Assembly (NCBI RefSeq): GCF_019649055.1 | Contig: NW_026570350.1 | Span: 1-64,000 of the forward strand | DNA: 64,000 nt | Reading direction: 5' to 3' | From: Paramacrobiotus metropolitanus | Lineage: Eukaryota > Tardigrada > Eutardigrada > Parachela > Macrobiotidae | Shown here: piece after piece, positions 1-64,000 of the stretch | Layout: every line of letters begins with the position of its first letter | How positions within the stretch are numbered: the first letter of the stretch is position 1 | The notes under the pieces: generated by a model | Told to the model about the DNA's origin: nothing | What the model saw: only the letters and a program-made list of their open reading frames with translations | The model's database searches: none | Translations under genes and position numbers: made by a program

Positions 1-1225
1 AGCTGTTACACTAATCGTGTGTACCACACCTGCGCCGAAAACTTAAGCTTTCCGTGCTTGACGATAAGTTTATGTACATTTCATAGTTTTGTTTTCTGGA
101 CATTAACAAACGTAAATCGGAAAAATATTGGCATTTTTATGCACCATGCCAAAAACTATACGTAGGATTCGGCAAAAATCAGATGAAAAAAGATCTTTAT
201 CGAAGCAGTGGCACTTTAAGTATAATCAAAGGTTATGCTAGGAAATAAGTGGGAATAACTAGTCGGTTTTTCGGATGCTGCTTCTGTTCGTTGAAATACA
301 ATATGTTGTTCCGAAAGAATGCAAACCGCAGTGAAAGGCTTCTATTACTATTGCCCGAATGCCGATAAAATCATGAAGCAGCTCTACTGTACTAAATCTG
401 AAAGCATTATAGATATCAGTCGCAACTTTCAGACGGCTGGGTTCTGGGGAGTTCATCATACAACGTTGCTCCAAAGACTAGGCACACAATGAACAATCTA
501 GAGTGGGCGCAATGGAATCTTTTCTGCCTGGACCGGCTGACCTTTGGCATATCCTGTTGTGTTGAAATGTCACTAAAATGGGCCATTGCAATAACTCAGC
601 ACTCTGTACTAAAGCATTAGGAGCTTAGAGTTTGCAATATCTCTGTACGTTACTTGCGCATCCGAGTGATTATGCCCATTTTCTTAGAATTTTCTTAGAA
701 ATACAGTAGATAATACCTGTTGATTTTTCTGAGAATACACTGAGCTCACAATGTGGCCATAAGGGTAAGCAGTTACAGTGTAACGGCATTACTTTTTGGA
801 CTGTAAGGTAAACGTTGCTTGCCGCTCCATCTATGCAGATGCAGAAAAAGGTATTTTCGGTAGTTATGTACAAGGGCGCAGCCAGACTGGGAGCGCACTG
901 GGATTAAAGTAAGCGCTTTGCAGTTTTGAAGCTATAAGAAATGTGCAAGTTGCGAGCAAAAGCGTAGTGCACAATGAAGGAGATTATACACACGAGTCTC
1001 GTATAAGTATAGACGCAGGAAGCCTTGGAAAGGGAGCAGACCAAGAATGTGTGCGCGTCCTGGTACCATGCATTTGTTTCCTGGAAATAGGTCTACATCA
1101 TTACACTGCGATACAAAGCCAACGCAGTAAAACAATTTAATTTTGCATGCAGTTTTTATCGACGAACCGTGCCATAACAATCATGTGTACTCGTATATCT
1201 GACTGATCTTTTTATGTTGTAAAAC
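1..1225. other. Upstream intergenic DNA, nothing recognised
   Basis: Only short overlapping ORFs on both strands, with no family motif and no plausible spliced model. It presumably holds the promoter and 5' UTR of the THAP gene that starts at 1226, but I see no clear TATA or initiator element. Confidence 0.4.
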
Positions 1226-2648
1226 ATGGTGACGAAATGTTTTGTGCTGTACTGTCCAAGCACACAAGGTTCGAAAGGGAAGAAAGCTGGACAGTTGCGG
1301 AAGTTATCGTTTCATCATATTCCTAAAGAAGGTTGTCCCAATCGCGATTTATGGATCGGATTTTGCGGTAACCCGCGTCCTCCATCTAAGCATGATATTG
1401 TGTGCCGCAAACATTTCACGGACGATGATTTCGTGCACCAACACTACAACGACTCAACAAGAGGAAAAAACGTTTTGAAGGCGACGGCAGTACCTTCTCG
1501 TTGGCCACCTGCCGAACTGCACCGTAAAGGTTACCGGAGCCGCAGGAAATGTGAAGCCACAGCTTCAAGTATGTTCTACTAATAAGACACTTTAAGAATA
1601 ACTTTTTATAAAAATATAATTTCTAACACCTTCTGAACTTCTTATAACCTGTTGGCGAGCATTGGTATTAGGTATTAAGGTGCAACAAGGTACTCACGAT
1701 TTTTCCCCGGCGATCGGCAACAGTTAATCGATATCGAATCGCATAATAAGAATCTGACACAGATCATCAGTAGGTCGTAAAAAAACAAACTGGCATAAGA
1801 AAGCTCGAGACTAGTTGATACGGTCGGCGGTTACTGAATTAGCGCACCATATAGGTGATGAACAGTAACGGTGATAATTTTCCGAAATGTGGCAACGGTG
1901 ATAATTTTCCGAAAAATAATTTCGTTCTCGGCACTTCTCGCAGTGACAGAAATAATTATTAGAAAAAGTATGTCGATTTCGTCTTCCACAATAACGATCG
2001 GGCCATATGTGTATCAGTGTATGTACAAGAATCTTATCCACAGAAATGACGTCGTTTTCTTCGGCGATCCATCGTGCGAACACGACGGTGCCAATCAAGA
2101 TGGCGTGCATTCATCCGGCGGGCTCATTTGCACACCCCGATCTGGATATATCCTACGCCTCGCATGCGCAGCCAAAGTCGCAGTGGCTGGTCGTGGACGT
2201 GCTGGCTACGCCCACCACGACCATGGCCCAGCTCCGAGCGGCCGCACAGCGCGAGTTTAATCTGCCGGCCAACCTACCGGTCGTTTTATCCAACGGGACC
2301 GTGGTCCCGGATGAGGAAAACACCCTGGGCGTCGCTATCGAGAAGGGATACCTGACACGACGAGTCTGTGGCAACGGTTCCGAGCCGCCACGCTACCTCA
2401 TTTTTGTCCACGTGTATCCGCCACCGACATGGCGGCTGCCTGGGCCAAACGTTCCCCGGACAGATCCATTGCATCCAGATGGATTAGCGGATCTCTGGAA
2501 TACGGAAGCGAGCGAGACCGTTAACGGACCGCTGACCGAACGTCCGAACGAAGATGCCAGAACGGACTGTCAAGTCCTGGTAGCTGGCAGTAACTGCGTT
2601 ACACACAAACGAATCCGTTTGCTTCGGAGCAACAACCATGAGGACTAG
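1226..2648 (+). CDS. THAP zinc-finger protein with a ubiquitin-like C-terminal region
   Basis: Proposed two-exon gene: exon 1 1226-1568, exon 2 2044-2648, 315 residues. Exon 1 encodes a THAP domain, a sequence-specific DNA-binding C2CH zinc finger. The ligands are C5, C10, C60 and H63, with the expected P33, W43 and F64 and an AVPS box near residue 85, where THAP proteins have AVPTIF. After A1568 lies a GTATGT donor. A pyrimidine-rich acceptor ending TTATCCACAG precedes 2044, and the phases agree (phase 1). Exon 2 is GC-rich, codes well, and contains a stretch (residues about 162-241) with the strand-helix-NG-turn-strand pattern of a ubiquitin-like fold: WLVVDVL, then MAQLRAAAQREFNLP, then VVLSNGTVVPDEENTL, then YLIFVHV. 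The fold call is inference. A possible poly(A) signal AATAAA lies at 2844. Alternatively exon 1 could stop at 1582 as a bare THAP ORF, with 2100-2648 a separate single-exon gene. Confidence 0.55.
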
Positions 2649-2734
2649 TGACAGAACTCTAAGCCTAACCAGCATTTTGTATGCACTGTTTAGCAATGAT
2701 AATGAATCACTATAAATATGTCTGCTAGTCGACG

Positions 2735-2965
2735 TTTTCCCGAGTTCCGGACGCTTTCGCAATATGGATTCGCGTACCGTACAAAGTAAACACCGTATCA
2801 TTACGTGATACTGATTTGTTTTATACACGCTTGTGCACGAGATCAATAAAAATTATCAAGCCTTCTTATGCGGAACAACGCATAGAAGTGATGGAGCGCT
2901 ATGTCTCTGGTGTCCGGCACGCGAATTCATATTGTAAATGTGTCCGGAATGCAAAAATACGTCGG
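2735..2965. mobile_element. Foldback MITE, copy 1
   Basis: Imperfect inverted repeat arms around 2740-2785 and 2907-2960. The left arm reads TTCCGGACGCTTTCGCAATA and the right arm gives the same sequence on the other strand with scattered changes (core TCCGGA, CAATATG, ATTCGCG). There is no coding capacity. A diverged second copy lies at 4140-4410, which supports a mobile origin. It starts under 100 bp downstream of the THAP gene stop and overlaps the likely poly(A) region. Confidence 0.6.
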
Positions 2966-4139
2966 CATTACACTTATATTATCACATTTATACTTGAAGC
3001 ACTAATTATTATTTAAGCTGTTAAAGCGAGCGCTGTATTTAACGGTCAATCAAATTGGCCAAAATTTAGCGACGCCCACAGCAAGTATCATTGTTAGCAA
3101 CAACGGTAATGAGATGAGTCTTCATGATTTGTATGAAATTACATTTTGACAAGGAATTTTACGAGAACCTATATCTGCAGGAAATCAAAAGGCAGTTCTC
3201 AAAACGAGAATTCTTCCGACCGATATTAAACGCGAGTGATTAACGTATATCATGAGGAACCATCCAGGTGTTTTTTCTTATTCAGACTATGCCAGCTAAA
3301 ACAAAGACGTTATGAGCCGGACAACTAACCATTCCGAGCTTTTTGCGGCATCCCTTCAGAGCACAAATATTCCGCCTAGCCTAGCGACAAGAAGAAATTA
3401 AACTCCGCGCCACGTTCGCCGATTAAATGCATGTGCGTCCTGTGATTCTCGCCCGCCGCCGCAACCACTTCCCCGACCGGTGCACTGACATGATTACGTC
3501 TACCGTTTACGCAATCCAAGTGATTATTGCATGCCGTCACCGGACGGAAATGCGTACTAACAGCCGCTCAAAGGCAGTCCGGGGAGTAAGCCGGGCGCAG
3601 CCTGAGGGAAACAAAGAAACGTCCGAAACATGCACCGATGGGTGCATGATGACCGTGCATCGAACCCCGGCTGCGTCGTAAGATCTGCGAAGGCAGTACC
3701 ACTGTACCACGGGGGAAAGTGTTGAAAACCTTTAAAACACTTTGGCGCTGTACATGAGCCGCTTCTCTCCTTACACGGGCACCCGACTGTAAATTTTTAA
3801 AAAAATTTAACAGTAAAATTTGATGTCCGATCGGGGCCGGATAGGCTGTTTGTACTGTTAATGAACTTTGTACGTATCTTCCGGCCTATAAAAAATTTTG
3901 ATTAATTGAAGTTATTAGATCACTATACCCGTTGAAAACTTGTACGTAGTGAGGTTAGCAAAAAAGTAATTTAACTAATGGCTATATGGTACAGATATTG
4001 CACAGCGACTCCCAGATATGAGCTGCCATCGACAATATAATGACGACAGATTTGTCGGCGTGACGCAACAATTCCGGAGATACATATACACAAAATAACG
4101 CACTGTAACTTTGATGCCAAATAACGCGCAGTCGTAATA

Positions 4140-4410
4140 AGTTATTTGCTTCCGTATTTCGGACGCTTTAGCAATATGGATTCGCGGAAAGGACACTATA
4201 GAAACGGTCGTTTTTCCTTTGTTCAAAATTAGAAAACTTGATAATTTTTGATTACTCGTAGTGATCATGACCTCGTACTGTACTCTTAAATGCTATAAAA
4301 CGCTAATTATAACGCATTTGAACAACACGGAGAACATCGTGTCTCTGGAGTCCGGTATGCAAATCCATATTTCGAAAAATGCCCGAATGGCCAAAAACGT
4401 CCAATTGTAT
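4140..4410. mobile_element. Foldback MITE, copy 2
   Basis: The left arm near 4155-4195 contains TTCGGACGCTTTAGCAATAT followed by GGATTCGCG. The right arm near 4338-4395 contains GTCCGGTATGCAAATCCATA. The same family as the 2735-2965 copy, more diverged. Non-coding. Confidence 0.5.
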
Positions 4411-5984
4411 TGCCGGCAATAAAAATAATTTTATACGGAAATAAGTTTTAATTTGTTTTTGGAAGTATTTTCAAGAATATGAATTATATGCGCCGTTTTT
4501 ACAGCATTATAAATCATATCATATAAAAATCATATGCAATACGCACTTTTTTTCTAATGCCCCACCTTAGCTTTTACGCATGCATTTCGACTAAAGTGGC
4601 TGTGTATGTATTTTGTGGAGCACATTTTCCACTTACGGTTAGCTGCTCGTTTGCGGTTTAGCAGTCGAGTGGAAATCCGGTCGCGGGCAGTGCAGTTGTG
4701 CGTATGTACACGGTTGCGGTTTACATCTCGTCCGGGCACATTTATTAAATGCCTTTGTTAAGCGGGCTGTTGGCTAATAAAGCCCGGACTGCTCGTAAAC
4801 ATACGAGTATTATGGATATGACGCTGCCGGCTCACATTACCGCGACTGCAACCGGGAACACACACCGCCGGACAGGTTGAGCGTGCTGTTTGCATTACGC
4901 TCAGCAGGTGACACCCGTGAACTCTCTCAAGGTCGCACACACCACCGCTTTATGCAGATCTACCGAAGTACACATCGGTATACGCGGGTACTCTGTACTT
5001 GATAATGGGGACTAATACGGTGCACCGGTTTGGTGCTACGCGCTGGCCCAACAACGTTCAACGAACACGTTTGTCCGATCAGCGTTTGTAAGTCCTACTT
5101 GGAAAAAAAATTATAAATAGCTTTGCTTTCCAGTAGGATGAAGGAAATTTGCTGCCGTCGGTTTTAAAACGCTGTTGAATTACGGCGCCTGCGTTTCCGG
5201 TTTGCCATATTCCGCACTCGTACAATGGAAAACTTCGAAGTTGCATAAAAATTTTTTTCATAATTAATTAAAGTTTGAAGAGATACCTTCCTATAAATAA
5301 GTAACCGTAAATAAATAATTGCATTTTTTTAGTAGTCGGGACTCGCGGCTCCACAATGCGAAAATTCCATTGAATTGAGCGCGCAATTTACATTTTATAG
5401 GTGGAACATGTTACATAATTTATCATGCTTAAAAGTTTATTTTACAAACAAAATATACTGTGTAAAACACGGACTGCGGCCGCGGCTTTGCATTACTTTG
5501 TAAACTTGGTTAGCCATTTATTTACGTAATTAGAGCCGGTAATTTTCTAGCTTGTTGTGTCAAAATTCTGAATAGAGCGGGCGCAGAACATTACGAATCT
5601 GCCAGCTCGGGCGGGTAGACGTATCATGCAGTACTGGGAATTTGGTAGCATATTCTGAAGAAATCGATTGCGTTGCGTGATTAGTGTCACTTCGTGCTTG
5701 TCTGTACAGGCTGCAGCGTAAATAAAAATTTATTTTACGTATTACTTTTTTGCGCGAATGAAATAAGAAGTTGCTTTGTTCCTTTTTAAAATTCATCAGA
5801 CATCATAGAAAAGCTGAAGTACACAGCTTATGTAGAAATAAGTAGAATGTAGAATAAAGCGAATTAGTGCGCAGCTAACGCGATCCCGGTACAATGATGC
5901 TGACGTGTACAAGTTTTGGACCTGCCAATGGAGAGCGCGGAGTGCATTGAAAAGTAGCCGCAGTGAGGAAAGCGAGAGAGCCAT
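4411..5984. other. Intergenic DNA between the MITE and the RXR leader
   Basis: AT-rich sequence with short ORFs of no recognisable family. No RNA gene or repeat was identified. Confidence 0.3.
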
Positions 5985-5987
5985 TTA

Positions 5988-6210
5988 ATTTCTCTCTCTC
6001 TCTCACGTTGAGTCTCATCCGCCGTACTTCTCTCTCTTTCTGTACATCTCGGCTGTGTCGAGTCTGCCTTTATACTTGTTTGCCGTATATAAATCATGAC
6101 CCACTAAACTCGTTTTGGCGAGCTCGTTGGCAAGCTTGCAATAGCATATTTTTCTCATTCTCAGAGCTTGCTCTCTCTCTCTCTCGTGCTTCAGCTTCCC
6201 TCTGGTCAAT
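5988..6210. repeat. CT/GA microsatellite patches upstream of RXR
   Basis: Runs of CTCTCTCT at about 5991-6004, 6030-6038 and 6172-6184, 220-440 bp upstream of the first RXR start codon. They overlap long antisense ORFs rich in Arg-Glu repeats, which are artefacts of the repeat. GAGA-type tracts are common in animal core promoters and leaders, so a regulatory role is possible but not shown. Confidence 0.5.
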
Positions 6211-6427
6211 CGAGAAAAATGTCCGTCACCGTCAAACCTGCTACGGCAGCTTTGCACCTGAACATGTTGCAACACGCCATCTGACAGCATCGTAATACTT
6301 CAGAGCAGTGCTGCACCACACCAATCGGACGCGTCGCGGATAAATATTTTCCTGGTGGAAAATATCAATACTCTCCACATTCTGCACCGATATCCGAATG
6401 ATCCGCGTAACAGATGATTAATCTCTG

Positions 6428-9400
6428 ATGAATATTTCTCGTTCCTTCCCCTCCTCCGCGGTCAAACACAGTGTCTCGGTGGCCACAGCACCCCCCCTGT
6501 CGCCCATCTCTTCCTCGGAGGACGACGACGAGGACGCCACCACCAACACCATCAGTACGACGACATCCAGCTCCGGTCTGACCTTCACGCCGGCCCATTC
6601 CAGTACGGATCTGTTGATGAACCGGGCGGCGGCGCTGGATCTGGACGCCAGCGCATCACCCTCCCCCTCCACCGTCGTCATGCAGGGGGGAGCGGGTGGA
6701 TCCCTGCAGGCCCCCAGTCCGGCGGGCAGTACGACGGGCAGTAATAGTGGCCTGCTGTATCCCCCCAATCATCCCCTGTCGATCTCCAAGCATCTGTGCA
6801 GTATTTGTGGGGATCGCGCCTCCGGGAAGCATTACGGTGTCTTCAGGTGAGTGACAGATCGATTTTTGTGATTTTTAGCCGTTTGGTTTACGGCGCAACT
6901 CGTGGTGTTTGGTACAGTATGCGGGTGATGGCATAGGCGATACAGTTTTTCAATGTGTCGAGCCGCATTTATTTTTTCGTTGATGGATTTTCCATTTGTA
7001 TTTTTGTTCACTTTGAGTTTTACTGTTTTGGTGGAATATTTGTTGATCGTTGTATGGTAATTTTTTCAACAGTTGTGCGTATTAGAAAACGAACGACATG
7101 ACAAAAACAAAATTTATCAATTTTATTGTGGAATTTATAGTTTTAAATAATTTATTTTTGCAGTAATTACGGTAATGATTTTTCTGTTTGGTGGTTGTGC
7201 TTGATTTTTTCAAATGGTATATTAAACAATTATTTCCGCATTTATTTAGCGCGAATTACATTATTTGGATTTTGTAAAACAGATTTTGGAAATTGAATAT
7301 TCTCGGATAAAATATTTGCACGTCGGCGACAGCACTCTCTCTTGGGGCTTCTTTGTTTTCTTTTCGTCAGAAATTAGCCGGTTTTGGGGTCGGCGGACAG
7401 TAGAAATAGCTGATTATTAGGGAAATGTGTGCGTAGTAATATTAGTGTATGTTGGTCAAAAAGAAAGTGTGGCAGTATGTTGCCTTGTGCGGTGTGCGCA
7501 TGGGTTTTTATGGGCCCCGGCGCATGTTGACCGAAAAAGCCGGAGCTGAGTGACGACCGGCCGTCGTCGTGGCAATCACGGCAGATGTTCTCGATAGAAC
7601 ACCGATGTATGTTGTATCGCCAGCGGGGCTGGCGCTGGCGTAAAGCCGTTAAAGAAAACATATTTTATGAGCTTGTTAAGTTGGTACAATCAACAGTGGC
7701 ATTAACAAGGCGCTTGCTAATTTACCCAGATTTTTGGTGAATAAATTTCGTAAATTGGCATTTTTATTTATTTTTTCAACAGTAAATTCAGTAATGTTGG
7801 AGTAATTTCTTATCTTATGCGTTTATTTTTTTAACATACTTTTTATTTTAATGGCATTTCTTTTCAGCATGTCACAGTAAATTATTGTAGATTTATCCAG
7901 ATTTTTTTCTAAATAAATGTCGAACTTGGCATTATTTTTCTGCATTTTTATTGGGTAGCTTGAATAGCTTCTTACCCGATGCGCGCATTTTCTGGACATA
8001 CCATTTGTTTATTTCACTGAGAATTATTTTTAGAAAAATACTGTAGAATTATTAATTAATTAATTGTTTTATTCGAATGTGATGGGAAGGGTCGAAATAA
8101 TATTGATTATTTAATGATGAATTTAATAATAAGCTTGGGATTCTGAATTAATGAACAGTACAGTATTTTTATAAGCCGAAGCAGCTGCAAATTCAGCCGG
8201 AAATAATGTGAATTTTGCTAGAATATTGTCGCTGCTTGAATTGGTCTAATGTTAAATTTTTAACCATGTGCAAAATTTAAAATTATTAATTTTTGCGAAA
8301 CAGTGCCGGTTTTCAGGAGCGCCGTTTTATTCCGGAATTTATTGTAATTTTATTTAAACTCGGAAAAATGTTCAAGTAAAAAATCAGTTTCAGCCGTACC
8401 GTGTAGTGCATAATTATCCGAGTTGTTCTGCCAGGCTGCGCGTATTTTACTGGTTTAACCTTGAAATGTTTGACGACCCGACTGGCCGGTCTCGGAGGAG
8501 TGAGCGCCTTCCAAGTCTTGAGAGAAATGCACGAGTGTGTATATTGCGTATCGTACAATTATTACGATTGTCTGTTCTCCTGATTGCGCGGTGTACGGTT
8601 GCAGCGCCGGTACTGACTTCCGTTGCGTAATTGGCGGTAACCTTATCGTGTGTGTCCTCCTGCATCTGATACGCCGGGTCACGCTATACACGGGCAAATG
8701 TCAATGTTCCCCTGATAAATGGTTATTATCGCGATATGACGGGTGATTAGGCCGAATTAGGACAGTGATTTCCCGGTGTGATGGCGCTGTGGTTTATCGG
8801 GAATTATCGCTGGCCACAAATTCACAAAATAAGCAGCGATAGTGAGATGGTAGTGCAAGTGCGTAATTATTCCCGCTGGTTGCGTTCACGTGCGGTTGTG
8901 ACAATTTTCTGGGCGCTCCCTTGTTCGATGTACAAAGGGATGGCTTGATTGCCCAGTGATGCGGTAGTGCAAAACAGGAAAATGTCACGTCGAAATCAAG
9001 TGTTGTTTTGACATAGAAATTTGGTGAAATAAATGTATATTAAAATTTGTGCGATTTTTAGAAAAAATAATTCTGAATTTGCTGGAAGTCGCTGTTAATA
9101 TTGGCAGAAAATAAGATGTAATTGAATTATTTGTAATTAAAAGGATTTATTTTTTCAAGGTTCTATTAAACATTTTTTGGCATAAAAAATTTGTAAAACA
9201 GTTTCGTCAGATTTGAAACTAATTGTAAACAATTAAAAGTTGCAATATGAAGTTTGAGAGACATTTGTTTTTAAAGTTTGGAATTATTCGAAGCAAAACG
9301 ACGAATGTACCGCGACAGTTAATGGTGGAAGACCAAGTCGGCTCATTAAAAGTTGTATGTTTTTTGTAGAATATATTTTATATAGCTCGTTTATATTTTA

Positions 9401-12400
9401 ATTTTTTATGTATATTTATATATTGTAATAAATTGTGGTCAAATTTATTTAAAATTTTCTGCATGCGGTTAAAAATTATTATTAAATTAATAATAATTAT
9501 TATTATTAAAATTATGTACTTTGCAGTTGCGAAGGATGCAAAGGCTTCTTCAAACGCACAGTTCGCAAGGATCTAACGTACGCCTGCCGCGAAGAGCGCA
9601 GCTGTATCGTCGACAAACGCCAGCGCAACCGCTGCCAGTATTGTCGCTATCAGAAATGCCTGGAGATGGGCATGCGGCGGGAAGGTACTAGTCCCCCGTT
9701 TCCGGCACATTTGTCCGTCCTCCTGCATTATTTTACGCAGAACAGCCCTACGAAGATTAAGCGGGTATAGTTGTTCTTTCAGCCGTTCAGGAGGAGCGAT
9801 TGCGCGCCAAGGAGAACCGCCACAAGAGCGGCGGCCACAGCAACACGCTGAACAGCAGTACGGCGTCTTCCGCCGACATGGAGCCGGAATCCAGCAGCCA
9901 GGTAGCTGCGATAATAATAATCGCACATTTCATGAGCTCTTGTTTCATTAGCTGTTTCTTAAACCGTGTACTCGTTTGGTTTGAATTATGCAAAACCGTA
10001 TAAACTACAACTATCATCATACATTTGATATGTTAATTGCCCGTAGTCTGGTGTTAGTACGCCTGGTTTTGAGATTGTATGTCCTGACTTCGTTCCATAG
10101 GTTAGGTAACTTTTATCTCTTAAAATCTAACCTTAAAAAAATTATAAAATTTTCTAAATTGACAAAAACATTTTCCAAAAGCCTGGTAAGATGGTGATCT
10201 GGTACTACATCAAACTAGTACCGAATTCGTGTGCATACACGAAAACTTTCACTTTCGCGCGGCTCCTGAACTTTGTTTTTATGACATTCTGCAGCCAGAT
10301 GATTTGTTTACATTGGCGAAAAGACCGTTTGTGCGCTCAACATCCGGTTATGGAGTTATGGTTGTAAGAAAATTCCAAAACGTTTAGGTGCACCACAAGT
10401 CTCATTATGAACCGGTTCCTTTCAAATTTTGCCTAAAAAAGCATACGAGTAGAGATCGTTTTATACAACACCAGGTTTCCATCATGCTGTTTAAATTTTG
10501 AAAACAATTTCAAGAATTTAGAATTCTCTTGTAAACTGGAAAAAAATTCCAGAATTTCGGTTCCGTGTCAAAACGAGCTCTATGCTTACGTGCCTTTTTG
10601 TGCAAAATTGGAAGGAGATCGGTCCTTAATGAGACTTTTGGTACACCTGATTGCTAGTGTGCGAAAGCGAAACGTTTCGTGCATGTACCCGAATTTGGCA
10701 CCATATATGCCGGGTCACTTTCCTTGATAGAGTTTGCCTATTGTAGTGCGACAATAATATTAATGATAATATTAATAGGGCGGCAGTTACGGGTTCGCCG
10801 CCGTGTCGACGACGACGGCCACGCCCAATCCGGCATTCAACAGCGCCGCCACGGTGGAGTTCTCGTTGAGCCGGCTGCAGGAGGCCGACGCCATGATGTT
10901 GGGGGCGTTCCTGGCCGGGCCGGGGGAGGTGCATGTGCGGCCGCTGGATTTCGGCCACGGGATGCTGCAGCAACCGGATACTAACCGCCAGCTGGTGGAT
11001 ATCTGCGAGAAGGAACTACATCTGGCCGTCATGTATGTCAAACGCTGTCCGGTGGTCACGGAGCTGTCGCTGGACGACCAGGTGGCCCTAATTAAATGCG
11101 GTACGTCCTGGAAAAACTAAAAATGCCGTGACAGTGTGTTGGCCGATTTTTATTGATTTTTGCTGTTTTTATTGAATTACGTTTTAATTGTTTTTGGTAC
11201 GAGTGTGCCATAAAAACAAACCGTGCTCTGTCTACTATGGTCGGATGATTTGTGGTGATTTTTTTAAGCATTTCTTGTAATTTTTTGTTTATTAGAAGTT
11301 GCCTAGTTCTTTTACACTATAAGGCTTAATTAATAATAATAAATTCGACATTATCAGCTTTTAATAGGTTAATTACAATGCTGCAGATCCAGCACAGTAA
11401 AAAAACATCTCCAATGGAGATTTTTTGGTATTGCTGTCGCAGTTATTTTTCGAAATTTTGTCGGAGCCGTGGGAATATTTTTATTGCACGCACGCCGCAA
11501 CCGAAGATAACCAGATTATAGGTGCTGTTTTCCGTGTTAGCGTGTACGCTGCCCAGTGTTTCGTGCTCATACACGACTCAGTACGGTGATGATGTGTTGT
11601 TAATTGTGTGTTAGGCTGGAATGAGCTGCATCTGTCGGCGATGGGCGCCCGCGCCATGTTCGCCAACTTCAAGCAGGGCCTGGTGCTGTCCTCCGGCATG
11701 GCCATCAGCCCCTCCCAGGCCTCGCTGTTCGGCCTGAGCGGTCTGGTGGAGCGGATGTCGTGTGAACTGATCGCCAAGCTGACCGATCTTCAAGTGGACA
11801 GCTTCGAGTTGGCCTGCCTGCGCGGCATCATTCTCTTCAATCCCGGTAGGCATTCTCTCACTGTGCACTTGTTAGTCAACAAACAACCAACGGTATACGC
11901 GTTTAAAGCGGCTGTTGAAGCGGATTGCCGCAACGGTTGGGCCGTGTGGAATTATGCGTGATTTTAAGCTGGTTTCATCACGCTACAGATCACGTAAAAT
12001 GGCTGGTATTTTTTTGAATTTTGCTGGTGGTGGTAAGCTTTCTGAAACTGAAAAAATAACGCCCTTGAAAATTTTCTCATGATTTATACAGCCCTGCTAC
12101 GCCAAGTTGGGACAGTTTTTCCCAAATATTCCCATGAATCAGCCGACACCAGATTAAAACTTATCAAATGTTCACATGATCCCTATGTTTGTCCAACATC
12201 TTTTGCATTTGAGGTTTTCATGCTGGAAGCTTGTTTCGAATTATAATGAGATTAAAACTAGAGCAGACTAGTTGGAAAATATGATTCGATCCATCGATCT
12301 GATTGGACACTTCCCATTTAGAATTTGTTTAAAAATTCTTTTGGTGTGATAGTCTTAAATTGGTAACTCTAGATTGTTCGCGATGCAGTACTCTTGCAAA

Positions 12401-14233
12401 CTGTCCTGTATGCTAGTCGATTTCAGCCAGGTGTGAGTGACCTTTGCAGTCTGACTGCAGGTGCCCGAAAACTGGAGGATGACTTCCTCTGCATGCTCGC
12501 CATACAGTCGCAAGGTGCCGAATGTAAATTGTTTTGGTAAAATCTCGTTCAGGAAGTTTATAGTGTCAATTTAAGTCTCGCTATCCGCACAATAAGCCCG
12601 GGGTATTCCGTCCCAGAGAGTTCAAACAGCAACTATATCGTTTTCTATCTGCAGCTTTGTTGATATTTTGTTCCCCTTTTTCGGACCAACCATCTTCCCC
12701 TCTGTGCAATAGATGTCAGTCAAAATATTAAATTTTAATGACGTTATCTCTGTGTCATCCTTGGAAAATATCAGTTCGAGGATACAACACTATGTGTGCT
12801 AGGCAACCCAGTTCTCCCGATGATTGGTTATAACATAGCTGTCTATGGGAACGTCCCTTAATTTCGTGCCGACCGCGAGCACTGGTTGAGCACAATTCTT
12901 TTGCCAACTTGCGATGGACACCTTTTGGGTCTCTCAATAGATTTCAAAAAAGTCCTCGAGAAAATATCGATCGGTGAATTTTTTAAAGAGGAAGTTATAA
13001 GAGCTCTAAAACAGATCACCACCCCGCCCCCTAAATAACCGCTTGGCTCGCCACTGGCAGACTCGAACTTGATGGTTTTAACAGTTCTGGATTTGTAATA
13101 AAAAGTTACACTAGTAATGTTAAAGGATACAAGTAAAACGATAAATACAAATATTTTATAATTTATTTTGTGCAACTGTCCCAACTTGGCGTAGCAGGGC
13201 TGTATTATATAAAATTTTGCTTTTCTAACAAGTAAGTAATGGGCAGAATTATGGCCGTTTTAGATGCAGTAAAATACTACTTAATTTCGCTCTTATTGGT
13301 GCGTATAAATATCCTTCCTAAATTAACTAAAATAAGGTTATACATAAAAATTTTTTTATTCAGCTTTAAAAAACCCTTCCAGAAAAATTACCGTCTTTTT
13401 GAAAAATGGATTCTAGGAAAAGTCTTTTTATTAAATTGCATTGTGTTTTGTTTTCTTTATGTTGAAATTTTATTTTTAATTCTATTATTGCGCCAGTTTT
13501 GCTACGGTAGTTGTGCTGACAATAACAACGCTTTTGGGAATAGTCAGTTATCTTATAGATATTATTAAGGAATATTAATTTTACTATGGATTTTATTATT
13601 GGCTTTTGGTCATTATTGATTTAAATGCGGATTTTTTTTAGTGATTTTTTTATAGCTTTCTTTAGTAATTTTACTGATTTTTTTCGATAACCCACAGATG
13701 CCAAAGGCCTAGTGAACACGGAGCGCGTGGAAGCCTGCCGCGAGAAACTGTACTCCGGCCTGGAAGAGCACTGCCACCAGATGCACCCGGCCGACTTCTC
13801 CCGCTTCGCCAAGATCCTCCTACGCCTGCCCTCCCTGCGCAGCATCAGCCTGAAATGCCCCGACTACCTCTTCTTCTCGCAGCTCTTCCCCAGCCTCCCC
13901 ATCGAGGGCTTCCTCACCCGCCTCCTCCAGCAGCCCACCCGCGACCTCCGCTCCATCGCCGTCGACGTGGAGAACGAGGAATTCCAGCGCAAGCTCCTCC
14001 TCCCGCCCAACGGGGGTGCGACAGGGGCCACCGCCCCCGGGAACGGCCATCTGGGGGGCCTGAACGTCATGGGCCCGGTGTCGGAGTTCCTGCAGTCGAG
14101 TTTCGGCGGCGCTAATGGGGCGGGTGGGGCGTGGGGCGCCGCCCCCGCCGGGAGTCGGTCGCCCCCGGGGGCCGACATGTTCGGGTTCGCGAATGGGCTG
14201 ATTAAGCAGGAGCCGTCGAATTCCTTCTCGTGA
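6428..14233 (+). CDS. RXR: Retinoid X receptor / ultraspiracle-type nuclear receptor
   Basis: Ligand-regulated transcription factor and heterodimer partner of other nuclear receptors (EcR in ecdysozoans). Coding exons: 6428-6846, 9527-9684, 9783-9901, 10779-11100, 11615-11845, 13698-14233. All phases agree and give 594 residues. A Ser/Thr-rich A/B region runs to about residue 120. The DNA-binding domain starts at [16 protein letters not shown], has P-box CEGCKG, all eight zinc cysteines and the RXR extension [10 protein letters not shown]. The ligand-binding domain includes [15 protein letters not shown] and [19 protein letters not shown]. The arginine matching human RXRalpha R316 (in GAR) and the cysteine matching C432 (in LKCPDYLFF) are kept. 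Two things are unusual. The AF-2 helix reads FLTRLL where RXR has FLMEML, so Arg replaces the coactivator-clamp Glu. The protein also runs about 100 residues past AF-2 in a Gly/Ala/Pro-rich tail ending near IKQEP, a sumoylation-type motif. ATG 6428 is the first in-frame Met; extra 5' exons cannot be excluded. Intron 1 (2.7 kb) shows no other gene. Confidence 0.95.
10190..10660. repeat. Dispersed foldback repeat inside RXR intron 3
   Basis: Contains blocks such as GAGTTATGGTTGTAA, TAGGTGCACC and AAGTCTCATTATGAACCGGT that recur in the same order at 14640-14925. The right end near 10610-10652 (GGAGATCGGTCCTTAATGAG) is an inverted version of the 10400-10430 block. Probably a non-autonomous transposon. 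It lies between the RXR exons ending 9901 and starting 10779. Confidence 0.5.
12089..13202. mobile_element. Tc1/mariner-like DNA transposon in RXR intron 5
   Basis: Perfect 29-bp terminal inverted repeats begin CAGCCCTGCTACGCCAAGTT (12089) and end with the complement at 13202. They are flanked by TA (TATA on the left, TATTATA on the right), as expected for TA-target elements. It is 1,114 bp long. The minus strand carries protein-like fragments (for example around 12370-12545 and 12860-13180) interrupted by several stops, so any transposase is decayed. The identical termini against a decayed interior suggest either recent mobilisation in trans or a non-autonomous copy. It occupies most of the 1.85-kb intron between LBD exons. 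Confidence 0.75.
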
Positions 14234-14639
14234 ACACGGTTCCCCGCGGCGGGTGGCTATGAGATTAACGGGAGGATTTTATTTTAATTATTTATGGTGT
14301 TTTTTGTAGTTTGTCTTTGGTGTTTAATTTCTCACCAGCTTTTTGGCGATTTCTTTTTTTGTCTGGAGTGGATGAACATTTTTTACACACGCTTGTGGTT
14401 TTTTTCTTGGTGTTTTTTTATGGCTTTTAACCGGAAAGTTTTTATTGCCGTTTTTTAAATGTATATTGTAGCAGTCTGGATTGTGGTTGTACTGGTTTTT
14501 GCCGTGCGAAGCGGATATCATTAAAAGCTGAAATGTTACATATATTATCTATATTTATAAAATAAATAATATTTAACGTCTTTGTTTTGTATTTTATAGT
14601 ATTTTACATAATGGACAATTTTATTTAAGGGATATGACC
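14234..14639 (+). other. RXR 3' UTR / downstream region
   Basis: AT-rich sequence after the RXR stop. AATAAA-type signals occur near 14560-14570 (AAAATAAATAATATT). No other gene is seen. Confidence 0.4.
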
Positions 14640-14925
14640 ACTGACCCGGTACATGGTACGAAATTCGTATACAGATGCATGCACGAAAACGTTCACTTTT
14701 CACTTTTGCGCACTTCCAACTCCCAAACACTTTTTTGCCCTGATTTATGACATAAAGTAGTCAGATTATTTGTATACATACTTCTAGGCGTGAAAACCAT
14801 TTTTGTGCACAACATCCGTTTCGGGAGTTATGGTTGTAACAAAATTACAAAGAGTCTGAATGCGTTCAGGTGCACCCGAAGTCTCTTTATGGACCGATCT
14901 CCTCTAATTTCGCATGTAAACCCAA
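14640..14925. repeat. Second copy of the RXR-intron repeat family
   Basis: Shares ordered blocks with 10190-10660: an acgaaaac/ttcactt block, GAGTTATGGTTGTAACAAAA, CAGGTGCACC and AAGTCTCTTTATGGACCGAT. Both copies lie in or just beyond the RXR gene. Confidence 0.5.
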
Positions 14926-14999
14926 ACATTTCGAAGCCGGTCGAAATTCCCGCTACTGGGTGGCGTTATACAACATTATACTTGTACATATAATTGCAC

Positions 15000-15879
15000 C
15001 AAATAAGTAACTGTCAAGCACTTACCGTATGGTAAATCAGTTCGATTCCAGCCTAAGTTTGGCTCGTTGACTACGGTAGCAACCGAAATTTCTAAAAAGT
15101 AAAACGTACAGATACTCAATAGTTGGCCATTGCTGATACTCGCTCCAAGCCATGCTCAGTATTATTTACTTTATCATTGTCACATCGTTACGACTCACGA
15201 GTATCGTAGAATTTAACTGGTATTAAGTATTTTTATTGATTTTGTCGCACCATGTACTTCGATCTACAACTTTGTCCAAAATAAAATTGTTCGACATTTC
15301 CACAATACACCACGTTAACGTGCCGAGGCATCGCCCATCAGCAGTCCTGTACTCTTCGCGTCGATGTTAAAACCCAACAGTAGTTGCCGTTACGGATTTC
15401 TCAGTCTTACCTTCAAGTCTTTCGGGAATCTCGACAAATTGACCCAGTGCGAGCGATACCTGCAACACGGGACCTAAACCGCCGGACGATGCCCTGTTTA
15501 AGCGTTTGGGAGGGGCTATTAAGACTGTACTGTATGGTATGTTTTCTTATGTTTTACGTTGTCGTGTGCTTCCTTATGTTATCCTTATGTCAACACAGCT
15601 GTTGATTATGGGTGTTTTTGTTTATCCGTTTTCGGGACTGATGATTCTTATGGTTTCGGATCCGGATCAACCCCACGAGGAAAAAGTGAGTCTTACCCGG
15701 AAGAACAGTTGCTGGATGGTGGTTCGGTAAGACAGGCCGTGAAATCGGTTTGGGATATGATACATTCATGATTAACATAATTATGTAGACTGTAACTCTT
15801 TACTTACGTACTTTAGCTGAGTAAAGTAATACTACGCTTGCTATCGAAAACACTCAATTACCCATGCCACTTTGCATGT
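15000..15879. other. Region with a weak coding-like tail, unidentified
   Basis: Plus strand 15610-15771 encodes a coding-like stretch ending SVRQAVKSVWDMIHS-stop, with no recognised family and no clear upstream exon. The rest is AT-rich with nothing identifiable. Confidence 0.2.
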
Positions 15880-17015
15880 TTTTCTGTCACATTCTCCAAA
15901 TCAAGAGCCAGAACGGCATCTCTGGCTTCCTCGATTTTCTCTTGAGCTTCTTCGAATGACTGGACGCCGGTGCTGGCTTCGTGAGGAAAGGTTTCGATCG
16001 ACTTAAGAATGTGCAAGGAAATGTTTTGTAGTCCTTCTCCATACTGTCCAGTATTAGCGTAACCCAGTACTGTACTGACTTAACTGAAGTGACCATCACA
16101 AACCGATCTGAATTCCACAAAACCAGTTTACGGGATCTACAATCTACATCCGCATAAAATTTCATGTCGTAAATCTGTATCGGAAAAATTACGAAATTGA
16201 AAATAAGTTAAGATAGGGAACAATTACAAGAGTTGTAAAAGTTATAATAACTATGGGAATTAGTAGGATGATGCGAATTGGTAATGTAAAAAATACTAAT
16301 TTTAATTGCCCTTTAGTCGTAGACAGTCCGCAATACTGGTAAGCGTTTCAGGTCGAACGGAATCTTCTAGGGTATTGGTGATGCATATTCTGTCCGTAAT
16401 ATAAGCGTTGGCGTTTTAAGTGGCATCCGATCGAAATTATCATTGACTTTCTTGACGTCGTAATTGGTGAAAAGATATGTCTACCAAGGATTTTTTTTAA
16501 ATGATCCCGTTCAAAGCATTATTGAAGGCTGACTGCTGAGATTCTCCGGAAGTCAATTATAAAGGAACAAGCTAATGTATTTTATGAGCGTTCTTTAAAA
16601 TTAAAGTTTGTCCTTTGATCTAACGCTCGCATTCCCGCCCCGCTTGCTTTGCTAACTTTAGGCACCTCTTCACGATCCAAGGAATTCTCGACGTAATTCT
16701 TTTGACAAAGATTCTTGAAGGTTTTACTTTTTTAAAAAAAGAATTGTCCGTGCTGGTTCTTCGCAATGGATTCGCATTGGAGTTTCCTCCAGAACCGATC
16801 TTCCTCTGGAATAAAGGTGCACCTTCCGTATACCCAGTATCTATGGCCAATCAATAACGGGTGTGCGGAATGTGCATTTTGTGCACCACATTACAGCTTT
16901 AGTTTCCAGAGGTTCTGTCAACAAGGCTCGTTGAGCAGAAGTTTCCGCAAAAATGACCTCTTCTAGTCGAGCTTTTTCCGCATTTTCACATTGCCCGGAA
17001 TAAACTATGGGTTCG
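15880..17015 (-). pseudogene. Relic of an unidentified minus-strand gene
   Basis: Three protein-like stretches lie in minus-strand order. About 17010-16840 reads CEPIVYSGQCENAEKARLEE and continues to a CTKC motif. About 16720-16585 reads FKNLCQKNYVENSLDREEVP and on to a stop. About 16060-15860 reads QYGEGLQNISLHILKSIETF, continues with EEAQEKIEEARDAVLALDLE and ends at a stop. Composition is hydrophilic and helical, unlike random ORFs. I could not connect them with consistent splice phases, and stops lie between them, so either introns are missed or this is a decayed gene. No family recognised. Confidence 0.3.
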
Positions 17016-17793
17016 CAGTGAACTCACACTGGTTCGTGACGACCAGTTGTCGGAAACGTGACAGGAAACGGAAATCGGAAACTTGAAACCGGCCGGAAAC
17101 CACCGGTAAAGGTTAATCTCACTTCCGGCGTTAATGAGTCAGTGCACGCTAAAATTTTTATATTCGCGTTTCAGATTAATCAACTGTTTCTTCACTTTCT
17201 TGAATCCTGTGCTGTAGTATGGCAACGAAGACATTAGCAAGATGAGATCTTCTAGCGGATCCTTAAATACTAATTCGGTTCAAAGAGGTCATTCGCAGAT
17301 ACAACTTTTGCTTTGATATTTGTACACCCACTTCTTCACCCTTTAAAGTATGCCGATTCTGCAGTCAATCCGCCGTTTTCACAATTTGGGCACATACTGT
17401 ATCTCCGTTATCGCCTCGCCCAAAAACTTTCGAAGTACTTTTCAGTTTGCCCGCTTACGCGGGTGTGCTCTTCTAATATGGTGGACTAGCGCACTAAGCG
17501 CAGAATTATTACGTAAACATTATTCATAATTAACGCCTATCGAGCTCTCGGAAGTAAACCTTTGCCGCTTGAGGATGCCGGGGCTTGTCGTCTACGCCGC
17601 GCAATGTCCGTACGGTGCACTGACGACGAAAGGCAACCGCAGGTCGCTTGGCAAATCAACACAAACCGCACCGGACACCCCACCGGAGTTGCTTTAACAA
17701 ACGGATGAGCAAAATATTTTAATGTAGACCGGTTACTGCACACTGCACAGACGACATCCGAAAAAGCAATCTGGAAATATGAGAAACATCAGA
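17016..17793. other. Intergenic, nothing recognised
   Basis: No supported ORF, RNA gene or repeat was identified between the relic gene and the DIRS-type element. Confidence 0.3.
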
Positions 17794-19226
17794 CTAAATA
17801 TAACGATAAACTGCATCACTCGGCCAACGTCCGAGCATGCGGATTTGCTCTGCAGGAATTCCGGCAATGGCTGCTGTGGAGGCTGCACCAATTCTTATCG
17901 AGTGAGAAGAATACGCATGGCCAAGACTTCGTTTTAATAATGAAGACAGATATTGACGAGTTAGAAATGATCCATCAGGGGAAAGGAATAGAGGAGACGT
18001 AGGAGTATGAATACGATCTCCAAAAGAAAGATAAGTACTACAGTTAAGCACTGGGCAGGTTTCGCTGTGCAAGCTAGGAATGAGAACGGTGACAGGAGTC
18101 AGCTGAGAAGATTTAGAGATTTTTAAAAGAATCCGGATACAGCGATCAGAAAAAAACTATGTCAGATCTTAGGAGAGTTGAACTGGAAACAGCTGCTTGC
18201 TTTGGTGCACAAAATTCGGAAACTCGAAGAAAACCATAGAAAGAAAGACATAAGGCAGCGCGAAACATAGCAATAGTGTGCGGAGGAACAGGCAAAGAAG
18301 AAATATAGCGCAATAGAAAAGTTAGCTTGTCCAGAGTAATTCCATCTCGTTTACGAATTGGTTGCCCACGGATTCTCATCCACCCGGAAAACATGAACTC
18401 CAAAAACCGCTTGTCCGGAACGGGATCGCTATATCCGTTTAGTAAGCGATGGGTCACTACTGCAGAAAAATAAACACGTGCAGTTGCACATGAAAGACCT
18501 TTCTGATATAAATATGCTAAAAAATTCCGAATGACATGAGAATCCGAGGGCATCGCGCAATACTTGAAAACCAAACAAAAATGGTTGAAGCAGCGTAATG
18601 CAACTCCGTAAGCTTGGCGGCTTGAAGGGGCTAAATGAGCGTGCAAGAGCGATGTAATAGTGCAATTAAACTGGGCATTATGCGGGTATCCTAAAACAAG
18701 AATAAATACAATTAGTGATAAACATAACGAATATTCAGCCGAAATAATACTTTGAACGTGACCGTTTAGAATCGGCAAGGCTGGGAAGAAAGGCAGCAAA
18801 ATCGGGCGTGAAAGCGTTAGGTTCAGGAGACGCTGTCGGATATACGTTAAAAAAGTTGACCATCTCGCGTCGAGATAAGGCATCGGCCGCTAAATTCTCG
18901 CAACCCGGAAGATAGTTTATTCGCAGATGAAAATTGTAGCGCGCTGCTTCGAAGTGAATTGAACGAATAAGATGCATGACACCAGGATGCTTGCAAGAAA
19001 ACTTTGTCCAAACCAGAGCTACTGCTTGGTTATCGGTGTAAAAGGTCAGCCGTTTTCCATGCCAGTGTACTCCCCAAATGGAACACGCAAAAAATATCGG
19101 TGCCATTTCGTACCAGGTTATGTGCGGTTTTAATTGGAGTACACTGTCCGGCCAGGCGATATAGAACCACTGAGAGCCAAATATACCACCACAACCAGAA
19201 CCACATGCGTCGGTAAAAATTTTCAT
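17794..19226 (-). mobile_element. DIRS-type (tyrosine recombinase) retrotransposon fossil
   Basis: The minus strand encodes an RNase H region of retroelement type (FTDACGSGCGG near its start, then YTDNQAVALVW and AADALSRREM), followed directly by a tyrosine recombinase (SSRQAYGVALRCFNHF near its start, a GFLRVSEF motif, and a SHSIRIGAASTAA motif near the end). RNase H followed by tyrosine recombinase defines the DIRS order. I see no methyltransferase region between them, which favours the Ngaro-like branch, though this is not certain. The copy is broken and incomplete: I see at least two breaks in what remains and no recognisable reverse transcriptase upstream. The domains remain easy to read, so it is probably of moderate age. 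Confidence 0.8.
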
Positions 19227-20289
19227 GGTTGCGCGAAATATACAAACGAAAACTCAATCTACTACGATAATTTTCTCACAAGCCCTACGCCCTGCGCTAT
19301 ACTTCCAGCTCCAACGAACAACATATTTCGTTGCCAAGCACTACGTGAGCTCTGCGTTAACGACATTTAATGCTTCCAGCATTAAATGCCATTATCGGTT
19401 ACTGGTTTTTCTATAGTTATTACCTATAATTTATCCAATTGTTTGTTGATATTTTTAAGTTGCTTTAACACTATAGCATATCTGTATAACAGCCATATAT
19501 AGATATGTGTTTCCTTTAAATAATATTTGCTAATCGCTTGCGATGCTCTTTATCCAGATGTTCGACATTGTTCTAGAAAGCCGGGTGGTTGTCCATGTTT
19601 TCCGGGACTTCAGTGCTTCCCTTTCGCATCGCAGTCAGTAACCACTCGAAAATCATAGTCGTTTTTTGACCGCGTACCATCATTACAATTTAGATAAAAA
19701 TAGAAGCTATAAGTATCCTCAGATCTGACCGTGTGCCGTTATTTGTTGAAGGTCATCCGTATCACTTTCCATAGATGCAGCAGTTAATTTACTATCCGAT
19801 CTGTGGGATTCGCAAGCAAAGGTAACCTTTGTATCCAATCAGTTAGCGAGATTCGGTTTTCCACTTTATTTCTTTGCCATATTCTCGCAGTTGAATGTCT
19901 GCATGGTCAGCAATAAGCAACCACTGTTCAACCGCAGAGTTTTGAAGAACGGCATTGGTGGAAAGCCCCACAACCACACTAGCCGAGATACAGTCATATC
20001 CTGTGTACGTAGGAGTTCTTCCGGGTCGATTGCCACGTGCAATGGACGCTCGGTGTACATCAAGCGTTGGTCTGCAACTTCGATTAAGCAGCGGAAAAGC
20101 AGTTGACGCCGCACGCAAGGAACGCACGTTTTGTTGCGTGTAGCGAAGCGCGTTCGGTGCTGCGCTGGAATATTTTTTCGACGCGTTCCGTTGCGTGCGG
20201 GTTTAGGATTTCCATCGCGTACTTCTCAGCGTGGTTAACTGCGTACCTTTGATCCGTAAAGGCAAGCAGCACAGATTCGCTTAGATCGT
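19227..20289. other. Region beside the retroelement fossil
   Basis: Contains a 10-bp-stem palindrome at about 19364-19388 (ATTTAATGCT / AGCATTAAAT). Minus-strand ORFs at 19843-20272 have no recognised domain. Nothing else supported. Confidence 0.25.
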
Positions 20290-21390
20290 TCGGTGGTTAG
20301 TGGATCTTGTCTGGTATCACGTCTGCCTTCGCGAGGAAGAACGCTTCTTCCTGTCCGAGCGCGAGGCGGTGATCCATCGATTCTTGGGGCTTTCAGCAGA
20401 TTGCGTGAGCAGCATAGGCGTCCAGCGGCGCGCTCTGCGTTTTGTCACGTACGATGTTATATATTACGTCACCAAATTGCAATCTTTATATATAATTACA
20501 AGTACCGAATCTTAATACCACTGAGTTGTATATTCAGTTGCACAAATTAGATAATAAAACATTAACATAGAAGCGAGAAAACTTACGCGTGATTGTACTA
20601 TATTAAAAGCGGTTAGCATAGCAATAAAAGGTCGCTAACACGGAGTTTGGCTAATTTGTTTGTTGTATTTAGACGATGTGAAGTGCATATGATGAACATG
20701 GATAAACTGCGTCGTCATTTGAATGGAGATGTGGAAAAGAATCAGGTAACATGAAAAAGTTATTTTCTGTTTGTGTTTCCCATGAATTTCTGGGGGTTGT
20801 TGACAATAACTGCTGTATTGCACAGATTTAGAAACCTACTGACATAAGACGTGCGTGCGTTTCTATTTTATTCCGATGGAAGCGTGGAATGTCGCACTAT
20901 CACGATTGTTTACTTTTTTAGCGTTTGCATTTCCTGGCCATGACTTGGTATTTCATTTCCTATATTCCTTGCGCACACCACGCTGATAATTATTGATTTA
21001 TGTTCGCATCGACTGCGATTCACGGTTTGTCGAAATTTTTCGTTTTGTGGCGATTTTCTGTATTTTATTTAATTATAAATATTTTATATTTAAATCTAGT
21101 CAAAAATTTATACTCGGTGACTGATTATCTAATTTACGTCATGTCTATTCTTTTAATTTAGTGGGCATTAATTTATTTATATTTAAACGAAAAGTAAGTA
21201 TTGTGACGTAGAAAGTTGTATTGTGACGTAGAAATGTCCAGACCGGAAGTCCAAAGCGGACGTGACAAATTGCAGAGCGCGCCGCGGGACGCCAATGCTG
21301 CTTGCCTGCGATCTCTTCCGCGACCTGGTACTGGTTCTGTCGTCAAGGGTGGGCCGGTGTTCAAAGGTATCCAGAAGTTTGCAAGTACAT
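20290..21390. repeat. Pair of inverted repeat copies about 0.75 kb apart
   Basis: The GC-rich segment around 20395-20480 (contains CAGCATAGGCGTCCAGCGG and GCGCGCTCTGCGTTTTGTCACG) recurs inverted at about 21225-21335 (CGTGACAAATTGCAGAGCGC then GGACGCCAATGCTGCTTGCC). The arms flank AT-rich DNA with no convincing ORF. They may be the long terminal inverted repeats of one non-autonomous element or two independent copies. Confidence 0.5.
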
Positions 21391-21939
21391 ACGACATGCA
21401 CATCATAGGATTACGCATAAGTTGCCCTGTCCGGCAAAGCGATGATTTTTAACGGAATGTGGAACTTAAAAAGATTTTGCCCATCACCGGTCATGAAAAA
21501 ATGTGCCACTGCGATCTTCAAAACACACTCTTCAAAATGATGCGCTTCGGTAAGCAATTTTTTACCGAAGAATTTTCAGAAATTTTCTAATTACATTCAG
21601 TTGGTGAAACGCTCTTTAAGACAATAAATTTCTAACGAACATTGCGGAAAACGAGACGGTATCTGAATAATAATATTATAATATCTTGATAGCTCCATAA
21701 TAATTAGCACTGCTCGCATCTACATGGGCGCGCCCAAAGCTCTGGCCGCCAGTGGGGAGATTGAGAAACGACTGTCCCACCAAGATAATTATAAAAATCA
21801 AGATAGTATAATAATCGAATTACGATAATTTGAATTATTACGAATGACGGTATATATTTGGAATTCCGAATTACCGTAAATATTCAAGAAATTTAAAAAT
21901 AGTCTAAATTGTCGCCTGTGTTAAGGGAATCTCCTTTTC

Positions 21940-23060
21940 AGTCTGATCGCTGCATACATGAACGTCGGCGTATGTGCCGTTCCAGCAGATACGCTGACGG
22001 CAAGCAAAACGGTAACGTTTAATTGTAGTTCTTCAGTTCCATAATGAATACCGACTCACAGCTACTCGTACTTCAAGTACACCAAATACTCCACCGTTTT
22101 GAATATCAGGTGGCTTACTACCGGAAATATGCTGTTTGTAAAGTACTGCGCATCCATTAAAAATCTGTATCTCCAATAAATCTACAAGTAGTGCCAACGA
22201 AAAAAATGCGAGCGTCATTACAGTGAATGCGCACGTACTGAAATGAGATAAATATTCTGTCGTATGACCATTCGTCTCTGTTCCACCACAGCCTCTTTCC
22301 GGTTTGCCAAGATCGTACATGAAACTTGTTATCATGCGACGAAGGTTGTAGCTTACGTAATCATAACCATTATTTTGTTATCGCGATTTTAACGTATTCC
22401 TGTTGTCCTTGTGACCTTTTAGTGCATTGACTTGCTTGCCGCAGTCCGATGGAAAATGCACCAGTTGTCAGCTCAGAACTTGAAAAGCATAGGAAAAAAT
22501 TAAACTTGAAAAGCATAGGAAAAAGTTATGGCAATGCAAATATGTAGTACGGATTTTTGTAAAGCCCTACTACTCGGTAGCTACGCGATTGAAGCTATTC
22601 CGTATTTGGCAGCGTTTCGTTTTGCGGGTTTGCTGAACGTTCGCATGCCGGGTACATGACTAATGTTTTGAATTTTGGCTTTCCTCCTCCTTGTAGAAAT
22701 CTATACAGATTGCTGTACTATCGTTCTGAGGAGGCCATCGGATCCGGCGCACCGTCTAGTCTCAACGAGAACTCTATGATCAAGTTAATTTTGCTTTTCC
22801 TTCTGACAGAAGGGAACCTCGAAAAAATAAAACTTTGCAAATTGCAACCAATAACCCAGTAGCAAATATCTTAGCGAGAGACCCTTCAAATACCCATCCG
22901 AATGCCACTGCCATGATACCGAACAGCATCTCCGTTGCATTCCCAACAGGTAGAAAAAAATGAGACAACATCTGAATGTAACTCGATAGCTCCAAAAGGA
23001 ATATTTAATTTTCCATGCGTTTTCAAGAAGACGTCGTCAGGGAGACAGGTTAAGAAACGA
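21940..23060 (-). pseudogene. Fragments of a dispersed gene or repeat family, copy 1
   Basis: The minus strand from about 22652 encodes MRTFSKPAKRNAAKYGIAS. Related peptides with the same frame occur at 35290-35200 and 51360-51280. The block TCCACCACAGCCTCTTT (22283-22299) and TTATCATGCG (22329-22338) recur at 50990-51060. A hydrophobic stretch on the minus strand (22995-22780, HFFLPVGNATEMLFGIMAVA) looks membrane-spanning. Family unknown; a decayed membrane-protein gene family is one possibility. Confidence 0.35.
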
Positions 23061-23099
23061 CTGTACGACTAAGATAATTATAATAATCGAATTCACGTA

Positions 23100-24135
23100 A
23101 GGAGGACAAATCCACGGGCGAGAGCCCGTGGAAAGGATTTGGAAAGGAAATTGCCATGGAATTCCATGGAATCCGTGGATTTATGGAAATCCAAATGGAT
23201 TTCCGTAAATCCAAGGATTTCATAGTTTTCGTTGGAATACCGTTTTTTAGCCGTCTAATTACATAACTATTAACAAAACACTATTTCAGTTATCGTCACG
23301 TGCTTAAATACTGCGCATTCATCACTTAAAACTTCATTCAAGCCTCCAGACAGAGTTAAGGGACACAGAACTATCTGTTTTTCCTAAAAAAAGGCAGTAA
23401 TATTATACTACTAGAGTATAGTACAGATACCGCCGGTCTACAGTATAATACAGATACAGTATATCTTATTCAAGAGGCAAGAGGACAGTCCAAATACAGA
23501 CTGTACTTATTTTACGTAGCCGCCCAAACTGACCCTTTTCGTTTACTTCTTTCTTGTGGAATAGGTCAAAAAAAGAAGTCTTCTTGATATATGTGACAGA
23601 CGACAATACATGTACCTTTTCGAACAGATAATTTCATTGGATTGTCCTGTTGAATAAGATAATGCGTACTGCGTAATTTTATCCTTGTTTGTTTTCTGCT
23701 TAGTTTACTGAGTACAAACATGGCGTTGATGTAGTGCGGTTAAATGGACACTGGTACAGTACAGTAACTTGTCGCTGATACTGTACGAGTCATGCATGCG
23801 TACCCATGTTGCAATCTGGCGTTTTTCAATATCTTTGGCGCGTTGTTTTCTTTACCGGGCAAGCGCCAGAATAGGGACGGCCATTTTTCAAACAGAAAAA
23901 ATTGCAGTTACCGGTTGAAAAACACAAAAAGTTTTCAGTTTTTTAATTTTTTACTCGACATTTCTGGGCACTTGGAATTCCAAATACAGGGAATCGGGAA
24001 TTCCAAGCAAAAACTGGAATTCCACGGATTTCCTATTTTCCATTTTCCAAATCCGAGCCGGTCGCATGGAGCGCGGATTTGGAAATTGGATTCCATCCGT
24101 GGAATTCCATTTTCCATGGACGGTCGTTCCTTAAA
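23100..24135. repeat. GGAATTCC/CCATGG-rich palindromic blocks flanking about 0.75 kb
   Basis: 23105-23225 and 23970-24125 are built from GGAATTCC, CCATGG and GGATTTCC words that are themselves palindromic, so the two blocks can pair. The DNA between has no supported gene. It may be a foldback element. It ends about 130 bp before the left border of the large transposon. Confidence 0.45.
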
Positions 24136-24249
24136 TTCACGATATACGAGTACTGCAGTAGTGTATTCAAGCAATTTGCCAGTTCTCCTGGAAAGTCTTT
24201 CTTTCCTCTTGTGTTCATATGCTCTGAGGCTGTGTGTCGCATCCAGGAA

Positions 24250-24261
24250 CCGCCAAGTCAT
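24250..24261. repeat. Candidate target-site duplication, left copy
   Basis: CCGCCAAGTCAT lies immediately before the left terminal inverted repeat. CCGCCAAGTTAT lies immediately after the right one at 34224-34235 (11 of 12 identical, direct orientation). Twelve bases is longer than the roughly 8 bp I would expect for this superfamily, so part of the match may be chance. Confidence 0.5.
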
Positions 24262-24282
24262 AGATTAACCCGTTTAGGGTAA
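24262..24282 (+). repeat. Left terminal inverted repeat of the KDZ element
   Basis: AGA followed by TTAACCCGTTTAGGGTAA. It pairs with 34201-34223 on the opposite strand. The core of 17 bases, TAACCCGTTTAGGGTAA, is perfect. Confidence 0.75.
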
Positions 24283-24396
24283 GAAGGGGGTTCCATCAAA
24301 GTTCCATTAGTTCCGGTAGTTCCATTGGTTCCATAAGTTCCGCTGCTGCAAATATTCGTACATCGTTCTTTGGCGAGAATAGTGTAACAAGGGTTA

Positions 24397-24438
24397 CGCT
24401 AATCGAACCCAAAGAAACTAGTGTGGGTTCGATTAGCG
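24397..24438. repeat. 14-bp perfect inverted repeat within the left subterminal region
   Basis: CGCTAATCGAACCC (24397-24410) and GGGTTCGATTAGCG (24425-24438) with a 14-base loop. It is not repeated in the right arm. It could form a hairpin or be a factor-binding site. Confidence 0.6.
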
Positions 24439-24479
24439 CCCTGTCTCAGTGCGCCCTCGTTTGGCACCTGTGGAACCTA

Positions 24480-25085
24480 TGGAACTGTATTGGAACTTAT
24501 TGGAACTAATGGAACTACTGTACATCGTTTAATTGCGCCCTGATGTGACACCTGTGAAACCTATGGAACTCTATTGGAACTTATTGGAAATGATGGAACT
24601 ACTGTATACCGTTTAATTGCGACATTTTGTGATGCCAGTGGAGCCTATGAAACTCTATTGGAACTTATTGGAACTGATGGAACTACTTTACACCGTTTAA
24701 TTGCGACCTGGTGTGACACCTGTGGAACCTATGGAACTCTATTGGAACTTATTGGAACTGATGGAACTACTGTACATCGTTTAATTGCGACCTGGTGTGA
24801 CACCTGTGGAACCTATGGAACTCTATTGGAACTTATTGGAACTATTGGAACTACTGTACATCGTTCAATTGCGACCTGGTGTGACACCAGTGGAACCTAT
24901 GGAACTCTATTGGAACTTATTAGAACTGTTGGAACTACTGTACATCGTTTAATTGCGACCTAACGTGACATCAGTGGAACCTATGGAACTCTATTGGAAC
25001 TTATTGGAACTGTTGGAACTACTGTACATCGTTTAATTGCTACCTGATGTGACACCAGTTAAGCCTGTGAAACTTTTTTGGAACC
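24480..25085. repeat. Left 84-bp subterminal tandem array
   Basis: The word TACAYCGTTTAATTGC recurs at 24521, 24605, 24689, 24773, 24857, 24941 and 25025, an exact 84-base period. Units are rich in GGAAC, as in GGAACCTATGGAACTCTATT. Because 84 is divisible by three, one frame stays open for 129 codons, but this is a repeat artefact. The same unit occurs inverted at 33570-34130. Arrays in this position are typical transposase-binding sites; that role is inferred. Confidence 0.9.
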
Positions 25086-25358
25086 CGTTGGAACCGAAGG
25101 AAACACTGCAAATATGCCTTCGGGCTCTTACGCTATCTTTACCTGTTGCTGTGGAAACCTGTTGAACTAAAAGTTACTTCAAAAATTGCTGTAGTTAGAA
25201 GTATTTTCGAAAATAATGTTAGTGAGGGGTACTATAGCGCACAGAAACTGAGGACAAGAGACATCGTTTGCGAATACTGTTCGTAATTTTATCACCTCAT
25301 TAGTAGCAGCAGTGTAGCAGTTTAAAATTTGTAGCAGTTTGATGCTTTGAAAAACTCC

Positions 25359-25820
25359 GTTAAGTGATCTAGTGACCCAGTTACCAGTACTGTCCTTTGC
25401 ATAGATCCCGTTAGGTAGGTGGGTGACCGAGCTACCAAAGCTATCCAGTGCACAGAGCCCGTTAGGTGAACGTATGACCAAACTGCAATATTACTGAGCA
25501 AAATAGAGCAGGGCCTGCTAAGTTCTTAATGGGTGACCTATCTAGCACCACTGTCCAGTCTTAGCGTCCTTTTAGTTTGTAATGTGATACTCTCGTGGGT
25601 GATTGGATTCGGATGGTTTTTCGCTAAGAAAATTTAACAAAAAATGATCTGTAAAGTCATAGTAATTGCGTTCGACTGCACGAAACCAAAACATCCATTT
25701 TTTTATAAAATTTTTGTTATCGGGCTCTTCAGATTTATCCGTTCTAAGTTAACAATCCGTAAACCGGCCAAGGAGTTTAGAACCCAAGAAACGCGGAGGC
25801 GAAGCCGAGGCTGTTTCTTG
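25359..25820. mobile_element. Non-autonomous repeat: 51-bp tandem units followed by a hairpin
   Basis: Units beginning GTTARGTRR recur at 25359, 25410 and 25461 (51-base period) and carry GTGACCGAGCTACCA and TATCCAGTGC words. At 25785-25820 follows a 36-base hairpin, CAAGAAACGCGGAGGCGAAG then CCGAGGCTGTTTCTTG. The same order (tandem units then hairpin) recurs at 57761-57953, and the hairpin recurs through 37-47 kb. The architecture resembles Helentron-associated (HINE) elements. It sits just 3' of the transposase stop and may supply its 3' UTR. Confidence 0.55.
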
Positions 25821-25847
25821 TAAGTAATATCATCATCTGCTGAATGT

Positions 25848-28376
25848 TTATGAGTCACAGCGCGTATTGGCTGCAACTTTTTCCAGATACAAGTTTCTGC
25901 GCTTAACGATCCTGTGTAGAAAGAAGAGTTGACGGTACTTAGTCATTTTGAACATAGCATGCTGGAATGCTCCCAGCCAACGGAATGTCTGCTCACAACT
26001 CTGTGTATTAGCACTGAGCAGGTTGGGATAGGCCGCCCGGATTTGGTCTGGATTGTACTTTGTGTGGCATTTATGGCCTTTGTGGTTGCCCAAGTGGAAG
26101 CCGTCGATTACTTTCGTCATCCCCTTGGTCCAAAGCTCGTCATATGGCGGTGGTAGCGAAAGTTTTTGAAGCGTGGCTTTCAGTCGCTCCAGATTGCACA
26201 TGTTATCATATGCCAAAAAAAGTTTTGGCCAGTCGCATGAGGGAACTGTTTGTAAGACCTGATACATCCAAGAAATCAGTATAAGGAATACCTGGGATGG
26301 AGACTCAGACCTGTAACAGGAAAGCAATGGTTCGGTACATGTGTCACTAACTGCTGAATCCCATATAAATGCGCACTTATATATAGGAGAGAACATGTCG
26401 ATGTGACCACCCGCTCGCACCACAAATATGTATCCTCGTGACCGAACTGGCTGCAGTTTCGGTTCACCTAGGTTTTTTGTGCAAACCAGTTCACTTGTTG
26501 AATCATTGTTTTCCGGCATTGAGATTTCTACTTCCACTGTTTCGCCGGGAAGCGTCACTTCATCAGCGCGAAAGTTTTTTAAAACCCGGTCAGACGCTGC
26601 AAGAATAATCGGATAAAAGTACGATTATTGCACCAATACAGAAAGTTTACCTTGAAGATGAAATGCGCTAGCTGCAGCATGTTGCAGCGTGACCTTTCTT
26701 TTGTTTGTTGGAATATTCGCCAGTTGTGCAGCAAGAGAATGTGGCCCGCAATACATTTCGCCACGTTTAGACAACGGTTCTTCTGGACAAATATTTGGAA
26801 AGTTTACCAGCTGAACGTTTGCAACGGTATTCTAAAAACGTTTAATAGATAATGGTTTTCTCTTTATTAGGTTATTCTACGCTCTAGTGGTCCTGTCATG
26901 ATCACTGTGACTTTATTGTATACATGCTGAGCAACACGATCTTTTGATTCCTCTTAAAAGTCACTTGCCTGCTGAACAAAAGCACAGTGCTGGAAGTGAG
27001 CTTTCCAGATGCCATCAACCGAGAACAACACTCCGCAACCTCTGGAAGCGCACGCCGGATGGCAGACATGAGGGTATAGACGCTCGCATCGAAGTTTGTC
27101 GAGTTCAGGAAAAGCTTGGTCAACGTCCTTGTCCGAAGAGAACCCGAAATAAAGCAAATTATTCTCCCGAACTTCATTTTCTGTTTCATAGCGGAAAAAC
27201 GCTTCGGACACGTTCTGTACATCAAATCCTACAAAGTAGATTAAAGTTTTCAAATGAAAAAAGCCAATGGTTTTGGGAAAAATTTACCGGCAGCTTTTCC
27301 GTATGTCTCGAGGTACGTTTCGCAGAACCCGTTGAAAGACGCTTTGCAATGCAATCTTGAAAAGGAAGTTGTAAAACAAAGTTGGCTTTACTTGGCAGTT
27401 GTGTAGCAAAGAAGAGAAAAGAGCACTAATTCCCGTGTAATCAGTTAATTTTAGTTTTGTTAAGATAAATATGATTTATTTATAAGGTATTTAATTAGAG
27501 CACTTACACGCTTTCTACTAAGAATTTGCATAACGTTCTAGACCAATAAGTTGTCTGGGTCACGCGCACATGCGTTCGTTCGTGCTCGTAAAAGCGGTAT
27601 TTGCCATCCTTTTTGGATTGAAACATGTCGTACTTGTATATACTACGACAGGTTGGACATCTATACGATAGGCGAACGAAAGATCGGCTCATTCCGTTAA
27701 TGTCGTGCAGTGTGCCCTGAAAAAATGCTTAGGGTACTGTATTTTTGCCGCAATATTCAGTTGTATTTCAAAGCAGTTAATAATAACTAACAAATACCGA
27801 TTGAAAATTAACGTAAAAGTGTGTGTACTCAAGACAGTAGACAGTTCACTGAACAAGGAATATAACTAACGAGTTGTTAGTAACTGTGACTACGTAAAGG
27901 TATATATTTACCCAAGCTGGCTTATTATGAAGACCGAGTTCCAAAGGTAGGCCTGTTTTAGAGCCCCTCTGGTACACGCAGCCTTCGGCGCACGTTTTCA
28001 CTGGAGGAGTAATTACAACGATACTCCTTGGATCCGATGGCGAAATCAAATCAAGGAGAGACGGCGCTTCGTTCATCACGTGGATATACATATCTCTAAG
28101 CCGATCAGGTGCCAGCTGTACACGGTGTGCAAGTTCCTACATGCAGTATATCATTTATTACAATGATATTGCAGTAGTTAATTAAAAGCAATAGCTAACT
28201 AATATTTCAAGAAATATGTAGATACATCACACATTTTGGCATACTTCCAAAAGAACCGTATCCATAATGTCCAGTGATCGGTTTGCGGTGCAAACGGTGC
28301 ACAACTTCAGGATTTCGTCCAGTGAATACTTGCTTAGGAATAATCTTAAAGAACCGTTCTGCTCTTCGTGTGTCAT
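25848..28376 (-). CDS. KDZ-family (Kyakuja-Dileera-Zisupton) DDE transposase
   Basis: Seven exons on the minus strand, in order: 28376-28245, 28136-27912, 27716-27508, 27355-27288, 27228-26969, 26831-26651, 26596-25848. Phases agree throughout and give 607 residues. The intron after 26969 uses a GC donor (CAG|GCAAGT); the others are GT-AG. Motifs in order: a Cys pair YRCPTC, LHCKASFNGFCETYLE, HVCHPACASRGCGVLFSVDG with candidate catalytic D283, then YCGPHSLAAQL, LAYDNMCNL with D489, a FHLGNHKGHKCHTKY zinc-type region, and NTQSCEQTFRWLGAFQHAMF with E560. This DNMC / FH-NH / EQTF-WL order is characteristic of KDZ transposases. The start at ATG 28376 is provisional. A good upstream coding exon at 28839-28728 (VISWPVDEFGARCAVKVQSA and on) probably belongs to it, but I could not fix the link. 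A divergent ATG at 29148 may begin it. Confidence 0.8.
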
Positions 28377-28597
28377 GATTTTCACTTTACCTACAGAAGC
28401 AGTTCATATCTATCAAATGCGCTTGTACGTTCTGATTAAACAGTAAATACCATTACTGTCAAAATAATTCTTCCATAACAAAACGTTCGAGACAGACTGC
28501 ATAAATTAAGGTCACGTAATTTTCCTGATTTTACCGATAACGCTCTTGAGGACTTATTAAACGTCGGGCAGAAACTGTTGAACTGCTCAAGTTATAC

Positions 28598-28650
28598 TGC
28601 TGTATAAATAGCTGCTCATGTGATACTGCTGTATAAATAGCACTAAAGGA
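28598..28650 (+). promoter_or_regulatory. Duplicated TATAAATAG within the divergent intergenic region
   Basis: CTGCTGTATAAATAGC occurs twice, 29 bases apart, with canonical TATAAATAG on the plus strand at 28603-28611 and 28632-28640. It lies between the two divergent genes of the transposon. On the plus strand it is about 540 bp upstream of the ATPase start codon, which would need a long or spliced leader. It could instead lie within an unresolved 5' exon of the transposase. Confidence 0.35.
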
Positions 28651-29177
28651 CACACAATATATTCCAGCAGCGACCTGTGCCACACTTTTGCCCACATAAA
28701 CAGCCCTATGTGGAGAATTGTGCTCACCTTTTAGTCAGTACTTCACCCAAAAGTCCAATCATCATTGGGGATGGGACGGCTGACTGCACTTTCACTGCAC
28801 AGCGAGCGCCAAACTCATCGACTGGCCATGAAATCACAGCTACAAATTAAAGGCAGTATGGCACCCATAGATCGTTTATTAGATTAGGTATACGTAATAC
28901 TATTACTGTAATCAATGCAGTACCAGCTTAGTCAACGTATAATTTGTCATTAAAGTGATTAAACGTACTTCTTGTACAAATAACCAGGCTGAAACACAGT
29001 AAACTGTATCCAACCCTAATTTTTGTGGGAAGGTGCCAATAAAAATGAGCTGTAAATTGTAATCATTTGGAAACAGCATGTTTTTTAACAAACGCATTCT
29101 AATTAAATAATTAAGAAATTTGCTGACCTTTTTAATTTGGCTTTGCATCCTGTGAACAGGCTTACAGATACTTTATA

Positions 29178-32100
29178 ATGTCTAACCAATCGGCTTCAGA
29201 TTCGTTTTGTGTAAGAAACTTATGCGTGTTTGTGCACAGAGTACTAATAACTGGAGGAATTAAGCCGATTATAGAGTAGCGCTTTATTACAGTTCACGGC
29301 AGCTGAATACCGGTTCAAAGAGAAGGATGGTCGTACCTATTATTTTAAAAAGAAGGAAAAACGAGCAGTGGACGACTGGATTATGGCATTTGTGTTAACG
29401 CCCATTGCAGAAGTGGAAGGAAAAACAACAGAATCTGGAACGCTATTTGAACTGCAGGACGACAGCTGCACGAGGTACAGATTTATTTATTATATTATAT
29501 GCACTATTGTATGGTATCTACGATTCTACGGTAGCTTAAACTCGCGCTATAACTTGCAACTCGGTTTACATACAAGAATAGCGCAGCTCGTACCGTAACC
29601 TCAGACGTTTAAAACTGATACTGTAACGATAACGGACCTTTGATACGCTTTAGACGATCAGGTACTTATATTTTGTGTATATCGGCCAATTCTGGTTTGC
29701 AGGAAGGTTTACATTCGTAGCAAGTCGTGGAACAATTTTAAAGATTTCTCCTCGGATCTGCATATCAAAGGCGGCTCGTCCGCGTTTTCCAACATGAGCA
29801 ACAAGGTTCTCGCCAAGTTAGGGGAGTGGTATCACCAACGGTATATTGAGTACGTAAAATATATTGAAAAACTACATAAGAAAGCTGTATATAAAAAAAC
29901 ACAACAGAAAGTATACTAATAATAATGGATCAAGTGCTTTTGTGATGTTATTATGTAGCTACACAGAAGTACTAGTATACATGTAAGCACTGGACGCAAT
30001 GAAGCACCCAATCCAACGCATATGTATGCATATTTTTTCATTTCTTACAGGAAATGCGAAGACAAAGAAATTCCGCTAAAGCGGCAAGCGGTTTCGCACC
30101 TGGGGCTGCAAGAAGACGGTGTTACTTTCGTTTTTGGTCCGGACATAATTTTCGTCCCTTTTGAGGGTGGAATGGTGTTAGCCGACACCGATAAATGTGC
30201 ATATGTGTGGACGCCTTTGTCATCCGTTTTAATTCCCCGCACTGTCGAGGTCTATCAGGGAAAAAAGAAGGCCAGACTGTTTGCCATTATAAGACAACAT
30301 TTGCCATTAGATGTCTACTACACCTTCGTACTAATGTGTGGTGAGTGAAATATTTATCACTGTTATAAAAAGATACTCGTATTATTGTAACCATATCCAC
30401 TGATACCGCGTCCACCTGAATTTACTTTAATTATTTGTATTGGTTGTCTAGAAAACAGAAATACTTTTAAATTGAATTTGTATAAGTTTGAATATTGGAT
30501 ATAATTTTTAGCACATTCTTGGATCAGCATGTTTTACGGAGTCCTGATCAGGCACTTCAAAGGTTTGCCAAGCTTGATCGTAGTCGGACTACCAGACACG
30601 TGGAAAACGCTCCTTCTGAATCTGAGCGTGTCAATTTTCGGGACAAATATGGAAGACATTTGCAATTTAGGGGAAATAACTGATTCCGCAGGCCTTGATC
30701 GCTGGACAAAATTGCACGTTCCTTTAATAATCCACGATAATCCATTTCCTAAGCTAATGCCACGTATATTTGGATGCGTGTACGAAAGAAAACTATATCT
30801 AAACTATCGCAACAAAAACAGCGGTGGTGTGCATCCTACTTCGTCTTGTGCGCTTACCATGAATTCCGATGGCCTGGATGATATCGCTGCCGCAACTAAA
30901 GACAAGTCAGTCTCAATAAATTTCGCTCTTTAAGCTCTGTGATCTACTCGATTGTGTCATCACCCACGAAAACCTGAGGTTTTTACAGAATGCGGACATT
31001 GAGTCGGGTAGCTATTTTGACCATGGATAACGAGATAACCGACATTGATAACACTGTTTTCACACTTCTGGAACAAGCGCAGCAACGTGCATCCAAAGAT
31101 GTTCGGAAACTGCTTCATTTTGGCGAGGAAGGATGCCGTGAACTGACTAATGCGGTTAATGACAAATACGAAATCATCAAACCAAAACTATTATCAGCGG
31201 GAATGGTTAGCTGCACTCACCGAATTGCAACCTTATACTCTATACTGTCGTCTGTTGGGGATATGGTACTATACAACGTTATTTCCATAGCGCTAGATGA
31301 CTTTGCATTCATTCTGTTTTTCTTAAATATTTCTGCAGATTGCCCGTAAAGTTGCTTGCGAGTACGACAAGGAAGAAGCTCTCCAATGCCTGCTACGGCA
31401 TATTTCAAAAGCCGCGCCATATCAAACTTTACCGCGCAATGGTTTGACCGCGCGTACAACGCTATCTTTACTTCCCGACCGAAGCAACTGCTTGGCCAAA
31501 GAAAGTTTTGCTCAACTGATAGAAGCACTACGCAAAACAACTCATGCCGAAAAGGTTAGTTGCTCAACGGTGTATTTCGTCATGTAAACTGCTCACAGAA
31601 TATGTGACACAAATTATCGAAAACGACACCAGGCTAAAAAATCTTATCTAAATACTACAAATGTGATTTAGTCTGTACGGTAAAGTAGTGTACTTACGCT
31701 TGCACTTTGTTTTATTTGGATGGCAATGCGGCCAATGCCTAATAAAACACCCTTTATGTACCACAGTACAACAAAATTAATTATCTAGTTCTCGAATTCA
31801 TTATACAAATTTGACGATATATTCTTTCAGATGAATACGTTTTTTAAGAACGTTCTCTCGGTGAAGTTTGAAGATATTGCGGAAGACGTGCTTTGTTTGG
31901 CTGTTCGGAAGGACTTGTTCCTTGATGCAACAAAAGAGGACCCGCTGCAACAAAATCGCTGGTGCATTGACCAGATTGCTTGGGCAGACAAGCAGCACCA
32001 AGTGAATCTGAAGGGTGTGCGGAGGCGTTGCTTAATTTTGCCACGCGAGCACTTTACTTCAGAGCAACTTGCAAAGATCGATGGTATCGTCGATGCTTTG

Positions 32101-33226
32101 CAAGTTTCCTTAGACGAAGCGCCCGAGGTGAGCTTGGCCGGTAATCCTGCTGCTGCAACATGTAAAGCGAGGCCACATTTGGATGGTAAGACCGGTGCAC
32201 ACTTAGGCCTTGTCCTGAATTCGAAGCGAATCTCGTTGCGATACAGCAGCTCCACCTTGGTGTCGAGTCTGCAGCGAATTTATCGCCTAAAGTTAGTCTG
32301 AACACCCAATCCACTGGAGGCTGATTTGGCCGTCAACCGTAATTAACTGCACTAATCAACAGCTCCGTAATATGACAGCTGCAGTACATTACATGACGCT
32401 ACCTGGCTACCATCATACTCGGTTGGCGGTTGCGCATGCTAGGAAAGGCAACCATCCACGGTTGACGGCTAAATAAAACTCCAGTGGAATGGGTGATAAG
32501 TCTAACTTTAAGCGATAAATTCGTTGCCGACTCAGCACCAATCCTCCTTGTACTTTTAATTGTGGATTTAGCTTCGCAAACGTCCAGCGGCATAGGAAAG
32601 CGCAAAAGCAGCGCCATGGAAGCTACTGAATCTGGAACGCAAAATGCTAACATGGATCAGTCACTTCCAGCTAACGACAGTGACTTCTCACCACTATCTA
32701 GCAGCACTCCAAAGAAAATGACTGCAAAAGGTAGAGTTTAACTAGAAACTATAAATCGAGCTTGTATTTAAGTTTTTTCGAAATTTTATAATGTTACGTT
32801 ACGCTGCAGATAGAGTCCGCACAGGAAACAAAATTCGATCATTTTCCGCTTCCGTTGTTTCTGAAGGTGAATCGTAATGACTTGCTAGTGAAGCAAACTG
32901 TACATAACTATAAACCTTCGACCTGAAACTCACGGAAGTTTAATGCAGATGATCCCGAAGCTACAAAACGTGCCGTTCATCATCGTTTCGGAAAACTCAG
33001 CCAAGACGATACCAATGTAAGCGAATCCAGCAAGATCATAAAATGCGGGAAGTGTCATGTGGCTCTTATTCCGGACAACAAAGACAAACCGTGGTTGCGC
33101 TGCACAGTCTGCCAACATGCTTTCCATCATATGTGCGCATCGTATGTGTCACCTCGTGTTACCCGATCAGGAAAACCACCACCAAAACAGAAACCTTGGA
33201 AATGTCCTTACTGTTCTAAGCGATAA
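29178..33226 (+). CDS. P-loop ATPase (SF3/AAA+-like) with C-terminal PHD finger, transposon-borne
   Basis: Eleven exons: 29178-29210, 29293-29474, 29703-29849, 30051-30340, 30512-30905, 30989-31265, 31339-31554, 31831-32185, 32572-32730, 32810-32866, 32949-33226. All borders are GT-AG, phases agree, and the product is 795 residues with no internal stop. Exon 6 could end at 31206 instead (20 residues shorter). ATPase core in exon 5: Walker A GLPDTWKT at 243-250 (Trp replaces the usual last Gly), Walker B PLIIHDNP at 288-295, and a strand ending in Asn, ALTMNSD at 331-337, like the sensor/motif C of SF3 and AAA+ helicases. A helical region follows (SRVAILTM, then HRIATLYSILSSVGDM). After a Ser-rich linker, a PHD finger has the complete set C736, C739, C755, C758, H763, C766, C789, C792. 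PHD fingers usually bind histone tails. Divergent from the transposase. Its exact family is unknown to me. Confidence 0.75.
32208..32540. mobile_element. Foldback MITE nested in intron 8 of the ATPase gene
   Basis: Arms 32259-32319 and 32479-32539 are about 61 bases each and complementary with about 85-90 percent identity by eye. An inner pair GGCCGTCAACCGT (328-340) and ACGGTTGACGGCT (458-470) extends the stem. The left shoulder, containing GAATTCGAAGCGAATCTCG at 32219, matches the terminal repeat of the MITE at 52588-52752. The insertion lies wholly within the intron 32186-32571, so the gene stays open. Confidence 0.65.
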
Positions 33227-33569
33227 AAACTAATTACTAATAATTATCGATTAATTATCGATTAATTATGAATTATCGATTTTTGCAGTTAGCTCTTCAT
33301 ATGCTTTGCTAAAATGCTCTAAATTATAGATTTGATTTTCTGCAGTGCTTCTGTATTTTCCCATTTTACCGAAATTAATTAGGCATAAAACGTCGTAAAA
33401 CCTTTCCTAATGATATCAGCTTGAGCATCACCGGTATTTTCTAGTAGCGTTAACTACTAAAATATTAGAAACATAATTAGAAACCTAGTAAAATATTGAT
33501 ATTATTTTCAATGAGTTCTAGCAGCATTCGATGCTTTCCCTTGGTACCACAAAAGGGCGCAGTGCTGTT

Positions 33570-34130
33570 AGTTTGAGAAGTTCTAACAGTTCCAACGGGT
33601 TCCATAGGTTCCAAATTCCAATGATGTTAAATCAGGTCGCAACTAAACGATATGCAGTAGTTCCAACAGTTCCAAAAAGTTCCAATAGAGTTCCATAGGT
33701 TCCACTGATGTCACGTTAGGTCGCAATTAAACGATGTACAGTAATTCCAACAGTTCCAGTAAGTTCCAATAGAGTTCCATAGGTTCCGCTGGTGTCACAT
33801 TAGGTTGCAATTAAACGATGTAAAGTAGTTCCAACAGTTCCAATAAGTTCCAATAGAGTTCCATAGGTTCCACTGATGTCACGTTAGGTCGCAATTAAAC
33901 GATGTACAGTAATTCCAACAGTTCAAGTAAGTTCCAATAGAGTTCCATAGGTTCCACTGGTGTCACATTAGGTTGCAATTAAACGATGTAAAGTAGTTCC
34001 ATCAGTTCCAATAAGTTCCAATAGAGTTCCATAGGTTCCACTGGTGTCACATCAGGTCGCAACTAAACGATATGCAGTAGTTCCAACAGTTCCAATAGAG
34101 TTCCATATGGTCCATTGGTATCACAGGCTG
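33570..34130. repeat. Right 84-bp subterminal tandem array
   Basis: ACGATRT words recur at 33647, 33731, 33815, 33899, 33983 and 34067, an exact 84-base period. Units are the complement of those at 24480-25085, as in GGTTCCACTGATGTCACGTT. Six copies are seen here and seven on the left. Adjacent copies are not identical, and alternate copies share variants (ATGTACAGTAATT versus ATGTAAAGTAGTT), which suggests two-unit duplications. Confidence 0.9.
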
Positions 34131-34200
34131 TTGCAGCGTCTGAATATTCGAAATCTTTGTTTTCGCCTTTAAGGGAAGGTACAGGGAAGCAATGTCTTAG

Positions 34201-34223
34201 TTACCCTAAACGGGTTAAACTCT
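34201..34223 (-). repeat. Right terminal inverted repeat of the KDZ element
   Basis: TTACCCTAAACGGGTTAA followed by ACTCT; the complement of 24262-24282 apart from a two-base difference near the tip. The candidate target duplicate CCGCCAAGTTAT follows at 34224. Confidence 0.75.
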
Positions 34224-34235
34224 CCGCCAAGTTAT

Positions 34236-35500
34236 CACTACAGGTAAGAATTCAAGGGAAAGTTTCTTCGATCTGCATAGCTTGCTAACCAGTTTTCAGC
34301 ATACTAAGTCGTTGGTTCCCTTAGTTTCAGCGTACATTACAGGTCCAGAACTGCACCTGCGTTCTAATCCAAATAGTTCTCGCAAACTAAGCAGGTTCGT
34401 CGCTGCTTCCTTGTGCGCAGTAGAAGCAAGGATACGTAAGGTGTTCCATTGAGCCTGAATGCTTGGGAGTACATTTTTTTTGCGCCATTATCTCTGGACC
34501 TACAAGCACTTTCTGATGGCAAGCTTGTTAACGGATGCAGACCCACAATCTTAACCTTGTTAAAAACCCAAGCGCTTTGACTTTGGCGACTTTATACTAG
34601 TGCTGTTCTTAAAAATCTTTAGCTCCGATAGACCGAAATGTTCATGTGGTGGCAACAAAATGAAATAATGCGAGTGCCATTGGAGTAGCTGTGGAACCAA
34701 TTGCTGGATACCACATATGCTGAAACGCTTAACCTGGCTACTTTGTACCCTGTCCGGAGACATCTGCAGGTTGCTCAGCTTTCCGATTGAATGTTCATGG
34801 TGTGATAACTACGTACCCATCGTCATCAATGTAAATCTCTTATGTGATAAATAGGGAACTCTTCTTCCGCGATTGCGGTTTTGTTGTACTGTCTTGTTGA
34901 AGGCAAAATTAATATGTATTTGGACGTTATAACAGTAAGTCAGTAACTAAAAGCGCACAATCATAGCATAAGTCCCCACTTAATATCGAACATACAGAAA
35001 AGGTATGTCTTGGCCTATAGCCTGTCGCGTCTTTTCCACAACTTCCTCCAACTTTCCAGCAGTTTGTTATGGTCAGTTCGTTTTTTTCCAGCAGCGCAGT
35101 TCGTTGAGCTAATAAATGAAATTAATTACCACAATCATATTTTTTGCACAACCTTAAAATACTGGTGTTTCGCTTGTGACCTTTTGGTACATTACTTGCA
35201 CTAACGGTACGCTTTGGAAGCTATTCCGTATTTGACAGCGTTTCGTTCAGCGGATTGGCTGAACGTTTGCATGTTGGGTACGGAGTGATTCCACAGTCTG
35301 CGAAGATGCAGCAGTGTGGAGAGTCTGTAGTACATATCGGTAGTGGAGATTTGCAACTTGCTATCGAAGAACCAGCTACGGAAGCGTGAAAATACAGCGT
35401 GTTCAGACTCATAACGGGTAGAGCTGCTTTACAAAACCGAGCGATGTTGCTAACGTGCCACAGAGGTTCTAGACGACACTTGCGCTGTGTGAACGTCTGT
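34236..35500 (-). pseudogene. Dispersed family fragments, copy 2
   Basis: Minus strand 35295-35200 encodes WNHSVPNMQTFSQSAERNAV followed by KYGIASKAYR, closely matching 51375-51280 and 22652-22590. It is otherwise AT-rich with no open gene. It is separated from copy 1 by the whole KDZ element. Confidence 0.35.
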
Positions 35501-35513
35501 CTTTAATCACATA

Positions 35514-35674
35514 AGGCGGCATTCAAGTACTGCGTAACGCGGGAGGAGTGGGGGGTGGGCCTGCCTCGTGTTACCTGCTCATAAGTAATACATGAAGAAA
35601 GGTCACACAAGGGTGGGGGCGGGGGTGGTCGAAAAAGCAGAAAATTTGCGTTACGTAATACCTGAATGACGCCT
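35514..35674. mobile_element. 161-bp MITE with ~27-bp terminal inverted repeats
   Basis: The left end AGGCGGCATTCAAGTACTGC continues GTAACGC. The right end GCGTTACGTAATACCTGAAT continues GACGCCT. The arms differ at about four positions. The interior is G-rich (GTGGGGGCGGGGGTGG). No coding capacity, and no clear target duplication. Confidence 0.75.
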
Positions 35675-37020
35675 AATTGTGTATCTTCATAAGTATTCAC
35701 TGCTTTTTTTTTACTGTAGACACGAATATTTCCTCCCGCTGGTTACGCAGTTCGAAAGGTCAAAAATTAAATACTTAAGCCCACTAGGAATAATTTTGTT
35801 AATCTTAATAGGAATAGACATGATATTATTGCAATATTGAGCCGGGATTTATGAGCGTGTTACATTATTTATCAATTAGACAAAAGCCTGCTTCTTTCTG
35901 GATATGCACAGAACACAATCTTTGCTGACGGCCGTGGGCCTGCGCTCCGGCCAACCAAACGACAAGTGCTTTAGTTTTAATTAATTTTGTTATAAAAATA
36001 ATGGCACTTAATAAAAGAAACTAAAAGCCTAACAGCAACTTGTTGCCATTGGTAAGTACATACATAATGATACATTAGTTATACTGTTATGTTTGCAGAA
36101 CTGAATTGTATTGACATAATATAAGCGTTTTTGGTCCATGTGCTCAGTAAAGTTTTGGGGGAAAACCAGTTCGATCCATCTTCTCGCCGCCATTGTTGAC
36201 TAGCAACCGCAAACTATAAAGTACTGTACATCCATCCATTTGTGCGCAGCAGCCCAGACTTGACACCGTCCGTATTTCCGTCCGCCGTTAACTTCTACAG
36301 AAACAAGTACTTTTGATAATTTTATTTAATAGTATAATAAATGGTAATATGGGCCCCATCGCCAGTTCGATCATGATGCCATTGAATAGGCCCATAGAGA
36401 ACCTATTTCCCGATACTAACCAGCGTTATTTTCTTTGCTTTGCGGGTTGTGAATGCCCGTGCTTGCGACAGCGAGAATAATACTCGTATACGTGCCAGTT
36501 TTCGACTGCGGTCCAAGCACTGCACCGTTAAAAGAAAAACGGGAATGGTATGCCTACTCGTAGCCGAGCTTGTTAATTGTGCCGTGGACGCTATTGGGCC
36601 AGAGCAAGTCGTGTAGGATTATGCTACCATTGGGCGCACAAGGTCAGTATAATTATGACAGTACTACACTAGCTCAAGTTCTCAACCAGAACTTTCTTAG
36701 TCTTTACCCTTCATAAATCAATTCAGGCAGTTTAAGATTAAGCAGAGGAAGATATTACGATGTACCGGTGATTACCTACCATCTGTCGCTTTGGAGGCTC
36801 TGGTAGTTCTTCGCAGTGCTGATTGACACCGGCATAGTTCCTGAAGTTTCTGACGGTTGATTGTTACTGTTGATTCGCCGCTAAGTGGATCGAAAACATA
36901 TTTAGGGCGTCATCCGCAATTGGAGGCATTCATAGATCTTAGTTAGTATCGCAATGCTTAATATTTAATATTTTAATACCAAGATTTAGGAACAAATTAT
37001 AATAATGCTTTAATGCTACT
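35675..37020. other. Intergenic, nothing recognised
   Basis: No supported ORF or repeat boundary found. Mixed AT-rich sequence leading into the first CTAAGAAA-like patch at about 37030-37075. Confidence 0.3.
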
Positions 37021-37029
37021 TTAATAATG

Positions 37030-39360
37030 TCTAAGAAATCCGAAGACAGCTAAGAAAGCTTAGTAAACAGGACCTAAGATGATTAGGTATTCTGAACGCC
37101 ACGCTCATAATGTTATTTTGTCACGCATTTACAATTTTTGCATGAATTGTTAGCGAAGCGAGGCCGAAAGGCGCGATTTGTCTTTTAGTCGCTCTGCGTT
37201 AGCTCATGTATGTCTATGGAGGCCCATAGCAACAAGTCGTTTTTTTGGGGGCTGTCTTGCCCTCTTGAGGCGCACAATATTCGCAGTGTCCCTATGTCAC
37301 TCACGAAGTTGCGACGATTCCGGCGCACTTTACCGCGTCAAAATCGGACCATCCGTTCGCCCGATCATCGTGGTCGTCTGCTTAGCATGTATAAGAGGTT
37401 ACGGATATAGATAACAAGCTGAGCACGGATGAATATTGGCTTACGACTGGGTAAATGAATCAGTTTAAAATTCATAGGTTGCAGTGTATTCGAGGAAGCA
37501 ATAGCAGTTAGTATTTTGTTTGAAGCAGTTTCGTGCACAGCGGCTAATAGTCTCCTCAGAAGCTTGCAAATGAACTGAAGAGGAGCTTGATCATTTGTTT
37601 GGTCCGATTTTGGACCATGAGAAACGCAGAGGCGAAGCCAAAGCTGTTTCTTGTTTGAGTACAGTATAATTGTGACCGTGGTAACAGACCAGCCCATGTT
37701 AGACCTATGGCATCCATGGTAACAAGCTTTTGAGTGACCACTGGGACTGCGGTTCTGAATTCAACAAACAACGACTGGTCTTAGATCACCCGCCAGACTG
37801 GGAGGTTTTCAAAACATTTTGAAGCAGGAAGATCGGATGAGCAGAAGCGGAGATTACCGCGGTCTAACATGAGAGGCCAAAGACCTGCTAGAGATGTTTA
37901 GTATTCATATAACAAGCTGAGCACGGATGAATATTGGCTTACGACTATTTTTAAAATATTACGCTTTCCCGCAAAGTCAGAATGGCAAAGCCGGACAAGT
38001 GTTCCGGATGGTTGCCCGCGGCGAGCACCCTGGATAGTTAACCTTTTGCCCCTTCTGTTTTGATTTTGACTCGCCTGCTAGGTCTCTGCTCAATCTACCG
38101 TATTCTGAAATTGCCAAACTATTAAGCTGCTTTTGCCAGTGCAGTGGCCGAAGATATCTGTTCACTCAGTCCGTGAACAGAAGAAACGCAGAGGCGAAGC
38201 CGAAGCTTTTCTTGTTGTTTTAATGCAGTATATAATGTGGTAACTGGCCAGCCATGTTAGCCTTATGACGTCCATGGTAACAAGCTTTTTAGTGACCACT
38301 GGCATTGATAATTTGATGATAGCAAAACAAGACTGGTCTTAGATCACCCGCCAGACTGAGAGGTTTTCAAAACATTTTAAAGTACGCAAATTGGATGAGT
38401 AGAAGCTGAGATTACCGCGGTCTAACAGAAGAGGCCAAACACCTGCAAGAGATGTTTAGTATTCATATAACAAGCTGAGCACGGATGAATATTGGCTTAC
38501 GACTGGGTAAATGAATCAATTTAAAATTCAAACGCTGCAGTGTGTTCGAGGAGACGGTAAGTATGATTTCATAGTTAGCAGTTATGCCTGTATTCGAGGA
38601 AGCAGTAGTTAATAGCAGCCGAATTCGAGGAAGCAGTAGTTAATAGTTAATAGCAGTATTTAACAGCAGTTATGAATTTGTTTGAAACCATTTAATTTTA
38701 ATACGAGTTTAAGACAACAGATCGCCTTCGGTTTATTAGATTTAACTGGTGACAGGGAATGCTTTGCGGTCAACTTGCGTTTGTATCAGCTGAAACTTAT
38801 CCTGTTTCTGCATTTAGATTGGTGACCAGTCAACAAGCGGACGTTTACTGGCATTATATATTACGTTAGCAGTGTGCACTTTTTCTCATAAGTTGAGGTC
38901 GATTAGGCCAATATCTGATGCCCGGTTCTTCAAATGTTGACTTTTCGCCATTAAAGTTTGTTTCGTTTGTGCCTCGGCTGCTAGTTTTCATTTTATTTTA
39001 AAACTAATCGAATCATTCGTTCACTCGGTATGTGGTCCACAAGAAACGCAGAGGCGAAACCAAAGCTGTGTCTTGTTAAACCCTAATTTGCCTGTGGTGA
39101 AAGACAAGCGCATGTTAGCCCTATCTCATCCATGGCAACAAGCCTTTTAGTGACCACTGGGCTTATCCTACTTGTGAGAGTAAAAAAACCACTAGCTTTG
39201 TTTTACTCTACGTTTTGAAAAGATTCTGTAAAAATTTAAAGCTGCAAAATCGGCTCAGTGGAAGCCGAGAACATAGGTAACAAAGAGGAGAGGCCGAAAA
39301 CCTGCAAGAGATGTACAGTATTCATATAACGAGTTTACGGGATCTACATCCGTACGTATT
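37030..39360. mobile_element. Tandem-unit repetitive element, array 1
   Basis: A leader module (37190-37400, including TGTATGTCTATGGAGGCCCA and ending GGTTACGGATATAG) is followed by three units. They begin ATAACAAGCTGAGCACGG at about 37410, 37914 and 38468. Each contains the hairpin word with GAGGCGAAGCC (37618-37653, 38184-38213, 39050-39077). The last unit is a distinct terminal type ending GATCTACATCCGTA near 39360. Non-coding. The same plan is seen at 42240-46770 with six units. Confidence 0.7.
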
Positions 39361-40323
39361 ATTGCGGCTTACTTTAATTCCGAAAGTTAAATGTTTAGTC
39401 CGCTTAATGTTAAATTTCGTCCGCTTGATGTTAGTTAGTACACGTCTATTACAGTATTCTTCCGGGTAGGGCAGGGTATAGTAAAGGAAACGTTAAGCTA
39501 TCTCATCGGCATGTATGTTTAAATGTTATCGGATCGGTAATTACGCAGTTTTTTAGATGTTAAGAAAACTGTAAATTAATAGAATTGATGTGAAAAAATG
39601 AGATTATTCTTCCGGTTTGGATACAGACTCATACAGTATATTAAAGAAAAGGTACAGTTATCGCTTTGATGAGCTCGGATCCGGTGTTGGAGGTCTTCTC
39701 CTTTGTGTTGTGCTTTCCGGGCATTGGAGCTCGTCGTCTATGAAACCCACAGAGATTGCCCATGTGAGAAGTGTTTGTGCTTGACCAGTCATTGAAATAC
39801 GGAAAAAGGTTTTTTTCCAATGGCTTTGGAGAGTTTTGAACTTGTCGTTGTATACAATACCGCTGAAGTAGACATGTTTCTTGCCTGTCTACGCCTGCAC
39901 CAATTATTTTTTAAAAAACGCCTGCACCAATTATTTTTTAAAATCGCACCGCAATTTTTTCAAATTGCACCGGTGCACTGGTAAAAAACCGCACCGTTAA
40001 CAACCTTAATCGGCTGGAAGCCTGTTTTATTATGTATTATCTGCGAACAATGAATCTATTGTATGTAATAATTTAAAAATGGTGCATATGATAAACAGGG
40101 TGCGAGAAGGGGTGGCTATAATATACCGGGTTTTAGGGGGTGTCTATAAGGCTATCCTTTAAAAAACATTGAAAATTTTGAAAATAAAAGAAAATTAAAG
40201 AAATTTTTCAAATTTCGAAACTGAAGAAAATAAGAAATCTAACAATTCTATGAACTCCTGGAATCGAATGAATGAAGTACTTAAATGAACAGGTGACCTT
40301 TATCTCGTTTATCAGCTTTAAAA
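39361..40323. other. AT-rich repeat-associated spacer
   Basis: Contains a small direct repeat of CGCCTGCACCAATTATTTTT near 39890-39940 and derivatives of GCACCG/ATTTT. No gene is supported. Confidence 0.3.
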
Positions 40324-41264
40324 TTAATTTTGAATATTACTTACCTGAAAATGTTGATATTGTGCTCGGACTGGATCTGTTGCTTTGTAAACGCAAGAAT
40401 AAATTCTCCCTAATGATAAGAGTTGGTGGCTTGTTGGATTATTTACGATTTCCAGGACTTTAGGAAGTGTTACGTTTTCAGTTATCGGATCTCCATGTGG
40501 GCTGCTTTTTTGGAACGCATTAACAGTGTTTACACACTGGCGACAGATTTTGAATTTGGATTCTGGAGTGGTAAATTCTTCAGGGAATAAACGATGCAGC
40601 ATATACTTGTTTTTGTCTTCATCCTTTGACTGATGTATACGATCGCCTTCTACAAAATTAGATCCGCAAATTCCGCAAGTGCCTTTGAAGACATTAATTG
40701 AACAGTTCTTGAATGCATGGAACAGGCACTCCAGAAGATGTCTTTGTGGCAACTTAATAAGTTTCCATGATTCATCTTCGATTTGATGGTAATCGGGTAG
40801 AATTTCGGTGCAAATATGAATCATATTTGCACCGAAATTGCACCGAAATTCTAAAGAAAGAAGTATGTTTCCATGGTTCTCGAACCCATGCTCGCACTTC
40901 TTTTTCGAAATCTGGGAAACGTTTTTCAATTCGGAATTTTTTCGTAAAAATTTTTGCGTAATGACTGTTGTTCGGCTGTTTCGACTGTTGTAGGCTTTGT
41001 TTCGTTGACCTTTTCAGTAACTCGGTTTGTGGTCCGTTTGTTCGTAGCTTGAAGCGTTTATCTTTTTCTTAACTGATTTCGTGGTGATGTTCGTTCTCTT
41101 GTTTTTTCGAGGATTTCATTTGAACTTGGTGGCTTGGCTTCGATTTTTTTCAAATCGGGATTCGTTACTTCATGTGTTTGCTTTGCACGTCTTGCTTTCC
41201 GTCGTTTTTCACTGGATATTCGTGCACTTCGTGTCTTTTTGCTGAGATTCGACTTTTTCCTCAT
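40324..41264 (-). pseudogene. Helitron-like N-terminal protein fragment
   Basis: Two adjacent minus-strand reading frames. 41264-41058 encodes a very basic N-terminus (MRKKSNLSKKTRSARISSEK and on). 40929-40324 encodes 201 residues with the Cys pairs CGICG and CRQCV, then VNAFQ and LLSLGRIYSCVYKATDPVRAQ. Basic N-terminus, two CxxC pairs, then an LxSLxRI block resembles the start of Helitron Rep/helicase polyproteins; this match is from memory and moderate at best. The frames are separated by a short segment with stops, and no Rep HUH or helicase motif follows, so it is a truncated, decayed copy. It sits between the two repeat arrays, which may be its non-autonomous relatives. Confidence 0.35.
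40801..40854. repeat. Perfect 19-bp inverted repeat with one-base loop
   Basis: AATTTCGGTGCAAATATGA (40801-40819), A, then its exact complement (40821-40839), followed by a second GCACCGAAATT. It lies in the coding stretch of the Helitron-like fragment. The structure is typical of template switching. Confidence 0.85.
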
Positions 41265-41559
41265 TTAAAGGTTAAAATATAATTACCATTTTGAAAGCAT
41301 TAACATTAATGTCATTTGTGTATTGTGTACACTTATTGTGCAGATGTGTCGATGGAAAATTTAGCTTTGGTCGATGCTGTGTGCGCGGGTAAACATTGGT
41401 GTAGGCCGCGTGTACGGTTGTTCGTACGGGATTCGGCTGTTGGTACGGAGTTTAGGAACGAGCGTCTGCTGCGCGCATAGGAAAATCGCTACGTGTTTTG
41501 TTTTCGAGCAGCAATTTGGATTGATATTAATAATATTTGTTGAATTCACATTAATACAC

Positions 41560-42200
41560 TATAAAATTCAGACGAAACTTAAGAAAATCCACTCGAAACT
41601 TAAGAAAATCCAAGAAACCTAAGAAATCTGAGAAACTCTAGTAAACAGATTGAATAGGCAAAAAACTATAAATGTAGGAAATCTGAGATAACCTAAGAAA
41701 ACCTAAGAAAACTAAGGAAAATTCTAAGGTAATATAAGAAACCTAAGAAACCTAAGAAAATCTAAGAAACCTAAGAAACCTAAGAAACTTAAGAAAACCC
41801 AAGAAACCTAAGAAACGTAAGAAAACCTAAGAAACCTAAGAAACTTAAGAAAACCTAAGAAACTTAAGAAATTGAGTTTTAAGAATTGTGAATTTAAGAA
41901 ATCTGAGATAACCTAAGAAAACCTAAGAAACCTAATAAACCTAAGAAACCTAAGAAACCTAAGAAACGTAAGAAAACCTAAGAAACCTAAGAAACTTAAG
42001 AAAACCTAAGAAACTTAAGAAATTGAGTTTTAAGAATTGTGAATTTAAGAAATCTGAGATAACCTAAGAAAACCCAAGAAACCTAATAAATCTAAGAAAC
42101 CTAAGAAATCTGAGATAACTTAAGAAAATCTAAGAAACCTAAGAAGCCAAAGTGGTCTAAAAATCTAAGAAAGCTAAGAAATCTAAGAAAACACGCCGGT
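41560..42200. repeat. CTAAGAAAC satellite, main block
   Basis: Dozens of tandem copies of a 9-base word, consensus CCTAAGAAA, with a higher-order repeat of about 168 bases (the block AAATTGAGTTTTAAGAATTG occurs at about 41868 and 42020). The same satellite appears at 46850-47010, inverted at 53830-54010, at 54355-54480 and at 58545-59060. Confidence 0.9.
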
Positions 42201-42239
42201 CGGCTTCGTTACGAACAAATTTGTCTTCTTTTTCCGATT

Positions 42240-45200
42240 TTTTTTGTATTTTGTAGCAGACCGATGCCAAAGATCGCAGTCTTTCTTTGTTTTGCAAAGC
42301 CACAAAGTATTAGTCCATGTATGTCTATGGAGGCCCATAGCAACAAGCCGTTTTCTGGGGCCTGTTTTGCCCTCTTGAGGCGCAATATATTGGCAGTAAC
42401 CCTATGTCACTCGCGCCGTTGCGACGAATCTGACGCACTTAACCGCGTTAAAATCGGCCGACGCGTTGGGCCGATCATCGTGGTCGTCTGCTAAGCATTT
42501 ATAAGAGGTTACGGATGTAGATAACAAGCTGAGCACGGATGAATATTGGCTTACGACTGGGCAAATAAATTAGTTTAAAATTCATACGTTGAAGCGTTTT
42601 CGAGAAAGCAGTAACAATTATTTTTTTTGTTTGAAAACAGTTGGTTTTTGTATAAGAAAACAGATTTTGTTCAGTTTATCGGATTTAACAAATGACAGGG
42701 AATGCTTTGCGGTCTGCGGTTGTATCAGCTAAATTTTTCCTTTTCTTATCGTTTGGCTTAGTGATTAGCCAACCTGTGGACGCTTGCTGTCATTGTCGGT
42801 TATTACTTTAGCAAACGGGGTCTATCAGTCCAGTATCTACTTATGTTCAGTTCTTAGATTGATGACCTTTGTTGATAGAGTTTGTGTCGTTTTGTGGCTC
42901 GGCTGCTGTTTTTCTGTTTATTCTGCTAAACTCGCGAAACTGTAATAGCAACTGTAGCCAACGAAGTGTAGCCAACGAAGTGTCGTTCAGACAGCCCACG
43001 GAACATAGGAAACGCAGAGGCGCAGCCAAAGCTGTTTCATGTTTTAGCTGATTGAGTAAGTACAGTGTAATGTGATCGTGGTAACAGACTAGCCCATGTT
43101 AGCCCTATGGCCTCCATGGTAACAAGCTTTCGAGTGACCACTGGGCTTGAGGTTTTGCATATAGCAAACAATGATTAGTCTTAGATCACCCGCCAGACCG
43201 AGCGGTTTCCAGAACATTTTAAAGCGAGAAAATTGGATGAGTGGGAGCTGAGATCATAGCGAACAAAGAGGAGAGGCAGAAAACCTGCAAGAGATGTATA
43301 GTATTCATATAACAAGCTGAGCACGGATGAATATTGGCTTACGACTGGGTAAATGAATCAGTTTAAAATTCATAGGTTGCAGTGTATTCGAGGAAGCAAT
43401 AGCAGTTACTATTTTGTTTGAAGCAGTTTCGTACACAGTGGCTAATAGTCTCCTCCGAGGCTTGCAAATGAACTAAAGACGAGCTTGATCATGTGCGTTT
43501 GGTCCGATTTTGGACCATGAGAAACGCAGAGGCGAAGCCAAAGCTGTTACTTGTTTGAGTACAGTATAATTGTGACCGTGGTAACAGACCAGCCCATGTT
43601 AGACCTATGGCATCCATGGTAACAAGCTTTTGAGTGACCACTGGGATTGCGGTTCTGAATTCAACAAACAACGACTGGTCTTAGATCACCCGCCAGATTG
43701 GGAGGTTTTCAAAACATTTTGAAGCAGGAAGATCGGATGAGCAGAAGCGGAGATTACCGCGGTCTAACATGAGAGGCCAAAGACCTGCTAGAGATGTTTA
43801 GTATTCATATAACAAGCTGAGCACGGATGAATATTGGCTTACGACTGGGTAAAGGTAAATGAATCAGTTTAAAATTCATAGGTTGCAGTGTATTCGAGGA
43901 AGCAATAGCAGTTAGTATTTTGTTTGAAGCAGTTTCGTGCACAGCGGCTAATAGTCTCCTCAGAAGCTTGCAAATGAACTGAAGACGAGCTTGATCATTT
44001 GTTGGGTCCGATTTTGGACCATGAGAAACGCAGAGGCGAAGCCAAAGCTGTTTCTTGTTTGAGTACAGTATAATTGTGACCGTGGTAACAGACCAGCCCA
44101 TGTTAGACCTATGGCATCTATGGTAACAAGCTTTTGAGTGACCACTGGGATTGCGGTTCTGAATTCAACAAACAACGACTGGTCTTAGATCACCCGCCAG
44201 ACTGGGAGGTTTTCAAAACATTTTGAAGCAGGAAGATCGGATGAGCAGAAGCGGAGATTACCGCGGTCTAACATGAGAGGCCAAAGACCTGCTAGAGATT
44301 TTTAGTATTCATATAACAAGCTGAGCACGGATGAATATTGGCTTACGACTGGGTAAAAAAATTAGTTTAAAATTCATAGGCTACATCGTATTCGAGGAAG
44401 CAGCAGCAGTTAATATTTTGTTTGAAAACCGTTGGTTTTCGTATAAGACAACAGATTTTGTTAGTTTATCAGATTTAACAAATGACACGAGAATCATCTG
44501 CAGTTTGCGATCAACTTGCAGTTGTTTCAGATAAAAATTTTCCTTTTCTTGTCGTTCAGTATAGTGCTCAGCCAGCCTGCGGTCCCGCGGACGCTTATTG
44601 TCATTATCGGTAATTACTGTACTTAAGCAGTTTGCACTTCTTTGAGTCAGGGTGGGTCAGTCCAATATCTACTACTCGTAATGCCCAGTTCTTGGATTGC
44701 TGACCTTTTGCCCTTTGAGTTTGTTTGGTTTGTGGCTTGGCTGCTATTTTTTTGCTTATTTGGCCAAGCGCTCTCCAAATTTTAATAGGCAACTGTAGCC
44801 AACGAAGTGCCCGAAGTGATTCGTTCAGTCTGCAGCCCATGGAACACGAGAAGCGCAGAGACGATGCCAAAGCTTTTCTTTGGTTCTAATTTAATGCTCG
44901 TGGCACAGACCAGCCCGTCTTAGGCCTATGGCATCCATGGTAACAAGCTTTTGAGTGACCACTGGGATTGAGGTTCTGAATTTAGCAAACAACGATTGGT
45001 CTTAGATCACCCGCCAGACCGAGAGGTTTTTAGAACACTTTGAAGAGGGAAAATCGGATGAATAGAAGCAGAGATTACCGCGGTCTAACAGGAGAGGCCG
45101 AACACCTGCAAGAGATGTTTAGTATTCATATAACAAGCTGAGCACGGATGAATATTGGCTTACGACTGGGTGAAAAAATTAGTTTAAAATTCATTGGCTA

Positions 45201-46770
45201 CAGCGTATTCGAGGAAGCAGCAGCAGTTATTATTTAGTTTGAAAACAGTTGCTTTTTGTATAAGACAACAGATTTTGTTCAGTTTATCAGATTTAACATA
45301 TGACACGAGAATAATCTGCAGTCTGCGGTCAACTTGCGGTTGTTTCAGACGAACATTTTCCTTTTCTTGTCGTTCAGCTTAGCCCTCAGCCAGCCTGCGG
45401 TCCCGCGGACGCTTACTGTCATTATCGGTAATTTTTAAGCAGTTTGCACTTCTTTGGCTTAGGTTGGGTCAGTTCAATATCTACTACTCGTAATGCCCAG
45501 TTCGTGGATTGCTGACCTTTGAGTTTGTTTGGTTTGTGGCTCGGCTCCTATTTTTTCGCTTATTTTGCTAAACTGTCCAAATTTTAATAGGCAACTGTAG
45601 CCAACGAAATGTCCCAAGTGATTCGTTCAGTCTGCAGCCTATGGAAACACGAGAAACACAGAGGCGATGCCAAAGCTGTTCTTGGTTCTAATTTAATGCC
45701 CTTGACACAGACCAGCCCATGTTAGGCTTATGGCATCCATGGTAACAAGCTTTTGAGTGACCCCTGGGCTTGAGGTTCTAAATTTAGCAAAGAACGATTA
45801 GTTGTAGATCACCCGCCAGACCGAGAGGTTCTTAGAACATTTTGAAGCAGGAAAATCGGATGAGTAGAAGTTGAGATTACCGCGGTCTAACAGGAGAGGC
45901 CGAAGACCTGCTAGAGATGTTTAGTATTCATATAACAAGCTGAGCACGGATAAATATTGGCTTACGACTGGGCAAATACACTAGTTTAAAATTCAAAAAT
46001 TGCAGTGTGTTCGAGGAGACAGTAGTTATGATTTCATAGTTAGCAGTTATGCCTGTATTCGAGGAAGCAGTAGTTATTTAATAGCAGGTAAGAATTTGGT
46101 TGAAACAAGTTAATTTTAATTCAAGTATAAGAGAACAGATCGTCTTCGGTTTATTAGATTTAACTGGTGACAGGGAATGCTCTGCGGTCAACTTGCGTTT
46201 GTATCAGCTGAAATTTTTCCTGTTTCTGCATTTAGATTGGTGACCAGTCAACAAGCGGACGTTTATGTACTGGCATTATATATTACGTTAGCAGTTTGCA
46301 CTTTTTCTTATGAGTTGAGGTCGTTTAGGCCAATATCTGATGCGAGGTTCTTCTAATGTTAACTTTTCACCATTAAAGTTTCTTTCGTTTGTGCCTCGGC
46401 TGCTAGTTTTCGTTTTATTATAAAACTAACTGAATCATTCGTTTTATGTGGTTTACAAAAAACGCAGAGGCGAAGCCAAAGCTATTTGTTGTTAAACACT
46501 GATTTGCCCGTGATGAAAAACAAGCGCATGTTAGCCCTATGGCATCCATGGCAACAAGCCTTGGAGTGACCACTGGGCTTATCCTACTTGTGAGAGTAAA
46601 AAAACCGCTAGCTTTGTGTTACTCTACGTTTTGAAAAGATTCTGTGAAAATTTAAAGCTGCAAAATCGGCTTAGTGGAAGCCGAGAACATAGGTAACAAA
46701 GAGGAGAGGCAGAAAACGTGCAAGAGATGTACAGTATTCATATAACCAGTTTACGCGATCTACATCCGTA
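42240..46770. mobile_element. Tandem-unit repetitive element, array 2
   Basis: A leader module (42310-42516, with TGTATGTCTATGGAGGCCCA and ending GGTTACGGATGTAG) is followed by six units that begin ATAACAAGCTGAGCACGG at about 42521, 43311, 43811, 44314, 45130 and 45932. Short units (about 504 bases) at 43311 and 43811 are nearly identical to each other and to the 37410 unit. Long units (about 790-815) carry an extra block with GCGGACGCTTANTGTCATTATC-type words. The last unit is the terminal type and ends ATCTACATCCGTA near 46768. Hairpin words occur in each unit. Non-coding; ORFs here are incidental. Confidence 0.75.
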
Positions 46771-46839
46771 CACAAACTTTTGCTGCGCAAGTTTGTTACG
46801 CAATGCACACTTCGCAACGGTTGATCGCTTTGGTCCCAG

Positions 46840-47010
46840 CTGCTAAGAAAACTACAAAAACTAAGAAAGAGAAATTCTAAGAAAACTTGAGAAACCCTAA
46901 GAAAGCCTAAGAAACCTAAGAAAACTAAGAAACCAAAATAATCTAAGAAACCTAAAAAACCTGAGAAACCTAAGAATACCTAAGAATACCTAAGAAACCT
47001 AAGAAATATC
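46840..47010. repeat. CTAAGAAAC satellite, second block
   Basis: Tandem CTAAGAAACC-type words between the terminal unit of array 2 and the next leader-type module, mirroring the position of the 41560-42200 block ahead of array 2. Confidence 0.8.
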
Positions 47011-47099
47011 GTATATGAAAGAATACGAAGTATACCGATCACGCTGGTGGAATTGACTGCGATTAATTTTTGCACATGTTTCTTAAATTTTCAATACTT

Positions 47100-48050
47100 T
47101 GTAACGTGCCGATGCCGAAGGCCGCGGTTTGTCTCGGTTTTTCCGAACGGTCCGCGAACAGACAATGTATTTCTACGATGTATGTCTATGGGGGCCCATG
47201 GCAACAATTTGTTTTTTGGGGCTACTCCTTCCTTTTTGGGGCGTATCGATGGCGCAATAGCGTAAGAACATTCGCGCCGTTGAGACGAATTTAACGCACT
47301 TGGCCGCGTCGAAATCGGTTCAGCCGTTCGCCCAAACATTGGCTACATTATCAATCGTGTATACGTGGTTACGGATGTAGTTAACCAGTTTACGGAGGAC
47401 TACATCCGTAACCAATTTATCGGCGTCGGCTTTTGGTGATTAATAATTTTGTTTTTGTTCGCATCGAGGCCGCTGGCCGAGGCGTGTCATGTCATTTACG
47501 CACATGGGAAAAACTTGTCCATGTATGTCTATGGAGGCCCATGGTAACAACTTTCCTTTCCGGTCCCCTTTTTTTCCCCTCGAGGCGCATCGTCTCGGTA
47601 ATAGCGTAACATCCACCGCGTCGTTGCAGCGGTTCTGGCGCACTTGACCGCGTTGAAATCGGCCTACCCGTTGTCTCAAACATAGGTTTTTTTACCTTAT
47701 GCCGTCACGGTTGTTACGGATGTAGTTAACCAGTTTACGGAGGACTACATCCGTAACCAATTTATCGGCGTCGGCTTTTGGTGGTTAATTTTGTTTTTGT
47801 TCGCATCGAGGCCGCTGGCCGAGGCGTGTCGTGTCATTTACGCACATCGGAAACACATGGGAACAACTTGTCCATGTATGTCTATGGAAGCCCATGGTAA
47901 CAACTTTCCTTTCCGGTCCCATTTTTTCCCCTCCAGGCGCATCGTCTCGGTAATAGCGTAACATCCACCGCATCGTTGCAGCGGTTCTAGCGCACTTGAC
48001 CGCGTTGAAATCGGCCTACCCGTTCTCCCAAACATAGGTTACGGATGTAG
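47100..48050. mobile_element. Three related TIR modules in a row
   Basis: Modules containing the TGTATGTCTATGG(A/G)GGCCCA family word lie at about 47100-47380, 47400-47725 and 47745-48050. The last two are bounded by CTACATCCGTAACC at the left and the complement GGTTACGGATGTAG (or a near form) at the right. They are separated by an identical 19-base spacer, TTAACCAGTTTACGGAGGA, at 47381-47399 and 47726-47744. They therefore form a 345-base tandem repeat whose junctions are palindromic. Non-coding. Confidence 0.75.
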
Positions 48051-48314
48051 TTAATATTAATAATGCCTTAACGCTACAATTATCGGTCGCGCTAGAGCGC
48101 AGCGACCATTTGTATTCTAGGTATTAAGATAAATGTTTGTAATGATTTGCTAGATACTGTAACTAAGAAATAACGTTAGCTTTTATTGTAGTCCTACGAA
48201 ATAACGTTAGTCCCACGGTCGTCAAATGGAGCAAATACTTATATATACGAGTAGCTTATATCTGTACCATCCACGTAGTATCGGTAATCAAAGATGCATA
48301 ATTGGACAATATAG

Positions 48315-48503
48315 TTATTGGTGATAAGATACAATCAATTTTTCTTTAAGGATTGATTCATCGAGTTTTTTGCGCTGCTTGTTGTTTAGCATCCTCGTTA
48401 TATCTTCCTTCTCCTTTTCGCGAGAGTATTGTAGTGTTGTTTCTGCTTTGGATATGACCTCATATGGTAGCTGATTCTGTGCGGTTCCGAGCAGTAGTCT
48501 CAA
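48315..48503 (-). CDS. Unidentified charged helical ORF
   Basis: 62 residues, beginning MRLLLGTAQNQLPYEVISKA and continuing with EKEKEDITRMLNNKQRKKLD. High Lys/Glu content and helix-like periodicity suggest a real exon or the tail of a decayed protein. No family is recognised, and no upstream exon was found. It could be the 3' exon of a gene whose other parts are lost among repeats. Confidence 0.25.
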   Translation of the reverse strand: MRLLLGTAQNQLPYEVISKAETTLQYSREKEKEDITRMLNNKQRKKLDESILKEKLIVSYHQ

Positions 48504-50950
48504 ATTCTAGATGGTATAATGTGATTTTCAAAATGGTTTGAACACTGAACAGTGGAAGTATTTACAGTTGCAGCAGTATGGACTAATCGGAATACAAATT
48601 TAGTTTTGGGACGGTCAAGATCATTGTACTCACGTGCTAATCGAATCTTCGTGATTGAGTGGTTTGAATAGTATAGGTTATGGAAGATTTGATTAACTCA
48701 GGTCAATTTTAGTAATTTTTCTTTTAAACATTAGTACCGAATATTTTAACGTCGTCGAAAAAAGACTTCTAGCGCCGGCATATGGCAGGTACGACTGAAT
48801 TAAGAAAGAAAATCCTGCTGCCTCCTCAGATTGCTTTTTCGAGCGAGATATACGAACACCGATGGTGTTTTTTAGCCATTTTTCTTTGTATGTATTTTAT
48901 GTGATAGTTGGGTGTGAGCGTGCACCGGAATATATGTTGTCCGTCGAGTGGGTGGCTTTAGAACGTCGCCGACGTTAAATACCTTTTACGCTGCTCGTGC
49001 TCGTTTGACCGTTTGCCGCTCGGAGGTGTCGGGGCAAGTACTCGAAAGCCGACAATGTCCAAACGGTCAACAACTGATCGATGCCGTTGGTCATCAGCTT
49101 CCGTTGAGACGAGCCGCACCGAACGCCCCACAACAAAACCGGGCCCCTAAGTAACTGGCGTTGTGCGGCTTCGTTCTGAAATCCATTCAAGAAGGCCGCT
49201 TGCATGTTCTCACAGGCTCTTGCTTTAGAAAGAAGAAGTTTCACTCTCAATATTCAGGCGCATTGGACCGAGTCCATTCTCCTGGACACAATTTTTCGCC
49301 AGGACACAAACGAATGCAACAACAGTTCTTGCACTCGCAGTAACAGAAACACAAAAGTGCATGAAGTTCGTGGCACTCATCTCTGCGCCTTCATTCACAA
49401 TGCTGGTCGATTATGATGGTAAGATAGTCGCATCCACGTCTCCTAATTCTCACACGTCCATGAAGAAATCATCCGTTCCAGTATCCAGAAATTGACATAT
49501 GCCCTTTACGCTCGGAACGAGCAGATTCGTCTATACAGAAATAGGCGATAGTGGCATCGTACATGACAGTAGTCCGTTACCTGTCGCGGGCTTTCTTTGG
49601 TTCAGGCTCTGCTCCGGGGCCAGATGTCCGAGCCTTCTTGGTCCGCTTTCATGCTTTCTAAGCCTGAAGCAGCAAACACACGCTTCAGAATTATATGTGC
49701 GTCAGAATTTTTACGTGGCGTCTTGGAATATACTGTGGCGTTAAATGTGCTTATCAGGAGACGGAACAAGAGCTGTGCTGCCGATCGGGATTGAGAACCG
49801 GTGCGAGAGATGGCATGACTTCCGCTGCGCGGGTGCTGCATGGGACGACAGTGGCTGGGTAGCAGCTGCGAGCAGACGGTGTAGACCGCTGGGCAGGGCC
49901 GTGGGGGAGATAGATGCAAGTAAACCGAATTTCGAGCTATATGGTACAAAACAGCAATTATTTTGTAAAAATTACGAGCTTGTTTCCGTCGGGCGCTTGT
50001 CCAGCGCAGGGCGTAAACGAAACAGCTACCAAAGGATTCATTTGGATCCGTCCGGCAACTGTGTAGCCTCACCTTGAAAGGTTTTATCTCCTCTTTTACA
50101 AGGAGGAGTGAGTGCGTGGCTGATTATATAATACTAGCACGAAGTCGTGAGACAGTTCGCTCTGCACAGTGCACACGTTTTTGGGTACGAGGCAACATGT
50201 TATCTATGATACTCCATACCTAGGTTTAGTGTATCTGTTAGCCACCGCCAGCAGTTTTCGATTCTGTCTGTACTGACTCCGGACTCAGGATGTAGCGAAA
50301 TGTAGTGAATGGTTGACAGTTTGTTAAAAATGACCATATTCTGGTGGGGAGCCGTAAGATTTCCAAAAGTCTGTGTAATGTGACTTTCAAAGTAGGCATG
50401 AGCAGTAACTGCGTATTCCAGTGCCGATATGTGTGTCCTTGACTGTGGTTACCAAGACCTCTCCTGTTTCTCTGCACATTCCTCCAACAGATTATACTTC
50501 AGGAGATGCCTGTTTATGTAACGGGAATTTGGAAATCGCAGTTATTTATGTGATGGGTGCAATCTTTTACCAGGATAGTGTAGATCTCTCAGCGGGAAGT
50601 GTTTGTGCTACTAAAACTTATGCTGTAGCGCCGTACTCGGTTTGTACTAGTATGTACTGAAGTTATTATTTGAGTAGGACCATTTTGGATATTCCTCCTG
50701 TTACGAGAAAATCAAGTTACCCCAAATTTACCATGTGTGACCACACAGTCACACATCACCGAGCGACCTTATTAATGGGCGTAGACCGCAGCCTAAATAA
50801 CTTAATAAATCCTTAAACGTTGTGAATCAGGGGATTGCTACTGTTATTGTTTCTAAACTACATTTTAATCGCAGAAGGAACCATGGCTCCAACAGAATAA
50901 TAATGAGTTTATGGTGGTAAAACAAATGGGAGAATGGTTACACTTACTCG
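48504..50950. other. Moderately GC-rich region with unidentified ORFs
   Basis: Open frames on both strands (minus 49250-48975, minus 50072-49602 of 156 residues, plus 49745-50077 of 110 residues) overlap each other and show no recognised domain, signal or splice model. The opposing ORFs at 49602-50077 cannot both be coding. Possibly a decayed gene or transposon interior. Confidence 0.25.
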
Positions 50951-51900
50951 AGCAGTTGGGTATGCTAAATGAAAACACGCATTACTTCCATCTTTTCCAC
51001 CACAGCCTCTTTTCAGTTTTCGAAAATCGTAGGTGAGACTCGTTATCATGCGCCAAAAAAAGCAGCACAATTATCATAACTAAACTTCATGAACTACTTA
51101 TACACTTTCCGGTGTATTTGTAACCGTTGGTAAATTACCTTCATAAAGGTCGCCGTATGATGAACATGCTATGTATCCATGCTTAACTTTGGAAAACTTA
51201 AACAACCATTGTAGAAAATTATCATTTCAGATGTTTCTAAAGTATAGTTTAATCGCTGAACGTAGTAGTAATACTGTAGCACTACTATCGGTACGCTTCG
51301 GAAGCTATTCCGTATTTAGCAGCGTTTCGTTTATCTGTTCTGCTAAACGTTCGCATGCCGAGTACGGAGTAGTTCCACCAGATTCAAACCGTTTGATTAC
51401 AGCTCGGGATATTACAACAATAGTTACTTCTTTTACTTAAATCCATAACCGGGTGTCAATTTTGGATTTTTGGATGAAAGCAGTTGCTATTAATACGTGA
51501 AAATAAGATTTGAACGGATTAAACCCATAGGAGACAGCGTTGCTTCTAAAAATCTGAAGTGTTGTCATACGGCTTAAACGTATTGTACATAAACGTGTAG
51601 CGTTCTTGCTAAGGAGGGCCTCCCTTTCCTTAAATTGCGTTAGATCAAAAGCAACAGAAATCCTGATTGGACCAGATTTACTTTTATCCAGAACAGGAAT
51701 CTCGGTAAGCTGCAAAATGCCAATCATCATCCACTTTAGTGCCGCTGCGCTTAAAATTAATATCTTTAACGGGATGGTTTACCCTCGCCATACGGCTCGT
51801 ACAAATGTTATTGACTTATTCTACATACGCAAACGGTACCGACACGACCAGTGTTTGTTCCGCAGTAACATAGGCCCAATAATGAGCGGAAGTTAGCCGG
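50951..51900 (-). pseudogene. Dispersed family fragments, copy 3
   Basis: Minus strand around 51375-51280 encodes WNYSVLGMRTFSRTDKRNAA followed by KYGIASEAYR, matching the copies near 22.6 and 35.2 kb. Upstream on the same strand, 51730-51437 is open for 97 codons (contains TTLQIFRSNAVSYGFNPFKS). The block TCCACCACAGCCTCTTTTCA at 50998 matches 22283. The family is not recognised. Confidence 0.35.
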
Positions 51901-52220
51901 CTTTCAAGGTCGGCTTAAGCCGTCAAAGAGCAACCATTGCCTAAGCTATGTACCCACATGCAACATGCTGTCTGGCTGATCTTATTACATACTGTCTTGG
52001 GCCTTGCGTCAGGGTCAGCTCTGCATTTTACGAGCATTGTTTAGCTATAAAGATCGCTAATGAAATATGGCGCTAAATGCGAGCACGGGTGTCTTCCTTG
52101 CTCGCTTTCCTTTGTTAGTGTCCACAGGCGGCAACGTTAAAAGAGAACTACTACTGTATGTCCACATTTCTGGCAGGGCTAGCTATTACTGCATAATAAA
52201 TTAGGCCCACGCTGTTAATG

Positions 52221-52357
52221 TACTGTAGCCGACTAGCCGCTAGATGAAATGGCACCACAGAGTCTGGTGTACGGATAACGACGTACACGCTGCTCGATGT
52301 GCTACGTAGCGTTTGCGAGATCTAAACGTGGTGCCATTTCATTTAGCGGCTACAGTA
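52221..52357. mobile_element. 137-bp foldback MITE
   Basis: Arms TACTGTAGCCG and GCTAGATGAAATGGCACCAC pair with GTGGTGCCATTTCATTTAGC and CGGCTACAGTA on the right. The left arm has a five-base insertion. No coding capacity. Confidence 0.7.
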
Positions 52358-52587
52358 ATTGTTGTTTAGCACGTATTGTAATACTGTAATGTAATAGGTA
52401 CCGGTACTGTAATCAGACCGTATGGTAAAATCAAATCAGTTCGAATGATCGAATCTTGGGTCAGCGACAGAGCAACCAGCAACAGCGACTCACTCGTTGA
52501 TTAGCAACCGGAACACCCTGTACTCGTTAGTCGACACCGTCGTTGGTGTTCCGTGCAGGTCACAATGTACCAGTACAGTGATATTTA

Positions 52588-52752
52588 GGGCTCGTCCCGA
52601 ATTCGAAGCGAATCTCGTTGCGATACAGCAACTCCACCTAGCGAGGTGGCTTCGCGTACCGTATCTGTAGGCGTGGCCACTGCGTACAGCCACCTCGTAC
52701 GGTTGAGCAACCGTACCATAGCGAGATTCGCTTTGAATTCGGGACAAGGCCT
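52588..52752. mobile_element. 165-bp MITE with ~30-bp terminal inverted repeats
   Basis: The left end GGCTCGTCCCGAATTCGAAG continues CGAATCTCG. The right end is its complement with about three changes (GCGAGATTCGCTTTGAATTC then GGGACAAGGCC). The same terminal sequence occurs at 32208-32240 inside the KDZ element. Confidence 0.75.
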
Positions 52753-53489
52753 TACTTTCACAGCGTTTTAACATAAATAAAGAATGATTTTAAGGACTGC
52801 CAGATGCCACCGCTTGTGATATCAGAAAAATGCGACGCATACGTGCTTCTGTCCATAACGAGGTTAAAATTATTCGACATCCCTTTAGTACACTCTGCAC
52901 TGAGGAACTGCCATTATGTGTTCTTGGCTCAAATTGTGTTAAACCCTTTAACATTACCACCTGTTTGCCATTACGAATTTACTGGTCCCTCAGTCAAGCG
53001 ACCTTCGAAATTTTTACACTGATCCACCCATTGGCAGCTGGTTCACACTGGAGTCGGAAGCATTAGTGTGATTGGATTACTCTGAAAATTTTGCTAAACT
53101 ACCATTTGGTCCAAGTACGTATTGCTTAGTGTATACGTGTCTACCATTGACTGCTTATTTGTCCTCATTGGTGCTGAACTTTTGTATCTTGGTGCCCCCC
53201 ATATGAGAAAGAGAAAAAGATGTAACTTATAAGCGCTATCAACAGCTCAGGTTCGAACAAATCTGGTACTACAAATTTGTTTTTTAGCGTTTTATTAAGC
53301 AGATTTTCACTGTACAGTGTTTTAATATTATAAGACGCATTACATACATTTACATATGTAAAAGACGTATGTACATGTTCATTGGCACACGGTTTCTGCG
53401 ATCAGTAACAAACAACATGGAAGACAACGCCCATACGGTTAGTTCAATCTCAAACTGCTATGAAGACAGGAACCAATCATCGGCCGCAG

Positions 53490-55243
53490 TCGGCAGGGTG
53501 TAAAAGGTGGAAGTGGCACCTGCCACTGGCAGTTGCCACCGGCAGTGGCATGTGGCATTTCGCGACTGGCAAGCGTTAAAACATGGCAATTTTTTAAAGT
53601 GCAGAAATAACTTAAATTTGCCTGCCACCAAGAAAAGTGAAAGTTAAAACGGAATCGACTTCTATGCATAGTTTTAAATTTCATAAAACGCCATTACACT
53701 AAAGATATAATTATGTGAAAGAAACAGTTCATCACATTTCTGTTAAATAATCTTTTTCTGCTCTGCGAACAGCCAATGCCCTATACTCGCCTACCAATGC
53801 AATGAGCGCTAAATATTTATGTAGCACAAAAGTTTCTTAAAATTTCGTAGGTTTCTTGCGTTATTCTTAGGTTATCTTAGGTTCTCAGATTTTTTAGTTA
53901 TTCTTAAGTTTCTTAGGTTATTCTTAGGTCTTTTAGTTTTCTTAGGTCATTCTTAGGCTTCTTAGGGTTTTTAGGTTATTCTTACGTTTCTTAGTTTTCT
54001 TAGCTTGGGTTATTTTTCTTATTGCCACGATTTTTGAAATCTTAAGAAAATTTAAATAACGCAAGTGACCTTAGTCACATTGGTGTCAGGGCGGGCTTAT
54101 GATTCAGCCCTTCTCTCATTGGTTGGTTTTGGGTTTTTTCCTGTCTGGGCATTTTCATGCGTTTTGATGGCTCTGTAAGGCAGCTGCGCTGCCTACAGAG
54201 ACCAGTTGGTTCTTGGCTTGCGCGCAAAGCGCGGTGTGTTCAGATTTCGGCATTAAAGCCTACATCCGGGTTTGTTTTGTTCCTCCGTCGTTGGACGATG
54301 CGCGCTTAGCCAGCGCCATCTGATATTGGCATAACCTAGAATTACAATACAACCAAAGAACCTAAGAAGTTTATTGTAAACCTAGGAAACCTACGAATGA
54401 CCTAACAACTTAAGGATAACCTAACAACCTAAGAAACTTAACAACATTAGAAACACAATGTAAACCGAAGAAACCTGAGAACCTATTTTATTTATGGTCA
54501 GTTTTAGTGGTTCGAGTGTTGCGTTCAGAGCCAGACTTTGAGGGCCAGAGTTTGAATTGTCAGAATCAGAGCTTGAGCGCGGGCCGTTTGTTTCTGTTTC
54601 GCCTGTCGACTTTTCGTACAACGACATATCAATGAATAACCCAACCGGCAGACCGACAGAATACTGACCGACAATTGGCGTTTCCACAATTTTGTTGCCC
54701 GATGTGTTCGAAAAACTGTTTTGTCGAACTACAGTTTGCTTTTCCGTTTGAGAAAACCAAATAAAACAAAAAAACCAAGAAGCAGACCGTTTAAAGTTAA
54801 AAAGTACAGAAAACTGACCGACCGTGCTCCAGAGTACATGCACGGAAAATCAAACACACAAAAAAACATAAAACTTGATAAAACATAAAAAAATACAAAA
54901 ACACGTTACAAAACCTAAGAAAACATAAAAAATGTAAGAAATTCAAAAATTTTAAGACATGTGTGTGCTACCCACAAATATATTTTGCGGCATTGTAGCG
55001 CACGTTGCGTTGGTAGGCGCGATACAGGTAGTAAGCTGGCCGCTGAGTGTAGAAAGATCAATAATATTATTATATAGAAATTAATTTTGTTTTATAAATG
55101 TTTTTTATGGAAGATTGATTTCTAGTTATTTCTGCATTTTCGAAAATTGCCATGTTTTCCCGCTTGCCAGTCGCAAAATGGCACATGCCATTGCCGGTGG
55201 CAACTGCCAGTGGCAGGTGCCACTGCCACCTTTTACACCCTGC
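53490..55243. mobile_element. 1.75-kb element with ~120-130-bp terminal inverted repeats
   Basis: The left arm from 53490 begins GGCAGGGTGTAAAAGGTGG. The right arm ending 55243 is its complement over about 120-130 bases with roughly ten differences, including CACCTGCCACTGGCAGTTGC and ACTGGCAAGCG. The interior holds inverted CTAAGAAA satellite (53830-54010), a second satellite patch (54355-54480) and a minus-strand ORF of 140 codons (54843-54421, STGETETNGPRSSSDSDNSN) of unknown function. Related GCCAGTGGCA-type words occur at 62040-62310. No clear target duplication. Superfamily unknown. Confidence 0.7.
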
Positions 55244-56033
55244 CTTTTAAGCTACTGCATAATCACGTGTCCCACAGGTAAGAAAGGGTTGACTAACGAA
55301 CAGTGTAACGCACCGTGTCGATTATCTTAGTGTAGACATACGTTCTGTGGAGTACAGAACCCAGTAAATAAAAAGCAGAAAATTACGCTAATTCCTGCAC
55401 GTATCCTTTTCCGATTAACTTCAAGGAAATGGCAATAGGTACGCCCTTTCACTCCCGTTATCTAGAGGCATCCCCTTTCGCACCCAATTAGACTAGAGGA
55501 GCCCTTTTTCGATTAATTAATCCCTGCATCCCGTCGCGTGCGAAACCAATAGGCATCCATTACTGTCCCTTACTACGTATTAAGGTCGAATTTTCTTGAC
55601 CTTAGAGAAGTTTCCGGTTGTGCAGCGACAGTTGACTGGCACAACTGCCCGAATTGAAGAATGCGGGCTAATGGTCTGCCCTTGAAATTGCGGAAGGACA
55701 AATGCCAGAGAACGCAATATTCACCAAAGCTCCCCTTCAATGTGCCTGGCTGGCAGAAAAACTGAAATCTTGTTGAGATGCCCAAAACGCACCGAAAACA
55801 GACCAGCGAACGGGCAAACCGCCCAGAAGAGCAATATTGTCGTGCGCGCGGAAGATGCCGTGCGCATTCGATCTCTGCTGGCCGATCTTCCAAACCGACC
55901 CATTGGGAACCAAGAAAACTGTCCAAAAAATCTTCATCAGTCCTCTGGGGAAAAAATTGAAAAATAGGTGCCTACAGCCCGCGGAAAAAAAACGAGGAAC
56001 GAGAATTATCGAATAAAAAAGGGTGCCTACATA
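55244..56033. other. Intergenic with overlapping ORFs, unidentified
   Basis: Open frames on both strands at 55573-55967 overlap and show no recognised motif. It resembles a decayed transposon interior by composition only. Confidence 0.25.
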
Positions 56034-57154
56034 TACAGGGTGCACACGTCAAGTTGTCACCAAAATTTAATTGATTTATTAAAAATTTCCGACAATTTCT
56101 AGAACTGTTTTTTTAATTTTATCATGATCAGAATTTTTCTCCTGCATCATTTGAATCCAAGATTGCCAACAAGTAAGCGTTTTCTGACAAGTTAGATCAG
56201 AAAACTCGAACGCCACCTGCTTCAGAATGCGTCCCGACCCGTCTACCGTGGTCACCTTCCGTTCGCCCAAAATTTGTTTAAAAATCGAGGTCATCCCTTA
56301 GGTAATCGGTGACAAGGCAAGACTGTTTAACATCCAATACTGTCTTGGGATGTATATCATCTGATTCTCACCGAGCCCCTGTGAGGTCAGTACCGCGACT
56401 TAGAAATTAGCACTGCCAAAATGGGGGAAGACGCCCATCTAGCGATCCCCACACAAACGAGGAATGTCGTCCCTAATCATCTTTGGCAGAATATGATTAC
56501 GGACATATGTGGCATCAGTTTAACGTTTGCTGTCGACCAGGTAAACGCGACTCATTCCGTTCCAGCGGATCCCCGTTGGGCACATCATTTTTGTTGACAA
56601 ACGCTTTGTTGATTTTTTCTTCCGTGCGTCGGTGGTTCACAGTAAATCAGCAATGTGATGTGTATCCCTTTTCACTTTAAAATCGTTTAGAATGATCCCC
56701 TCCGAACATTTTTTAACGATTATTCAAACACCTAAAGGTTACCGGTATTTACGGAAAAATGTTCTCCGCTCGTACCGTATAGCATTATAAAAGCCTGACA
56801 ATCTTCAACAAAAATTCTTTATAAATGGAGTAATGGTTCCATTGCGTTGGTTCTCTTCTCCAACGCTTACTCAATGTATTTTGAGCTTACCAAAACTAAT
56901 TTTATGAGTAGGAAGTGTTTTCCTGTTTTTCTGATAAGATGATTATACTGACCGAAAACGCGCCACGAGAGATCTCCCTTTGGACCTAGTTTTTGACATC
57001 AGTTTCAAAGCCATCGGTCAGAAACTAGCTTCAGTAGACGCAGAATTAAATTCTGTACAAGAAACGAACAATCTAACTGGAGTATGTGAACTTTTTCTAA
57101 TTTTTAAAAATGAATTTTCGTAATGGTGACAACTGGGCGTGTGCGCCCTGTATA
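56034..57154 (-). mobile_element. Degenerate mariner-like DNA transposon
   Basis: The left end TATACAGGGTGCACACGTCA continues AGTTGTCACC. The right end (57120-57154) is the complement with a few changes, beginning GGTGACAACTGGGCGTGTGC. CAGGGTG termini next to TA fit the mariner group. It is 1.1 kb. The minus strand retains a transposase-like C-terminus (56294-56079: GRILKQVAFEFSDLTCQKTL then HDKIKKTVLEIVGNF). The rest of the coding region is interrupted by multiple stops. Confidence 0.7.
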
Positions 57155-57738
57155 TGGAACGTTTCGTACCAAAGAAAAAACTGAAACGTTTTTTTCCTTC
57201 TTGTAGTCACTGTAGTCATCCGTAGACAACCTGTAGACTCCCTGTAGACAACCTGTATACATCCTAAGAAAACCTAAGAAACCAGGTGACTACAGTATGT
57301 CTACAGTGGTGTCTACGGGCAGTCTACAAGTGACTACCGGTGTATACTGCAGAACATCCAGCTGAACCTAAGAAAGCCTGCCTGTATACACCGGTAGACA
57401 CCCTGTAGACAACCTGTAGACACCCTGTAAACATCCAAAAAAGCCTGAGAAACCAGGTGACCACAGTGTCTACAGTGGTGTCTACGGGCTGTCTACAGAT
57501 GACTACGGTGTATACAGGCAGAGTATCGAGCTGAACCTAAAAAGGGCTGCCTGTATACAGCGGTAGACATCCGTAGACAACCTGTAGACACCGTTGTAGA
57601 CACGCGGTATACATCCTAAGAAACCAGGTGACTACCGATAGTTCTACAGGGTGTCTACAGCATGTATACAGATGTCTACTGTGACTACAAGGAGCGAAAA
57701 AACGATTCACTTTTTTTCTTTGGTACGAAACGTTCCAC
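57155..57738. mobile_element. MITE filled with a GTAGACA minisatellite
   Basis: Terminal inverted repeats GGAACGTTTCGTACCAAAGA (left) and the complement ending CGTACCGAAA-type CGAAACGTTCC (right, about 57717-57738). The interior is a self-complementary minisatellite of CTGTAGACA(A/C)CC and its inverse GGTGTCTACAG, with two long subrepeats (near 57290 and 57450) of GAAACCAGGTGACNACAGT type. It begins at the right edge of the mariner-like copy. Confidence 0.75.
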
Positions 57739-57754
57739 AGGTGTGTCCAGTGAG

Positions 57755-57953
57755 GAAAATCGCTAATTAAGTGAGTGAGTTACCGAGCTACCATTGCTGT
57801 CCAGTGAGCAAAATCGCTAATTAAGTGAGTGAGTAACCGAGCTACCACCACTATCCAGTGCTCAAAGTCTCTACGTGAATGAGTAACCGAGCTTCTGTTG
57901 ATTCTGGCCGTGGATCACAAGAAACGTGGAGGCAAAGCCGCAGCTGTTTCTTG
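57755..57953. mobile_element. Tandem 54-bp units followed by hairpin, second locus
   Basis: CGCTAATTAAGTGAGTGAGT recurs at 57761 and 57815 with a degenerate third unit at about 57869. Units share GAGTAACCGAGCTACCA and TATCCAGTG words with 25359-25560. A 36-base hairpin at 57918-57953 (CAAGAAACGTGGAGGCAAAG then CCGCAGCTGTTTCTTG) matches 25785-25820. Confidence 0.6.
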
Positions 57954-58135
57954 TATAATATATTATTAAATTTGATTTTCGTAGGGTGTACATGTAACGT
58001 ATTGTAAGATTTGAGCAAAAATACTAAAATACTACCGAGCTGCACTGTTCGGGATTTTGCCAAACGCAAAGAAGGCCATGTAATTTGGGTAAAAGCTGCA
58101 AATATACGTTGTGTAACTTGTGTATTAGTTTTAAT

Positions 58136-60057
58136 TCAGGATTGGCGTGGTTGCACCGTGATGAGAGCCGTCTGCACAATCCACTCGTGCAAACCGGCAT
58201 GCGGCCGGAACCAGCACTCCGCCTGACCTCTGTCATTGGCGACGGTGAGATGCGGAACGAAGTAAGTGAGGGAGACCGGACTAACGAAGGCACGATTGAG
58301 GAACTTGGCCGATTCATAAGCTTCCACATTCTCTGCGGGGAGCGGCCGTGAGGATGGCCGAACCGAGTAGGGCGCTTCCGCCGGCAGAGTCAGCAATCGG
58401 CCCTTGTGGCGCACCATCACATGGTTCAGGGTAAAATTATTCTTGACCGCTTCCGGAGACAGTGGCAGACGCAGCTGGCAGGTCAGCGTCAAAGTGTCGC
58501 CTTCGGTGAGCAGTTGGTTGGGCATCGGAGTGTGGAAAACCTAAAATAATCCAAAAAGCCTACGAAAACCAAAGAAAACTGAGAAAACCTAAGAACATCG
58601 AAAGGTATATAAGAAAATCTAAGCAAACCTAAGAAAACCAAGGAAATATTAAAAAACAGAGAAAGCGAAAAAACCTAAGATGTAATCACAAGAACAATTA
58701 GAAATCTAAGGAAGCTAAAAATCTAAAAAACTTAAGAAACGTAAAGATACAAGAAAATAAAAATATATCGACAAATGTGAAAATCTTTGGAAATCTACAA
58801 AATATAAGAATAAATACGAAATTAAGGATAAATGTAGACTAATAAAAAATTCTAAGAAAGTCTGCAAAACCTACAAAACCATAGAAAGCTAAAAAGTTTA
58901 GAAAACTTGAAAAACTTGAGAAATAAGAAATCAAGAAACATTCTTAAAAATCTAAGATTTAAGAGCCATGAGAAAACCAGAAATCTGAAAAACCGAAGAA
59001 AATCATGGAACGCTAAGAAATATCGAACGCTAAAAATCGTACTCGTAAGAAGTTTCAAAATTTATACACGCAACCAAAAGTAAAATTAAAAAGACTTATC
59101 TGTAGGTAGCCCTTATTTTTGGATTGAAAAAAGTGGAAATCGGGCTGTACATAATTCCGCGGTTGTTTAAAAATTTAACAACAAAAGCAAACACAGTGTG
59201 CAACAGGAACACTTCCAATGCGCATAAATCGCAAGCAATGGGTTCGAATTTCGAACAGAGAAGCGCTAGCTTGCGAGAATATGCATTTAAACGAAACTTT
59301 CAACTTATGTTAATGATTAATCCAACACTAAATCTGACAAACCTGGCTGGCGCGCGTGACCTTTGGCAGCAGCGAGTAGCGTTTAATGGGGAGGTTGTTG
59401 ACCGTGTCCAGGCAGGTCACCGCGCCGCTGGCCAGGAAAGAGACATTGCGAATATGGAAGAACAAGACATTGTACAGGTGGCTGAAGGAATACTCTTGCC
59501 CGTCCTCCACCGGCACCGGCTGGCCGCGCTCGAAGACGACACGCTCCCGGTGCAGCCAGGACACTTCGTGCCAGTCTTTGCCGTGTGGCAGCTGACAAAC
59601 GAGCGTCACGTTGTCCCCCAGGGGTGGTCGCTCCAGCCCTTCTGGGGAGTATGCCCCTTCCCCACGGTGATCAAACTGCAAGACCACCAGATCGTCCTGC
59701 CGCGGCTGGCGCAGTCCTTCCTCCATGATTTTACTCACTGTTAAGAATTTGCCAATGTATAATAACTGAAAACCAAGCTTTTTCAGCTTTTTTTCCTCAA
59801 GCCGTTGAATCAAAAGTTTTTACAGTTATTGTAAAGTCACACGATGGTCTGATCAATGTGTTGAATCCACCCGTTAGGCCTAACGGCGGGCCCCAGTAAA
59901 GGTTTGTTAACTGTTGGCAGGCTGTTGCTAATTGATACAAAGTACTTTAACTGTAGCACTCGGTGCAAATTAATGTAGCTGCCTTGAGCTGCACCACAGA
60001 GTCTAGCTTACAGTTACCGTACATCAAATTAATGCACAATAACACAAACTGCTCCAT
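58136..60057 (-). CDS. Small two-immunoglobulin-domain protein, probably secreted
   Basis: Exons on the minus strand: 60057-60012 (provisional), 59737-59343, 58540-58136. Phases agree (1, then 0) and give 281 residues. Exon 1 supplies a short hydrophobic start, MEQFVLLCINLMYGN, that could act as a signal peptide. Exon 2 holds one Ig domain: C63 in NVTLVCQL, W76 in EVSWLHR and C124 in ASGAVTC. Exon 3 holds a second: C168 in LTLTCQL and C256 in QAECWF. This domain lacks the core Trp (HVMVRHKGR). No transmembrane segment or GPI signal is visible. Ig-fold proteins of this size serve in adhesion or immunity, but no orthologue is recognised. The GC-rich exons stand out from AT-rich flanks. Intron 2 (58541-59342) is largely CTAAGAAA satellite. 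The two Ig exons are well supported; exon 1 is inferred from splice phase. Confidence 0.6.
58545..59060. repeat. CTAAGAAA-type satellite in an Ig-gene intron
   Basis: Degenerate CCTAAGAAAACC words fill most of the intron between the two Ig-domain exons. The same family as 41560-42200 but more diverged. Confidence 0.75.
59868..59887. repeat. 16-bp perfect palindrome
   Basis: CCGTTAGGCCTAACGG lies in the intron after the proposed first exon of the Ig gene. It may be a site for a dimeric binding protein or chance. Confidence 0.5.
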
Positions 60058-60436
60058 GTCAGATGTAACGTATGCGATGCCCGACAGGATGAAGGCAAAG
60101 GGTGAGCCTGACAGTGATGGAACTTCATCGGTAGGGTTTAAAATCTGGCCCTGGTGCCTGCCAATGGCATTGTCAGTGGTATGGCACACAATAAAACAAA
60201 ATCTGGAGGATGCCAGATAAAATGGGATACTGCGCCCAAGGCGGTTTAAAAATATCTGTATTGTTGGTTTTCCTTTTGAGGAGCTCGCTTTTAAAAGCTT
60301 GCATTAACTTCCTTATAATTATACCGCTTTCCAGTTTTCATTTATACTACATGCTACGAATGTACCTGAGTGGAGGCGGAAATACTTACCTTTACAACTA
60401 CCAATTGCACAACCGTTTAAAGTCTGTACAAGAACT

Positions 60437-61041
60437 AGAGCCCTGCGCGAGCGTCAAATGTTTGGCTCACGCTCGCTCGTGTCATTTTAACTATTGTAAA
60501 ATTTTTCTCAGCTCGCTCGTGCTGAATCGTCTGCTCGCTCGCTCGGCTCGTGTCCAGATTTCTTATTGCTCGGATCGCTCGGCTCGTAGACAATTTCAAA
60601 TTTTTCTGCTCAGACCGCTCGCGAGCAAAAGTTATATGCGGATTAATTGTACAAACGTACTTTGGTATTTTTATGGCAGCACCGCTGCATGAATTTAAAC
60701 CAGTTTATTTCGCGCGAAGCCAACGCGCATTTTTACAGGAAAATCGCCAGAAATTATGTAAAAAATAGTACGAGACAGCTTATTTCGCGCGAAGCGCGAA
60801 GTCAACGCCCATTTTTGAAAGTAAATCGTTAGAAATTCTATAAAAAATATTACGGGACAGAAAGCAGTGCTCAGCTCGCTCGTGAACTCTGGCTGCCGCT
60901 CGCTCGGCTCGCTGGCCCATCGATAAACGACCGCTCGGCTCGACTCGGCTCGCGCCAGCAGCGGTAAAAGCTCGCTCATTCGGCTCGCGAGCCGCGAGCG
61001 CTCACGAGCCGAGCCGAGGCTCGGCGCGCGCGCAGGGCTCT
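60437..61041. mobile_element. hAT-like MITE of GCTCGCTCG repeats
   Basis: The ends are AGAGCCCTGCGCGAGCG (left) and CGCGCGCAGGGCTCT (right). The word CAAGAAC occurs in both flanks within a few bases of the ends (60430 and 61047), a possible target duplication. The interior is dominated by GCTCGCTCGGCTCG words in both orientations and a repeated TTATTTCGCGCGAAG block (60705, 60780). CAGGG-type ends fit hAT non-autonomous elements. Confidence 0.6.
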
Positions 61042-62030
61042 AAGTCAAGAACCTTACAAGTGCTGCGCGCATCACTAAATTTCATGTCCTCAGTCCTCAG
61101 AACATAAAAATGCAAAGCCGAAAACTGCCGGTCATTAAGAAAAATGTCAAAAGTAATACCTAAACGCTGGCATTTTTGTACAGCATAATTTGACATAACA
61201 AGCGATCAGTTGGAACCAACGGAGTACCTAAAGGATAATATGTCTTGCCCGTTTTGCATAACGCTTGTCGTAGCGGTATTAAAGGCCTTAGAAGAGCGCG
61301 ATTTGAATTACATGTATTTCTCTGTTCTCAACGCAGTTCCTTATCATCAGCCGGCAACCAGCAGCGTTGCATAGCTCATTGCGCAGAGAGACACAACATG
61401 AGTACGAGTAGCTGTTATTTTTACCGCACCGCATCCATGAGAACAATGCCGGAACTTCAGCGTAGCAAAATGGCGTATAGGCGAATCGCTGCAAAAGTTG
61501 CATTCCCCAAAGGATAATCAACGAGAGTAGTAAGACTCGTGGTTTATTACGATATCTGCTAACCTATTTTGCTGCATGTGGTTTACTGTACTTTCATGAA
61601 ATCTGCTGTAGCAATCCATAATAGCATTTTGTCGTATATAACAAACTAAAATTACTAGTAATCGAGCTGACAGTCCCTTTTTCTACAAGACAAGAAAGGT
61701 CCCATGCAAATGGTTCAGTGTTCAGTTGCTGGCGGTGGCTGACGTACGGGCAACACATTTTCATGATATATATATGGCCGCAGGTGACCTCGCTTCGTGC
61801 CGGTGGAATATTTTTATTTTGTTTTGTGCACATGAAGCAGAACTTTACTACGGTCTAATGGAATTTGCAGACAGGAGCTTAAAGCAAAGAAATCGAACTG
61901 CAATTTCCTGTTTTTACTGACCTTTCTTTATGTTTTCTCACTTGATTTTCGATGCTTGAATAAATCTTGCTGCGGCTGCGAATTATACGTTCTGGCGGTT
62001 GCCATATTTTACTGCGCGCCAAAAATCAGA
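61042..62030. other. Intergenic, nothing recognised
   Basis: Short ORFs on both strands without family motifs. Confidence 0.3.
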
Positions 62031-62034
62031 TGCA

Positions 62035-62320
62035 CCAGGTTTTATCGCTTGCCATGTGACTGGCAATGCCATTGGCAGGCACCACTCCGCACCAGTGCCA
62101 GGGTTTACACCGTACAAGCGGCTGTATTACAGAATTACTGGAGTATAAGCAGTACTTCAAGATTCTCGACGATACCGAACCCTTTCGGCAGGGGGTAAAA
62201 CATGGCAGTGGCACTTGCAGTGGCACTGCCAATGGTATGGCGAGCGATAAAAGCTGGAGACTGTGGCAACTGCAAGCGATAAAAGCTGGCAGATGCCACG
62301 TAAAATGTGGCACCACGTAC
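62035..62320. repeat. GCCAGTGGCA-family foldback repeat
   Basis: CGCTTGCCATGTGACTGGCA at 62046 and GGGTTTACACC at 62101 face inverted counterparts AAACATGGCAGTGGCACTTG (62197) and GGCAACTGCAAGCGATAAAAG (62264). The words match the long terminal repeats of 53490-55243, so this is a related or rearranged copy. A weaker relative lies at 60100-60190. Confidence 0.5.
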
Positions 62321-63680
62321 TGTATAAGAAGAAGATTCGGAATGCTTGGTCAACTTTATAATTTTTGAGCATGTGTCAGCAACGAATCTATCATGTGCAG
62401 CGATAACAGCACTGGCATTGCACGAAAGTGCATGAGTAATTGAGTATTAACGAGTTAAAGCTGGAACAAAAATTTCAAAAGGTATTTTGACGTCTGCAAA
62501 AAGCTCTACAATAAATAAGATGGTAAGGCATGTTAAAAATGCGATCGCCACACATTCGTTGAAGGCGTGCCTCTGGAACAGGCTTTGTGGTTGAATGTGG
62601 CGTTAGTTATTATTTATTATATATACAATCCTAACTCCGCCGTTTCTTTTTCTCCCTTTTCCTCCAACACTGTCCGGCGCAGAATTTCGTTCGATAGCTT
62701 AAAAAACGGCTAAAATCCTGTAGTTTGTCCCTACAACTTTAGTTTTTCGATCTTCTTTTCCTTCGAATTACGAAACATGGCCAAAACGAATTTCGCTGAT
62801 TGGCTCATCAGAAAGTATTTATTAGTGGATAATGTGGATTGGCGGAAATGCGTATATTTTCGAACGGAAACTGCTGACACAGCGTGGCAAACTGGGACAT
62901 AAAAACTGCGGTACATCAGTAATCAGTAAAATTTAATACTCTTGTTTGTCGAAATTTCGTAATTGGCAGAGCGATAATGCAGTATGATTTCTTTGGCGGA
63001 AAGAAGAAAGGGAACCAGTATAGCGCAAATAACTGTACGGCAACGGATTACGTATAAACTACTAGGGAAGTGCACCGCTTTTTGCTAGCACTATTAGACC
63101 GAAGCGAAGCCGAAAACAGAGTTTTGCACAAAAATGCTTAGGTTATTTGATATGTGGTTTTATATGCAATAGCCATCAAAATAAAATAACAAAAAATTGC
63201 AAGCGCTGGCACTCTACTGATTAATCGAAGAGTGGTGTTTCGGTACTCTTCCATTTCTCCATGAAGTCATTTCAGCACATGTAATAAATTTCATTATGCG
63301 GACATTCACTCGCGGCATCAGGCTGGACTTTCGTTATACCGTTGTTGCTTATATGATTCCGTAAAGGCGTAAACTAGATAATAGTTCTATCGATAATTTT
63401 ATCAACTAATTCTTTTAGCAGAAATGTTTTTCCTTTAATACAAAACAAAGCTCTGTACTCAGTATTGAAAACAAAAAAGTAATACTTAGAATTAATAAGG
63501 AATAATATATCTACTATTAGAAATAAACAAACTATAATAATAATGAATAATAATACTGATAATAATGAAAATCAGTATTTATAATAATTGCCTCGAAAAC
63601 CGATTGCTCAGTTAGCACGCGTGATCACCAAATGCAAAATACATGTCAAATTAAAAACATTTTAGCAAGTGGACGCACTT
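62321..63680. other. AT-rich intergenic DNA
   Basis: Includes a 61-codon minus-strand ORF at 62916-62731 of unknown nature and a low-complexity ATAATAAT tract around 63520-63590. No gene is supported. Confidence 0.3.
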
Positions 63681-63688
63681 ACTCATTG

Positions 63689-63885
63689 TTTCAGACGGAA
63701 ATTTCGGCATTCTGATGGCTTTTTAAAATAAAGTCAATTCGGCAAGAGAAAGTTTAGCATGCGGACCGAGCAGCAATAACTCATGTTTCAAACGGGAATT
63801 TCGGCATTCTACGAGTAGTGGTTTTGTAAAATAAAATTAATTCGGCAAGGGAAATTGTAGCATGCGGACACAGCAGCACAAAATT
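63689..63885. repeat. Tandem duplication, ~95-bp unit
   Basis: The unit starting at 63689 (TGTTTCAGACGGAAATTTCG) repeats at 63784 (TGTTTCAAACGGGAATTTCG). Both copies continue with CGGCATTCT, AATTCGGCAAG and TAGCATGCGGAC. Confidence 0.8.
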
Positions 63886-63907
63886 TTGGCCGGTTGAACA
63901 GAGTTAA

Positions 63908-64000
63908 GGATTTTCGCCGGCTAGAAAAAGAGGGAGGGGTTTTCGACGGTAAGCACGGGGGCAGGGATTTTCGCCGGTTAGACAGAGGGTAGGGATTTTC
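63908..64000. repeat. ~28-bp tandem repeat running off the window end
   Basis: GGATTTTCGCCGG-type words at 63908, 63937, 63964 and 63992 (GGGATTTTCGCCGGTTAGAC consensus). The array continues beyond the window. Confidence 0.8.

Follow-up and report, generated by a model that had tools for sequence, protein, structure and literature searches.

Do the two genes and the long inverted arrays found together in ~10 kb of tardigrade DNA make up one mobile element, and if so what does the gene that is not a transposase do? The locus lies on contig NW_026570350.1 of Paramacrobiotus metropolitanus, of which positions 1–64,000 were analysed (hereafter the window, to which all coordinates refer). An initial annotation had proposed a whole DNA transposon of the KDZ (Kyakuja-Dileera-Zisupton) superfamily, pairing a transposase with a divergent P-loop ATPase/PHD gene. 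Known KDZ elements consist of a transposase and optional cargo, whereas here the second gene is closely tied to the transposase.

THE ELEMENT AND ITS COPIES

The contig carries a complete DNA transposon at window positions 24259–34224 (9966 bp), a single mobile unit of the KDZ superfamily, as its target-site duplications (TSDs), its termini and five full-length copies establish. The endpoints first proposed, 24262 and 34223, belong to real termini, but the true span is slightly wider. The left terminus (24259–24282, + strand) reads CATAGA followed by TTAACCCGTTTAGGGTAA, a terminal inverted repeat (TIR) recognised by its matches across the genome; the right terminus (34201–34224, − strand), GAGAGT followed by TTAACCCGTTTAGGGTAA when read inwards, is an imperfect inverted copy of it. 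Outside them, the flanking direct repeat that had been scored as 11 of 12 is in fact a perfect 8-bp TSD, CGCCAAGT, at 24251–24258 and 34225–34232. TSDs of 8 bp are a feature of Zisupton and Dileera, and the 8/8 match in the window copy is consistent with KDZ membership; such a TSD and a CxC5 domain (see below) are by themselves insufficient to choose among Kyakuja, Dileera and Zisupton. Since both genes are open and the TSD is perfect, the activity of the element may be recent. A search for a paralogous empty site for this insertion returned only the window's own two flanks, and Rfam gave 0 matches within the window.

Searching the genome with the ends, as the initial annotation had advised, revealed further copies. 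The 24-base terminus, with up to three mismatches, occurs at 33 sites in 170 Mb, against 0 for a reversed control pattern, and both ends are present in 16 of 21 candidate regions fetched. Besides the window copy there are four other full-length copies, whose ends are 98–99% identical to those in the window; all five hold both genes inside the same ends, and the window copy is the only one open in both. Perfect 8/8 TSDs flank six of the 16 two-ended elements, including four of the five full-length copies. A perfect 8-bp TSD is found in an array-rich 13.9-kb element. Ten short two-ended relatives without the genes share ends with the window element. Nine of these (all but C149) were compared for arrays, which matched in eight, the exception being the 153-bp one. 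Among more divergent relatives, the element at C50 and C4 exceeds 20 kb, measured without reaching its right end, and a search with its left terminus found nothing beyond its two left ends. No left end was identified at C74 when one was looked for, and C32 has a single clear end and a partial transposase.

THE TRANSPOSASE GENE

Both genes, which the initial annotation had called open, proved so once spliced, at 585 and 795 amino acids (aa); their introns are standard except for one GC-AG donor. Gene 1 (28376–25848, − strand, 585 aa) has eight exons: 28376–28245, 28136–27912, 27716–27508, 27355–27288, 27228–26969, 26831–26651, 26596–26377 and 26310–25848. Its start at MTHEEQ is based on frame arguments only. 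A first model that retained a 66-bp in-frame intron was dropped after the sea-star comparison, and a possible upstream exon at 28728–28839 was rejected for want of an in-frame join.

The identity of gene 1 as a KDZ transposase is supported by a CxC5 match (PF18718; E = 6.4e-9, 36.4 bits, cut-off 26.9) and by a marginal KDZ-domain match (PF18758) in the C-terminal 144 aa, at 27.1 bits just over the Pfam cut-off of 26.6 (E = 4.1e-6). PF18758 falls slightly under that cut-off (26.2 bits) in a single-exon ORF of the gene, is absent from the matches listed for the whole protein, and matches at E ≤ 1 in four of nine fragments, that of the window included. A protein search with gene 1 found two relatives, Acanthaster planci LOC110985613 and Patiria miniata LOC119740011, one 40% identical over 33% of gene 1 and the other 32% identical over 76%. 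Both share its CxC5 and D-D-E motifs: D283 (of DGIWK), D467 (of YDNMC) and E538 (of EQTF) are invariant among the three proteins, and from knowledge of the family we take them to be the catalytic residues.

THE PARTNER GENE

Gene 2 (29178–33226, + strand) encodes a partner protein of 795 aa in a splicing model of 11 exons: 29178–29210, 29293–29474, 29703–29849, 30051–30340, 30512–30905, 30989–31265, 31339–31554, 31831–32185, 32572–32730, 32810–32866 and 32949–33226. The NCBI model LOC129598826 (754 aa) begins at an internal Met and agrees at every residue with the C-terminal 754 aa of ours. By eye, intron 8 (32186–32571) contains a palindromic (inverted-repeat) stretch.

We think it somewhat more probable than its alternatives together that gene 2 encodes an ATP-binding regulator of transposition, co-inherited with the transposase in a KDZ element whose arrays serve as binding sites. 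The ATP-binding part of this reading comes from exon 5 (30512–30905), which carries a P-loop motif (GLPDTWKT), the stretch VPLIIHDN and a T-x-N motif. Across 21 partner fragments (20 fetched loci and the window), the motif G-x4-[GW]-K-[ST] is present in 19 and a Walker-B-like H-D also in 19; the window copy has W in place of the motif's second glycine. GK[ST] is found in 14 fragments and WK[ST] in five (window, C41, C74, C110 and C301). C301 also lacks the D of H-D, C186 has a stop within the P-loop and C63 is cut short there. Because of the W in those five, the missing D and the C186 stop, ATP hydrolysis by these proteins is uncertain.

A profile built from ten partner fragments (the window and nine of the 20 fetched loci) matches solved P-loop proteins in PDB across ~30 residues, the matches including midasin at 1.2e-5, with no single stretch passing, and adenylate kinase 8 at 0.003. 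These matches are confined to the P-loop surroundings and are of mixed kinds, GTPases and one kinase among them, so they do not establish AAA membership. In Pfam and NCBIfam no family accounts for gene 2 and no ATPase family exceeds its cut-off; 'P-loop ATPase' is a motif-level call. Protein searches, each scoring ~8,000 candidates, revealed no gene 2 homologue outside P. metropolitanus. Structure predictions reached a pLDDT of just 31 for the whole protein (three sequences) and 33 for the P-loop exon alone, too low to yield a model.

The order of the motifs (P-loop, h-x-x-h-H-D, T-x-N) resembles SF3 motifs, and we liken them to SF3-type motifs A, B and C. Gene 2 might then be a replication or unwinding protein, an SF3/AAA-like helicase, in an element that moves in part replicatively. 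This we regard as improbable: of four partner fragments scanned, one has a Pfam RNA_helicase match, at an E of just 0.22; DUF927 (PF06048), tried as the gene 2 family and dropped, gives 0 genome matches exon by exon and is unlisted for the spliced protein and for four fragments; and cut-and-paste movement fits the perfect 8-bp TSDs and clean ends.

The last exon (32949–33226) encodes a PHD-like C4HC3 zinc finger whose eight ligands, assigned by eye, are all present. Against PF00628, with a cut-off of 24 bits, it remains below threshold, at 21.3 bits for the exon and 17.6 for the whole protein; C1_1 scores about equally. Such a finger raises the alternative that the protein of gene 2 counters silencing or acts on chromatin, using its PHD finger and an ATPase motor to evade host repression or reach open chromatin, and stands outside the cut-and-paste chemistry. 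Fungal KDZ elements offer a parallel: in the available text of PMC12730594 they captured, on several occasions, a TET/JBP gene whose presumed role is to oppose silencing by methylation, and so, like the window element, carry a second, non-transposase gene. We nevertheless consider this rather unlikely. Of four relatives examined, C32 has the finger, whereas it is undetected in the divergent C74, C50 and C4, which retain the P-loop part, so that what is conserved there is the ATPase-like core and not the reader (a fifth locus, C129, has a weak fragment of the finger). Moreover, as far as that source describes it, the TET/JBP dioxygenase was captured repeatedly, unlike the ATPase-like protein here, which is co-inherited with the transposase across lineages.

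PAIRING OF THE TWO GENES

Homologues of the two genes are adjacent elsewhere in this genome. For 24 of 35 partner loci a KDZ locus is found no more than 15 kb away, head to head in 22 cases (five being the full-length copies) and in other orientations in two, against ~0.34 expected under uniform placement. That expectation is too low, since transposons tend to cluster and some pairs are copies of others; the 22 are therefore not independent. In this count each locus is represented by at least one match, extra exon matches are omitted and same-strand matches within 6 kb are merged; the numbers of loci are lower bounds, from the best candidates scored. Thus neither observation that the initial annotation had said would make the arrangement fortuitous, ends without a second copy and genes that never occur together, holds in this genome. 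That unrelated repeats became nested or neighbouring by accident is hardly credible, given that five copies enclose both genes between the same ends, and given the TSDs and the adjacency count.

The pairing is incomplete. For 11 of the 35 partner loci there is no KDZ locus at up to 15 kb, and of 55 KDZ loci, 33 are never the closest KDZ to a partner locus over that distance; some unpaired loci may be fragments or lie at contig ends. At C57 and C43, 8.0 and 7.7 kb of upstream sequence, respectively, showed no trace of a partner, and the partner is therefore dispensable in some copies.

The two genes have diverged in parallel. Over 13 pairs their distances are correlated with a Mantel r of 0.955, with 0 of 20,000 permutations as high; this set takes one representative for the five copies of the window family, omits C32, C121, C335, C53 and C9:1.09M (transposase stretch not fetched or incomplete) and includes a C4 transposase fragment partly out of frame. 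Without near-identical copies, and without C4, r is 0.908 for seven pairs (a value that five of the 5040 possible permutations reach). At transposase distances above 0.5, the 13 fall into three groups: window/C74, C50/C4/C420 and the remainder. In pairwise comparisons of the window copy with the four other full-length copies, dN/dS is 0.22–0.35 for gene 1 and 0.16–0.23 for gene 2 (Fisher p from 0.026 down to 4.4e-7, in four comparisons that have common ancestry). Both genes are under purifying selection, and as a divergently transcribed pair they have been inherited jointly through several old KDZ lineages here.

Gene capture does occur in other DNA transposons, and the 11 partner loci without a nearby KDZ could be read in the same way, with gene 2 as cargo that the element picked up from its host by accident. 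We hold this to be very unlikely in view of the constant order and orientation at 22 loci, the co-divergence across old lineages and the purifying selection. With its constant orientation, parallel divergence and selection of its own, gene 2 looks like a part of the machinery, which suggests that the two proteins work as a team.

TERMINAL ARRAYS AND PROPOSED MECHANISM

Tandem Repeats Finder confirmed inverted arrays of 84-bp units at both ends, with 7.8 copies on the left (24450–25102, + strand) and 6.3 on the right (33579–34105, − strand). The left units carry TGGAAC hexamers mostly 9–11 bp apart. TGGAAC occurs 32 times in the left 1.1 kb, with four more in the opposite orientation; the right 1.1 kb, read inwards, has 27, compared with five on both strands of the 8 kb of interior. 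In the divergent element C74 the same gene pair is flanked by inverted arrays of 31/51-bp units, and the left array of the C50/C4 elements is built of a different 84-bp unit; the stretches compared gave no blastn match to the window arrays at E ≤ 1. Arrays thus appear to be a feature of this kind of element, with lineage-specific sequence and similar layout among the lineages examined.

Under the favoured reading, of an ATP-binding regulator co-inherited with the transposase, gene 1 would encode the DDE enzyme responsible for cleaving the ends and inserting them into a target with an 8-bp stagger. The inverted TGGAAC arrays are putative binding sites for the gene 1 protein, the gene 2 protein or both, and their occupation would bring both ends together in a synaptic complex. 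The gene 2 protein would bind ATP and act with the transposase, regulating transpososome assembly or target choice, and would thereby work like proteins of the TnsC/MuB type and not belong to them; in the window lineage its PHD-like finger may add a contact with chromatin.

COMPARISON WITH KNOWN SYSTEMS

Bacterial Tn7 and Mu pair a DDE transposase with an ATPase (TnsB/TnsC, MuA/MuB) acting on multiple end-binding sites, much as is proposed here. The best sequence hint of kinship between gene 2 and those ATPases is a non-significant Pfam TniB match (E = 0.013) in one of four partner fragments scanned. If gene 2 is an ATPase acting in transposition, the element would be an animal counterpart to these bacterial two-component systems. 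A bolder version, which we offer tentatively and think somewhat doubtful, is that this is an animal cut-and-paste DDE transposon dependent on a dedicated ATPase partner and on lineage-specific inverted-array platforms, in the manner of TnsB/TnsC or MuA/MuB, and kept so through old KDZ lineages.

Zisupton, Dileera and Kyakuja elements, as described in the available parts of PMC12810828 and PMC12730594, resemble the window element in a KDZ transposase with a CxC-type cysteine cluster, 8-bp TSDs, TIRs and a length of ~10 kb; KDZ1 of Cryptococcus is ~11 kb with 241-bp TIRs and 8-bp TSDs. The window element differs in its short TIR core beside long inverted arrays, in having CxC5 and not CxC1, and in its conserved divergent P-loop partner, of which those texts make no mention. 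Ectocarpus and Chlamydomonas have giant KDZ elements, some above 30 kb, and giant transposon families there often carry additional genes, with no conserved ATPase partner described for the giants in the text available (PMC12477816). Nor is any pairing of a KDZ transposase with a P-loop or ATPase gene described in the available portions of PMC11071193 and the three papers above, or found in the portions available of the CC-licensed PMC literature, the scope of our search (subscription papers and Repbase lying outside it). The window element thus represents a two-gene KDZ architecture of old standing, its second gene ATPase-like, which that literature, as far as it was available, was not found to describe.

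In En/Spm, subterminal repeat arrays are bound by TnpA, a second protein of the element. The window element is similar in its many short repeats near both ends, predicted to act as binding platforms, and in its two proteins, but En/Spm belongs to another superfamily, with a different TSD size and different proteins. Inverted arrays of varying sequence and similar layout in the lineages examined form a natural series in which the co-evolution of a transposase with its predicted binding sites could be followed.

Element boundaries and genomic copies

The KDZ (Kyakuja-Dileera-Zisupton) transposon in the window is a mobile unit of 9966 bp with an 8-bp target-site duplication (TSD). Its boundaries, 24259 and 34224, were set by aligning the ends of copies. 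One terminus reads CATAGA and the other GAGAGT, each followed by the common TTAACCCGTTTAGGGTAA. Comparison of copy ends also resolved the flanking direct repeat proposed in the initial annotation as a perfect 8-bp TSD, CGCCAAGT, lying just beyond the termini.

The host is a eukaryote with an assembly of 170 Mb in 533 contigs (C numbers below denote these contigs and the elements or loci on them). The proposal of a single element predicted further ends and copies of similar length, and a genome-wide search found both: the terminus pattern, allowing up to three mismatches, occurs at 33 sites versus 0 for the reversed pattern, and four more full-length copies were recovered. Three of the four, on C138 (10854 bp), C137 (9185 bp) and C58 (9630 bp), have their own perfect 8-bp TSDs, which differ in sequence between copies; the fourth, on C103 (11007 bp), has none. 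Among 21 regions taken from end searches, 16 contain both ends, six of these with TSDs matching at 8/8 positions. The 16 comprise the five full-length elements, ten short ones (661–1381 bp, plus one of 153 bp among them) and one of 13.9 kb, C35:673303-687172. This last has the termini of the window element and a perfect 8-bp TSD; 87-bp repeats occupy most of the 10 kb scanned, GTTCCA occurs 658 times within the 14.5 kb fetched, and no genome search with either element protein matched it. The short elements C194:149228-149936 and C149:34106-34129 have left flanks identical over 25 bases, so copies need not all be separate insertions; this pair is perhaps a segmental duplication. At another short relative, C1:3602291-3603672, the flanking 8-mers TGTTATGG and CCATAACT are approximately reverse complements rather than direct repeats.

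The two genes

Splicing upheld the description of both genes as multi-exon and open. Gene 1, the transposase, joins minus-strand exons into 585 codons; gene 2, its divergent partner, joins 11 plus-strand exons to encode 795 aa, of which the last 754 are identical to the NCBI model LOC129598826 (P. metropolitanus).

The gene 1 protein has a CxC5 match exceeding the Pfam cut-off. Its C-terminal part matches the KDZ domain barely above cut-off, and whole-protein scans list CxC5 without KDZ, so that this domain call is marginal by score. Protein search found two homologues, both sea-star proteins also bearing CxC5, and the residues D (DGIWK), D (YDNMC) and E (EQTF) are invariant between them and gene 1.

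The gene 2 protein runs from a conserved LGLQ-D...FGPD stretch through a P-loop region to a terminal, PHD-like C4HC3 finger. No homologue outside P. metropolitanus was found among the ∼8,000 candidates scored per search; within the species a first search found three proteins and a profile search a fourth. No curated family covers the core. Across 21 partner fragments, the window's and those of 20 fetched loci, G-x4-[GW]-K-[ST] is found in 19, as is an H-D pair, which is missing from C301 and C186. The C63 fragment is truncated and C186 has a stop inside the P-loop; tryptophan replaces the second P-loop glycine in the window, C74, C41, C110 and C301. A profile of ten fragments resembles P-loop proteins of mixed kinds, solely around the P-loop motif.

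Both genes are open in just one of the five full-length copies, that of the window. In the C58 copy gene 2 is open save for one altered splice site, and gene 1 has a one-base length change near the C-terminus; the C138, C137 and C103 copies have several frame changes each, of which the single-base ones could in part be assembly errors. Comparing the window copy with each of the other four gave dN/dS values of 0.22–0.35 (gene 1) and 0.16–0.23 (gene 2), with Fisher p ranging from 0.026 down to 4.4e-7 over four non-independent comparisons. Compared among themselves, the four younger copies gave 0.58–2.86, with two values undefined (first gene 1 model, few changes). Purifying selection on both genes therefore probably predates the making of these copies.

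Association of the genes

The two genes are co-inherited. Loci were collected by searching the genome with each protein, merging hits and scoring the best candidates, so counts are minima: at least 35 partner loci and at least 55 KDZ loci. That homologues of the two should be adjacent elsewhere was borne out, since 24 of the 35 partner loci have a KDZ locus within 15 kb, 22 of them head-to-head (five being the full-length copies). Uniform placement, a model that neglects transposon clustering, predicts ∼0.34 adjacencies. Amino-acid distances for gene 1 and gene 2 correlate across 13 paired loci (r = 0.955; 0 of 20,000 permutations as high), and also without near-identical copies (seven loci, r = 0.908; 5 of all 5040 permutations as high). 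The window transposase lies at a distance of 0.33 from that of C74 and of 0.53–0.61 from the rest, which indicates that the pairing is old.

Counting against strict dependence, 33 of the 55 KDZ loci have no partner within 15 kb for which they are the closest KDZ. No partner was found in the 8.0 and 7.7 kb fetched upstream of the C57 and C43 KDZ loci, respectively, and the C129 KDZ locus has a PHD-like fragment without the P-loop part. This fragment, at positions 1309-1560 of C129:166308-172300, resembles the final part of gene 2, at E 2e-4.

Terminal arrays

Arrays of 84-bp units are present at both ends of the window element and mutually inverted, as first described. The units are composed of TGGAAC hexamers spaced by 9–11 bp (22 of 29 listed spacings in the left array, 20 of 25 in the right). 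At this spacing a unit would be close to eight helical turns and would place the TGGAAC sites along a single face of the helix. Element copies differ in their number of repeats (4–7 marker matches at the left end, 5–11 at the right), as expected for tandem arrays. The arrays were matched in eight of nine short elements compared with the window (C149 left out).

Terminal arrays occur in more than one lineage. The C74 element has the head-to-head pair of the window and inverted arrays of 31/51-bp units on both sides, and past the right array there is a sequence that ends in a CATAGA-like motif. The C50 and C4 elements (C50:399475 onwards, C4:2406206 downwards), 98–99% alike over at least 20 kb and longer than 20 kb, share this gene arrangement. 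They begin at CTAGATAGGGCACGATTTGTTTAGGG (cf. CATAGATTAACCCGTTTAGGG), with at least 24 copies at the left end of an 84-bp unit other than the window's. No blastn match at E<=1 was found between the array stretches compared, those of C74 and C50/C4 against the window's.

Proposed mechanism and relation to known elements

We propose that the transposase would carry out cut-and-paste, while the arrays, as many copies of a putative binding site, would let the two ends come together. The partner, through predicted ATP binding, may build, regulate or direct the end complex, a role judged not from homology but from the way the element combines a DDE enzyme with a P-loop partner and multiple sites at its ends. 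The main rival is an anti-silencing role for gene 2, suggested by the PHD-like finger at its C-terminus and by the TET/JBP genes that a portion of PMC12730594 describes on fungal KDZ elements; however, of four relatives examined only C32 has the finger, and all four keep the P-loop part. A partner acting on the end complex is the reading we prefer.

KDZ elements with 8-bp TSDs, lengths of ∼10–30 kb and in some cases extra genes are known from passages of PMC12810828, PMC12477816 and PMC12730594, and an excerpt of PMC11071193 lists Zisupton in the repeat libraries of two other tardigrades. The parts of the openly licensed PMC literature that our search returned contain no KDZ element in which a conserved P-loop gene accompanies the transposase; the element, of a known type in its TSD, size and carriage of extra genes, is therefore probably new in this pairing.

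Other features of the window

Arrays of a GAAACCTAA-type repeat at 41678-42190 and 53844-54021, mutually inverted and ∼12 kb apart, possibly mark another large element with inverted arrays. Two open frames on the minus strand have weak domain matches that fall below cut-off, each at E 0.004: one of 247 aa (18146-18889) matches a phage-integrase SAM-like domain and is perhaps part of a tyrosine-recombinase element, and one of 229 aa (40324-41013) matches zf-AD. The window also contains a 121-bp inverted repeat, 93% complementary, at 53492-53612 and 55124-55244 with 1.5 kb between, and 1.9 tandem copies, 92% alike, of a 352-bp unit at 47368-48040.
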